Origin: Mesodorylaimus sp. YZB2_4 | Lineage: Eukaryota > Nematoda > Enoplea > Dorylaimida > Dorylaimidae | Direction: 5' to 3' | NCBI GenBank assembly: GCA_030248295.1 | Contig: JASANH010000908.1 | Span: 744,001 to 808,000, forward strand | Length of the DNA stretch: 64,000 nucleotides | In this document: positions 1 through 64,000 of the stretch, one piece after another | How the letters are laid out: each line of letters opens with the position of its first letter | Position numbering within the stretch: position 1 is the stretch's first letter | Made by a program: the position numbers and the translations under genes | The notes under the pieces: generated by a model | The model's input: the letters and a program-made list of their open reading frames with translations, nothing else | Databases searched by the model: none | Told to the model about the DNA's origin: nothing

Positions 1-2
1 AG

Positions 3-317
3 GAGGACGAAGAATGCTATTGTTGCGCCGTACTCATGCAAGGAAGCAAAATGATCACTGCCTTTCCCATGCTCACTAAGGACGCCGAGAATCAGGGAAC
101 TGGCCCCAAAAGTACGGTCAGCAGTGTCATCGACCCGTCGACTTTCGACAGCAGCAGCGACTTGAGCAGCAGCGAATCGGTAGAAGAAATCGAGGCAAGG
201 GAAGTGGAAAATTTCGTGCAAAACGAAGATTCGCAGACGAGCAGCGGAAATGACAATAAGTCGATGGCCACATCAAGTAGTGACAAGACCAAGGACAGCG
301 CGAAAGAGCCTAGGTAA
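3..317 (+). CDS. 3' end of an unidentified gene (partial)
   Basis: An open frame runs from the first bases of the window to a TAA at 315-317, so this is the C-terminal end of a gene that starts outside. The visible part begins with an acidic stretch and a CYCC cluster and continues as a low-complexity, Ser/Asp/Glu-rich tail, probably disordered. The Cys cluster might be a palmitoylation site or the end of a domain lying outside the window. No family is recognisable. It could also be a chance frame, but the biased composition over about 100 codons favours coding. Confidence 0.4.
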   Translation, partial: EDEECYCCAVLMQGSKMITAFPMLTKDAENQGTGPKSTVSSVIDPSTFDSSSDLSSSESVEEIEAREVENFVQNEDSQTSSGNDNKSMATSSSDKTKDSAKEPR

Positions 318-1257
318 CAGCTTGTGACGCGTCAGAATGTTCTGTTCGATGCAAAGCGACCACGCTTTGCGAGAGCAGTGGTGTGACATATGTGACAACG
401 AGAAAGCCATACGATAATCAGCCTAAGACTTGCAGCGCAGGATCAGAACCAGACGGAAAGAATGACCAGTTCGAAATTTAAAAAAGATCGCATGCGAGCT
501 AACAGTGTTGTCAATGCAACAAGGAAATTAGTGCCCCTTTCGAACAAAAGCCCTGCATGAGGATCCGAAAGATGAAAGGTGCTCCCAGTCCGAGGTATTC
601 TTTTTGAATCACTCCATAATGATGCATCTGTCATCATTATGCAAAGCACCCTGGCGTTGTGCAGAACTCTAAATAAGAAAGATGTGCCTCAGATATGACT
701 CGATTTTGAAAAAACGGTGCTGCTCTCCGCAAAAAAACCCTAATCGTTAGCTCCTTTGTCCTTTCCAGCACTTGAATAGTTGACACATGCCAGAAAACTT
801 GGATCAGAGCACTGACGCAAATGCTGTAGACGTAGCTAGAATGTGAATCAAAAGGTTTGAATGTATGCCTTCTCCCATTGAAAGCAACTTTCTGCTCAAA
901 TAATGAAACCATCCACATGACACATACAGCAGTATTATACTCGTATGGTAAAATTCTGCATAGCACGATATCTTCACAGTACTGGATTCTTGGTTAATAT
1001 GCTTAGGGCATTTTCTTAGTTGTCGAAATTTTGTCCCGCCACTCCTTATTTCTTCCCTTGATATTTGTCGTCTTTTTTATTCATTTGCCGCGAGTGATTA
1101 TCTCGGTCATCCTTTGTGCCATCGCCTTGATATCTCTATCGAAGAAGAACAAATTTTCCGAAAGCACCTTTCCGCGCAACTCATACTTTAGCACTGACTT
1201 TTACTGAATTTTGTATGCTTCAGACTACTAGTAATTGAATAATCCTTGCCACTTGCG
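318..1257. other. Intergenic, nothing recognised
   Basis: About 0.9 kb without a convincing frame. Short frames on both strands here have no biased composition, no splice context and no family resemblance. Confidence 0.5.
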
Positions 1258-1581
1258 CTAGTCTAAACTACCGTGCGACAACGCACCATTGATTTGGTGT
1301 TTCATTAGAGTAGACAAGCTCACCTTCTTATGTCCTTCATATTTTTGGTTATTTGGGTTACACTGGTCTGCCTTGTTATCGTTTGCAGCTTGCTTAGCCT
1401 TGTCCGATTTTTCCTTGGGAAGAAAATGCGGGTTGTTGCTGTTTAATTGATTGGCTCGATTGTCCCTTTGCGCCTTGTCTTCTGCATCCTGAAAAATCTT
1501 GATCATGATCTGGGATCGATCCGTGACATTCTGATTTGATTGGACCTGTTTCTGGTTAGACGCTGACCGATCCTTTTCCAT
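1258..1581 (-). CDS. Possible small Asn/Gln/Lys-rich hydrophilic protein
   Basis: The ATG at 1581 opens a 107-codon minus-strand frame ending at 1258. The product is very hydrophilic, rich in Asn, Gln, Lys and Asp, with no membrane segment and no recognised domain. The frame extends 14 codons further upstream, but an acceptor-like tract ending in AG at 1588-1589 lies six bases before this ATG, so I prefer 1581 as the start. That arrangement recurs at better-supported genes here. The skewed composition is unlike the chance frames around it. Function unknown; it could be one exon of a longer gene. Confidence 0.35.
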   Translation of the reverse strand: MEKDRSASNQKQVQSNQNVTDRSQIMIKIFQDAEDKAQRDNRANQLNSNNPHFLPKEKSDKAKQAANDNKADQCNPNNQKYEGHKKVSLSTLMKHQINGALSHGSLD

Positions 1582-3072
1582 GTTGCACTGGGTAAATAAT
1601 AGTGGTGATACTAGCTGAACCAAACGAAGTACGTACAGTGAACACTCTGATCAGGGATACCACTTCTCTGGCTGTGCCGATTGTTTGCTTCCAAACACTG
1701 ATGGCATACGCGTTCAAGCGTCGGGTTTTATAGAGTTTGTTCGACGTTGGGCAGAAACGCGGAAAAGAGTTGCATTGCGCTATTTGCGGCTCGTTTCGTC
1801 TGAAATGTTCTCCATGACTCAGGTTATTCTTGTGACAACAACGAAATACTGTAATGAGGGCCCTGTTGCTCACCACCTGCATTGCATATTGCGCGATATC
1901 CGTCACTTGAAGCTTGAAATGGATATTCATCTATCTTCTTGTGTCGGACGTTGTTCGTGTTTACTTTTCTAGCCATCATTCAAGGCAATCCTAACATGAC
2001 AAAGACGGCCATAAACAGCCAGCCATAGAAAAAGCCATTTGATAAATTCGTCAATTTTTGAATCCGCTATTTGAGTCCGGTTTTTCTCTAGTGGCAGCGG
2101 CCAAACAACATAGATTGTAGGAGGGCAGGGGAAGCCTGCACACCCGTCATTTCCGTTCTGTGCCTCCGCCTATCGGTAGCGCTACATGAGGGCATGAGGG
2201 CGATCGCACCCTCTGGGCACTAGCAGATGGATTCAGGAGTGTTCAACAGAAGAGATACCGCGTTACCTGTGTCTGCACTCGGAGCACCTCAAATGTCCTG
2301 CTTTATTGCAACGGCCTAGCGGCATGGCAACAAGGGTTGTTTTTTGACGCCCGTTTTATCTTGGACAATCCCAGCCGCTCGCTCGCTGGACGGATTGGAC
2401 CAAGTCCAGACTACTGAACCATTGTGGGCCAGATGATAACGGCCTCTTCCTGAACACCATCATGCTTTATTCTTATCTGAACGCGTATGAGCACTCTGTG
2501 AGATAAGAAAAAGCAGCAGCCATCAAAGCCGGAAGTATGGTTCGATGCGATGCGTCACATAACCTTGCGATGCGACGGTTTAGGCGCCTTTTTACATTGT
2601 CAGTTGACCTGAAAGTGTCGCATAGCACGCTTATTTGACGAATCGCATCGAACTATTCTTTGGGCTTAACTGTGTTTACTGGGAAGTCTCCCCTCTAATA
2701 AATGCGTCACCCTCTGGACCCGTTTCTGCATATTGTAAGTCCCTTCAAATAGTTCCTGTCTTTGGCTAAAATGGCGGTTATACTTGCAAGTAGCACGTGA
2801 TCGACATGTTTACAGAATTTATTACATACGAGAGGCTTGCTGCCATCCCATCTTGGTCGTCTTCCATCGACTTCGATTACTAGAAGCCTAAGCACAGAAA
2901 CCGCAAAATAAACCACCGTGTTCCGAGCAATCAAGCGGGAGGAGGTAGTACAGTGTCCATATGCTCCGATCGTTTACAATGCCTGCTACCCATAGCAATC
3001 ACGGCACTAGTTTGAGTCAGTCTCCCCCGCATATCAGTCCGTATTTGCATTCTCGCGCTTGCGTACTCCATT
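1582..3072. other. Intergenic, no gene recognised
   Basis: About 1.5 kb with only short overlapping frames on both strands and no family resemblance. It ends at the start of the orphan gene at 3073. I see no tRNA, rRNA or clear repeat. Confidence 0.45.
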
Positions 3073-4341
3073 ATGTCAGAAAACGTGAGCTGGTTGATCA
3101 TCGGTTCATTATCGGCGGCAGCGTTCCTCCAATTTGGCTCAGTGGTTCGCGATATTTGGAAAGCATTTACAGCCAAGCGGCTGCTTACCGACTACGAGCG
3201 AGTTGTCAAAAAGGGTGAGACCCGTCGTGGATGGCGCTTGATCCTCCCCCCTTTCCCTGGCTTCAGTAAAGACAGTGTGGGCCTGGTTCATCGCTATCGA
3301 GTATATCCGCAGTTCATCGACATCGACGATCGAGCGAAACCGCTGCAATCCTCCGATATTAGCATCGCCTTCTACCTTCAGCACCCGCTGCCGAATGGTC
3401 GCAAGGTGTGCAGCGTCCGTCGATATCAGCCAATTCGAGCCAGAGAGAAAGTGCTGTTCAGTTTGGAGTACGATCCGTTGCAATGGTGGTGGAATTTTAC
3501 TGGTCATCTTAGTTCACGTTCTATCCTGACCATTTTTCAAAGTTCGCTTTGGCCCGACCCGCAGGGACAACGCTTTTTGGTCGTGCTATCTGACTCGTAT
3601 TATCGAAAGGCTTGGAACGCGATTCTTCGGTCGCCCGTTCATGATCGAGAGTCGCTAGTTCTTTGCGCGTACTTGACGAAATCACCAAAACTATATCTCC
3701 GCATCGTTTTCTTTGCTCACTTCGATCATGATGACGGACAACGAATAGAATTTTACGACTGCAAGTACGATTATCCATTACCGATCAGCGATCATCCTAT
3801 TCGACCTTCGATATGGGACTCGATATCCATTCCGGTTGGACCAGTCTGGAATACATTTCGATGTTCGACATCGTTCATGTTCATACTGGCTTCTCGCGGC
3901 CATCCCGACAGCTCAACTGCCGTCTGCATTTCACTCGATCACATAAAAACCTGGCGCTTGCAGACATCGACTGAATGGCTTGACTGGTTTCAAAGCACAG
4001 CGATGGGTGCCAGCATCATCAAAGCATCTCGAGCTTTCTCAGCTTTGTCGCTGCCACCCGAATGGAAGGGAGGAATCATGTGGAAGGTAGAAGGCATACG
4101 ATACCTTGGTCGCGTTTGTCCGCATCCCAACGGCAACTCCGTTCTTGGATTGACCGACTATGAAGGCACTTTGCGTCGATGGATTTCACCACCATCGCTG
4201 AAACAGCTGTCTATTGAGGCCGTATTCACGGCTATCCGGGACCTAAAAATTACAGATTTGAATGAATCGATTGGGTTTGATGTATCTGAAGGAATTGCCG
4301 ACCAAGATTGTGATGACCAATTTGTAGTCATTCGAGTGTGA
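3073..4341 (+). CDS. Intronless orphan protein, 422 aa, N-terminal membrane anchor
   Basis: A single open frame of 422 codons, the longest uninterrupted one in the first 16 kb. Residues 5-25 form a hydrophobic segment (signal anchor), followed by a basic stretch. The remainder is a mixed globular sequence rich in Trp, Tyr and Phe with an acidic end. A Trp-rich patch (QWWWNF) lies near residues 137-142. I recognise no family. It is intronless, whereas the identified genes around it are mostly multi-exon, so it may be a retrocopy or a fast-evolving lineage-specific gene. The intact frame over 1.27 kb argues for selection. Alternative frames over the same stretch are shadows. Confidence 0.7.
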   Translation: MSENVSWLIIGSLSAAAFLQFGSVVRDIWKAFTAKRLLTDYERVVKKGETRRGWRLILPPFPGFSKDSVGLVHRYRVYPQFIDIDDRAKPLQSSDISIAFYLQHPLPNGRKVCSVRRYQPIRAREKVLFSLEYDPLQWWWNFTGHLSSRSILTIFQSSLWPDPQGQRFLVVLSDSYYRKAWNAILRSPVHDRESLVLCAYLTKSPKLYLRIVFFAHFDHDDGQRIEFYDCKYDYPLPISDHPIRPSIWDSISIPVGPVWNTFRCSTSFMFILASRGHPDSSTAVCISLDHIKTWRLQTSTEWLDWFQSTAMGASIIKASRAFSALSLPPEWKGGIMWKVEGIRYLGRVCPHPNGNSVLGLTDYEGTLRRWISPPSLKQLSIEAVFTAIRDLKITDLNESIGFDVSEGIADQDCDDQFVVIRV

Positions 4342-5340
4342 TTCAGATCGACTAGTGCCGAGTCTGTTGAATATCGTATTGTGTATAACAGGAACCGTAT
4401 TTGTGCTGGTCTCCTGCCTGGTACTCCTCTACGTTCACTTATAAGGGCAAGGATAACTTATTGGCGACAAAAGAATGAAAAAGCCTGCACAGACAAAAAG
4501 TATATATATGTATCGTATCTTTTCGAAGTCTCTTCCAGCTGCACAAATCCGTATGCAGCAGTTAGAACTGAACGAAGCGCAAGCGGCAGGAACTGTATAT
4601 CTTTTAGTACCGTACCATCACGGAATCATAATTGGCCGCTGTAGCCGCCTTTCGGTTTTAAAATCCTTACCCTTTGAAAACATAACAGTCGTAAGGGGCC
4701 AGGCTGGATTACGGAAAATTTATCGCCAGTAAAATTCGTCGTCTGTCGAAAAAATCGTCTACGTGGTATGTAATGGAGAAAACCAGAAGGAAAAGTAAAT
4801 AACCTAAGAAATTGTAATTGTGCGTTAATTCCCGTAAATCGACCACTGATCAGGTTCACATCTGTTCACAGTTTTAGCAATGTAATCAGCAACTATAGCT
4901 TATTAGCAGGTTATGTTAGTAGGTTGTGGTGGCAGCTGGCCAGCACTATTGCTGGATGATCAACTCATTACGGCTTTCTTCCAGGTTTTTGTAAATTCTT
5001 AAATCAAATGGCCAATCAGTGCAGAAAATCCACGATGCGTACCTTTAACTAATCGAATTATCCGAGGATGACTAGGGCCTGGATGACCAAAACTCTGCAA
5101 TCGTAGACGGGAGCCACCCTTTGCATATTCGGTGTGGGCCTGCTATGCAGGGCGAAGTTCGAACTTGTTCCAAGCGGTTTCCCTCCACTGTCTTACGATT
5201 AGTGACTCTGAGCAAACGATCACTACGATTCGACTTCATCGAGCAGGTCAATGTTAAGTCCTTCTGCAGTTCATCAAACGAGTAGGTCCATGATTCAGGG
5301 TGTCTCTTTAATACGGATCTCTCTTCAGGTATGGAATAGA
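4342..5340. other. Intergenic, no gene recognised
   Basis: About 1 kb after the orphan gene. Overlapping short frames near 4381-4732 have no recognisable content. The rest is mixed-composition DNA leading into the minisatellite at about 5348. Confidence 0.4.
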
Positions 5341-5347
5341 AGTACGG

Positions 5348-5545
5348 ACGGGTGTTAGCCCCGATCAGCTTGGGTCGCTTTGAGCGGCGCGTGGTTTGGT
5401 TGTGTAGGCATAGCTAAAGTGACCATCCCGTCAGTGTTAGTACTGATCGACTTGGGTTGCTTTGAGTGGTGCGTGGTGTTGGAGGAGATTGGGCGTAGCG
5501 AGGGTGACCATCCCGTCGGTGTTAGTCCCGAGCGGCTTGTGTCGC
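5348..5545. repeat. Degenerate minisatellite
   Basis: A unit of roughly 85-100 bp recurs. It includes GTGTTAG followed by a CCCGATC-like core, then CTTGGGT(C/T)GCTTTGAG and GCGTGG. Copies begin near 5351, 5432 and 5518, and the linker ACCATCCCGTC precedes the later ones. A further diverged unit occurs near 5818-5910. Units differ by substitutions and small indels, so the array is old. The repeats create short open frames on both strands that I do not regard as genes. Confidence 0.7.
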
Positions 5546-5818
5546 GTCTTACACGAAAGGTCATGAACAGTTCCGGGTTCTCTGACTGTATTTCCCTGCT
5601 TTCGTAGCCTCCCCACAGTCATAACTCACTGCTATTGCATTATTCAATTAGCTCCCCGCTTCCTACGCCATCTCAATCACCCAGGAATACTCGTTTACTT
5701 CACCAATTGCTAACCCGCCTCTTTGTCTTCTCATCCCTATATAAGGACCGGTTTAATTGGCATTAAGGTAGTGCAAATAAAGGTGTCTTATTACTCCTTG
5801 TGGTTCATCGACGCCACA
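5521..5818 (+). mobile_element. Possible solo LTR
   Basis: The segment starts with TGTTAG and ends with GCCACA, giving TG...CA termini. Inside are a TATA-like TATATAAGG at 5737-5745 and an AATAAA signal near 5776, spaced as in a retrotransposon LTR. No second LTR and no gag or pol frame lie nearby, so it would be a solo LTR. No target-site duplication is evident, and the start overlaps the minisatellite, so the boundary is uncertain. Confidence 0.3.
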
Positions 5819-5999
5819 GCTTGGGTCACTTGGCGTGACGCGTGGAGCGAGGTGTAGCGTGTTGGAGCAAACCATCCCGGCAGTGTTAGCCCCGATCGGC
5901 TTCGTCTGCCCGCCCGCACTCGGCACTCTCGAGACTGGTGACCTACACCTGGTGTACGCTTGCGAGTCCCTTGAGCTGGAGCTGCCAATATCAGCACGC

Positions 6000-6431
6000 T
6001 TATCTCACCCGTGCGCCAGCCGAACAAATCGAAAATGGAGCATATGCTATACTGATACATCGAAATAATTTACAAAAGGGGCACAAGAAATCATTTGTCC
6101 GAAGAATATCATCGAGAATCATCTTTTTGCTCGTCCTATCGTTCCGACGGATGGAACGAGAGGTCGATCCCGTACAGAGTTCTGTAGGCGACGTTATCGC
6201 CCGAAACGAAATGGCATCGCTGGCCGGTTTCGCGCCTTTCTTTCCGATCGGATCACTGGCGGCATGGGTGACGGTATTGGCAGCTTTGGGTTGCTCTTTC
6301 GCCTGTTCGTCTTCTTTGCTGCCGCAAACACACACGATCATTGCCAAAATCAAGATGCCGGCCACGACGACAGTCGAAAATATTGACAACATGATCGTCG
6401 ATTGGCCATCGTCGCCCGGAACAGGAGCCAT
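6000..6431 (-). CDS. Possible small single-pass membrane protein
   Basis: A minus-strand frame of 143 codons. After a short polar N-terminus, residues 13-36 form a strong hydrophobic segment ending in Cys residues, followed by a Lys/Glu/Gln-rich presumed cytoplasmic tail. That order resembles the final exon of a type I receptor or a small membrane adaptor. The C-terminal third looks less protein-like, and a GTACGG donor candidate near 6171-6176 may end the exon earlier. A plus-strand frame over the same bases looks like its shadow. No family recognised. Confidence 0.35.
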   Translation of the reverse strand: MAPVPGDDGQSTIMLSIFSTVVVAGILILAMIVCVCGSKEDEQAKEQPKAANTVTHAASDPIGKKGAKPASDAISFRAITSPTELCTGSTSRSIRRNDRTSKKMILDDILRTNDFLCPFCKLFRCISIAYAPFSICSAGARVR

Positions 6432-6671
6432 CAGTGTGGTCCAATTTCAGCGATGCCCCAGCCAATTTCAGCAGCTTTCAGCGAAACAAAGCACCCGGCC
6501 CAGTCTTCGGAACGCGACTGACTCTGGTACTGATTCCCTGGTATTGTAAAGAAATCGTCAGAATGTGAAAGCTGCTTTCTCGTTCAGCACTTTACACATT
6601 CTTCAGACAAATGGATGTGATACCCGACACTGGCAGAGGAGTGCTACTGTTTGATCGATCACTCAGCACTT

Positions 6672-6880
6672 GGTAATGGTGTAACCCCCCGCCTGGTAGG
6701 CCATGGCGAGTGGGAGAGAGTAATCGATACTCTCCCCTGGCTGGGAAACGTCAACCCCTCGGGTTGATGTTTCAGCCGTAGGTATAGTCGCAAGACTATC
6801 CTGCTCCAGTCGGAGTTTCTGTCCCGCCGACTTCGGTCGGCCGCCTCCCTCCTACGCCTGCCAGGCCTGGTTACAATGGG
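6672..6880 (-). repeat. ~200-bp MITE, copy 1
   Basis: A copy of the short element best defined at 15828-16026, in opposite orientation. It begins with a GGTAATGGTGTAACC terminus and ends near GGTTACAATGG. Inside are the family's shared blocks: a GAGAGAGTAATCGATACTCTC palindrome-like core, CTGGCTGGGA, and a GTTGATGTTTC block before the AGTCGCAAGACTAT segment. It does not encode protein. Confidence 0.7.
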
Positions 6881-7050
6881 ACACGTAGGCGCAAGGACCA
6901 GTTACTGCGGTTGTATAATGTGCTCGTGGACCACTCAAGTAATAAGCAATTTCTTCTTCTATCAAATACAGTATTTTATCCAGCCTTCACTTGGCTTGAA
7001 GCCAGGTTAAATGATGAAGCATAAGCGTGCTACAGATACTGTACACGGAT

Positions 7051-7073
7051 AATTGTTGCTGACTGTGGTGATA
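7051..7073 (+). repeat. 23-bp direct repeat, left copy
   Basis: The 23 bases here, containing TTGCTGACTGTGGTGATA, recur exactly at 9056-9078 in the same orientation. The two copies bracket a 2-kb block containing a MITE copy and the foldback element. The identity contrasts with the diverged repeats inside. It could be a target-site duplication of a long insertion or the remnant of a duplicated border. Confidence 0.75.
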
Positions 7074-7082
7074 TTGAAAATC

Positions 7083-7269
7083 AGCGCACCCAGGCGGCGG
7101 GAGATAGACGAGACCGAAGTCTCTAAGCAAAACACTCCGAAGTCTCCAAGCAAAAAACTCCGACTGGACGTAGGCAAGTCTCGCGACTATACCTGCTCTA
7201 GAAACATCAACCGAAGAGGTTGACGTTCCAGCCAGGGGAGCGTATCGATTACTCCCGACCGCCTGGCGT
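7083..7269 (+). repeat. ~200-bp MITE, copy 2 (right end lost)
   Basis: It has the family's GCGCACCCAGGCGGCGGG start, the GAGACCGAAGTCTC block (duplicated here), the AAGTCTCGCGACTATACCTG block, ACATCAACC and the CAGCCAGGGGAG...ATCGATTAC block. It lacks the terminal GGTTAC motif: at 7270 it abuts the left arm of the foldback element, which suggests one element inserted into the other. Confidence 0.65.
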
Positions 7270-7631
7270 GGGCCTGTTTCACCACGACTCCCTGACTCCG
7301 GACGCGAAACCTATGGAGTCTGGAGTCCAAGGACCGGAGTCCGGAAAAAGAGCGTTTCACCGCGTACTCCGAAAAAGAGTCTAATTGCTGGAGCGGAAAA
7401 TTGACACCAAGGAGCAAGATGTGCAGGTTTAGTCCCACTCTACTCGCCTTCGTATGCTGGAGAGAGGCAAACTGTGAAAGATGCCATTGATGTCTTTGGT
7501 AATTTTGTTTTTGATCTTGCTCACTAATTTCGATTTGAAGGAGATGACAGTAATTAGCAATGCACGCATAATAAAATTATTACAAATTTTTTAATTTTTA
7601 AAAATGATTTTAAAATAGACGCATAGACTTA

Positions 7632-7951
7632 TGCAGAAAAGGGGTTTAAAATGTGTTTTAGAGTCACGCGAGACTCCAAGGTTTTTGCTGGGCCTGTTTC
7701 ACCACGACTCCAGGCTCCGATCCGGAGACTCCAACTCCGGACTGGAGTGCTAAAAGTGTTTCACCATTCTGGAGTCAGACAGAATTTTGGACTCCGGCGC
7801 CCGGAGTCCTTTAGGTGGCAATGGAGCTTCGTTGCGTTCCACCAAAAGTTACAGTAAGACACTCCATGGTGTGCGGGCTCCAGAAAATGGCTCCGATTTG
7901 GAGCAAAAACCTTGGAGTCTCGCGTGACTCTAAAACCCCTTTTCTGCATAA
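7632..7951. repeat. Inner hairpin with ~55-bp arms
   Basis: The stretch at 7632-7689 (CAGAAAAGGGGTTT ... ACTCCAAGGTTTTTGC) returns as its reverse complement at about 7896-7951. Between them lies another GGGCCTGTTTCACCACGACT end near 7689 and more GGAGTC/GACTCC hexamers. The hairpin therefore looks like a second, smaller member of the same element type nested inside the larger foldback. Confidence 0.75.
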
Positions 7952-8013
7952 GCCTAAGCGATGGAAATGAAGTTCATTGATTATTAATTTATTATCTGAC
8001 GATTGGGCGAACT

Positions 8014-8235
8014 ATGAGCTTTGGATTTTACGATAACTTGAATTTAAAAGAGGATGACAAGGAGCCTGATAGAATGCTGCAACTACGACCAGTGTCTACG
8101 TATCTACCTGCAGTGTGCGTCAAGGATCGGTTTCGACGTGAACTGAGGGCGATTTTTAAAAGAATTTTGAGAAACGGGATGAGGTTTTACGAGGAAGAAC
8201 CAGATTATATTTTTCTGATTGTGAAGATGATATAG
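8014..8235 (+). CDS. Short frame inside the foldback element
   Basis: A 73-codon ATG frame with a charged, fairly protein-like product (many Asp, Glu, Arg, Leu). It lies between the inner hairpin and the right arm, so it could be the remnant of a gene once carried or captured by the element. No domain is recognised, and chance cannot be excluded at this length. Confidence 0.2.
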   Translation: MSFGFYDNLNLKEDDKEPDRMLQLRPVSTYLPAVCVKDRFRRELRAIFKRILRNGMRFYEEEPDYIFLIVKMI

Positions 8236-9055
8236 TGATGGTAATCAGTTTTTACCTGCTCTCTTAAAGATCAAACTGCCAATGCCACAATCTATGAAGA
8301 CACGTGCTTGAGTACGTTTCTCATGTGTTCATTCTTATTTTGTTTGGGGCACCCTAGCCTTTGTTCTACTAGTCTTATCGTTAGTTTCCATTTAGCAGGG
8401 CACGCACTATCATAAAACTACAGCATGTTCAACCACGAAGTATGAATCATAGTCGTTCTCTTATATCTTCCTTGTCATCAACCATCCCGCCGCGCTGCAA
8501 CTGCAGTCGGGGCCTACGTCCACATTTAGCAGGGTCATGCTATAGTATTGTAATTTTATCACGCTATTTTAAAATAATTTTAAAAAATTAAAAAAATTTG
8601 TAATAATTATATTATGTGTGCACTGCTAAATTACTGTCATTTCCTTCAAATCGAAATTAGTGAGCAAGATCAAAAACAAAATTACCAAAGACATCAATGG
8701 CATCTTTCACAGGGTGCCTCTCTCCAGCATACAAAGGCGAGTAGAGTGCGACTAAAACTGCACATCTTGCTCCTTGGTGTCAATTTTCCGCTCCAGCAAT
8801 TAGACTCCTTTTCGGAGTACGTGGTGAAACGCTCTTTTTCCGGACTCCGGTCCTGGGACTCCAGACTCCACAGGTTTCGCGTCCGGAGTCAGGGAGTCGT
8901 GGTGAAACAGGCCCGCCGGTCACATTCCTCCCACCGTTGGAAAAATGGCGTCCCCGCCATTCTCCAACTGGGAGAACCAACACTTCAGTGGTGGTGCCTT
9001 ATCAGCGCTAGGTGTTCCACCCACCGTCGCGCTAAGGCGCACCAAACGCTCGCCA

Positions 9056-9078
9056 AATTGTTGCTGACTGTGGTGATA
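9056..9078 (+). repeat. 23-bp direct repeat, right copy
   Basis: Exact second copy of the 23-bp sequence at 7051-7073, about 140 bp beyond the right arm of the foldback element. Confidence 0.75.
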
Positions 9079-9991
9079 ATTGGTTTTTTTCGCATCAAAA
9101 CGAGATAAACCCTTTCCTAGCACATGTGTGCCCAGTCAGTGGTTCTTTAACTTTTCATAGATCTATCTTTCCGCGGCAGTGCGCCATCCAATCCCTACAT
9201 CTTCGATATCTAATGCTGTAAATCTGAGGCTATACTTGTTTATGAGAGCTTTTTGGTAGAGGACTTGGTTATTCGAAGAGGTCACACGAACGTACCAATC
9301 GAGGAAAGATCTCATCCAAAAAAATCTTTAGCGCGGGGCAGGAGTCAGTCGAAAGTGACACAGTCGGGCGCAGTCCGGCTCTTCGGATTTGATTGGGCAA
9401 CAGAAATGTCGCTGTTAATTCGAGATTTCGAACCCTGTGCTTTCATTTGCAATGTCGGAGGTACCTACTTTCAGTGCATATACTGTATATATGTGCACTA
9501 CTCGTACTTCTTTTCTGCACCTGCTCCTCGAGTGGGCACGCCTGTGTTTGGTTATGTGATAAGACATAGACGTGATCTTGACCCAACGTGTCAAGAGCCT
9601 ATTCTGCTTCATACTGTGTGCAGCAATCACTCGATGTCGGTGCTAGATTAATTATGAAGTCATGAAGGTGGTGTTTGTGGCCTTTCCCAAGAATCATGAA
9701 CTAGGCATCTCCAATGGCGACATTTTCCGCATTTTATGCATAGAAAGAACCCGAGACCAGGTTATCACAGCACTCATATACATAACCTGTTATCACTAGT
9801 AGGTTACGACAGCTGACCATCCCGACTATACCGCGTTTTCAATGTGCATTTCGTCACCAGTCGTTGAATTCGCTCCATATAGACTTGGGCTGCCTCTGAG
9901 CCTAAATAAAACGAAAAGTGAGTTCAAAGTCGACATGAAGGTGATCAAAATAAAACTATGCTACCATTACTGGGTTTAGCTACGGGTCTTT
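9079..9991. other. Intergenic, no confident gene
   Basis: A 132-codon plus-strand frame (9253-9651) covers much of this stretch. It has no recognised domain and ordinary composition, and I do not accept it as a gene. The SLC26 stop codon lies at 9992-9994 on the other strand. Confidence 0.4.
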
Positions 9992-12900
9992 CTACATATT
10001 AGGCAGAATCTTTATGCGTTCCAGTCCTCCGACTGCAGGTGTCAACTGGATTTCCCTGCCGCACCACAACTGGCGTAATCGCTTCTCCCAATAGGCACCT
10101 CTGTGAATGCATTCGGGTAAGTGTACACCCACCACCTCAAAGTGCACCCAACAAAATCAATCTTGGACTGCTTACCTGGCAGCCGCTGTTGCAATATCGG
10201 CATTTGGAAAAAGGCGCATTTTACGCGCATCGTCCAGAAACTGGGCTGTGATCAGCTTATTTAAATTGTCACCTGCAAGGCAATGCCTGCGTCACTGTTC
10301 GTGATTAAAGCTGTGCTTACCACTGCATTTCACATAGTATAGAGTTACGCCCCGTTTCTCCAAATTTTGGTCCACCTGAAAGCGCTGTCGCGTGAATTAA
10401 TTTGACCTGTCAGCATTGGTATTGCTTACTTGTCTCAACGCCCTGACCCCCATGGAATCGATGTAATCGAACCCTGAGCAGTCGATTATAACGTATTGAT
10501 TATTAGTTTCATTCAAGCATTTTTGTTGCGCTGGCTCCTCAGCTGGCGTGCTGATTGTGGATATCGATTCGGATAAGCGATAATAGCCTGGCATTTCCTC
10601 GGCAGCATCTTCTCGCACGTCATCAGATGTCAGACCACACGTTTCATAGACTTGACGCTTGTATCGATCGACGTTTGCAAAGTAAAGCGGTTCACCAAAG
10701 TGAAAGATTCTGTCTTTTGGTCGAACCTAAATTAGACCAAGAGCATGGGCATAACTGCAGGACTGGTCCGAATGGTCCTTACCTCCAGGGCCTTAGTTGG
10801 GTCGTCGCCAGGCAAAAGTCCATCTTTTCTTTGTTTCGCGCTAAACCAGATACACAGCCTGTCTGTACCACAGCCAAGTACATGGCCCTCTGACTTACCA
10901 CTGCATCCTTATCAGGCTTACCAAACTAGCGAAAATAACGCTAACCAGCAAGCCTTCTTTCACATCTAGTAACACCACGGAGACAAATGTGAAGAGGTAT
11001 ATAGCCTAGAACAGACAGACTTAATCGTAAAGCATACACCACAAATGCGCCAGGGCCAAAAAGACACTTACAAAATCGGCCTTTGAGGACGACCACAACA
11101 ATTTGAGCTGTTTTAGTTGCCTTAGCATTTGTATGCACGCGACCCAAATGATGGAGCCGAGAATGCACTGCAATGGTGTCATGCTATGTGCATGTATACG
11201 GTAGAAGGATGTTCAGAGGCTTACTTTCGGCAGCGGTGCTAAGACTGGAGCAACCCACAAAATTGTTACGATAACAAGAACGCTCCCGAATGCGCCAGCA
11301 AACTGAAAGGTTGTTTTTCGATAAAAAGGAAATGCAGCTAGCAAATCAACTAGGTACTAATGAGGGCTTGATTTTATAAACGACCAGATGCACCCAGATG
11401 GCTTAATAACTAGCCGGCTTTGAGTTTGCCTTTGGTGTTGGTCCTCCACTTGTTTGTACCGCTCGGAGTGAAGGACCCTCATCATAGGGCTAGACACACT
11501 ATACTATTGCAGGCATTTCGCTAGAGTTGTCAAACCTCTTTATTCCTTATGCCAAATGTAAAGTCTCACTTGACTCTTCGCACCAGCTGATTCATAAACA
11601 ATGCTTCGCGACACGATTTGGCCAGCCGCTATGCATTGAAAGAAACTGCTCACCACGTTGATAAAACCGAATGCGAAGAATTCCTAAAAATTCAGGTAAG
11701 TTAGGGCCAACAAATAGCGAGTAGTTCAACCATACAAACCTGGTTTGCATCAATTTTATAGTCATTTCTCTTTGCATACAACTTAGCTAATGAAATAGCT
11801 AAGGAATAGAGCACCACGGCTAAGCATAGAGCATCGATCAATAGTCGTTGCATTAGATCGAAACGAGGCACCAGGGGTTGGGGGAACCTGCAGTGTATAA
11901 ATGGATTAGGTGTTGCAGCTGGCACAGTGGTCCCATCCGCACCGTACCCCGCAGTTATATTGTGCACTGATGCTACGTGGTACCGTTCTTCGAATTGACC
12001 AAAGTAGGACACAGCGGTGCCTATCAGGACCTAAAACACGATGGAACTTGAGGCAACGATGAAGCGTAGCAATCTCATAAAGTCAGATCTGCCTGTATCC
12101 TCTCGAGTCAATGCCCATTTCTAGATAATCAGAGACAACGATGTCCTGACATGACGCTGCTTCCATTATGCATGAAGAACAACCAAATACGAACGATTTC
12201 ACGCGCCATTGCTACCACGATGGATCATTGGTTCACGCGCATAAATACTCGTACATACTTGCCACATGCTGGTCAGATTTGGACGAGTTAATCTACATGC
12301 ATCATAGGTTGTAGCTTGTATGCCAGTCCTACGCATAGACAGAGTAGAGGTATTTGCACATCTTATGACTGATTCAAAAAGCCAAGCTACAAAAGTCTTT
12401 GGCTGCTGTCAAAGAAAATAATGAGCAGGAGCGAAGAGGCCGTGGTCGCGCAGTGGTTCGGGGCTCGCCTACTCGTACTGATTGGTAGCGAGCGGTGGCT
12501 CGTCCTGGGTTTGATCCCCGGTGATGGAGGTCGGCTTGCGAGCAATAAACCCTCGCTGACCCTGCACGTGAGGCCGCGGGTGACCGACAGGGTTCATTGT
12601 CAGCCCACCAGCCATTGTTCGAGGAAGTTGGTGTCGTTTGACAGCTGACCCGTGTCGCATGTCCAACCGCCCTTCTCATAAAGGGGACTTTTTGACACGT
12701 GATCTTACATCGGGCGGAGGAGGGGCCACAAAATTTTTAAAAATAAGCAGAAAAGAATCAAAGATTTGGAATTTGAAAAACTAACAACAGCAAGCATTAC
12801 GAGATATTATCATTGTTTCCGATAAGACAGCAAATGAATCTCACTTGTCAGATATTTTTCATCGCATGCAGAAAGCACCAGCTAGCCAGCCAGCGTGCAA

Positions 12901-14345
12901 GTCTACATGAGTATCTTTTGTGAACCCAGTCCGATTAGTCAATAACTCTGCACTTTTACCCAGTACATGTAGAGAATATGCGCGTGAACGAGCGACCCGG
13001 TCATGGCAACTTGGGTAAACAAGCGACCAATGCCCACTGCGGTACATACCTACATATGTACATGGCTAAAGGCCGCGCGTGCAGAGCAGCACTCGGGCAA
13101 TTTGACGGAGCTCCAAACTGAACTTACCACCAACAATTCTCCAGGTATCGGAACACCAAACGCCCTCTGAAATTTCGTATTCAGGTACAGTTTAATGATT
13201 AGTAAGCTCGTGATGGTCACTGCAGAAATGACGACTGTGGCCACGACAACCTCGTCTATTATCTCAAATAGGCCGATATAGGTCTGCAACAAAGTCCGTC
13301 ACGCCCCTGTACTTGGAAAACGCCTCTTTTACTTACCCGGATAATCTTCCCAACACCAGAATACCAAGGTAAATTTACGCCAAAAACGTATGTAACCTGC
13401 GATGTCATGGCGTGCACAGCAGCGCCACTCGTAAATCCGCCCACCAAACACTCGGATAAGTAATTTGAGAAGTAGCCAAAACGAAACACACCCATGATAA
13501 TCTGAAGAGATACTGCCGATGTGTTCCAGACTACACAGTATATCCAAATGGGGTGCGTGACTCTGGAACGTGGGTGGCTGATATTTACGTTCTTACCATA
13601 ATGAAGCCAGTCAGCATGGTCAAAGCAATGATTAACTCCCACGATGAAAAACACTCTGGACTGTTCCTTAGAGCCGGACTAGGCGTAATAATGTAATAAT
13701 TAGTGGACCCGTTGGACGCTTTGGACGCAGGATCGCAACCAGTTGCATAGTCACTTAAGGGGTCTGGAATGAATTTGTGTCTCGTATTGCCCATCATGAT
13801 ACTAACAACTGCGGGGGGACCTGAAAGGTGAGCTAAATCATTCTCTGACTTCACACCGTTTACGATTTTTGTGTACCAATTGCCGCTAATCTTGAAGTTC
13901 CCACGAAGAAGTACAAAATAGTTGGAAAAATATTGGAGTAAAGACCATAGACGGCCGGCACACCCGCAACGCCAGCATATGACATACCTACAAAGTGGAT
14001 TGTCGAGGCCGCCTGTGTAGCGAGTAGCAACGACTTACCTTGTGGGATGCTCATTATTCCGACAGTGATTCCAGCTACCACATCGCTTACCAAGTCCCTC
14101 CTCCATGTGTACTCCTGAGTCCAGGCAAGAAACGGCAGGAAAGAGCAAAGCCACGTTTTAAAACCTTCTTTGGTACAGGAACACCGTTTTTCAATTTCAT
14201 TTTTGGCTTTATATTTCCACGTGTAGTTTGTGGCTGTATCACCATTCGTCGAGGGCAAACCCTAAAAAAATACTTCTTGGTTGCCCTAAGTTAGCGAACT
14301 CGAACCACTTACGTTTGTAGTCGACCCGTTCTTCGATTTGTCCAT
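9992..14345 (-). CDS. SLC26 family anion transporter (16 exons, complete)
   Basis: Multi-pass plasma-membrane exchanger for sulfate, chloride, bicarbonate or oxalate. Exons, 5' to 3': 14313-14345, 14039-14261, 13877-13987, 13597-13820, 13337-13501, 13128-13283, 11740-12030, 11570-11683, 11225-11302, 11072-11167, 10899-11005, 10783-10840, 10430-10726, 10321-10375, 10176-10272, 9992-10100. All have GT-AG borders and consistent phase, giving 737 aa. Family signatures are DVVAGITVGIMSIPQGMSYA, AGVPAVYGLYSNIFP, GGFTSGAAVHAMTSQ, SLAKLYAKRNDYKIDANQE and SAGAKSQ. The C-terminal STAS domain includes GEPLYFANVDRYKRQVYE and YVIIDCSGFDYIDSMGVRAL. Overall it resembles the SLC26A5/A6 group, but substrate cannot be read from sequence. 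The first exon codes only 11 residues, so an earlier start is possible. The largest intron (12031-13127) holds a tRNA-like repeat. Confidence 0.95.
12425..12690 (+). repeat. tRNA-derived SINE candidate in SLC26 intron
   Basis: The segment has a tRNA-like A box (GTGGTCGCGCAGTGG at about 12440-12454) and, some 70 bases on, a B box (GGGTTTGATCCCC at about 12507-12519). These are the two internal RNA polymerase III promoter elements. The anticodon arm and acceptor stem are not convincing, and a non-tRNA body of about 150 bp follows, as in SINEs. It lies in the large SLC26 intron, antisense to that gene. Confidence 0.5.
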
Positions 14346-15496
14346 GTATCAGCTGTCGAGTCCTCAGCGCCAACTCCCGTTCCAGACAAAGAGCGAGTTG
14401 CCAGAGGAGCACTAGCTCACAGGCGCTCGTGAATCACTGGCCGATTCGATAACAGCTCAATTAGCTCGACGACACTCATTACATATATCTATGACAATCC
14501 CACCAATGTCTCTATCGCACCAGACTAAACCGGCCGTGTGTAATTGTCCTATGATGAATGTCTACGCACATCCTCGATCGAAGCATAGAGGCAGACGGTC
14601 AGCCAAAAAACAAGTACAAGCATGGAATTCTAGATTTTGGGGCGACGAACAATTGAATATACTGCCGCCCATTCCGCACGGGATGGTGTCGCTTTAGGCG
14701 GTCCACAGCCTCTCATGATCAAGCCGGCTGACAATCTATGATTGCATATCCTGAATATTGGCTGGAAGTGTTTGGCATGGTCTTGAGTATTGCTCGCTTC
14801 GTCACACCTGGTCTTTCGACTGTGCGAAACGGGGCAACGGTCTCTACGGCTTCACAAGAGAACAAAGTGTTGGAAGCTTAGCAACGATATGGATTCGAAA
14901 AGCACAAGCGATACCATCCTTCGCGCATCAGATATTCCAGCACAGGCAGCTTAGGGAAATTACACCTCCCATATGTGTGAAGGTGTGGCTAAAGGACTCC
15001 CCTGCAGACACCAATTTCATGAACGACGACAGGTTGGAATGTAATGGCAGGTTGAAAAAGCTAGAAAAAGGCAATAGCAAGCCATTGATCCAGCCATTGT
15101 GTATGATTCAGCATCTATCAGCCCTGCATAAAATTTCTAATAAAGGAGAAGAATGATGGTGATGTTATCACCTGCGACCAATGGCACACCAGAAGAGATA
15201 TCTCTATCCGAGTGAGCCCGATGCACTGTTGGCGCCAATGTCTGTGCAACATATGCTTCAGAATGGACAGGTGCACGTCTATCAACAATCACAGTAGCTC
15301 CTGCCTGGTATTGGAAATTGGTATGACTTCCAGACAGTCATGCAGTAATCACGCGCAGTGAAATCCTCGGCTCGCCCTATGGCAAACTAGGGCTGACCAG
15401 AAGATGGCTCAAGCCACAGGAACAGTCCCGCGCAGTCCATAGACACCTCGTGTTATCGCTTATTGCCACCACACCACAAGGGCTGAGTAGACTCAC
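14346..15496. other. Intergenic, upstream of SLC26
   Basis: About 1.1 kb containing the presumed SLC26 promoter region. Two plus-strand frames (14491-14697 and 14758-15156) have no recognised domain and unremarkable composition. No clear repeat except the MITE fragment that begins at about 15497. Confidence 0.4.
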
Positions 15497-15575
15497 AATT
15501 ACGGGAGCAGCCGGGAATTGGGAGTATCGATACTCTCTCCCACTCGCCATGGCCTACCAGGCTCGAGTTACGGTA
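15497..15575 (+). repeat. ~200-bp MITE, fragment
   Basis: Matches about 75 bp of copy 1 in reverse orientation: the GAGTATCGATACTCTCTCCC core, CACTCGCCATGGCCTACCAG, and a GTTAC end. The other half is missing. Confidence 0.55.
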
Positions 15576-15827
15576 GGCAGGCTTGATGGGTCAAATGGCC
15601 CGCGCAAATTTAACCTCTGCGGAGTCGTAATCAGTACGAGTGCGTGTAAAACATACACAAACTGATAGCTTTACAGAATTTTCATTCTGTGACGAGGAGC
15701 ACCAATACTTCGAAGTGCGTTCTCTAGTACCACCTATATCCTAACGTCCAGTCATTTCGTTCCACTCTCACTGTGACGAAGATGGGCTAGGAGATCCGAT
15801 ATAGTCTGCAGTAGTGTACTTCAGGAT

Positions 15828-16026
15828 GGTTAGTGTAACCGGCGCACCCAGGCAGCGGGGGGGGGGGGGTCGAGACTGAAGTCTCCAGGTAAGCAACTCC
15901 AACTCACGGCAGACAAGTCTCACGACTATACCTGCCCTAGAAACATCAACCAGAGAGGTTGACGTCTCCCAGCCAGGGGAGTGTATCGATTACCCCCGAC
16001 CGCCAGGGATGCTGGTTACACTAGCC
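15828..16026 (+). repeat. ~200-bp MITE, best-defined copy
   Basis: This copy shows both ends. The left end is GGTTAGTGTAACC (15828-15840, itself a near-palindrome) and the right end is GGTTACACTAGCC (16014-16026), which form terminal inverted repeats. The body carries a GAGACTGAAGTCTC palindrome, the AAGTCTCACGACTATACCTG block, ACATCAACC next to GGTTGACGT, and CAGCCAGGGGAGTG with ATCGATTAC. A poly-G run near 15859 interrupts it. There is no reading frame. Length, inverted termini and several copies in the window fit a miniature inverted-repeat transposable element. Confidence 0.75.
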
Positions 16027-16124
16027 ATGCTGCATGTTCAGTAATCGTGCGCTCTCGCTCTACTCTGTTTTTTTGGATTGGGTGGGAGGCAGCGTAAACA
16101 CAAGCTGTGAAGCGTCCAGTAAAG

Positions 16125-16300
16125 TGCAGTTGCACAATGGACTTAAGACGCGTCTTAAATTCTGAGACGCGTCTCAAAAGTTAAGACACCATTTTTTGTT
16201 GCACAATCGATTAGACGTCTCAATTTAAGACAGCTAGCCGACTTAACTTTAAGACAGGGTAAACCCTGTCTTAAGTCACATTTTAGTGTCTCATCACTGT
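16125..16300. repeat. Left subterminal repeat array of the Harbinger element
   Basis: Within about 175 bp there are several TTAAGAC/GTCTTAA copies, an AGACGCGTCT palindrome repeated with variations, and a second GTTGCACAATCGATTAGACG copy of the terminal motif near 16199. Such arrays usually serve as binding sites for the element's own DNA-binding protein. Confidence 0.7.
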
Positions 16301-16358
16301 CAGTTTGAAGTCGTTCGTTCATAAAAATTTGTGAAAAAGTGAATTATTTTTGTCGGTC

Positions 16359-17429
16359 ATGGATTATTTGGATTATATCGAATATTTTGATGAAGCAATG
16401 TCAGGTGACGACGAAATCGAAAGACGACCGAAGCGATATCGTCAAAGATATCAACCAATATTAGAATTAGACGACGATCAATTAATCGACGATTACCGAT
16501 TTCCGAAAAACGTTATTATGGACATGGTGAACGAAATAGCGCCTCTACTCCAGCATAAAACAAATAAATCGATGGCGTTGTCCGCTGAATTGCAAACGAT
16601 GATCGCGTTAAAGTTTTTCGCTACGGGAGATCACTATAACACGTTAAAAGATGTTTTCAATGTGGACGAATCGACGGTGTGTCGAGCTATCGGACGGGTA
16701 ATCGATGCGTTATATTCGAAAAGGAAAAAATATATCGTCTTTCCGTCATCGACGCCGGAATATATTCGCAACGCAAGAGAATACGCCGATATCGCTGGAT
16801 TTCCGAACGTGATCGGTTGCGTCGATGGCACGCACGTGCCTATGTGTCCTTTACTGAAAGAAATCGAAGCGAGATACGTGTGTCGGAAAGGAGGACATTC
16901 GATAAATTGTCAAGTGATATGCGACGCGCAGTTACGATTTATTGACGTAGTTGCGAACTTTCCAGGAACGACGCATGATAGTTACATTTGGAATCAATGT
17001 AGCATCCGCGAAAAATTCGAGAACGGCGAAATCCCGGAAAATTTCTTATTATTGGGAGATAGTGGCTACGCGCTCAAACGTTATCTCATGACGCCGATCG
17101 CAAGTCCGAGGACCGTCGCCGAGAAAAATTATATGAAAAGTCAATGTAAAACGCGTTGTACGATCGAACGATGCATCGGTGTGCTGAAAGCACGGTTTCG
17201 ATGTCTACATATAACAACCAAATTACGCTTTCGATCGCCGGCTAAATGTTGCAAATTAGTGTACGCTTGTTGCGTCTTACACAACATCGCTCGCAACAAC
17301 AACATCGTCAATCCGGAACCGATTTTCGATGAGAACGATGGAGAAAATGGCGATCACGTTTTGTCGATAAATGGTGATCAAACGGGTAAAAACGCTAGGG
17401 ACAAAATTGTTCAATCTCGATTTACTTAA
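16359..17429 (+). CDS. Harbinger transposase (HARBI1-like, DDE)
   Basis: Cuts and pastes the surrounding Harbinger element. The intact single-exon frame gives 356 aa from the ATG at 16359; an upstream in-frame TTG is ignored. A predicted helix-turn-helix region (residues ~75-115, ending DESTVCRAIGRVI) precedes the DDE_Tnp_4 nuclease core. The catalytic triad is visible as D in IGCVDGTHVP, D in LLLGDSGYAL and E in RCTIERCIGVLKARF. No stop or frameshift interrupts it. Its partner gene is convergent on the minus strand, with stops only about 60 bp apart. The AT-rich codon use is unlike the host genes. Confidence 0.95.
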   Translation: MDYLDYIEYFDEAMSGDDEIERRPKRYRQRYQPILELDDDQLIDDYRFPKNVIMDMVNEIAPLLQHKTNKSMALSAELQTMIALKFFATGDHYNTLKDVFNVDESTVCRAIGRVIDALYSKRKKYIVFPSSTPEYIRNAREYADIAGFPNVIGCVDGTHVPMCPLLKEIEARYVCRKGGHSINCQVICDAQLRFIDVVANFPGTTHDSYIWNQCSIREKFENGEIPENFLLLGDSGYALKRYLMTPIASPRTVAEKNYMKSQCKTRCTIERCIGVLKARFRCLHITTKLRFRSPAKCCKLVYACCVLHNIARNNNIVNPEPIFDENDGENGDHVLSINGDQTGKNARDKIVQSRFT

Positions 17430-17492
17430 TCACTTTTTTAAATTGCTGCAATCGATACGTTCATTCATGTTAAGTGTCAAATTAAAAAAATA

Positions 17493-18461
17493 TCATTTGA
17501 TGTTCACTGCTTCGATTTCTTCGTCGTCCAAGTTCTCGAAAATCGCCTTCAACGTTTCCTCGTCGCCATCGGCGATTTTTTTCAATATTTTTTGATTCCA
17601 ATATACGCGTTGAAGAATCGCGGCACCTTGTTGTAATTTTTCGGTTTTCAACTTTTGCCTATACAGTTGCATTTTCAATTCGTGCTCTTTCGCAGCGAAA
17701 TCCGAGATTCGCTTTAATTGAGCGGCGTTCGATTTTTTCCCTTGTTTAGAAGTTGCCATAATTTCAGATTCTTTGTTGACATCGTCGTTATTTTTTCCAA
17801 AATTGACATTCTCGCCTATTATCGGAGCATTATCATCGTCGACCAATAACATACGATTAATTACGTCTACACGATCCATCCGATCGCCTTCCGTTCGATC
17901 GTCGTCAATCCGATCGCCGTCCGTTCGATCGTCGTCGTCAATCCGATCGCCTTCCGTTCGCTCGCCGACCGATCGCCCATCGCTCATTTGATCGACATCG
18001 TCGTTCTCCGGAATTATACCATCTATTAGCTCGGGATGCACGATTTGACCTAATAATTCTTCTTCTGGCGATAAAATATGCGTTATCGAACTTTTGCCTC
18101 CTCCAGTAATTTTTCTCTCCTTTCGACGTTTCATTTCATCGCTTTTAAATCCCATTTTCAAATTTCTGAGCTTACGTTTTACTTCGACGACCGTACGCTG
18201 AACGGTTGAAACCGCATTGACCGCTTGAACCACTTCGTTCCACGATTTGTTTAATTTTTCCCGATACGACGGCAAATCCGATGCGTTTTCAAATATCGAT
18301 TTCCGTTCGTTATACGAAGTCAATAAGGCTTCGCGTTCCGCTGAAGTAAAATTCGGTCGACGAGCCGTTTTTCCGTTTTCTTTCGTTTTATCGATTTTCG
18401 CCAATATTTTGCTTATCAGTGCCTTTTTTAATGTCTTTTTTATTTTCGATGCCATTTTCAA
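17493..18461 (-). CDS. Harbinger accessory Myb/SANT-like DNA-binding protein
   Basis: In Harbinger systems a Myb-like protein imports the transposase into the nucleus and brings it to the element ends. This intact 322-aa frame has a basic N-terminus, a trihelical Myb/SANT-like domain (residues ~35-110: FTSAEREALLTSYNERKSIF, then KSWNEVVQAVNAV and KVKRKLRNLKMGFKSD-like helices), an acidic middle and a C-terminal coiled-coil region (~255-310). The middle contains a DRTEGDRIDDD-type repeat encoded by a small tandem array at about 17880-17960. A second in-frame ATG two codons downstream is an alternative start. Confidence 0.85.
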   Translation of the reverse strand: MKMASKIKKTLKKALISKILAKIDKTKENGKTARRPNFTSAEREALLTSYNERKSIFENASDLPSYREKLNKSWNEVVQAVNAVSTVQRTVVEVKRKLRNLKMGFKSDEMKRRKERKITGGGKSSITHILSPEEELLGQIVHPELIDGIIPENDDVDQMSDGRSVGERTEGDRIDDDDRTDGDRIDDDRTEGDRMDRVDVINRMLLVDDDNAPIIGENVNFGKNNDDVNKESEIMATSKQGKKSNAAQLKRISDFAAKEHELKMQLYRQKLKTEKLQQGAAILQRVYWNQKILKKIADGDEETLKAIFENLDDEEIEAVNIK

Positions 18462-18589
18462 AAAATGTTAAACCAAATAACTACGATTATAAAACTAAAC
18501 GGATTTTATTGAACTTGTAAAATAAAAATAAGTTATCGATTTTGCGACAGTTTTTATTTTTCCCGCTAAATTTGTCTGCTACCATGTCT

Positions 18590-18784
18590 TAAAACGGCGA
18601 TTTTTAGATTGTGCAACTAGTTAAGACAAAACTTAAGACGAGCTTAACTTTGAGATAATCAGCGTCTAAGACGTCAATTGTGCAACTGAATTGAGACGCG
18701 TCTCAGCGTCCGCTTAACTATTGTCTCAATTTCTGTCTTAACTGCTGAGAGTGTCTTAAATTTAAGCGCGATTGTGCAACTGCA
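18590..18784. repeat. Right subterminal repeat array of the Harbinger element
   Basis: Mirrors the left end: TTAAGAC/GTCTTAA motifs, GAGACGCGTCTC, and internal ATTGTGCAACT copies near 18616 and 18678 before the terminal one at 18771-18784. Confidence 0.7.
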
Positions 18785-20514
18785 TCAATCGAGAGGAGTT
18801 TAAAGTACATCGAATCATCATCTATCATATAACAGAACCATCACCTACTTGCTCCCCATTTGACCAATCTACCGACACCTTGCGGGTACTCTTCACCGCG
18901 GTGCGCTGTGCGAGAAACGGATCGCCATCGGTGAACAGTTGGACTCGTCGCGGGGTCGTTGGGTTTCTCCGTGGGTTATCAACATTGGCCGCACACATTC
19001 AATAGAAGAGACGAAAGCTATGTCGGAGAACGACCTACAGTATGTAGATTAGATGCAAAGTATGTTACAAAGGACGACGACGGCATCAAAATGACCGCGA
19101 CCAGCTCGATGTCAGGTGATTCAAAAGATCGGAAAATGCAAATGCGATCCCTGGAAATCCTACACATTGACATAGACAGAGAAGTGGTTAGTTGCCAGGG
19201 GCCCTGGGTATCCCAGGCGGATTCCCAGGGACCCCCAGAAACCCCCGGGGACCTCCGTGGGTCCTCCTGGGAACCGCGTTATGATTTCCCGGCCTCCTTT
19301 GTCGTTGTTCTTACAGAGCCTTGTGAAGACCTCTGCTGAATTCTTTGTCTGTTTGCTTCAGGTTGAGGCTTATTCGTTCAGGAGTGGCAAGTCACGACTC
19401 GGCCATTCGACATAAAATGCGTTCGTTCGCTCAATCAAACAAGTTTACCCGATCGTGCGCGGATATGCCCTAGCACCCGCAATCAAGAAGATGTACAGGT
19501 GTGTGCTGTATTTACAGAGAAATTCATGCTAGCTCTCGCGGCTCGTCTGTGACGATGCGTCTTATTGTAAAGGTGTTAGTTTCCATAGCGATCGATAATG
19601 CATGAAAGATTTATGTGCGGCCCTGTCTCTCTATTATTACCACTTCCTGGTTCGACGATCATCTCCAGGATTCTATTTTTGTTGTTGAGCCTGTTTGCAG
19701 GATGCATTTGCATAAGACGTCCATATACGAGTATAATGTGCTGATCTCTACATGTTCAGCCAGTCGCCCCGTGTAGCCGTGTGCCCAATAAATACCGTTG
19801 CCCGCATTCTTGTCTACGACTGCTCGCGCCCTGGAAGAGGGAACATAAGATCAGCTTGAGTGCCATGATGATCATGTCGTGTGCGTGTTGCTACCTTTGC
19901 CCTATTCGGCCTATGTCAACATCAGGTACAGGTCATGCCGACTAGTTCCTTGTTTTCGTCTTTGTGATGTTGCACTGTTAACCTCGTGTTGGTACCCTGG
20001 TCAGTCTCATCTGTGTACCTCGCACGGTGCGGTCGAGTAAATTCTATTGATCCAACTATTTGTTGTGAGACATAATGTCTTACAACACGCTTAATTTTGT
20101 TACTGACGCACGATATTTTGTACAGTTCTGTGCGCAACGAGTCACTGGACGAAGCCGTGGCGGCATTCCGAAAAGAATTCAAGCAGGTAATCAGAAACTT
20201 ATGCGCATGGTATAGTACAGTATATCAGGTATATAATTAGTATTCACTCCAGTAGTCATAGATCCTCATTGAACATTGTCACTTATGTCTAATGACCGCC
20301 ATGCATGCGGGATCCAGATTGGACCTAGTTTTACGCTTAAAAGATTAGGATAAGGCTTTCGTCAGATTTCGTTTCGAAGTTCGCGAATCGCCTTCAAAAC
20401 TTCGAATTCCCTGAGTTCTGTTTTATCATGCTACAGTAGCATGCACTAAAAAACCGGCTGTTCATTTTCCTCTTCCAGATCGTGATGCCCATTTACGAAG
20501 CAATGTTAATCCAG
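18785..20514. other. Intergenic, repeat-like, no gene accepted
   Basis: A 126-codon plus-strand frame (18959-19339) ends in Gly/Pro-rich sequence from a CCCAGG-rich tract (19198-19280) reminiscent of collagen Gly-X-Y coding, but the triplet register is not kept. An AATAAA motif near 19790 and a segment at about 19985-20100 resembling 23500-23610 suggest old retroelement DNA. Confidence 0.4.
19985..20100 (+). repeat. Dispersed repeat, copy 1
   Basis: Shares a block with 23500-23610: TGTGTAC, then CGGTGCGGTCGAGTA, then an AT-rich stretch ending in AGACATAATGTCTTA. The element type is unclear; it may be the end of an LTR. Confidence 0.35.
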
Positions 20515-20755
20515 CTTCGACCGAACCGAACCAGGACCAGCTTTGGAGCTGACAAGACCGAATTAGCACCAAACCAGGAACAACCCACCGTGTCTCTCGA
20601 TCTACACTGCAATTGCGCAAGCTGTTGGGCTTTGCTACAACTTGTCTGCTAGCCTGCCGCGAAAAAAACTGGTTTATTTTGATCCTGGTTGAGTCCTGGT
20701 TCGGTAAAAATATTTGAATATCTGCCTGGTTTGGTCAAAGTGACGAGAGCTAGCC
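20515..20755. repeat. Small inverted-repeat (MITE-like) element
   Basis: CCGAACCAGGAC near 20525 is answered by GTCCTGGTTCGG near 20692, with further AACCAGGA/TCCTGGTT copies between. No coding capacity. The layout of short palindromic motifs flanking a small core resembles the other foldback elements here, with a different core motif. Confidence 0.5.
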
Positions 20756-20927
20756 GAACTGTTTCAAGGAACAGACGCGCAAACGATGTGAAAGACTTGC
20801 GAGGGAAGATCAAAGGAAGAGCGGCACTGCTATATGATACTTCTCATTCTCCTTCGATGGATTAGATTTTTTCTTTGACATTTGGTAACTGGATAGCAAT
20901 TGGAAAAATTTGTTTAGGCAACTTTTT

Positions 20928-22763
20928 GGCACTTATGCGCTTTACGGGGCACAGAAAAATTTTCCAAGTCCGGTCAGGACTTAGAAGAAAATATATATAA
21001 GTCCGAATCTGGCACAACGTGCCAAGTTGTGCTGATAGAACCAGTCGGTGTGTGAATATGACCTAGGCCCTGGCCTGGCTGGACTAAAAACTAGTTGATG
21101 GGCATGGCGGGGGGAAAATAATTAGGAGAACGCAAGACAAGGTATGAATGACAAGGGTAGATACCACCAAAAGATTGCTGATGCGCCTAGTTTCTGATAG
21201 TAACTTGGACTTGTACTTCTCCTCTGATTAATGGCGGAACCCATTTTTGATGTTCGAAACGTCTTATTGTCTGACTTTTTTCGAATCACTCGTTCAGAAG
21301 AGAGATCGATCAGCTGGTGTCAGCAGCACGATTTGCTATGGCAATACCCACTATGTATGGTCTGCGGTGACTTGATGAATTACGACTCGCATGGGCAAAG
21401 GTTCCGATGCCTAAGTAGACCCTGTGCTGGCCGCATGCGCTACCAGTATATCAGAAAAGGAACTTGGTTTGAGGGCTCCCATCTATCAGTCTCGCAAATC
21501 TTGCAGTTCACTTATTTTTGGGCCATGGATCGTTTTCATCAATCTGATTACATGGAGCAGTTAGGAATCGGCAGCGAGCACACAGTAGTCGACTGGAAAA
21601 ATTATTGCCGAGATATTTGTGGTCAGTATTTGGTCCAGCATCTTGTGCTTCTGGGTGGCCCTGGCACAACAGTCGAAGTGGACGAGTGCATGCTTGTGCG
21701 ACGAAAATATAACCGCGGCCGTATTGTCAAGCATCAATGGGTGTTTGGTGGTGCAGAAGTAGGAACTGCCAAATGCTTTTTGGTCGCCGTCGAAAAGCGC
21801 GACACCAAAACCTTGCTTCCGCTCATCTACAAATACATCCGTCCAGGAACAACTGTAGTCTCAGACGACTGGAAAGCGTATGAAGCTTTGGATCGCGAGA
21901 ACCCACCCCCGCTACATTTACCAGCGAGTAGTCCACAAGTACAACTTCAAAGACCCTGAAACCGGCGCCTGCACGAATCATATTGAATCTACCTGGCAGA
22001 AGGCTAAGCAAGCCCACAAGGCCCGATATGGCACATATCGCGCGCTGTTGGATACTTACCTCGCAGAGTTTATGTGGAGAAAGTTGTTTCCTACGAATGC
22101 TTTTCATCACTTAGTGTCTCAGATTAGGGAGCTGTACCCAGTTATTAGTGAGAACGATTATAAGGCTTAATGAGATGATAATGAGGTGAGATAAGCTTGT
22201 TTAGGTTCGGTCGGATATGAAATGAGTTGACAGGATTGGAAAAGGTTGAAAACTAATTTTAAGTCAGAGGGCGCAGCTGAGTGAACGCATCATCTCAGCA
22301 AATTTTGCTGACGTCAAGTGGGCCGCCACAATTGACGATGATGAAATTCATGTAGGCGAGTATATAGCACGCGTTATTATAGTCTTCCGCGCAACGCCAG
22401 CCCAATCGATAGCAATAGAACCTCTATCTTCTCAAACCCGTCAAGGCGAAGTTTCAGGCCTATTAGACTACCTAGCGATGAGCCGCCTTTTGCCTCATGG
22501 CCCTGAAGGGTGGTGTAGCGGGTGCGTGGGCATACCCACTTCTGTATATGCTCGTGTAAACGTTCTATCATTCGCCCAGCTGTCCCTGCGCCAGCTGAAG
22601 CGTCTGTCAGATCCACGAGTTGGATTGGAAACAGCCGCTTGAGCCCAAAAGTTTTCTGAGTCGGTAGGCTCGGGAGATTTTCCAAGTCGTGACGGGACTT
22701 ACAAAATTTTCCACCTGTCGGACTTGGAAATTTTTTCTGTGCCCCGTAAAGTGCACAAGTACC
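20928..22763 (+). mobile_element. Merlin DNA transposon
   Basis: Long terminal inverted repeats are visible. The left end (20928-20972) runs from GGCACTTATGCGCTTTACGG through CACAGAAAAATTTTCC. The right end (22719-22763) is its reverse complement with only a few differences. Between them is a transposase of the ISXO2/IS1016 type that defines eukaryotic Merlin elements. I find no convincing 8-9-bp target duplication. The transposase is frameshifted, so this copy should be non-autonomous. Confidence 0.9.
21231..22170 (+). pseudogene. Merlin transposase, frameshifted
   Basis: The ATG at 21231 opens a 242-codon frame. It contains a zinc-ribbon-like N-terminus (CMVCGDLM ... CLSRPCAG, residues ~44-65), the first catalytic Asp in TTVEVDECMLVRRKYNRGR and the second in TTVVSDDWKAYEAL. 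At about 21895-21910, in a C-rich run, the reading moves to another frame that carries the rest of the core: the HKYNFKDP segment, the catalytic Glu in CTNHIESTWQKAK, and the end at 22170. A single small indel explains this. No introns are seen. The homology is to animal Merlin and bacterial IS1016 transposases, not to a host gene. Confidence 0.93.
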
Positions 22764-23123
22764 TTAAAACCAGTCAAAAATCAGGATGGCGTCATGGTAC
22801 GGGCATGCTTTTGTGTTAAAGGAGTCAATATGCACTAAACCATGCATCGTGCACTCGCTCACGCTTACTGCACCAATCGCATAAAATTACGGCTGCTGTA
22901 AGAAGATCCGATCGCCAAATAATAGAATCGCAGGAAAACAGAAGTGCAGTCACTCCTGCACTGTACATAAACTGCAAGCACAAGATTCTTAAGACAGACT
23001 ACACGCACGCGTATTTTACACAGACCCGATTCCAAAATTAACTACATAATATCTGGGCAAAATGGCGATCGATAGCAGACTCATTATCGATTTTCTGCCA
23101 TTGGGCCAAGCATGTGCTGCACC
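22764..23123. other. Intergenic, nothing recognised
   Basis: About 360 bp between the Merlin right end and the 3' end of the small gene at 23124. Only very short frames; no repeat or RNA gene seen. Confidence 0.5.
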
Positions 23124-24035
23124 TCACATTGATGATTCCATTTGAAAAGTGGCGGGCTTAGTCGATTCGATGGCGTCAATGACGTCTTTGAGTCCATCCT
23201 TGTACATGGCCAGCACACTCCTCATCCACTGGCGATTCAAATCATCCGTCAGCCACTGCAAAGGCAAGTACGGGCAGGGGGTAAGCCATAGACAGACCCT
23301 AGCACTTGGCTGAGCAAGGTCTATTCCTAGTCTTGTCCGCCAGTGCTCAAAGATGGTCATGTAAGGGGGAATGAAGATCAACTTATGCAAATGAGTGTGA
23401 CCTCGTCAGATGTTAGGCCTGCCTGGTGATATTTGGTGATTGCTGTGTGTGGAACTGGTCTCCCTTTGTCTGATGTGTGTTGTTTGTTTTGTGCCAGTGC
23501 ACTATTGCTCTTTGGGTTGATGCTCGTTCTCTAATCAGTGCTCATGCCTGCGTGTACTCGGTGCGGTTGAGTAGTAAAATCCTCTTCTTATAAGACAAGT
23601 GGTCTTATAGTCACGCGCCCCCTCCCAGGAAGCCCCGCCACATGGCAGACCCTTTCCGAACGTGCTTGAACGGCTTGCCTTATTCTCGAACTTTGAGACG
23701 ATGTTCGAGTATTGATCCAAATGACTCATACCATTCTCGAACTTGGAACCAACCGCCAACACTTCGTCCTTTAAACTGTCCTTGTGCTGTTTGGCCAAAT
23801 CGATGTACTCGCGAGCACTTTTCGGATTTATTCCCTAGAAAATTGAGACCAGATAAAATCAGCCATCATATGCACTCTGTGCACTAACCCTCGTTTCTGC
23901 ATGCGCAGGCGTGGGCGCATGAATGTACTCTCTGACCGTGTCCAGAATCCTGGCCCCTAATCCTTTTGGGGGTTCCCCGAACAAGGCATCATTGCCAAGA
24001 AGGGTATCACTACGACGAGCTTCTTCCTCAGACAT
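23124..24035 (-). CDS. Small helical protein of unknown function, 144 aa, with a GC-AG intron
   Basis: Three exons: 23889-24035, 23679-23834 and 23124-23255. The first intron is 54 nt GT-AG. The second (23256-23678) starts at AAG|GCAAGC, a strong GC-type donor, and ends in a good TTTGCAG acceptor. All junctions are phase 0. The product is acidic, soluble and mostly helical, with segments ARILDTVREYIHA, SAREYIDLAKQHKDSL and RSVLAMYKDGLKDVIDAIES. No signal peptide, membrane segment or recognised domain. An AG at 24040-24041 sits 4 nt before the ATG. It is divergent from the PHF3/DIDO-like gene, 468 bp away. The second intron contains a dispersed repeat. Confidence 0.7.
23500..23620 (+). repeat. 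Dispersed repeat, copy 2 (in an intron)
   Basis: Shares the TGTACTCGGTGCGGTTGAGTA block and the following GTCTTATA-type end with 19985-20100. It lies within the GC-AG intron of the small gene. Confidence 0.35.
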
Positions 24036-24503
24036 GGTTCTACAATCCGTTTCCAGAATCACTGCGTTGAACTCAAAGCATAATCCAAGCGAAAAAGCTT
24101 GGAACCCCTTTTATACGCAGACTGATCGATTTTATGACGAGAATGAAAGAAACATCGGCCACCAATGTGATCTCTTGTTGATGTTGATCCGCAATGCCGC
24201 AATCCGATCCCTTGCACCTTCGCCAATTTATACATTGGACAACATCTCATGTTTGTCTGGACCATCCCTGCTAAGTTTTTCATGCCAACTTTTAAATTTC
24301 CCTCCGTGCACAATTAGTGCGCTTCTTATAACAAAGCAACTTCGCCATCAAGGATACTGTGCGGAAAATTGCAAAAAATGCCAAAATTCAGATTTTCGGA
24401 TCAGGATATTGCTTGCCGTGCAACGTTTTTGAATTCTAAAACGTACACGATCAACAAACTTTGTGATGACTTTCGAAAATTATTATATATAAACGAATAA
24501 AAA
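24036..24503. promoter_or_regulatory. Shared upstream region of two divergent genes
   Basis: 468 bp separate the start codons of the minus-strand 144-aa gene and the plus-strand PHF3/DIDO-like gene, so both promoters must lie here or overlap the genes. No specific motif is assigned. A TATATAAACG-like stretch lies only about 15 bp before the plus-strand ATG, too close for a normal TATA box. Confidence 0.35.
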
Positions 24504-27500
24504 ATGTCAGATCCATCGTCCGCGCAAAACGTCATTGAGAACTCGAATTTGGAGAATACAGCCAAGGACTCAACTTCGTCGACGAGTAATGACCAACTAA
24601 ATGCGACTAATCAAGCAGAAGGGAACGATGGCTCACTTGACCCGGCTCCCCCTTGTCCGCCGTCATCGAAGAAGCGGCGCCAACGTCAGGCAGTAACACC
24701 CCCTGCTCCGACTCGGCGAAGCTCTCGATTAAAAGGAAAAGAATCAAATGATGAAACATCGGTAAAAACAATAAAGGCCTGGGCCTAGGTATTTTGTAGG
24801 TACCCCAGAGGAAAATAGGAATTACCTCGGTTACCTCGGTTCGGGCAAGTTTTGATTGTAGCGGTTATGTTGCTTCTGCACTTTTCTTAGTTTGCTGCCA
24901 GCCAGTGGAATTAATTTGGGTTCCCCAATCCACAAGTTCCGAAATCGGTGCTTTCAACTTTACCAACTTTAACTTCTTTGCTTCTTTAGCTAACGTGGGA
25001 GATTTGCTGTGTCATTACAGTTATATGCTGCAAAACTGGTGGGTTCAGTGTTAGAACTATTGTTCCGCTAATCAGAATCTTTACCCGTGGGCATGGGTCC
25101 ATCCTTTATCTGCAGAATTCTTTAAATGTCCGTTTTCAATTCCTGTTCCTTTTTATCACATCACTAAGCACTTAACAGCACACTCGAGGGTGAAGGGACA
25201 CAGCATACAAGAATTTATTTACCACGCCGCGAGTCGAACACTCGCCCGTAACTGCGCACTTGGCGTGAGAGGCAGACGCCTAACCCACCAGGCCACGAGC
25301 TCGGTGGGTCTGTTAATTATATATGGTTAGAAAAAAGAGGTCTTAATATATAAATTACGACATAGCTATATACGTTTTTATTTTTCAGTGCCCTTGTACG
25401 CACATAAATGTCAAAACGTTCGGTTGAGTGTTTTTGAGAAACTAGTTTTTGAGCCTAGATAGTATATTTGCTGCTCTACTACAGTTTCTATTGAATTTCA
25501 GATGACCTCGTCGCATTCGGTTACTGTAGAAAGCAATGCAGAGCAAGAGAACGTGAAATCTGAACATGGCGAGACGGGAACAACCGAGCTTGAGGCGGCT
25601 GAAGCCGTTCAAGATCAAGTCGTTATCAGCAGTTCCACAATAGGCGAGAGCTCCGCAGATACGAAGACTTCGGAAGCAGTTGAATCAAAAAGTAAAATTA
25701 GACTACGCAGTGACTTAATGGTGTTTGTAAACGCTATTTTAGGTTCAGAACCATCGACCTCTGTGGGGCGTAGACCAGTGCGTCCCCGGGCTGCTAAGCC
25801 AGAATTAACACCTTTGACTGTTGGTTCTAAACGGCGGATTAAGTCACCAGCACCAACGATAGCAACTACGACGACAACATTAGCCGACAGCGCGAATGAT
25901 CTTTTTTTACTGACAGATTCGCCCTCTAAAATGTCTCGGCGGTTATTGGGGACTCCTCCATTCAGTTCGTCCGGCTCAAGCCCTATTTCGTCGTCATTCA
26001 TACCGCCCACTCCGAAAGAAGAGGTAGAAAATCCTATCGATGAACCACCATCTGAATCCAAAGAGCCAGATACTACACCTGCGTCATCATCATTACGACG
26101 ATCTAAACGCCAGTCAGAGATTCGAGATCGGGGTGGCGCCAGTATTAAAAAAGCAAAGTATCCAGAAGGCGAGTGGGTTTCGACTGGTTTTCGAAATAAT
26201 CGTGGAAAATCTGCGAAAACAGACGATTCGTCTGAAGCTCCATCGACACCCACAAAGCGAAAAGGACGTTCCAATAAATCAGTAGCTGAGACAAAAGCTG
26301 CCGAAGAACAACCAGCAACAGAGCCTTCAACTGAACCGTCTACTTCAATAGATTATGTTGGCGGTTCTATTGGAGATACAATCCATCATATTCTCGAAAA
26401 ATCTTCAGCAGAGTCTGTCGATGAATCGAAACGATCTGGTCCAAACGGTGCTGAAGGGGATAGTGAAGATGAAGAGGAGGATATGCCCCTGGCTCAAATC
26501 GCATTGGACAAGAAAGTAGCGGAAATGCTTGGTTGTGGTGGAGAGGACAGGTATGAAGACAGCTAGTTGGATGTAATGCCAGAGATTATTGTGGTTTTAT
26601 TTCTAGCCCCATAGGCGCTCCACCAAAAGCTGAAACGGCTGCTGCCGATTCGATGAGTCCGATTGAGAGCTCAAAACCATCTGCGGAGAAAAAGGCTGCA
26701 GATAAATTGCTTTTTTGTGCTGACAGTGACGCTAGCGATGAAGATGAATCCGGAAGAACTGAAAAAGGTATTCGAGTCGTGCTGAAACGTGGTCAGATTC
26801 CACCAGAACCAGCAGTCGATGCCAGTACTCAATATCCGTGTACCATTTGCCGACGATTATCATTGGCCACCGAACTGATTCGTTGCCAGAATTGCCCGCG
26901 TTACTTTCATCGTGATTGCGTCGATAAGGAACGAGAAGGCGGCTACGATCCAGCAAGGCGACGATTTTGTCCCAAATGCGATCGCTCTGGCCCAGGACCA
27001 TCATCAGCCATGCTGTCGTCGTCGATTGCTAAAGCGAAAAAGAAGAAAGTGGAGAAGCTCGGCGTTCCCGTCGTTAAATTTAGGCGCAACGCGGATTCTG
27101 TATTCGACGTTGGCGATTTGGCCAAGACGTGTCCTGGGTGCGGGAAAATGTCTTCGGAAGTGAAGAAGAAACGGGAAGCGGGTGAAGACTATTCGATTTA
27201 TTGCAATGTCGATTGCGTTATGAAAACGGCTCGCAAAGCTCGGCGCGCCTTGAAAGGTCAAGAGGACGAACGGGTGCTTGTGATGGACACGACGATCGGA
27301 AACGTTCTCGAAAAAAGACAATCGCCTTTTCTACGCAATTTTTCGTCTTGGCTTCGGAAACATCAGCGTTGTTACCCAGTGCTATCGGAAAGTTCCGAAA
27401 ATAGTGGCCGCCGATCAGCATCACCCGACGAAAGTACATCGAAGAGCAAGGAATCTATGCCCGATAGCGCGGGCAAAGTTTTGTCCGTGATGAGTCGCTC

Positions 27501-30500
27501 GTCGGCACCCGCTGCAATCAGTGAGCACGAATCGAAAAGATCTTCGACGGACAGCCCGAAGGTTTCGAAGGGAACTATTGGTAGTGATCAAGTGGCTCCA
27601 GTAGATCCTGGCCGATTGAGCGTGCGCAAAGCTTTGAGGGATGTCTTACTGTTGAGGTAAAAAGTCAAAGATGTAGGTGGTAATTCGTAGATAAATAGCT
27701 TGTATTTTTAGAGCCAAGGACGCGGACGACGTTTTACTCACCAATGATGAAATCAAGCAAATGGCGGTCGATTTGGAACAGGAGATTCAAAAAGCTCACA
27801 AAGAAGAAAACTCCTACAAATTGCAATGTCGAACTTTGATCATGAATTTGCGAAATACATCGAACAAAGGCCTATTTCGACGACTTTTGAATGGTGATTT
27901 ATCGACAAGGAGAGCAGCCGTAATGACAGCGGCTGAAATGTGTTCGACCGAGTACAGTTATTGGGCGGCGGCGGCGGAACAAGAACGAGCGGAGGAGCAA
28001 GAACGCTTAAAATCTGCGTTTATGGAATCGTCAAAATTATTTAGCCGAACGAAAGTTGTTAGCGAGGCTGATAGCACGTGCGATATTTTCGGATTATTGC
28101 ACAATGATACGACTAATGAACACAAATCTCATTTGTTCGATTTGAATTGTAAAATCTGCACTGGAAAGCAGAAGGAAGAGGACACACCAGCACCTTTGCG
28201 ACGTGACCGAAAGGTGAGCTTATTGGTTAATTTAGATGTGAGAAGAACGACTTGTAGTTTCATGAGTTTAGATTCGAAAGTCGTAAATAAAATAATATAC
28301 TCTAAATCTGTTTCAGGACTCATCGGTGTCGTCGCGAACTAGCTTGACATTGACTGTTCGACCAGAGTTCGGGGAGAAACTGATCAAGCGAGACGATGGA
28401 AAGCTGGATATTGTGTACTCGGTTCCAACAAGTCGTAAGTCGGATCCGTTGCAATTGGAAAGCAGTTCGACTGCGATCATTGAAACTAGCGAATCAACGT
28501 CGCCAGCTTCAGTGTCTGCTCGAAGTTCATTCACCAAGGTATGAGATGGTGGGGTAGTGTAGAAGAAGGATTAGATTTTGTGGACTTATCTCCGCTCCTC
28601 AAATAATTAGATTTTACTAAATGGGTCAAATATGAGCAATGCCCGTATGCTAGGGTATAAATTTCCATATCTGCGCATTTTCCCAATATTTTAAAATTAC
28701 GTTTTGGCGAAAACTTTTTTCGTTACTGTGTACAAAAGAACATTAGGGGTTGTGTCATAGAATAAGGAAGGCTCCATGAAAGGATGTCCGGATTCCACCA
28801 CCCAATGACTAAGAGATGCCGTTTTTTGTGTTCCAGGCGTCAGCGGAAAGTAGTAGCAAGCGGAGTACGAGTACGGTGTCGGAGGAACCTGCTCCACTCG
28901 ATGGTGGGTCGACGTCTGTCGATTCCCCTATTCCAACTAGGCTATCGGAAGATAGAGGCGCACCTTCTTCCGGTGTAGCAGGGTCGTTGCGGCCCCTTCC
29001 TCCTTCGTCCTGCGTTCCTTCTTTTTGGCATGGTCTTTTGGATATGCCGCAATGGTTTCGATTTCAAACGAGTTTCAAATCGGTCAGTGGTCCAGTGCAT
29101 TTGCTAAAACGCGATTTGCCGTCGAAGTTGGAAGTGGTTGGGAGGATTCCATCGAAAGTGGTGTTTGAATATTTGACTCAAATTCGAAAAACGGGAGGAA
29201 AAGATATCATCGTGTTTCGTTTGCCCGAACCGCCATTGGACGATGACAGACGACAATGGGACGGCCTATTTGCGAACATGGTGCAAAAACAACGGTTCTG
29301 CGTTATCGACAACAAGGCTTTGCCTATGATAAAAGACTTTTACATTCTTCCGTTGGGAGCTGACGAGGATCCGAATGAGGCCATATTGCCATTCCATGAT
29401 GGACCAGGTAATGTGCTCGAGTTGGCTGTACTTTTTCATTGTCACGTTTGCTGTCTGCGTTCCGTAGGCTTGGAAGTACCGCGTAAAGATGCAATACTTG
29501 GCCTCGTTGTGAGACATCGTGAACGACAAGGTTTAGAATCGGGATCGAAGAAGTTACCATCGTTGGACGAGCAATCGCCGTTAGAGTAAGATTGTATACG
29601 TTCATTTAACTGGATTAGTAATGGGAACCTATGATTCTAGTGTGAATAGTCCATCAGGAAAGACACCGTCGAGCGATAAAGGCGCTTCCAAAAAGACGTC
29701 GGTCGACGCGACAGCCAAGTCTGGAACTCCGCCGCTGGACATGGATTATATGAAGATTATCAAATTTCGACCAAACGTCACGACGAGTTCAGATACGGGT
29801 ATAAGTACTGACAAGCCGTCCGGCGACGTTGAACAGGAGCTATCTATTTCGGGCGCCTCTGTGCCGAGTTCGGGCTCGGTTTCTACCGCGGGCGATGAAG
29901 CTGGTCAGAGCGCTTCAGAAGTGCTGGCTCAACCGAAATTGAAGCAGTTATTGGACGAGATTGGACAGGCCCAAAATCCGACGGAATTGGCCAATAAGAT
30001 TCTGAATTGTTTGAATCAGTCTACGACATTGGCGTCATCCATGCCTGCAACGGTGACCACAGGCGTGAAGGCACCTTCAACACCCCCTGTGCCGAGTACG
30101 CGGGTCAACGCTGATCCTCGCTTAAGAGCTGCGGCTGCATCGACTCCAACTTCAGCACCGCCGAAGTCGGCGGTTTCAATGTCGGCGGAGCAAGATGCCG
30201 AAGAAACGGACAAGGATAATGTGAAAGAATGGATGTCGAGAATGCAATCAATGATGCAGAATTGTCTTCCTCCGAATCAAGGCCACGAAAAGACGGCGAG
30301 CGAGCAGTCGAAAGCATCTCAAGCGGAAGGTGGGTCAACTAGCTCCGGTGTGAGTGATAAGAAAGAAAAACCAAGAAATGGCGATGGCAGTACGCGCCAG
30401 TCGAGGTGGCAGCCGATGGTATCGCAGTCGCAGCCAGTCTTATCGCCGACATCCGCCCCGACTATCCCACCGCCTGGATTTTTCATACCCCCACCTGCTC

Positions 30501-31343
30501 TGCCTGGACATCCTCCGTATTCAGCGGTAAGATTTTCGATCGGATCTGAGGCTCGGTTTTGATGCGAAGGTGATTCTGTGTTTTGCTATTGTAGCCGCCT
30601 TACGCGCCAAGCCCGTACTCTGTACGTCCACCACCGTTGCCCCCGGATTTTGCATCACGACCGCCACCAGTCCCAGGAACGTTGCCTCCGTTTGTAAGTT
30701 TTATTGTTTTATTAGCTTATGAGTGCTGATTATGCGCTGTTTTTTGCAGGGCTTTGGACCACCACCTATTCCTCCGCCGCCTGGCCCGTATTCGAGGCCT
30801 CCAGTACCTTTATTGTTGGCACCGCCGCCGCCTCCACCTACTCAGATGCCAGGAATGGGAAAGCCGTTAGAAGAAGGCGAAGTCAGTTCGAGCGAAGAAG
30901 AAGTGGAGGACGAAGATGATGAACGCTGGCCATCAAAAAAGTCAAAGAAGAGAAGCGATCATAGGAAAGGCGATGTGGGTGACCATTCGAAAAGTGGCCG
31001 AGCATCATGGAGTCGCTGGGATCGCGTTCAGCCACCAGACAGGAATCAGTGGAAACCAAGCACAACTGGTAGCTCGTCGACTTCGCATCACGGCGAAAGT
31101 TCTTCGGCTTATAACAGAAGCTCGCTCAGTGAACCATCTCAAGAAGACGCAGGACCGGGTGGAATGTACGCCCAATTGAATCCAATACCAGAATCGAAGG
31201 CGAAAACGCCAACTACAACGCCGTCATCGAGCAGTGGAGGAAGCGGCGCGAATGCGCAGCAAGGGTTCTATGCGCCACGACGACCATCGTACGGTGGAGG
31301 GGGTGGATACCCGAATGATCAAAATAGGAAGATTTGGAAATGA
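24504..31343 (+). CDS. PHF3/DIDO/SPOCD1-type transcription regulator (PHD + TFIIS-M + SPOC)
   Basis: Nuclear protein of the family that contacts elongating RNA polymerase II through its SPOC domain. Ten exons: 24504-24761, 25502-26550, 26607-27656, 27712-28213, 28317-28538, 28837-29407, 29468-29585, 29641-30526, 30595-30693, 30750-31343; 1782 aa. Order: basic/Ser-rich N-terminus; PHD finger at ~513-560 (YPCTICRR, CQNCPRYFHRDC, RRFCPKCD); a CxxC-type cluster (CPGCGKMSS ... YCNVDC); TFIIS central domain at ~770-900 (RKALRDVLLLRAKDADD, MNLRNTSNKGLFRRLLNGDL); SPOC at ~1088-1240 (FWHGLLDMPQ, VGRIPSKVVFEYL, GLEVPRKDAILGLVVRH); then a Pro-rich and acidic/Ser tail. Two in-frame mini-introns (60 and 55 nt) were called from splice signals and domain continuity. 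Intron 1 holds a tRNA-like sequence. Drosophila Pps has the same domain set. Confidence 0.92.
25215..25305 (-). repeat. tRNA-like sequence in intron 1
   Basis: On the minus strand, GTGGCCTGGTGGGTTAGGCG resembles a tRNA A box and GTGTTCGACTC a B box, with intervening sequence long enough for an extended variable arm. The acceptor stem does not pair and the anticodon stem is imperfect, so I read it as a tRNA-derived SINE head or a dead tRNA gene, not a working tRNA. It lies antisense within the 740-nt first intron of the PHF3/DIDO-like gene. Confidence 0.45.
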
Positions 31344-31559
31344 AACGAGATCGTCTTGTAGCTTCTTCGTTTGTCTAGTATATTTGCTTCAATATTGCGC
31401 TATTGCATCGTAGGATGTGGAAGAATGAAGGATGGATACCAGTAGCAAAAACTGCTAGGGAGTTTTAGAAAAGTAAGAGTAACCTGTGTTTCAATTCGCA
31501 GTGTTTTCTTTTTTTTGTCATTCGAAGTACATTATGTAAGTAAACCACACTAATTTGAG

Positions 31560-33137
31560 TTAGGATAGAGCTAGGCGGAATTTCTCCACTGATATGCTAT
31601 TCCTCATGAGCGTGCGGGCACCCGCGAGTGAAATCACGTTGTCCAATTCCCTCGATAGCAATCTCAGGTTCTTTCCTTGTTTGGTGTACGTGATGGGGAC
31701 GAATCTGAAATGGGTAGATAGTGTGGATGGGCTCGCGAGGAGGCACCCCAGGTGACTTACGCGTGGTCCCATTTGATCTCGTCGGGAGTGTACGATGTTC
31801 TCATTTGGGTGACCAGACCGGTGGCTTCGACGATACCTTCGACGACGGCGATGATCTCGAAGTCGTCGTCGAGTTTGGCGTCCTTGCTCGTAGTGTATTT
31901 GTAGAGCGGGCTGACCGAGTCGATCACATGGACCACTTCGATGGGCCACAAAAGTAGTAGTTTCTCTTTTCCATGCATTTGCCCTAAATCCATCCATTTC
32001 AATTCGAATGTGAATGTGGACGAGCCTGGCTCGAGTGGCGTCTTTTTAGCGAAATAAAGTCTGATCCAGGTTTGTACGAGGTTTCTGGCATGAGTGTCAA
32101 AAAGACGAATACAAAAACACGGTCGATTCTTTGCGTCTGGCTTGACCACAGCGTATCGACTGAATATGATTTGCTTAGCTCGAGCTTTTGGTCTGATCAA
32201 GCGCACCCAAATCAAACTGACTACGCACGCTTCCAAGATTGCTCCGGTCAAGTATTGGAAACAGAGGCAGGTAATCGCCAGTGGACATGATTCGGTAATG
32301 TACCTGCAAGCGGAGGTAATGGTGATTACGATGGGAACGAAATAGAAGCACGATGTTTCAGCCGTGCTTTTATCTCTGGTGATCTTCCCTTTCTGTATGT
32401 GTGGCACGGCTGATTGGAGGGAATGACAGGTCAACTGACAATGAACCAAGCAAGTCTTCCAACCTAGTTCGTGCCTGAAACATCACCTTGACGGGTGATT
32501 CTCCCATCCTCGACACCTATCTATATGTACTGTATGTAGTAGCCTTTTTCGTGAGAGCCCGTTCACGGGTGCGAGTGCTCAGTTCTTTCTTACTAGAGCA
32601 AATTACAGCACACCACGGTACATGTATATGGAATTTGCTGCCACGATGCTGCACATACCATTTGATCAAGACAGTGTGCTAAAGGTATTACTCATTGTTA
32701 GTCCACAAGGCGAAGACAAAGTGCTAAAGTTGCCTTCTTACCTGAAACCATATCCAATTGTAGTTTGAGATTCTAACGAGTATAAGAACATGGATAGCAT
32801 GCCATTTGCATTGGCTATGCAAAGCTCGCGTTCCGTCTCGTTTGCACGAAGAGGCTCAAAATCTCCATGATGCAATGCAATTAGGAAATATACAATCGCG
32901 AAGAACTCCCACGAAAGAGGGAAGGCCAAACAGATGACCAAAAAGACCCATCTCCATCTCGTGTCTAGTAATATGATGAATGAATTCCTGAACACAAGTA
33001 TTCTTATGTCCCAGTCATGCTAACCTTATAGGCGATACCAACCTGAGGTAATTGCACCATCCATTTGGAACAGTCAAATGCTTGATTCTGTACGTCCCAT
33101 CCTTAGCCACGATTCGATCCCCGAAAGGGCCTTTCAT
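31560..33137 (-). CDS. Inward-rectifier potassium channel (Kir)
   Basis: Tetrameric two-pass K+ channel of the plasma membrane. Four exons: 33043-33137, 32742-32987, 31761-32303 and 31560-31704, all GT-AG and in phase; 342 aa. Features in order: slide-helix region (VAKDGTYRI), M1 (RWVFLVICLAFPLSWEFFA), selectivity filter TIGYGFR at about residue 109, M2 (CLCFQYLTGAILEACVVS) and RPKARAK at the PIP2-binding position. The cytoplasmic IgG-like domain follows (FCIRLFDTHARNLVQ, WPIEVVHVID, DFEIIAVVEGIVEATG). The M2 rectification position is Glu, as in strongly rectifying channels. The protein is short, so an upstream exon may be missing. It converges on the PHF3/DIDO-like gene; the stops are 216 bp apart. 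Confidence 0.95.
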
Positions 33138-35335
33138 ACTTGTGCCTCAGGTTTCAGCTAAAAACGATTGACGACGCCCTAAGTTGAAAGCGAATATGAG
33201 CTACTGGTTTCAGCAGTGCTCAATTTATCGACTCTTTCCTCTCACTAGCGCCCATTGTGTTTAATGGCGGCATGTTAGGCAGGGTTGCATTGTATCGGCT
33301 CCAACTCACAACCTAACCGGCCCCATTTAACAACAGAAATAATATGAAGGATTGTCCTGATCGGTATTATCTGCCAAGCTTTCCCTTCACCTCCCTCCGA
33401 TAAAGGACAATCAGATTAGACGAGTCAGAACTGGAATAATTTGGATTCTCTAACTGCTGCTCGTGTACAGTCAAGTGGTGGAAATTGCCGACCTTTTCTT
33501 CATTAGGCAATCTACTGTATGGTTGCCTCCAGTTGAATAGCATACCAGTTCTCATTGTGCTCAGTGTCAACTGGCATAAAAGCAGTGCTGTTTCGTCTTT
33601 TTTTCATTTTCGTTTCCATTTCGCGCTTTTAAGCGAAAGCAAGCGAATAAGTCAGTCTTCAGTGAACATGCTGCTGCAAGGCGTAAAAATTTAGTTGGAA
33701 TACCTCGATGAGCATCCGTCTAGTGCATTGCGGCACGCCTCCGCATCGATGCCGATAGAGTATAGCTTGTTGTGCGCGTAATGGAACGATTATGTGAGTG
33801 TGAGTGTGATGCTTCAACACGAGCCTGAGAGCCCGCAGTGCATAGATACTCGTATCAAACCACCCGTTCCGGTTTCGATCGTAGGATAGTACGTACAATA
33901 CATAGAGTGATGAGAGCATGTTTTCGTAACCCCCAGGCAGTAAAGCCGATGATAGTTCGAACGCTATGGCAGTTGATTGACACTAAAAACTTGATGCTTC
34001 GAAACAGACCTGTTGCGTAAACTCAAAATGCCCCATTACTAGCATTAGTTTTCGAGGTATTCAGGCTTCTTTACCTTCAACTGTGAGTGAATAGAAAGGA
34101 TGCGCTTTTTTAATTGCTTCTCCGAATTCGTAAATGCTAGTCACCAGCTTCCTGTGCTGGCGGCTTTTCAAACGTAGTCATGGGCGGTGTCAAGGTTTGG
34201 TGCGTCCCAGCAATAGATTGGCGTACAATGCACTCCTCAGCTCATGCTAGGGAGGCCAATGGGCGTGCTGTTGGCACTAAAAACAGTGGTACTAAGCACT
34301 GCGACATTGCCTGGAGCTCAAATAGACATGGAAGGGCCTATCAATCAAATGCAGGTACAACTGACAAGGAAAAGGCCAGTACAGGGGAACAGGCGGAATC
34401 CTCCGTGCGAGCTGATTCCCACCACGGGCCCGGCAAAAACCTGACACCCCACAGGCGTGGGATTCGCTAGAAAGATTAACGTCACTTCTTTGGCGGTGTC
34501 CCCAACGTGTCATCTCAGAGGGATATTTCCAAATAAAGTGCTATATATATCCTTCTGTTATGATCTACTGCTTCCTTCCGTGGCCTACAGGTTCCCTCGA
34601 GGCTCCCTGGGAATCGTGCTTACGCTCGCGTGGTGCCATTTACGTTAGCGGCACCTGATTAAGGATAGACGGGTTGAATGGTATTTATCCAGCCAACTTG
34701 CGCTTGCCTCAATTATTTTGTACGTTTGGGAGCAATCTAGAAAAGGTCAGGTACCTCGCATCCTCTTTTATTCACCTTCTGCACTTTCGATCTTTGTGGG
34801 CTGCTCCTGAAAAAGGCACTGCTCTAAAGGTTGGAAGGAGTGGTTTGAGGTAGTTCACGTGAGTCTTGTATGCATTATGGAAAAGAGGATATGGTCGAAA
34901 TGAACAGTCAATGACGTAGATGACGAAGCGAGCACTTATGCATAGAGGTGGCTTTGATCGAAGAGGCGCGTCGCAATCAGGGAAATTGAAGAAACCTCGT
35001 TCACAATCTAGTGCCCAGTCGAAAACCTATCCAAGTGCCAGAAACGTTGGTCTTGAATTCGCTAACGAAGCCGCCGTCGAGTTCGCGTGTTGTAACTCTA
35101 TTAGTTTCTGAATCGGTGAGAAAAAGAAAAGTTTCCTCAAATTGGCCAAAAAGATTTTTTTCTGTACTTGACTCGTTCACGCAACCCAAGTTCCGCATTC
35201 TGAGGTGGCATAAAATTTTATTGACTCGACTGAAAAAGCACGTTCTGCTTACGTCCGTGCTCGTACCTTGATTGACCAGTCCTTTCGTAATCTGAAAGAA
35301 AATGCAATCGATCGAACACTGAACATTGTTTCATG
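33138..35335. other. 2.2 kb without a confident gene
   Basis: Short frames on both strands, none with a recognised domain. A plus-strand frame at 35011-35271 is basic and somewhat protein-like but overlaps equally open frames on the other strand. Nothing repeat-like stands out. The 5' regions of the Kir gene and of the small gene at 35336 must lie here. Confidence 0.4.
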
Positions 35336-35734
35336 ATGGGTTGCATTAGTAGTACGGAATTAAAACGTCGTCATTCGACAACGATCGATGATGAATGCTC
35401 ATCCAATTTCGATTTGCACCACAGCTCTATAAATCACAAACTTGGTCGCGGATGTTTTCCCAGCGAGGTCTTATTTCACGACTGCCCTCGTCATCGAACC
35501 AAGAAACGTTCTCATTGCGTCTCCGAATTGGCAATGGCCATGCACAGGGCTGAATTCACGGCCGCAGCAGTGATTGGTGTACCTCCTGGAGTATTCCTGA
35601 CCCAAACTCGTGTCAGTGAGATCGTCCAACAAGCCAAGGCTGAAGGTAGTGTGATCAAAGAGATTGATGGCCATTTATATATCGATTATAAGCATGTTGG
35701 TCGTATTCCACCAGGCGTCCGAATCAAATGCTGA
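35336..35734 (+). CDS. Small protein with N-myristoylation-like start, LYIDYK family member A
   Basis: A single-exon frame of 132 aa from the second of two adjacent ATGs, chosen because it gives the N-terminus MGCISS: Gly2 with Ser6 fits N-myristoylation and Cys3 could be palmitoylated. The middle is basic and rich in His, Ser and Cys. The C-terminus (EIVQQAKAEGSVIKEIDGHL followed by YIDYKHVGRIPPGVRIKC) closely matches the end of the gene at 37140-37691. I do not recognise the family. A lipid-anchored, membrane-associated role is inferred only from the N-terminus. Confidence 0.7.
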   Translation: MGCISSTELKRRHSTTIDDECSSNFDLHHSSINHKLGRGCFPSEVLFHDCPRHRTKKRSHCVSELAMAMHRAEFTAAAVIGVPPGVFLTQTRVSEIVQQAKAEGSVIKEIDGHLYIDYKHVGRIPPGVRIKC

Positions 35735-37139
35735 GAGTGCGTTTGCAAAATACCATTACACGGTTTTATGATTGTCGAAAATTTGAATTTGCGCGCTAAT
35801 CTTTCATGGTAGTTTGCATTGTGAGGGCAGCACACGTTGGCTCTGTGGAATATCTAACGTTATCTGCGTGTAAGCCAAAAAAAGTGGTCCAAAGGCAACT
35901 TGCGGTGTGATTTCATCTTGAAATGCCGTGTAGGTGATCTTTTGAAGGGTGTAGGCTCCATTCGCCCATTTATTTAGGTCGTACTACTGTGTGACGTGTG
36001 AATCGGGGCCTCTGAGGCATTGGGTGAATGTCACGGAAAATTCTGATTTGCTAGAGAGGTGCGGATTTGAATGTGTATGTTTATGAGACCAGTAAAATTG
36101 ATATCGTTATCGTTGTGGGCACCTGGGACATCACGCTATGGCCAACATGATCATATTGTTGGTAAATGGGTCTAGCGGTGACTGAAATCTCTGGGGGGGG
36201 GGTCTCTGCCAGGGTGAAGCCATCCCATTGTTTTCCCGACTCCCCAATCGTTTATAGCTGGGTAAAGAGACTACAAAAGGCAAAGCAATTTTAGGCGTGT
36301 CCTGTGCGTCTGTACCTACGAGTACGTCATTGGCTTCGTATTTTGCTGACGTGTGCTGACGCAATTTAGGGCTCCACCTACTGTGCCAATCGTGATATTT
36401 AAAAAAGCATGCGCGCAGAAGAAAAACGGGTCGTGTAACCTCCCAATGTCCAAGTAGGAAGCGTCTTGAAATTGATATTCGACATGGCTGAGTGTTTCAT
36501 ACAGATGTTTCATGCTGAGTGTAGCCTGGCTTCACTCACAAGGTGCAGCAGGATCGATTCAGTAAACGCCCGATTGACATAATTGGACGAGGATTGTGGC
36601 TGATTTGTGTGATCGAGAACATGAGCATGTCCGGAGGCTAGACCGATTGACTATATCCCTGATCAGGCAGTCGCCCACCCGTCGATGGATCCCACAATGC
36701 CATCCTTCTTGACACTTATTCATCGACACATGTTCATTGATTCCTATGTGGTGGCGATTCGGTTTTTACGCACTCTTTTTGCACGTTACAGACTTATGTG
36801 TTGCTGGAATCGAAGACTCTGAGCACTAGTCTCTGACGCGAAGAACCCTTTGGCCATTTGGCTAAGACACTCGCGTAGCTTCGTTCCCTATTTCGGAGGA
36901 TCTGGCTCGGGAAAATGTTAAAATATTCAAGTCCGGAAAAGTGGGAATAAGCTTGGCTTATAGCACCAAGGAGACGAGTCATAGACTGCGAACACGATCA
37001 ATATGAAACCTCGCCTATTTAGTTACTCCTCCAGGTTTCGTCCGGTCATAATTCAAGAAGTGGATCGTTGCCTCGAACTGGCCAGCGATCCTTGGCTCGG
37101 TCTATCGACTCCGACTCGTAGTGGTGTTTTCTTCGAATC
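35735..37139. other. Intergenic between the two LYIDYK-family genes
   Basis: About 1.4 kb. A short poly-G run lies at about 36193-36201. Several minus-strand frames are unremarkable. Immediately upstream of 37140 the frame is closed by a TAG at 37121-37123. Confidence 0.4.
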
Positions 37140-37691
37140 ATGAGGAAGCAAGAACGTTTCCCGTCCGATACGTCCGATCATTATTCGCTGGCGCCCGGAT
37201 CTCGAGAACGTCGAAGTAGTTTTGTTGGCGTTATCAGAGATGATTCCCCTTCTCGTCAAAGTCCCCAGCAGTTCATACGTAATCGAAGCCCGACCAATAG
37301 TCTTCACTCACCTTCCAAAAACTCACCCACCAGCTCGACTAAGAACCGAACTGCAAATTTTTTGAGCGCTCTTTCGAACAGAAACGGACGCAGTATGTCT
37401 TGTGTTTCAGTGGTTGAGAATGTGGGACGTCACGTGCCACCCACCACCAATGTCAGACCCGTCTTATCTGGCGGATCGCGTTCGTTCGCTGAAGACTACG
37501 ATGACCAACAGCGTCAAGCAGAGCCGAGGAGACAAAGTCAGCCGACCGAATCAGAGTATCTGCAACTGAGCCAGATCCAAGATGAAATCTATCAAGCCAA
37601 GATGCAAGCCAAAACGGTGAGTTCAGTCAATGGATGTCTGTATATCGACTACAAGTACATCGGACAGCTGCCACCAGGTTTCCATATCTGA
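37140..37691 (+). CDS. Small Ser/Arg-rich protein, LYIDYK family member B
   Basis: A single-exon frame of 183 aa. The N-terminal two thirds are low-complexity, rich in Ser, Arg, Pro and Asn, and probably disordered. The C-terminal ~40 residues hold a helix (QLSQIQDEIYQAKMQAKT) followed by NGCLYIDYKYIGQLPPGFHI, matching the end of the gene at 35336-35734. Both proteins stop within two residues of the motif's end. Unlike its relative it has no myristoylation start. An upstream exon cannot be excluded. Function unknown. Confidence 0.7.
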   Translation: MRKQERFPSDTSDHYSLAPGSRERRSSFVGVIRDDSPSRQSPQQFIRNRSPTNSLHSPSKNSPTSSTKNRTANFLSALSNRNGRSMSCVSVVENVGRHVPPTTNVRPVLSGGSRSFAEDYDDQQRQAEPRRQSQPTESEYLQLSQIQDEIYQAKMQAKTVSSVNGCLYIDYKYIGQLPPGFHI

Positions 37692-38319
37692 AGGCCACCC
37701 TGTAAGACCACGCATGCAGTCTACTGTATTTGTTCTCGTATATTTGTTATCGTTGCCTTCATAAGGGCATTATGTGAAGGATATTCCTTATTTGGTTTTG
37801 TGCTTACGAAGTATAAATATTGTATGAGCGAGCAATAAGTGTGACTCACTCACTTTCAGGCAGTTGTGCTGCGTTCCTCGAGTCTGAAGCTTATCCTTAT
37901 GATACAATGAACATGTGGTGTGTCATCCCAGTTTGAATTCTAGAAGCGCAGAGCCGATTAACATCAGAATACAGGCAGTAGCGCAAAAACGCCCATTTCT
38001 CTCTCGCATGGCCGTTCATGGAACGCATGCTTTCATTGTCCTCACGGTGGTTTTGTTGATTTACACGTGACAGTCGTGGTCGTGGCAAGTGTATGTACAG
38101 TCACCATTTCTCGTTAGTGGCGCATCCGCATCACAAAACGACTCTGTGTATATCATGCAATACCCGAACCCGCGCCTACGCTGAGGCCACAGGTAGGCAC
38201 GAGTGTTCAAAGGAATGTATGAAAACCATTTATATTGACATAGCTCATGACAAAGTTCTAGAATTCGATCAAACTTACGAGCGCCGCTCCTACAAGCCGA
38301 AAGGGAAGGGTACAAAAAA
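37692..38319. other. Intergenic, nothing recognised
   Basis: About 630 bp between LYIDYK member B and the PLA2 gene on the same strand. Frames here are short and overlap on both strands. Confidence 0.4.
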
Positions 38320-39186
38320 ATGAGTAAACGAGACTCGGTTTTCTATGCATTCATGGCCTTGCTTTTATTCTTCGGTCGAATCTTGGGTTATGAACGGGAA
38401 AAGAGGTCGTTATTTAATTTCTATGGAGTTGTCCGATGCGCTACTGGAAGAAATCCTGTGACTGCTTTCAATGGATATGGATGCTATTGCGGAAGAGGCG
38501 GTGGAGGGGAGACTATTGACGAGATTGATAGGTAAGGCGATGCAGACTGAATGTGCGGAATTATTTCCTCAGGAAATCTAGTAGGAACAGTAAATTTAGA
38601 AAGGACAGGTAATGAGGAGTCTGGCATTGTGGGGTTCGCGTCTAACACTGACGCGCCACTCATTGTCAGTTTCCTGTATGTACTGGATGGCTTTTCTCGA
38701 ATGACTGCAAAAGACTCTAAAGCCCGCACCGTAAACTACCTTTTCTCCTTTTTCAGATGCTGCCAAGCCCACGATGAATGTTATCGTAAACTCAGAGAGC
38801 ATGGCTCATGCAATAAGCTTACTCGTTATACGGACGGCTACGACTGGGAATGTATAGCAGGCAAAGACTTAGGCCGATATGCCGACTCCTCATATTGGGA
38901 AGTGCTTCGGAATATGACTCTACAGTCTCACTCAGGGCTCTCCTACAATACCACATTACTCGAATCGACTGATTTCTCCTTCTTTACCAATACAACCACT
39001 CCTACCTTGCCCTCTTCCTTCAATGCCACCTCGCCAATAATGGATGAAACGAGAAGGTATCCCATTTGTAAAACGAGCAGAACCGATTGCGGGGCGGGGC
39101 TATGCTTATGTGATGTACACGCTGCATTGTGCTTCGCCCATTGGAATTATCCAAAGTCCAAGCCAAAGTGTTACAGAAAGCATTAA
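38320..39186 (+). CDS. Secreted phospholipase A2
   Basis: Ca2+-dependent enzyme releasing the sn-2 fatty acid of phospholipids outside the cell. Two exons, 38320-38531 and 38757-39186, joined in phase within DRCC; 213 aa. Signal peptide (hydrophobic core FYAFMALLLFF) and possible dibasic propeptide site (EREKR). Ca2+-binding loop YGCYCGRGGGG, catalytic His in CCQAHDECY, and the second-helix catalytic Asp in CLCDVHAALCFA. Between the two catalytic helices lies a long Thr/Ser/Asn-rich insert with several Asn-X-Thr sites (NMT, NTT, NAT), absent from compact group I/II enzymes. The spacing may indicate a lineage-specific subgroup. The 225-nt intron is open in part, which produces a misleading longer frame. 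Confidence 0.93.
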
Positions 39187-40803
39187 AGCGTTCTGTGTGT
39201 TGGTGTTAAACAAAATATAGCCTCAGTTCGATTCCCAGTGCCTACTATCCATGTGTTAGATTTGAATAGGGTACCGGTCGAGCCTGGATACTTGCTGTCT
39301 ATACACAATGCGTGGATGTACAGTATGTATCGTACAGATGCGATTTACAAACCATCTCCATAAGTGCACTGTGGCAAATCAAACAGACACATCAATCCAC
39401 CATGACTCATAGTCGGCATAAGGAGGAATGTACTCGTATATGGAAGTCCCACCCTATAATCTGTCAGTCGCTGATGTCATTTGCAATGTGACTGGCCTGT
39501 GAATGGATCTAAAAGCCTGATCCGCTTGATATATTACATTTAGAACATGTGGGTTGGTGCATGTGTGACGTACTAGATAAGTTTCACTACCTTCCACTAT
39601 TACAGACATGCCTCCAGCATGTCCACTATATCATTGCGTCATTTCCTGCATTTCTTTCATTGCTGAAATTGATAAAGTTTTGTCTGCTTCGCTGTTTAAC
39701 AGCGCGATTATACTACGACTACCAATTTTTAGCTACTCGGCTTTTGCTCCAGTAATTTATTAGATTGCTTTTTGCAATAATGTACTTTCTAACTTTTAAT
39801 AACACTCTGCTCGATTTCTTGTAAAGTTACCTTTGCTACATACTGTACCTTAGACTAAATTACCCCCATCCGTAGCGCGACAAAATTGAACCTTTCTTAA
39901 TTATCATCTTTTTTGCAGAATCCATCAAGTCCATTATTTTCCTTTTTTGAGCTGGCATCAGTCAGGCTCTATGATTATATCCTTTTTGAAAAAGAAAAAA
40001 GTAAGCGTAAGCATCATGCAGCCACAGTGCTAGTGTTACATTAGATAAGTAAAAAGATAGTTTAGAAAGGCGCCAAATGAATTTTGATTTATTTAGAGTT
40101 ATAGGGTTTGATTTAGATGGGTTTTATGGGTTCTTATATGTGTATCACAGACTCATGATTTAGAAAAGTGCGGGATATCGATCTTGAGGAATTGTGATAA
40201 TTTGCCAAAACAAGCGAGGCAGTGGCAAACATCATTAGCTGGCTGATTCGTAGCCTTGACCTCCCAGACTAGACAATCTGCAATTTGGTGGCGTAGTAGC
40301 ATCGCGGACTCTCATACTCTTTGCTTTCTTCGGTCAAGGAGACTCACAGACTGATACCATACTGTATGTACGGAATAGCCATGTTTTTTATCCACCTGTT
40401 CACCCTTTCATCCATTCTCCCCTCTGCCAAGTCCAGTGCTGCCTCCTTCATAATCGTACATTCCACCCAGGCCAAAGGTGGCCTGAATTTTTACTCCTTT
40501 TTCGGTATTGTCCTGTTTCCTGGACGTACACATTGTTACATCACTGAAAATGCGATGCACATGTTGACTGGATGGATTCGCTCTTGCAAAAACCAGTTTC
40601 TGGCAGGGATACGAACTGTTTGCCGCAGTTCTTCGCTTAGGCCCAACATTCGATCGTACAACTAACCATCGATTATAAACCATGGATTTAAAGATATTGT
40701 ATCAGTTATAAAGCTGTTTGTAACCGTGGCCTTCCAAAACTTTGACTCACGTCAAGTTCAAACTGGCAGGATTCAGGTGACTTGACTAGCTCTTGTACAG
40801 GTC
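39187..40803. other. Gene-free AT-rich stretch
   Basis: About 1.6 kb, AT-rich from 39600 to 40150. The longest frame (40321-40665, plus strand) has a hydrophobic start but no domain and is mirrored by an open minus-strand frame. An acceptor-like CTTGTACAG ends at 40800, 3 nt before the DAF-36/Neverland ATG. Confidence 0.45.
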
Positions 40804-42485
40804 ATGGACGCGACACGAACAATCTCACTGGCTGTGGTTATCGCTACTTGCATTCAATGGCCACTAATCGAATACTGGAACATACCTTGGATTTGGAACC
40901 TCGCGGCATGCTTGTTAATCTTATCATCATTTTTCGTCTATTACTGGATTCAACGTCCATTGAACTTGATAAGGGTATGTGAAATTGATGCATAGAGATA
41001 AGAAAATGGGAGCATAGCTTTGCAGGAACCCACCCAGGGGAAAAATGAGGGTAGAAGGTTTCTGGTCAATTTGAGGCGTCGACTGCAGTCATCGGGAGCA
41101 AAATTACCACCAGTCTATCCAAATGGTTGGTTCTGTCTCGCGGAAAGTCGATGTTTGGAGCCAGGCCAAGTCATTGGTGCGAGTGCATTAGGTAAGCTAC
41201 TGTACGTTCCGGGCTGGTTTGACAAAACTTTTTGATGAATTCTACCCCTAAGATGCGGCTGCGGCCTTTAGTCGAACCTGGTCTTCATCAGCATATGTAC
41301 CGTTATAACTGAATGCAGCTTCTCAATAGGAAAAGACTTTGTCCTATTCCGATCACAAGGATTGAACGGAGCTGTACATGTCTTCGATGCCTACTGCCCG
41401 CATATGGGCGCCAATTTGGCTGTTGGAGGTCGAGTGATCAACGATTGTTTACAGTGCCCCTTTCACGGATGGACTTTCAAAGGTGACGATGGGAAATGCA
41501 TTTCCATACCATATGCAGCTAAGGTTCCAGACTTTGCGAAAGTGAAACGATGGCCTAGCGTAGAACGAAATGGGCACGTTTATGTATGGTATCATTGCGA
41601 TAATTTAGAACCGACTTGGCAAGTGCCTGAAATTGAGGAAATTACCAAAAGAAAATGGACGTACAGAGGAAGAACCGAGCATTTTGCCGCGTCGCATATC
41701 CAGGTTTGCTTTGCGGTGCTATGGAATGGGCCCTCTCCTAACATGATGGTCCATGATGATCCCACAGGAAGGTGCAAAATGCCTCCATCCATGCTAATCG
41801 CTCATAACCCCATATCTTTTTTTAATACTAGGACATACCAGAAAATGGAGCAGACGTTGCCCACCTCAACTTTCTCCACCGTCCATCACTGTTTCTCGGC
41901 GGTGACATCAATGCGATCGACTTAAATGCACCATCGGGGGCTTATGGTGAGCACAAGTGGACTGCTGAATGGCATCAGCTGGCAGCACCCGACCAACACA
42001 TTGGTGTCATGCGACTGACTCATCGATTGGAAGTTTTTGGTGTGCCCTTACCACTCACTAATGTTAAAGTCGAAGCCAGACAAATCGGGCCCGGCATGGT
42101 GCATTTGCTTTATGATGCTGGTCTCCTTGGAAAGGGTGCTTACATTCAGCACGTGACTCCAGAGGGACCATTTATGCAAAAGATAATACATCACATCTAC
42201 GCCGAAACAAAAACACCGACTTTTATCGCCAAGTTCTTTCTTTGGGCTGAAGCACAACAAGTAAGCTAAGGGTCACCCCTATTTGCATTTTTTGATTGAA
42301 TCTTGTTCCAGCTCGAACGAGACATAATGATCTGGAGTGAAAAACGATATGTCGTCAATGCGCTTTTGGTCAAGGAAGACGCGCTTATTACTCGCCATCG
42401 TCGCTGGTTCAACCAGTTTTATACCGACTCCAGTCCGACGATAGATGACTGCTATATGAATAGCAAGCAAGTCCTTGATTTCTGA
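40804..42485 (+). CDS. daf-36/nvd: DAF-36/Neverland Rieske cholesterol 7-desaturase
   Basis: Converts cholesterol to 7-dehydrocholesterol, the first step toward ecdysteroids or dafachronic acids, probably on the ER membrane. Five exons: 40804-40974, 41026-41191, 41330-41703, 41832-42260 and 42312-42485; 437 aa, the usual length. One or two N-terminal hydrophobic segments (residues ~5-50) precede [20 protein letters not shown]. The Rieske [2Fe-2S] site is CPHMGAN ... CLQCPFHGW (C-x-H and C-x-x-H, residues ~133-160). The non-haem iron site is [16 protein letters not shown] at ~238-253, with the family's Asp and two His. An AG acceptor lies just before GTC-ATG, suggesting a trans-spliced or short-leader mRNA. 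Confidence 0.96.
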
Positions 42486-43258
42486 TGACGATCCAATGAT
42501 GTATACAACACCTTAGTAAGATAGAATGACCTCAGGTTTCGATTGTCTGGCATCCCATGAAAAGGCATAAAATTACGATTGCTTCATCTTCGTACAATTA
42601 ACGACTAAATCATACTGTCTTGCTGTTCTTATTATTGTTCGCTCTAGTGTAAGCAGCAATCACGAATAATAGAGAATAAGATCCATTCATCACATGCTCG
42701 CGGGGTTCTTCTTCATCGCACTAATCGAAAGATGTAGCTATGGAAATATTGCGTCTCATTTCGAGCCAAGAGTTCAAGATGGTCAGCCTGGCTCAGTAAA
42801 TTATGCACAGACTCAAATTGAGGGGACGGGTGGTTGCGACCACGGAAAGGATCGAAGAACAGCTGCTGCAAAAATCTCACTGTCAGAGGGTACCGCATAT
42901 GACAATGCAGGATAGGCTTGAGTCTCAAAATGTGAGGCAGACATGCCAAGCCGGTCAGTTTTGTGCGTGTAAATTTGAAACGTTTTCTCGAATGTGTGCG
43001 TGCGATTGTAAGAATAATGTGGGTGAATTAGGCGTCATTAAGTCCAGCATGACTTCAGACACAATCTTCTCAGGAGAGAGCTACTAGTATTTATTTGATG
43101 CTGCATACTGAGAAAGTTATTGTACAGTGCGTCACGATCACGAGTCCCGAGTCAGTCCAAGTGCAAGGGAGACAGCTTCTCTGAGGCCACTAGCTCGGTG
43201 CAAAAAGCACGCTGATCTAGCCGAGTGCGAGAGCGACATCTTAACCGAAACAGTGGCC
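42486..43258. other. Intergenic between two convergent genes
   Basis: About 770 bp separating the stops of DAF-36/Neverland and the type II membrane protein. Short frames only; the two 3' UTRs must lie here. Confidence 0.5.
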
Positions 43259-44314
43259 TTAACAGGAGAGTCCTTGATTGCGCCTCTGCAAGCATATGAT
43301 CCACTGCTGCTGGGCGATCTTGAGAATGCGTCCAGGGGGTTTGGTCATGTGGATGGCGAACTGTTTGCTGTCCGTGCATTTCCTGTCCATCCACATGGCC
43401 CCGTTGACCCACGTGTAACAGCTCTGCACCTGGCCGACATGGTCGACACAGTCCAGCAGAACCTCGTTGCATCGAGGGCTCCTGTCGTCCACCGCCACAT
43501 CGGTGGCTTGCTTGCCCGGGTCTTGGCTACTTCCGAAGCGGCCCGTGCCTTGCCACGATGACCCCTGCAGCGGAGCAGCGCCACTCGCTAGGGCTCCTTC
43601 CGCGGGCGCGTCCCGTCTGCGGCGTGTAGCTTCGTCTAGAAAGTGCTAGTCTGTTTATTGATGCAGTGTAGGCCAGAGTCCGCGACATCCTACCCATCCG
43701 CATCTCGCGGGCGAGGTAGCTGTCGTAGCCGTCACAGAACGCGACACCATTTTCCCCAGCGAGATGCTCGAGCATGTCCGCCCCCAGTGGCTCGTTTAGA
43801 ATGATCAGCGGTCGCGGCTGGTCCGAGTCCTGAAAGAGCTATCACTGTGCGGCTGCTAGACGTGACTGAGCTTCGTACCTGTCCATACTGACGCAATGGC
43901 AAAAGGTAACATCGGTTGCTCCCAGTCGGCCGGGAAATGACCACTTTCTGCGAGAGTGAATGTTAGCAAGCTTAATTAGCCATCGATTCTGCTTACCTTC
44001 TCCTTGATCTCGAGGCGGTCCACCTCGTTCCATTCCGGAATCTCCTGCAAACCAAGGGCACAGACTGAACAGGAACGTTCATCACTCATAATCGGCTCAC
44101 CTTCGGGAACGTCAGCTTCCCAACATCCACTCGGCCGCACTGAGTTTTGGGAAGAAAGTAAAAGGTGACGACAAATGTCAGCACTGCAGTGACCACCATC
44201 AGTCCAACGGCGGCCAGTATGGCCTGCGCACTGCATCGGGATGCCTTCTGCGCAACAACAGGTCAAGACGGGTTCAGAAAGAGTCAGGCCAACACTCACC
44301 CGTTGTTCCTCCAT
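43259..44314 (-). CDS. Type II membrane protein with Cys-rich ectodomain (BRICHOS-like?)
   Basis: Six exons assembled from splice signals: 44300-44314, 44101-44247, 43997-44044, 43879-43947, 43694-43829 and 43259-43635. The first four junctions are phase 0, the last phase 1; 263 aa. Exon 1 codes only MEEQR. Exon 2 holds one strong membrane segment (AILAAVGLMVVTAVLTFVV) with few residues before it, hence type II topology. The ectodomain includes NRCYLLPLRQYGQ, then LNEPLGADMLEHLAGENGVA, and ends with a Cys cluster (CNEVLLDC ... CYTW ... DRKC ... ICLQ ... SC). The RCYLLPL segment after a membrane anchor is reminiscent of BRICHOS proteins of the ITM2 group, but this is weak. Exon 6 includes a low-complexity Ala/Gly stretch. 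Function unknown. Confidence 0.72.
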
Positions 44315-45990
44315 CACAAGCTCTGTCTTCAAAAACACCCCGCTCGTCTCGACTCAACTCAATTCATCAACTGAGGAGCGGTGCAATGGCGGCCAACATC
44401 TTTATGGCACGGCCGACTCATATGCTTTCATGCCTCGAGCAAAGAGAAACTCTTCGAGCTTGACTCTTTTTTCTGTTGTCCATTCTTCCGTGACGCTTAG
44501 GATCGCTTGCCGTAACGGGCACTGCGCTGCGCGAGGCAGCCATGCGGAGAGTGGTTGCGCGTGAGGCATATTTAGCAAAGTCCGATTGAATAATTATGTC
44601 TTTGACACGAATCCCCAATTTGGCAAGGAGTTGACGAAACCAGTTTAGAATAGATCCAAATTGATATTTGATGAAAATTTTGACAAATGGTAATCACATT
44701 CGTTGCTTAGTACAAGTTAACGAGAGTCCACTGAGGAGACAGCAGGGGCCTGAAACTGGTTCTTCAAAAGGGGCGCTTCGTCAGCTTGCCTATATTTGGA
44801 GGTTGCTTTTGTACGAGCCAATTAATCGCGTTGTCGAGTCCAAAAAGCAGAGTTTTCGTGTTTATTGGATAAATTGGCGACTGAATAGAAAAAGGAAGTA
44901 ATGGAATCAGCTGTCATATTTCCATTTTAAGAATGGCTGGGTGTGGTGAACAGGAAGAGCATTAAGTTTGAGAGCAATGCAGTGACATCAATTACGAAAT
45001 GCGTCAATGCAATTTCGGTCACAATGCTGTCACGCCTTATCTTGTCTTTTTGACGAGGAAGGTCCTCTTTTGCTGAACATTTGAATTTTGTGGCATGATC
45101 TTAAATTAGGTGCAGCAATGATGCTTTGTCAGGCTGCTAGAGGCGCTTCTACTGACGTGAGAAAAGACAGTATCAGACGAAGCGAGGGGGCAAAAATTCT
45201 AAAAGCTTTCGGATAATGGCTTTCAGACGGTTTGATCTTAGTCGTTGCTTAATACATATTTAGAGTAGCCTCGTAAACCCTAGATGTTTATAAGTCTGAA
45301 CTGGTGATAAAGCCGTGATGTCGCCGTGCCGTGATTCTCTGATCGGTATACTCTACGTAGATTGGCGATCACAGCCTATAGCCAATACTTGTGCTTCCAA
45401 CTTCGTCAACCATACCGTGGTCGGTGGTGCTTGCGTGGGATAAATGACACAAATGTTCAGTGCTTCGCAGAGTTCTATGCTTGCGCAACTTGCCTGACCC
45501 TGATCATTGGGATTTTATGACCGTGAAACAAGACATCAATCGACTGCCTTGCAATCATGTTATACGAACCCAGAAAGACAGAGTTCACCCGCCCAGGCGG
45601 CGTGAGATAGTCGAGACCGAGACCGACCTAGCATGGTAACTGTTGCCTATAAGATAGTGACTTTAAACATGTCGGCTGCTTGTCCGCTGGCGATCTTGAA
45701 TACGAATGAACACTCGATTTCGGTAAAATACTAGCCCATAATAGCTGTAAAACTGAACAAGATCAGACTAATTGCGTGCTTGTTAGATTGTGTTTCACGT
45801 CTACAGTGATCACAACCTCGCAGGATTTCCATAGAAATATTGTGCCTATAAAGTTTGTTTGTTGTCCCTGTCTGGCCAGGATGACTTATTTCAAGAATAG
45901 AATGCACCGCATTGACGAGCGAGTGCTGACCAATGCAGTCACGATCGATATCTCCACAGGACTATGATCTGGATGCATTGTGTGACACCA
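44315..45990. other. Intergenic, mostly unassigned
   Basis: About 1.7 kb upstream of the type II membrane protein. A 77-codon plus-strand frame (44668-44901) is basic but unrecognised. A 45-bp fragment of the ~200-bp MITE (CACCCGCCCAGGCGGCGTGA, then GAGACCGAGACCGACC) lies at about 45592-45640. Confidence 0.4.
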
Positions 45991-46263
45991 GGGGACTGTT
46001 TCGGTCGGTTGCTAATTTTCCATCCACCTCTTGAGCAGGGGTAAAATTCATGGCTGATTCGCCGAGATTTTAGCGATGTTTCTTGCTAGCGCGGCATACT
46101 GTAGTTTTTGATGAAACGCGCACAGCGATTCTCGATGCTAAAATCGTTGCTAGACTAGCAATGGCTACTGCTAGTGGCATGATTTTTGGTGAAACACAGA
46201 TACGTTGCTTTTAGCGAGAAACATTGCTTTTAGCATTGCTAAAGCTGTGGTGAAACAGTACCC
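45991..46263. mobile_element. Small foldback/MITE element with GCTAGC-type palindromes
   Basis: The left end GGGGACTGTTTCGGTC (45991-) is answered at the right by TGGTGAAACAGTACCC ending at 46263. Between them TTGCTAG, GCTAGC and TTTTAGCG/CGCTAAAA-like motifs recur in both orientations. No gene. The GTTTC(ACC) terminus is shared with the foldback at 7270-8914, but the internal palindrome is different. Confidence 0.55.
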
Positions 46264-46529
46264 AGAAGAGCCAGGAAGATGCCTTTACAATTCACGCATT
46301 TGCATGGCAAACAACGGGGGCAGCAAAAGAAAAATGCACGTGGGCAGGTACCTACTTCACCAGGAAAAACAAACCGGTTGCCTGGTTGGTCTTTTGCCTT
46401 CCTGACTGCCTGATCCATCATCAGTCGGCGCTCTGATTTCGCGGTGAGTGGTCGCTTATCGTCATCATGCCATCAATTACTTGTTCATGATCCTCTTGAT
46501 GGCCATCGACGCGTCCAGTGCAAACATGC

Positions 46530-46702
46530 CGGCCAGGCGTAGGAGAGAATGTGGCCGACCAAATACTCCGGTAAGTCTCGCGACTATGCTCATACCTACG
46601 GCTGGAACATCAACCCTAGAGCTTGACGCCTTCCAGCCAGGGTAGAGTATCGATCACTCTCTCCTCCATGCCAAGGCCCGGAGGCAGCGGGTTACACCAG
46701 CC
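46530..46702 (+). repeat. ~200-bp MITE, diverged copy
   Basis: Contains the AAGTCTCGCGACTAT block, ACATCAACC next to a TTGACG block, CCAGCCAGGGTAGAGTATCGAT, and the GGTTACACCAGCC end near 46690-46702. The left half is diverged. Confidence 0.6.
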
Positions 46703-47053
46703 TGGTGTTTGCGATTGAATCGTTTCGAGGCCTCGACTAGGCCGCGATTGGAATTCGAGCGATGATCGATGGCTTTCGTTGAAGGAACAGCGAGCAGTGA
46801 TCGCGTGCGGCCTAACTCGGCTCATTATTATGAAGCTATTTTCGACTGGGGGCGGCATCAATGAAAGCAACGTATTGCCGATCGGTCTACAGTACTGATC
46901 GTCGCACATGACTTTGATGCGCTTCTATGAATTGGGTAGTGAGAGCGCTGTCCTTACTATTAGGAGAGATGAGCAAGATCGGGTGATGGGTGACATGATA
47001 TGATGTGAGATACGGTAGGTGAGGGCAGTGAGGAATGCGGTTTAGGTGATATC

Positions 47054-47072
47054 GGGGGGGGGGGGGGGGGGG
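47054..47072. repeat. 19-bp poly-G run
   Basis: An uninterrupted run of 19 G, the longest homopolymer I see here. Similar G or C runs occur near 15859, 36193, 50226, 50297 and 59949. They may be real G-quadruplex-prone tracts or partly assembly errors. Confidence 0.9.
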
Positions 47073-47376
47073 ACCCTTCAACAGCACCACAGACGCAGGC
47101 TAGGACGTTCCATGAGGTAGGCAGGCGGCCTGTCAAGTAGTAGCTGCTTCAAATGGTCGGGTAGGCTTATGCCACCTATGGGCTACCTTCTAAACTCAGG
47201 GAACTCTACTCATTTTCGTGGCACAGCTAGTATGGATGGGATTGTAGTCACCTGGGGGCATGAGTGCAGCGTTTGCATAGGCAGAGGTTATGGCAAAGGC
47301 ATGATTAGATAAAGGGAGAAATATGGGGGGCTATTTTTAGGGCTGAGAAGCTACACTGGGTGACTTAAGACGGTTT

Positions 47377-47799
47377 TATTGCAAGGCTTGTCTATCGAGC
47401 AAGAGGGCGCGAAAAATTTTTAGCATTGGGCAAAAGTGGAAAAAGTACCCTGGTACGTGCGGTGCTTCGTAGTTCGGCATTTACGTTTTTTTGGATTGGA
47501 TTCATGAACCTCTTCCGAATTGTCTGGTTAAAATGTTTGGATTAGCGGAATATGGATTCAATGCTGTGCCTTGTGGTCATCAATCGCACGAAAACGAAAA
47601 TAATGCTATGATGGCTCTATTGCAACTGTCTTGCCCATCGAGTAAGATGGCGCGAGAAATTTTAGCATTGGGCAAATTCGAAATAGTAATTGCGAGAAGG
47701 AACTCGGGCGAATTGACGGAGCCGATGGTTCGCGCATTGGCTCAGATTTTAAGTGGTAATAATTCGGTGCAGGATTGGCGAAATTGTTTGGAGCATTGA
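47377..47799 (+). pseudogene. Duplicated exon-like fragment of an unidentified gene
   Basis: A 102-codon frame (47491-47799) has protein-like helical content (NAMMALLQLSCPSSKMAREI, LTEPMVRALAQILSGNN). Part of it is duplicated upstream: about 60 bp at 47377-47440 match 47620-47685 (ATCGAG(C/T)AAGA(G/T)GGCGCG(A)GAAA then TTTAGCATTGGGCAAA) with a one-base insertion that breaks the frame. I cannot name the parent gene. It may be the 3' exon of a gene otherwise lost, or a processed fragment. Confidence 0.35.
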
Positions 47800-48019
47800 C
47801 GGTCTTCTTCGATCGGTTGTGGATTGAGGGCGGGTTAAACGATGAATTCGGTCTGGAGTCGTTGTCGATTGGAGTGAGATTGGTGACACCGGTGATTAGC
47901 GGCTGCTTGTTAGGTTGAACATTACAGCAGGCATCACAAGGCAGCTCGGGTATGTCGGGTATGCCCTCTGACTTGCCATTATATTTTATGGGTAGGTAGT
48001 CATAGAATGCATTCAGGCA

Positions 48020-48194
48020 AGCGCACCCAAGCGGCGTGGTGTGAGACCGAAGTCTCTGGGACGAAGACTCTGACTGGAGGAAGGCAAATATCGCGACCTT
48101 TACCTGCCGCTAAAACATCAACCGGAGTAATTGACGTCTCCCAGTCAGAGGAGAGAATCAATCTTTCGGCAGCCAGGAATGCTGGTTAGAACAC
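48020..48194 (+). repeat. ~200-bp MITE, copy
   Basis: Begins AAGCGCACCCAAGCGGCG and contains GAGACCGAAGTCTC, ACATCAACCGGAG with TTGACGTCTCCCAGTCAG, and the GCTGGTTAGAACACC end at 48181-48195. It is diverged but nearly full length. Confidence 0.65.
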
Positions 48195-48768
48195 CCACGC
48201 CCTCCGCCTTAAGCGACTGCTCTGTGCCGTAAGTCCAGTTTCCAACGGTCCTCAACGGATAACAAGGTTAGCTATGACTATTTTTACCTTTATCACCTAT
48301 AGACAGGTTAGCGTTTATCACTCTGGCTATGGCACGTTTCGAAGGCACTTTGGTTCAACAGCGTCGTTTGATCCTGCGACGTCCAGTCGACGACACAGAC
48401 AGCGACTGATAGTGAATGCGTGATTTGGGCGCTTCAAAATTCTTGTTCCGCTTCGTTTCTTACTAATCTCGCTTTATCTTTCTACTAATCGTTTTGTACT
48501 TTTTTACGCATTTCACTCACATGTTTTTGATCACTGCCCCACTGGCATTTGGCCATTTTCTTGAACTTGCAAGAATTTATCAGAGATACTTCACGGCACA
48601 TCCATGCCAAAGGAAGGCACAGGCGGTAAGACGTGAAAGGGCGATACTTCACATGAAAGCCCCTTGCCCACCCAAGTTCAGCCCTATCGATCCAAAAGTA
48701 TTCAGTGTTTTATAGCAGAGCAACAGATAACACTGCAGTAAACATCCAATATTCAAATCTCTTCTTCA
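48195..48768. other. Intergenic, downstream of WDR4
   Basis: About 570 bp. A 73-codon plus-strand frame (48494-48715) is unrecognised. The WDR4 3' UTR (minus strand) should fall here. Confidence 0.45.
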
Positions 48769-51005
48769 TTACTTAGCTTTCGCTTCAATGCGGGCTTTCT
48801 TCCTCTCCAAGTATTCCCCTACGTTGTCAAACTGGACCACTTTCACCACAGGGGGTAATTCTTCCTTCGCTTTGCTCATACCTAAAGAACCAATCATAGC
48901 TTTCCAAAGCAAGAAGTCCAACTAACAGCTTACATTCTGCCAATTCCTTGCAAGTGGCCAGTTTCTTCGTCACTAAAGACGATGATGCTGGGAGAGGCGG
49001 AAATAAAGACAAGTCTACTTCGGATACATCAAATCCTCTTCCTCCAGTCAGTAGAACATATAGCCTATCATCCGCAATGGCACAGTCCGCAATGCTCGAG
49101 AACGATGACGCAGGGTCAGCGTCCCAGTCCGCTGAGCGAGAGATGACGTAAGAACCATCGGCCGTACAGCCGATGTCCAAGAATCTAAGATTGGTTGATC
49201 TATAAAAGAGAATAATATGCATTCGCAGAACCCTGCTGAATAAGTGCATGAAAATTCAGTTTCGAAACTCACCCTTCAAACAGGATCGCTAATCGAAATT
49301 TCGTAGCTTCCGGTTTTTCGAAGCAAGCGATTTTCCGAATTCGTCTCCGCTTGACCCTCGATTCATCGGCTGGGCCCTCAGATTCGTTGTTCGCTTCGCC
49401 AAGATCAAATGACGCCAACTGAACTCCATCTACAAACCTCCAAATCTTCAAGAAGCAATCCCCTCCTCCAGACGCCAGTAGACCCGTTTCTCGATCCACT
49501 TCGTTGAGCCCAGGGCACAAGCACACTGTGCGAACGTACCTAAAATGGGACTGAATTAGACACGTCTGGTCTTCTCGAAACCACTTCTTACTCTGTGTGC
49601 CCCAGACAAAACGCCTGAATATCATAAGCCTTCGGATAATGACTGACTCGAATCTTTTCGTCACGATCGGCTGTTATCAGATACTTCTGGTCTTTTGATA
49701 GACACTAAAAAGGAGTACCAATCTGACACTGTCAAAATACGTGCCAGCACTTGGGACATGGGGAAGGGGTAAAGGGGCCAACATCTAGACCCGGCCGCAC
49801 TTGACAAGGAGTGATCGAACGGTCATCCAGCCAGTCAGGCAAGGCCCGCCAACAACTAACCTGCCCCTGGACGCCCAACCAAACATGCGCTTACCAAATC
49901 GAGCAAAATGGACAGATGGCCCAGTAATACTTTCCCAGTCAATGCAGATTCACCAATCGTATACTCGGTTACCTGACCCGATCTATCAGCCACTAATATC
50001 GATTCCTCGGCCCCCGAAAAGGCAAGCGCGGTGGCTTGTTTTTCCAAGGTCCTGAAACGAACGGAGTCAAGATTGAATTCAAACCTCGTACAGTTGGTGG
50101 TTGCCCCTCAACTGGGGACAGCAAATACGAATGTGAGACCCATGTTTAGGCTGGGCGTACACAGCTAGCTGTCCCGGATGGACCGCCATTCTGGGTCACC
50201 ATGGTAAGGGATATGAGGCAAGTATGGGGGGGGGCAGGGGGTAAACCCCCCTCCCCCTGTTAAGCCGGCCAGTACATCGAACCCTTCCTCTCGAACCCCC
50301 CCCCCCCCCCCAGCTTACGTAGGCCCAGCCCTAGCCTCCAAGCATAGGCCAACTGTCCAGCCAGCCTACAGTACTCTATGTGAACAGTCACACAGCTCAC
50401 TCACTCGACTCGACCCAAACCTGACCTGTCTCACACACAATCAGATCAGGCAGGCGATCTGATCTGGTCTCTACCCCTCCTTCCTCCCCCTTTAACCCAG
50501 CCGACCTTGCCCATACTTGATAGGAGGACGAGAATGAGCACAAAGCTGTCTGCAACACCATCAATACTCTGACACACTCCATACCAGTGCTTCTCCTTCC
50601 TCCATTCGCCATCGTCCAGGCTCCACGCAACCAACTGCTTCCGATTATTGCATCCAGCCAGCATTCGTCCCGAAGGTGAAAATCCCATAGCAAGAATCTG
50701 CGGAGTCGCTGGTCCCGCGTCTGAGGACCTCTTCTGCACGCCATTCGTTTCATCCGCTTGGCCATCATTGGAATCATCGTCTTGGCTCGCCTTCTTGGAT
50801 GCTGGATCATCCATGATCGTTGACAGTTCTATTGGAGACGCGTGTCCAGAAGCGGTTGAAGCCCTGCACAAGTCATGCACTCTCCCCGCCAGCATATCTC
50901 ATATACTGTAAGGACTCACCCATCATCGCCATGTCTTCGCACTAAAAACACATTCGTCGAGGCCGCCACCGCCAAGTACGAATCAGAGCAACACAAAAAA
51001 GCCAT
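48769..51005 (-). CDS. WDR4: WDR4/TRM82, non-catalytic subunit of tRNA (guanine-N7) methyltransferase
   Basis: WD40 partner that stabilises METTL1/Trm8, which makes m7G46 in tRNA. Seven exons: 50920-51005, 50585-50863, 49895-50051, 49592-49704, 49273-49539, 48934-49199 and 48769-48881; 426 aa, typical length. Diagnostic segments are [60 protein letters not shown] and [16 protein letters not shown]. The tail [20 protein letters not shown] matches the family's conserved C-terminus. A long linker in exon 2 is acidic and Ser-rich. An acceptor-like GTGTTTTAG ends at 51013, 7 nt before the ATG and about 250 nt after the SEC31 stop on the same strand. Intron 2 (533 nt) contains poly-G and poly-C runs. 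Confidence 0.95.
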
Positions 51006-51262
51006 CGTCAACCTAAAACACTCAAATTCAGTCCTAGTTTCAGCTTCCGTCGTCAGAAAACCCGATTTTCCATCTTCTTTGCAAATATCTAACACTTATT
51101 TCCAAATAAACTTCATTTCCAAGCCCCAAACAGCCTCGACAGAGCATAATTCACCGACCCATAATAATAAACCAGAAAAACGGTTAGAATTGGTTAGACC
51201 CTTTCCAAACTTATATTTATCGCTATGATCACAACTTTCGTCCACTTTACCAAAATCACATC

Positions 51263-54200
51263 CTACGAATAATAGACACCCATTTGAGCCGCCGACTGAA
51301 TTAGCACTTTCACCGATGGCATAAAGCTGGCGATAGTAGAAAAATCCGACCCTTCGACTATTCGATGATGCAACGCCAACGCGGAATTGTAATCGTATCC
51401 TCGAATGTAATCGACTAATTGATGTAGCTCGGATAAAGTGGTCTTCGAGAGCTGAAAGAAGTACGCAAACAGGGAAGTAAAATTAAAAACTTGGGGCTTA
51501 AGCGGGAATCGAGCTCGTCTCTTGGATTATAGTGGGTACAACGAAGGGATGGTATCCAAGGAGGGGGTTCGATTTCGGCTCAATATACAAGATTTTTATT
51601 GAGTGCCTTGACCCTTTGCCCCTTTTAATTCAATGCCACTATATCGATAAAACAAAACCCTTGGCTGTTTAGGAATCAGCTAGGACGTGTCCTAAAGTTG
51701 CCTACATCATTGTGATTTGATCTTTAGGACTTAGGGTGTCCTAATATTTAGGACATGTCATATGTGATTGTGAAACCAGGCCCCAGGAGCCGTTGGAATG
51801 ACTACATGGACCGCTACACCATGACTACGTACCTTAGCTGATGCTAATAGCGTTGGCAGATTTGCATTTACTTTCTGCAGTCCATCTTCGATTCGACGAC
51901 GAGTTTGCTAGAAAGAAACAAAATCAAAAACCAGATAATACATATCCGCATTTCACACTCACCACATTTGGTGCTTTAGCAGCCGCTAATTCTCCCAGTC
52001 GTCCGAGCACACTAAGGATAACTTCGTGCTCAGGCGGAACTGCTGGTGGTGCTGGCGATGGAGCGGGCGAAGGCTGATTCGACTGCTGTTGATACGGGAA
52101 CGGCTGCTCATACATGGGCTGCTGCTGTTGATAACCCAACGCCTGTGACGGATATTGAGCCACAGCTTGATCCAACGCTGGCAGTGCACCACCAGCGCCA
52201 AGAACAGGGAACGTAACGGGTGGTGGTAACTCCGCTTTCTTCGGAGCGGATTTCTTCTTTGGAGATAGTGGAGGCGGATCATTCCACGGCCTATGATTCA
52301 GTTCTGTAGCCGGACCAGGCGGCGGTGGTGGTAGTCGCGGGTGGTGTATTGCAGTTGATGCAGAATGATGGGCGTGATGACCTGCAACAATCACTCCTAT
52401 CGTGAGTACCACTCAAATCAGCACATTAGCTAGGACTCTCACGATCAGATTAGCAGGTTGCTGAAAAAATAATGAGCACTTACCGATATGCGAATGTGAA
52501 GATGGAGTGCTCGACGAAGCAACTGGTGGCCTGTAAGCGTTCACAGCTGCCGGCTGCTGAACAATTGGCGGCGGTGGCGGCTGCTGCTGTTGGTACACTG
52601 GCGGAGAAGCCGCGTAATTGGCATATTGCTGCTGCTGGCCGTGATACTGCGGCTGCGAAGGGTATTGTTGCTGGTACGGATACTGGGTCGAAGGCGCGGG
52701 GGCAAACACGGATGAAGCCGCGGTCGTCATCGTGGACGATGTCGGATAACTGATTCCATCGGAGCTATATGATGGATAACGATTACGAGTTGTCTTGATA
52801 GCTGAAAATTAAAACAGATCAAAGATCGAAGTGCCACTTAAGTTATAGAAAACCAATACGTACCAGAAACAGCAGCTTGCTGTTGCTGTGAAGCTGGCAC
52901 GGGAGGAGGCGGCGGCTGGTTGTACATCTGTGATGGCACGCTTGCGTTACTCCCGTACACTTGACCGTGCGCAGATGATGGCAATGGCGGCTGAGGCACA
53001 AAGCTTCCCGATCGCGACCTCGGCGCAATTTGAAATGGTTGCTGCTGCTGCTGCTGATGATGATGATACTGGGCCACCACAGGCTTCGAAAAAGGAACTT
53101 TTGGTCGACGAATATTGGATGGCAAATACCCAGCGCACGCCATGTACACTCTATACCGTAATTCCATTAGATGCTTAAAATTAACGCTCTGATTAGAACC
53201 CAGGAAATCACCTCCCCCAGTCCTCACCTCATCCGTATCTTCGGGCAGCGCATCCAATAATTGCAGCGCCAACGTGAGACATCCTTGTTCAACCAGCAGA
53301 TTCGCATAACGTCCCAATTGCTCAGCCAACTGAGGCCCTACTTCCAACGCTCGTTGACTGCCTCCTCCCAACGACACTCTCAAAATGGTCGCCTTCTCCA
53401 CAACATCCTATAAGCAAGAGCGCGTTTAATGTTAGCCGCTTGACGATCCACAGGTTCCACAAAGTCATCCATGTAAAACTATGCCGTGCTCAGAGGCGAC
53501 TAACCAAATTTCGAAAGACATGAAATTTACAAATATTTTGATAAATTTTAGGCGTTTGGATAGGGAAATACGAATTTTTTCAAGGTTTAGAGGTGCTGGG
53601 AACTCCGCAACTAAAAAAGATTTTAACTCACATGCAACTCTTCGGCAGTCAATGGCGCATTGCCTTTTTTCTTCGACAAATTCTCTACCAATGGATCGAC
53701 GAATCCCGCCGCAATGTAGCAAACAGGCGCTAGCAAGCGACAACTGTCATTGCCTTCGCCAACGGCTTCCATTTTCTTCCCGAGTTGCTCTAAAACAAGA
53801 AACCATGATTTCCTTCTATTATTCCCGCATGGACCTCTCCTTGCAACTAACCCAGATAATCCGATAGATCATTCGAATTCACAAATTTCAACAGGATCGA
53901 GAAAACTTGACGCCAGCTGTCAGGTTGGCGTACTGATACGCTCGAGACCAATATATCGTAACGTTCATTGGCCAACAAGCAAATAAATTTACTGATCGGA
54001 TCTTTCAATCGTTCATAATAACGTCGCTGAGTTTGATTATACAAACGACGACTGCCAAATGAAGACAGCTGAATTGCATCTACCCATCGATCTTCCGAAA
54101 TACATAATTCCACCGCTGTTGAAATTTTGCCCGATAAAATCAGCTTGAGCAATAATCCTTCTTTTGCTAAAACGAAAAACACTTTCTTACAGAAGAAAAA

Positions 54201-56221
54201 ACAAAAATAACAAACTTACAATTAGGATCCGTTGGCAATTCAAATTGGCCAACTTCGTCAGATTCAGGCAAAGGCCACGGCGATGGCGTATGCACATCTT
54301 CTTCAGTTTCTTCATCCAAACCTTCGCTACAGTAAAGGACACTCTCTTGTGTTGACGCAGAGCCATTAACTGCAGCTTCGGCGCTCATTTCTCGCTCTTC
54401 TGATCGAGATAACGAGATGTCGCAAATACGTTTCATTTTTTTAGCTAAATCTTGCATGTCCTCCACGGAGCCAAGAATTTCGATATATCGATCGCGATCT
54501 TGACGTAGTAAGTGCGCCTAAAACTAAATGCGTTACACTAATACTTAAAAAATTAGATTTCATTTACCTGCAAACATTCCCAGACGCATTTTTCAGCCTC
54601 TTCCGCGGCTTTAGCAGCGCGACGACCGCACAAATCCGCAATCACAGGTAAATTCAAACTTGATCCATCACCATTCAATGCCGTGTGAAGTTCGGAGGCT
54701 TTCTCAAAAACGGACGGTTCAGTTATTACTTGAAAAACGTCCACATTGTATGTCGTTGCCTCAGAAGCCTCAGGAGTTGAATCAGGCTTTGAGAATGTGA
54801 TCAACTTTCCTCCAAAACCAAAACGGGCGCCACAAGGGGAGCGCATCCATTTGGGCGGAAAGGGCAAGGTGACGCGCGGCTGATTGTGCAGTTGTTGTTG
54901 ACGATCTTGAAACATTTTTTGCATAGCCGCTGGTTGGAATGCAAAATCGGCGCCGGGAAACGATTCTGCCAACTAAAAACCAAGAGTCCAGTAAAACGGA
55001 TATAAATTGGTTCAGTTAGCTTACCTTCGGTGTCGCCGCTGGTGTAACATTCAATCCGAGACTAGTCTCGAAGGAGCTGGCGACAGCGCCGGACAAACTG
55101 TAAATACTAATTCGACCATCGAAACTCGCCACGCCAATCAAGTTCGGGTCACGTTTCGACCATTGCACTTCGAACGGCCAACTGTGAACAAGGCCGACTC
55201 CTCCGGATGTCGATATTGGAATTTCCGCCAAGTATTGACTAGTATTCGGATTCCAAATGTAAACTTTCATATCTTTGCCGCACGTAACCAACATATCCGA
55301 ATCCTTGGTGCACCAATCCATCGAGAGAATACCACGTTGATGACCTTCCAATTGAGCGCATGCTGCATTAGCGAATCGTACATCCCACATTTGTACCACG
55401 GGATAATGATCATCGCCCGATGCCAAACAGAACGTTGTCGATGAATCGGGATGCCATTTTAAAACCGTCCATTGACCACGACCGACATCGCCCAATTTCA
55501 TAATAGGCCCATCGGATCGTCGCAAATCCCAAACGTACGCATAACTAGGAAAAAGTGTTGCCAAAATATGTTCGACTCGACCGTTCCATCCAACCGAAAC
55601 TACGCTTTGCTGAGGTTCAGACGATGGCCGAGGCCCTGGTGTCATTGGATGATCTACGTTGTTTAAATCAACAATGAAAACATCTCCGTTCGAAGCGCCA
55701 CTTGCAAGTAGCTGTTTCTGCAAAATAAATACAGCATTGAAAATACAAATCAGAGCACAGGCGCCTGACCAAATAACATGCGGTATTAAACAGTGAAAAT
55801 CAGCGCTCACCTGATAAGGATTCACATCCAGAGCGCGCACAGCTCCAGTGTGCTTTTTCGATTGCTTAATACACCATGATTTTGTCTGATCATTCGGATT
55901 TTCCAATTTGATTGCAGGATCGTAAAGTACGATTGATCCATTCTCGCATCCACCGATCAACGTTCCTAACTTCCCTCCGACTTCTGCCCAAACTAGCTGA
56001 TGAAAACGAAATTCAGCAGCGCCGCTAGCATTCGGACGTAACGTAGCTTGAAATGCATCATCGGCTGTGAAATCCAGACGACATAAATCGACTGATGACG
56101 TGGTATTAAACGAGGAATCGACTTGTTGGGCATTCGTGCCAGCGGCGATATACGACGATGAATATGCAGCTGGACTCCATGCGAATACCGAGCTTCGATC
56201 GAGAACCTTTACGTAAGACAT
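51263..56221 (-). CDS. SEC31: SEC31, outer COPII coat protein
   Basis: Forms the outer cage of COPII vesicles at ER exit sites with SEC13. Eleven exons: 55811-56221, 55025-55717, 54568-54972, 54220-54517, 53852-54166, 53632-53789, 52864-53407, 52484-52801, 51963-52381, 51833-51907 and 51263-51451; 1274 aa, usual length. The N-terminal WD40 propeller (~1-370) includes DRSSVFAWSP, HQRGILSMDWCTKDSDMLVT and PFEVQWSKRDPNLIGVASFD. An alpha-solenoid follows (KEGLLLKLILSGKISTAVEL, RLLAPVCYIAAGF). Then comes a Pro/Gln-rich disordered region with poly-Gln, and a conserved C-terminal helical segment (QTRRRIEDGLQKVNANLPTL, LHQLVDYIRGYDYNSALALH). A possible 39-nt in-frame intron at 53189-53227 is left as coding. 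A splice-acceptor AG at 56229-56230 sits 7 nt before the ATG. Confidence 0.97.
51663..51784. mobile_element. Mini foldback element with GTCCTAA palindromes in SEC31 intron 10
   Basis: About 120 bp. The left edge GGCTGTTTAGGAATC and right edge GATTGTGAAACCAGGCCCC form an imperfect inverted repeat. Between them GTCCTAA/TTAGGAC occurs at least five times in both orientations. The end motif again contains GTTTCAC. It lies in the 381-nt intron between the last two SEC31 exons. Confidence 0.5.
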
Positions 56222-56683
56222 AACTATCCTACAAACTAGGTCAAAGAAAACCCAAATTGAGAAATTATTTATGGAACATCCAAAATGAGAACGCAAATCC
56301 AGGAACTGGAAGATTTGCCAACTGGGCAGTGCGGCGCACACAATATCGCCGCGGTGTAAAGATAAGTTTCGGATTTTACTCAAGGCATAGATTTTGTAAG
56401 AAAATTGCTTAAAATTAAGTTTTGATCGACATTTTCTGTATTAAATTTTTCTATGTTTGATAAAAATTTCCTTGAATCAATCAAAACCCAGACAAAATCT
56501 TTAAGCCCTTGCCGAAACTATCTCATAAGTTTATTTTACTTTTCCCGCCAATTTCTCTTTTGCCATCCCGCCAAAAATCGAGGACTACGCGTCACTTTGA
56601 TCCATTTTCTTGTCTTGCTTGAGTGGTGTGGTGGTTTCCATCGTGATCTTATATTTCAATCGTACTCACATTTATCAAGGAAA
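56222..56683. promoter_or_regulatory. Bidirectional SEC31/PCNA promoter region
   Basis: 462 bp lie between the two divergent start codons. TTTCCCGCC (56536-56547) and CATCCCGCCAAAA (56564-56576) resemble E2F sites (TTTSSCGC type), which would suit PCNA as an S-phase gene. The SEC31 side carries a 3' splice-site-like TAGTTTGTAG just before its start. Confidence 0.45.
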
Positions 56684-58662
<1,979 letters not shown>

Positions 58663-58909
58663 ATAGTGCTGGTTGTAGGAATATGTCGAATTTTTTCATC
58701 GTACTGACCTTACAATGGGCGTATTTGGGTTTTGTCTTTACACGGATTTGTACTTTTTCTGATCAATTGACACGAATAAGTGGTGGGAGAAAATGACGAG
58801 GGATTGTTGCGAGATGTCCATAGGGTCCCAATATTTTATGGTAAAACAGCACCACAATCAAATCTGCAAGCTAGGCACTCACCACACACCACACAGTAAG
58901 TTGAGGTTT

Positions 58910-61900
58910 CTACATCGGCATGGCTGTCTCATCATAAATATCTTCGTCTTCAGTTTGCGGTGGTCCTTCCGTATCGCATGGGTCCAGCTAGAGGATGGCC
59001 ACTGGTCATTTACTGCCTAATGAATAATCGAGTAATCATTGGCTTACCGCGTGTAGCTCCTTCGCAGTGAAGATACGAGGGAGTAGATATCGCCTGGCCA
59101 GGGCATCCACAGCAATGACGAAAGGGAAGGCCAATGAGCTTTCTGGGATCATGTTCACTACCCACAAGAACACGAAGCCGAGCAGTTGGAAGAGGGTGAA
59201 GGCGTGCAGGCGCCACATCGATACCTGAGCAAGGTGGGTTAGCAGCGTGCACTCGACGCATATAGTGCTTACCTCTGTGCAATATGGCTGGTCGGGGAAG
59301 TACTTGCGGGGTACGATGAGCAGTACGAGTCTGTGTATGAACTGAATGCTCATCAGGCACGATATGCCCAGGTACAAGAACACACCCAGTAGCACGGCGA
59401 TGGGAATTGCACTGAGGACAGAGCCCAGGAAACTGCACGCTCCTAAACGAGGAACAGGCTAGAGGGTGTGCCGATGGTCTGATGGAAGGGTCTTACCGAT
59501 CAGGATGGACACTAGGATGGTGGTCACTCGCTGCTCTACGACATAGTCCACAGTTGGCATCTCTCCGGGCACTGTCCGTTTCATAATGGTCAGGGCAGTT
59601 GCGTGAGTCAGGCTTTGCACAGCAGCACCGCACATCCATGGCAGACCGAACAGACTGGACAGGAACATCAGGCCGCCACACAGAGCCAGGTCCCAGTGGA
59701 AACCCATCGGCTTCTTCAAACCGCGGTCTTTGCTGAATAGGAGTAGCCTACAAGAGAGCACGGACTGATTTGGCCCTGTGTAACATCTGCATGCTAATGG
59801 AGTGATTTCCCGCAATTTTTAATTTGAATTTTTGGCCGAAATGTTCTTAACAATACACACTGATAATGGCACCTGTTAGTACTAATTTACTCATTTTCTC
59901 TGATGAGCGATTCGAGGGCTTTACATGAGACCCAGGCTCAGAGGTGCCCCCCCCCCCCACATACAGTAAATGCCTGGCAGACTTACTCGACGATTTCAAT
60001 TTCAGCGAACAAGAGTATGCTGACCAGGATGGCCGGTATGATGCTAGCAAAGATTATCCAACTGGGTAGGGTGGTGTCGGTACCCATCGGGTGGATGAAC
60101 CATGGCCTCTTGTCCGGTCGGGTCAAGCCGAATGTGTGTGGCATGTCAGCTAGCTGGAATGTGGGCACGTCAAGAGGGCACGCGAGTAGGACTGGCTGGG
60201 GATTACCTGGAGATAGGTCTCCGCGAAAGCCAACTTGTAGATCATGACCATGAACAGAATCGTGACAGGTACTCCAAAATCGCCCAGTGCTTTGCGGATC
60301 TGAAAAAGAGGATCAGGGTTTCGGATGTTGGAGATGTAGCAGGTGCTTGTCCCGTGGAAAGGGTATGTAATCTGGTTGCCTTGATTGGCCGCCATACAGC
60401 GTGGTCGCCAGCTGTCTTCGTTGGCCGCTCGATACGCTCCTCCAAGACAGGCAGAAAACCATGTCTCTGGCTCCTACGACTGGGTGGGCTGCCAGGAGGG
60501 TTTCTTAGGTATCTACTCCAATGTTGGTATTCAGTCTACTACAAAAAGCTTGATCACAGACAGCCTAGTGGGGTGTCTCTTATGGCGGATGAGTCACCCA
60601 TTATTCACAGTAGCATATGAACCATACAGCAGGCCCCCACCCAGTCCTATCTCAGCGCCTACCGTTCGCCCGAAGTAATGGCTGGTCCGTATCTTCTTGA
60701 GCGTGAAGGCCATGTAGAACGTGCCAATCACAAACATCATGGACAGCAAGGCCGTGTTGGGCTGCATGTGCAATAATGTGGATGGAGCCAGAACTGCAAT
60801 GAGGGCACAATTCTTGTCAGCCATCGCCATATCAATATCAGGCATCCTGACGATGCTCCATGCAAAGCCTCCTGTCCACACTTACCCATATCAGTGACCG
60901 AAGCGTCCTCCGTGATGTTCAACGTGTCCTCATCGATCGTTCCATTGATCAGCACGTGATTCGGGTCCACCGCATCGATAGATAGCGAGCAATAGTGACT
61001 GGTGGAGAGCAGCGGATGGATTTGAAAGTTCTGCAAGCATCCTGTCTGGAATATAGGCTCGAGAACGTAAACTAGAACGTGTACATTGACCACAAACTTT
61101 CCAGCTTCGTAGACAAAGATGCCAGCAATCAAAGTGGTGAAGATGTCTTGAGTGAACCGAGTGACATAGCCAGTTAGGAACGATGCCTCCACAAGTACCA
61201 TCAATAGAGCCAAGAAGAAAGTCCACAAGGCCACCCACACACGCACGACCAGAAACTCAAGGTCGTTGGTTTTGCAAAACTAAAACCGAATGCTCCTTAC
61301 ACATTGATACTGACTAAAAAGCATCCTGGACCAAACAGCAGATTACGCAAGGGATGGAAAAGTGGGCAAAGTCCAGACCTAGATGCTAGTCAGTCCTCTT
61401 ACCTGAAACAATGCACTTTCGAAAACTAAGAATGGACCAGTAGCTGCTTGCATGAGAAACGGTTGTCCAGCGAATAGGCCCCATGCTAGACCACACACGC
61501 ACTGCGCAACGAATACCTCGGTGATACCAATGTAACCCTCCAAGCGCTGGTCTGAAATCAACGGTCTGTTTAACTCCTACCTTCGATAAAGTATCCCGCA
61601 GGGTTCTAATGGCTGATGGGCGCGAGTCGATTTGGAGGACTGCAGCCAAGCGGGCTTTGCGACTTGCTGTGCGATGATAGCTCAACGTCAGGCGTGTCTG
61701 ATTGTGAGTACCACAAAAAAATTATGTCTCCTGCAATGTGGTTTCTGGCGAGCCCTCCTGGGAATCACCTGCACCCAGCACATCATCCCTTGCCAAGACT
61801 TTGATTGAGATAGGGCTATCATCATTGCAATAGTTTACCCAAATTATGGGGCTGACTGCATTCCTTAGAATGTCTGTAGTATGTCCTTAAGTATTCATAT

Positions 61901-63957
61901 ATGCAGTGATGCCATTATGAGTACTGTAGGTCACACTTACTCATGACTTGCCCAAACGAGATGGCGGGTGAAAAGACGACAAAAAACATAAATATGGTTG
62001 CACTGATGCATTGCACATTCCAAGCGTCCTTGAAATCAGACCAGTACATGGGTAGACGGTTCTTGATGTCCTGTACTAGCCCTCCGAATGGACGTCCAGT
62101 TCGCTCCCACGGCAATCGTTCAACTGGTGGCAAATCGACCCTCTTTCCAGCTTTAATCGAAGCCACAGCTTCCTCAGTGTCAAGCACAATCGGAGTTTCT
62201 ACATTTGTGCCCTTGCTGGGAATTAAGCCGTCGGATAAGGACGGGATGCTATTTTTTGCGGCTGAAATGGCAAACACATGAGTAAATCTTGTAGATCTTG
62301 CCAACATGATATGGACAAACATGCAAGGGCAACACAATAGGAACATGATGCCTCACTAACAGGAGAGCTACAGTAGGGCTGCCTGCGCCCGATGATCCTC
62401 GCTCTACCGTAACCCTACGCAATACGCAAGTCATGTGTGACTACCTGTCCAAGCACTTGCGCGTGCACTTCATAGGCAAACACATGATAGTTGACCCGCG
62501 CCAAACGCTGAAAGTCTGCTGACGTGTTAACTGCCTTCCTAATGATTGATGCTCGTGCACTTCACCCATGATGGAGTGGTCCCAGGTGAGCGTGCAGTAA
62601 ACACAGAACTGGTTCCTACACTACTCGGCTTTTTCCAGTGCAGGGAAAATCTTGAGCCAGCATGGACAACTTTGCAATGGCCAGAGATCGCCGAGCCTGT
62701 ATCCGATGCAGATCATGTGCCTCATCGCTCAGGGTATCTACTGCACAGTGCTGATCCTTATATTTGCATTCAGGTGGCTTCCTGCAGACCCACGGCAAGA
62801 TCGGAGGTATCCAGTCTTACCATTCTCAAACTGCCGTTTCGCTTCCTCCTTCTGCAGTTTTCGTTGTCTCAGCGCCTTTCTTACATCTTCGACGTGAACC
62901 AGGTCCTTATTTTGGATGTCCCCTGGTGGAATAACCACACTGCAATCCACAAATTCGAACATGCCCCTGATCAGTGCTTCCCGATTCTCTGCAGTGTAGG
63001 CCACTTCTCGAAATGCCTGCAGTACAGAAAACACCCAACTGTTCTGTTGAGTCAAAACTAGTCCTAGCTAGATCATACCGGATTAGCCATCAATGTAGCA
63101 ATGACACGTCCAAGGTCATGGTAATGCACATCGGGCAGAGGAGGTCCCACAATGACGAACATGAACCGCATCGGAACAGTCTCCTGACATTCTGGTATGA
63201 GTATGGCGTTCTTTAAACGCACCATGCCGAAGCGAGGTTCGCTTACGTCAGGTAGGACACCAGCGAACACCTATATGTAGAACAGGGCCACAATATCGCA
63301 TCCATAGATTACCTGCCGCCCTTCAGTCTCACCTGGGCCGCTTCCGAGTCAGCGTCCAAGACTTCGGTCTTGGTCGGGAAGGCCAGGTGACTAATCTGCT
63401 GGGATATCTTTCGTTTTATGGACATGGGCTGACTGTGAGATGCCTTGGGATGTAGTGTAATATGGTGGGGAGCATCACTAGCGGTACCTCCCACACCACC
63501 TAAGTGAATGTGCGCAGATGCATTTGATATCTTGAACGACGGTTTCTTGTAGGCGGTACTCAATCTTCTTCCTTCACTTGGCAGAGTTATGTGGTCCGAC
63601 AGTTCGTCGATTTCTTCCAAGCCGTGCCTAGAAGAGCTCCTGATTACAATCCGCCACAGATAGTCTGGCAGGCAGCTTACTGTCGGCTGCTCGAACTAGC
63701 CATTGAGTACTTTTTTCCTGAATCGGCGGGTCGTCTGAAAAGGAGCCATCTTTCTGTGCCCTGCAAATCGTGCTCTAGGAGTTACCTTAAATTTCTTTGC
63801 AGAGTTGACAGAAATACACTGGCCCGTTTCTCACACGTGTCGTAACGTTCGCATAAGGCTTCTGTCATTGCGCAGGCAATGTCACCAAAATTGAACGCAT
63901 CAACGTCCAGTAGGACAACACCTGGCAAAGGAGCTTCCTTTGGTCTTGATTCTTGAG
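58910..63957 (-). CDS. SLC4 anion exchanger (AE-type), 5' end outside window
   Basis: Plasma-membrane Cl-/HCO3- exchanger. Fourteen exons seen: 63786-63957, 63333-63627, 63079-63270, 62821-63016, 61941-62261, 61403-61551, 60886-61279, 60663-60793, 60207-60299, 59987-60153, 59497-59747, 59273-59442, 59048-59224 and 58910-58987; 927 codons plus stop, with the start beyond 64000. The cytoplasmic domain shows PGVVLLDVDAFNFGDIA, VPMRFMFVIVGP, YHDLGRVIATLM and AFREVAYTAENREALIRGM. The membrane domain shows RTGRPFGGLVQDIKNRLPMY, QPFLMQAATGPFLVFE, TRFTQDIFTTLIAGIFVYEA, KKPMGFHWDLALCGGLMFL and EQRVTTILVSILIG. The LFAEIEIVE segment keeps the Glu equivalent to AE1 E681, and SLTHATALTIM matches anion exchangers more than Na-HCO3 cotransporters. 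An Asp/Glu tail ends in AMPM, as AE1 ends in AMPV. Confidence 0.97.
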
Positions 63958-64000
63958 CTGAGGTCAGAACTTATCCTTGTAATGCCAGCTGTTGGTCAAG
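63958..64000. other. SLC4 intron sequence at the window edge
   Basis: The upstream intron of SLC4 (acceptor TCTGACCTCAG) runs off the window. The remaining 5' exons are not visible. Confidence 0.6.

Follow-up and report, generated by a model that had tools for sequence, protein, structure and literature searches.

Introduction

Is the DNA at positions 16125-18784 of the window (the whole 64-kb stretch that was analyzed) a complete Harbinger transposon and, if so, into what kind of target did it insert? A sequence-only reading had described it as an apparently intact, possibly recently active Harbinger element carrying both of its genes. Based on the one copy in the 64-kb window, we found that a two-gene transposon of the PHIS type (PHIS being the PIF/Harbinger-ISL2EU-Spy superfamily) spans 16125-18784, with a length of 2.66 kb, or 2.65 kb if the excised element is read without the flanking TGCA target. 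It looks complete, moves by cut and paste as far as its PIF/Harbinger (PHIS) membership tells, and is as such of a known kind. The identification as Harbinger therefore stands for a two-gene, Harbinger-type element with its ends, arrays and domains, but not for Harbinger in the narrow sense, since no 3-bp target-site duplication was found. Two things about the element are unusual, namely that no 3-bp duplication was found and that its composition is strongly foreign; the remainder is mostly ordinary. Taken as a whole, the best explanation, and one that we hold with considerable confidence, is a complete, probably recently inserted PHIS element at 16125-18784 that would have entered a palindromic TGCA target by a two-protein mechanism.

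Results

The transposase and its Myb/SANT-like partner

The DDE transposase is encoded on the forward strand (16359-17429) as a single open frame of 356 aa with a match to DDE_Tnp_4, and the Myb/SANT-like partner on the reverse strand (17493-18455) as a single open frame of 320 aa with an N-terminal Myb/SANT domain. The two genes are arranged tail to tail with a gap of 63 bp, and the earlier description of both frames as uninterrupted is confirmed. Chance open reading frames were ruled out: when the element was randomized 300 times under a first-order model, its longest ATG-initiated frame averaged 94 aa and reached at most 196 aa, compared with 356 and 320 aa here.

The DDE catalytic domain of the PHIS superfamily is present as a match to the whole DDE_Tnp_4 profile (Pfam PF13359, residues 1-158 of 158, E 2.5e-34), a model that covers Harbinger transposases. 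By the motifs of this family, the putative catalytic triad would be D156 (16824-16826), D207 (16977-16979) and E270 (17166-17168). A helix-turn-helix match in the transposase (PF13613, E 0.0034) scored 17.4 bits, under the curated cut-off of 27. The partner matched Myb_DNA-bind_5 (PF13873) with an E-value of 3.7e-14 and 52.8 bits, against a cut-off of 21.7, and thus provides the Myb/SANT second ORF of the PIF/Harbinger group; its match to Myb_DNA-bind_4 was only slightly over the cut-off. The partner also carries an acidic repeat stretch and a long C-terminal helix predicted at low confidence. At the DNA level, short repeats of ~15 and ~30 bp at 17860-18000 encode this acidic, DRIDDDRTEGDR-like stretch, which is perhaps a fast-evolving linker. 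No AATAAA was seen in the ~270-300 bases scanned after either stop codon; the variant signals located there were ATTAAA past the transposase gene, and AATGAA and AGTAAA past the partner gene.

Single-sequence AlphaFold models of the two proteins had mean pLDDT values of 35.6 and 53.1, a confidence too low for use. In a search of the sequences of solved structures, the transposase had two weak matches with unrelated names (E-values of 0.57 and 0.72) and the partner had none. Scans of viral and genome contigs (prokaryotes and viruses) with transposase and partner peptides gave 1, 12, 11 and 86 stretches and no confirmed relative; being based on exact matches to 8-residue peptides, they detect close relatives only. 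The left end, used as a DNA pattern, had no match in viral contigs, and a tblastn search with the transposase gave no match in phages and two Streptomyces records at ~25% identity among plasmids. Since the searches for relatives covered prokaryotes and viruses, absence from them says little about animals.

Terminal repeats and subterminal arrays

The two ends, TGCAGTTGCACAAT and ATTGTGCAACTGCA, are complementary at 14 of 14 positions. The claim of perfect 14-bp terminal inverted repeats (TIRs) is accordingly right as to their complementarity, but the ends are better read as a 10-bp end motif plus TGCA. On the left, TGCA occupies 16125-16128 (a putative 4-bp duplication, or a 2-bp duplication of its inner GC, or part of the TIR) and is followed by the TIR core, GTTGCACAAT, at 16129-16138 (+). 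On the right, the core lies at 18771-18780 (-) and the second TGCA, again a putative target duplication, at 18781-18784. Further inward-facing copies of GTTGCACAAT are found at 16198-16207 (+), 69 bp from the left terminal copy, at 18677-18686 (-), 94 bp inside the right terminal copy, and at 18608-18617 (-), 69 bp inside the middle one. The 69-bp step is therefore common to both ends, with a spacing of 94 bp between the two outermost copies on the right. All five exact copies in the 64-kb window belong to the element (two left, three right) and face inward. When up to one mismatch was allowed, nine copies were counted in the window compared with 5.9 expected, and the four outside the element correspond to chance level.

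Inside the TIR cores lie two subterminal arrays. The left array (16139-16276) comprises eight TTRAGAC sites, on both strands, together with GACGCGTC palindromes, and the right array (18585-18770) contains seven such sites. Counting both strands, TTRAGAC is absent between the arrays, and the remaining 61,340 bp of the window contain eight sites. In 2000 pairs of first-order random ends the mean was 0.23 sites and the maximum four, compared with 15 here; as the motif was chosen after viewing the sequence, this count is a description and not a blind test. Both arrays are thus present, as had been claimed; whether they are "preserved" is a question of comparing copies. The ends also share an exact 16-bp inverted repeat, CTGAGACGCGTCTCAA, at 16162-16177 and 18691-18706. 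The window contains 67 exact inverted pairs of 14 nt at spacings of 1.5-6 kb, 38 of which were set aside because they come from one inverted repeat at 7.3/8.9 kb; the remaining 29 fall in the element (4), in the ends of another transposon (7) and in G-runs (18).

The insertion site

At each of 12 possible TIR starts we sought direct repeats, 2-9 bp long and without mismatch. None of the 12 gave the 3-bp target duplication for which the sequence-only reading had proposed to look. The direct repeats that fall within the 14-bp end are TGCA (4 bp, with the TIR starting at 16129) and GC (2 bp, starting at 16128); outside it, a start at 16123 gives a 2-bp AA. TGCA reads the same on both strands and so resembles four extra TIR bases, and the palindrome fails to separate a duplication from a longer TIR. 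The copy therefore allows a 4-bp duplication (TGCA), a 2-bp duplication (GC) or none. The first base of the TIR would be A with a 2-bp duplication, G with a 4-bp one, and T or C with none; TIRs of the PIF/Harbinger group usually begin with A or G.

The internal copies of the end motif bear upon this choice. The three are preceded by TTTT, TTCA and ACTA, so that none carries the full TGCA prefix, and we therefore consider the core to be GTTGCACAAT (or AGTTGCACAAT), with TGCA separable from it. An A stands directly ahead of GTTG in four of the five motif copies. The predicted empty site, AAAGTGCATCAA, is common to the 2-bp, the 4-bp and the mid-TGCA no-duplication readings, which therefore cannot be separated at this locus. 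Within the window there is no empty site, as the joined flanks match across the junction only the locus itself, nor is there another copy or MITE (the outside match with the lowest E-value is 22 bp long, E 0.34). Chimeric ends could also account for the odd flanks of a single copy. In the portions of the open-licence literature available to us, no TGCA target was seen for Harbinger, and TGCA is found there as a motif of LTR retrotransposons. We regard a new target-site variant, based on this single copy, as possible.

A foreign dinucleotide signature

The observed/expected ratio of CpG in 238 windows of 1 kb outside the element was 0.97 ± 0.19, with a maximum of 1.53, whereas windows within the element reached up to 2.43. 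The coding block has ratios of 2.26 for CpG, 0.53 for ApG and 0.78 for CpA, compared with 0.96, 0.96 and 1.13 elsewhere in the window, and the CpG ratios of the two genes are 2.22 and 2.30. The dinucleotide distance of the coding block from the rest of the window was 0.289; in 115 outside segments of equal length this distance averaged 0.063 and never exceeded 0.134. As the CpG and ApG values of the genes lie beyond those of all outside segments examined, they suggest arrival from another species, and we read the composition as that of a recent newcomer, presumably by horizontal transfer, from a species whose mutational signature differs. The proposal that the element was recently active would likewise fit its intact structure and foreign signature.

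CpG across codon boundaries was counted 51 and 48 times in the two element genes, compared with 32.9 ± 3.2 and 29.0 ± 3.0 in 300 synonymous shuffles (5-6 sd). As a control, four of five other frames also exceeded their own shuffles, the PHD frame by ~3 sd (38 vs. 26.4 ± 3.5), so a mild excess of this kind is also a trait of the host; the fifth, the other transposase, fell below its shuffles. That ISXO2-like frame (21228-21959) has a host-like CpG of ~0.8-1.0 by codon position. The non-coding, non-array pieces of the element (274 bp) have a CpG ratio of 1.92 (10 seen vs. 5.2 expected) and an ApG ratio of 0.63. Both values were reached by one in 5000 random triples of host pieces, and by 7 in 2000 triples limited to a GC content of up to 0.38, an imperfect match to the 0.28 of the pieces themselves. 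The arrays have no ApG deficit (1.28 and 1.31), as is expected if the AAGAC motif fixes their bases.

Surroundings of the element

Ten further frames in the window were scanned. Seven have Pfam matches (ISXO2-like transposase, PHD, SPOC, Rieske, WD40-type, sulfate permease and phospholipase A2) and three have none; the Rieske frame presumably resembles DAF-36, by which the host would be an animal with split genes, probably a nematode. Of the sulfate-permease frames, the first one found (13860-14261, -) has the element on its upstream side. No tRNA genes or Rfam families were detected in the 64-kb window. The left flank holds a dispersed repeat (15878-16004) that is 86% identical to 7139-7263 and stops short of the insertion in the alignments; the other copies of this ~80-150 bp repeat are at 6718-6818, 46592-46699 and 48043-48188, and those aligned are 75-87% identical.

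A second transposon occupies 20928-22763. Its inverted ends (20928-20972 and 22719-22763) are 91% identical over 45 bp and enclose the ISXO2-like DDE frame. Such transposases are linked to Merlin, and the element is probably a Merlin-type transposon; a target duplication of 7-11 bp, with one mismatch allowed, was absent at the 14 starts tried. The window further contains a 351-bp inverted repeat (7270-7618 and 8564-8914) whose arms are 95% identical and separated by ~0.95 kb. It may be a foldback element or one with long TIRs, and the sole direct repeat found for it was a 4-bp GGCC at an inner start.

Discussion

How might such an element move? We propose that the Myb/SANT-like protein would bind the subterminal TTRAGAC arrays, bring about nuclear entry of the DDE transposase and deliver it to the ends, where the transposase would recognize the GTTGCACAAT end motif. 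The pairing of TTRAGAC with the partner and of GTTGCACAAT with the transposase is one that we infer from the sequence. The transposase would then excise the 2.65-kb element and reinsert it at a palindromic TGCA target, leaving, most simply, a 4-bp TGCA duplication, although a stagger that leaves a 2-bp GC or no duplication is also possible. A bolder reading would be that of an autonomous two-gene Harbinger relative with a TGCA target and an even stagger (4-bp TGCA or 2-bp GC), which would constitute a seventh PHIS target-site group and would have arrived recently from a very CpG-rich, ApG-poor species; we put this forward tentatively, at somewhat less than even chances.

The flanks could also be those of an ordinary PIF/Harbinger element whose true 3-bp duplication was lost, either because its ends derive from different insertions by recombination or because a flank has mutated. 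The coding content and the Myb partner are indeed those of PIF/Harbinger, for which TWA duplications are reported, and the same source mentions two Harbinger families in Repbase that lack a distinct duplication (PMC4482050). Yet if all 14 bases are counted as TIR, the flanking triplets, AAG and TCA, agree at none of three positions, while the ends match each other and both frames are open, and we judge such a loss improbable. We give a similarly low probability to a two-gene, Spy-like relative that makes no target duplication and has a TIR of 12-14 bp (TGCAGTTGCACAAT or CAGTTGCACAAT). It would accord with the lack of an unambiguous duplication and with the published account of Spy, which inserts inside a palindrome without duplicating it; but that account gives Spy a transposase alone and an AAATTT target (PMC4482050), whereas here there is a Myb partner, and a full TGCA precedes none of the three end motifs that lie internally.

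The CpG-rich, ApG-poor signature might have arisen through codon selection in the present host, with no horizontal arrival. The two genes show the signature most clearly, and some excess of codon-boundary CpG exists in four of the five other frames, including that of ~3 sd in the PHD frame. Against this stand the 5-6 sd by which both element genes exceed their 300 synonymous shuffles, and the non-coding pieces, which share the high CpG (1.92) and low ApG (0.63) that so few host triples attain (1/5000; 7/2000 when GC-limited); we therefore think this origin rather unlikely. Finally, the two frames might be a domesticated gene pair instead of a mobile element. Both are open, and insects are reported to have co-domesticated pairs of this type (PMC9710019). 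The same source takes a lack of TIRs and target duplications as a mark of domestication, whereas terminal ends and subterminal arrays are present here and the composition of the element is foreign, so we rejected this idea as very improbable.

What, then, would the insertion of a complete PHIS element at TGCA mean? If true, a palindromic TGCA site in a two-gene element would show that an element can keep its Myb-partnered architecture and yet acquire a different cut stagger, because the grouping of PHIS elements rests on the target duplication (PMC4482050). Active PHIS members are useful as gene-transfer tools, and an active insect Spy is reported in PMC11304231. A transposon of foreign signature amid normal host DNA is also well suited to a clear test of whether such elements pass horizontally between animals.

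Comparison with known elements

By the published grouping (PMC4482050), the present copy matches none of the six PHIS groups. The 3-bp TWA duplication of PIF/Harbinger was found at none of the 12 TIR starts of this one copy. The ANT duplication of Pangu, the CWG duplication of NuwaI and the TNA or CTNAG duplication of NuwaII (C-TNA-G as a target) are likewise absent; CAG and CTG do occur at the two ends of the element, but as reverse complements and not as a direct repeat. ISL2EU makes AT duplications, whereas the candidate 2-bp repeat here is GC, the partner is Myb/SANT-like, and no YqaJ match is listed. Spy makes no duplication and inserts within an AAATTT palindrome, which is absent from the site, and a second gene is present here. 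The two Repbase Harbinger families without distinct duplications were left unplaced by the authors (PMC4482050); an odd flank alone therefore has precedent.

Like the PIF/Harbinger group, the element combines a DDE_Tnp_4-type transposase, a Myb/SANT second gene and short TIRs; unlike that group, it has a TGCA palindrome at the insertion site in place of the 3-bp (TWA) duplication, and its 2.66 kb compare with a reported mean of ~4.1 kb (PMC4482050). It shares with NuwaI and NuwaII a pair of genes that includes a Myb/SANT partner, and differs in lacking their CWG and TNA (CTNAG) duplications. Turmoil-1 of C. elegans is a nematode element with a Harbinger-type transposase, but it is 5 kb long and has 760-bp inverted repeats (PMC2572040). 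The zebrafish Harbinger3_DR, as described in PMC9710019, also encodes two proteins. The Myb-like one of the pair recognizes a subterminal motif of 9 bp, and its interaction with the transposase is required for nuclear entry of both. By analogy with this system, the subterminal arrays would fit binding by the Myb-like partner. Spy and ISL2EU differ from the present element in their genes, Spy being a single-gene element whereas a Myb partner is found here besides the transposase, and the partner in ISL2EU being YqaJ instead of Myb/SANT. They resemble it in their palindromic targets, with duplications of 0 bp in Spy and 2 bp in ISL2EU (PMC4482050), so even-numbered staggers do occur within the PHIS superfamily.
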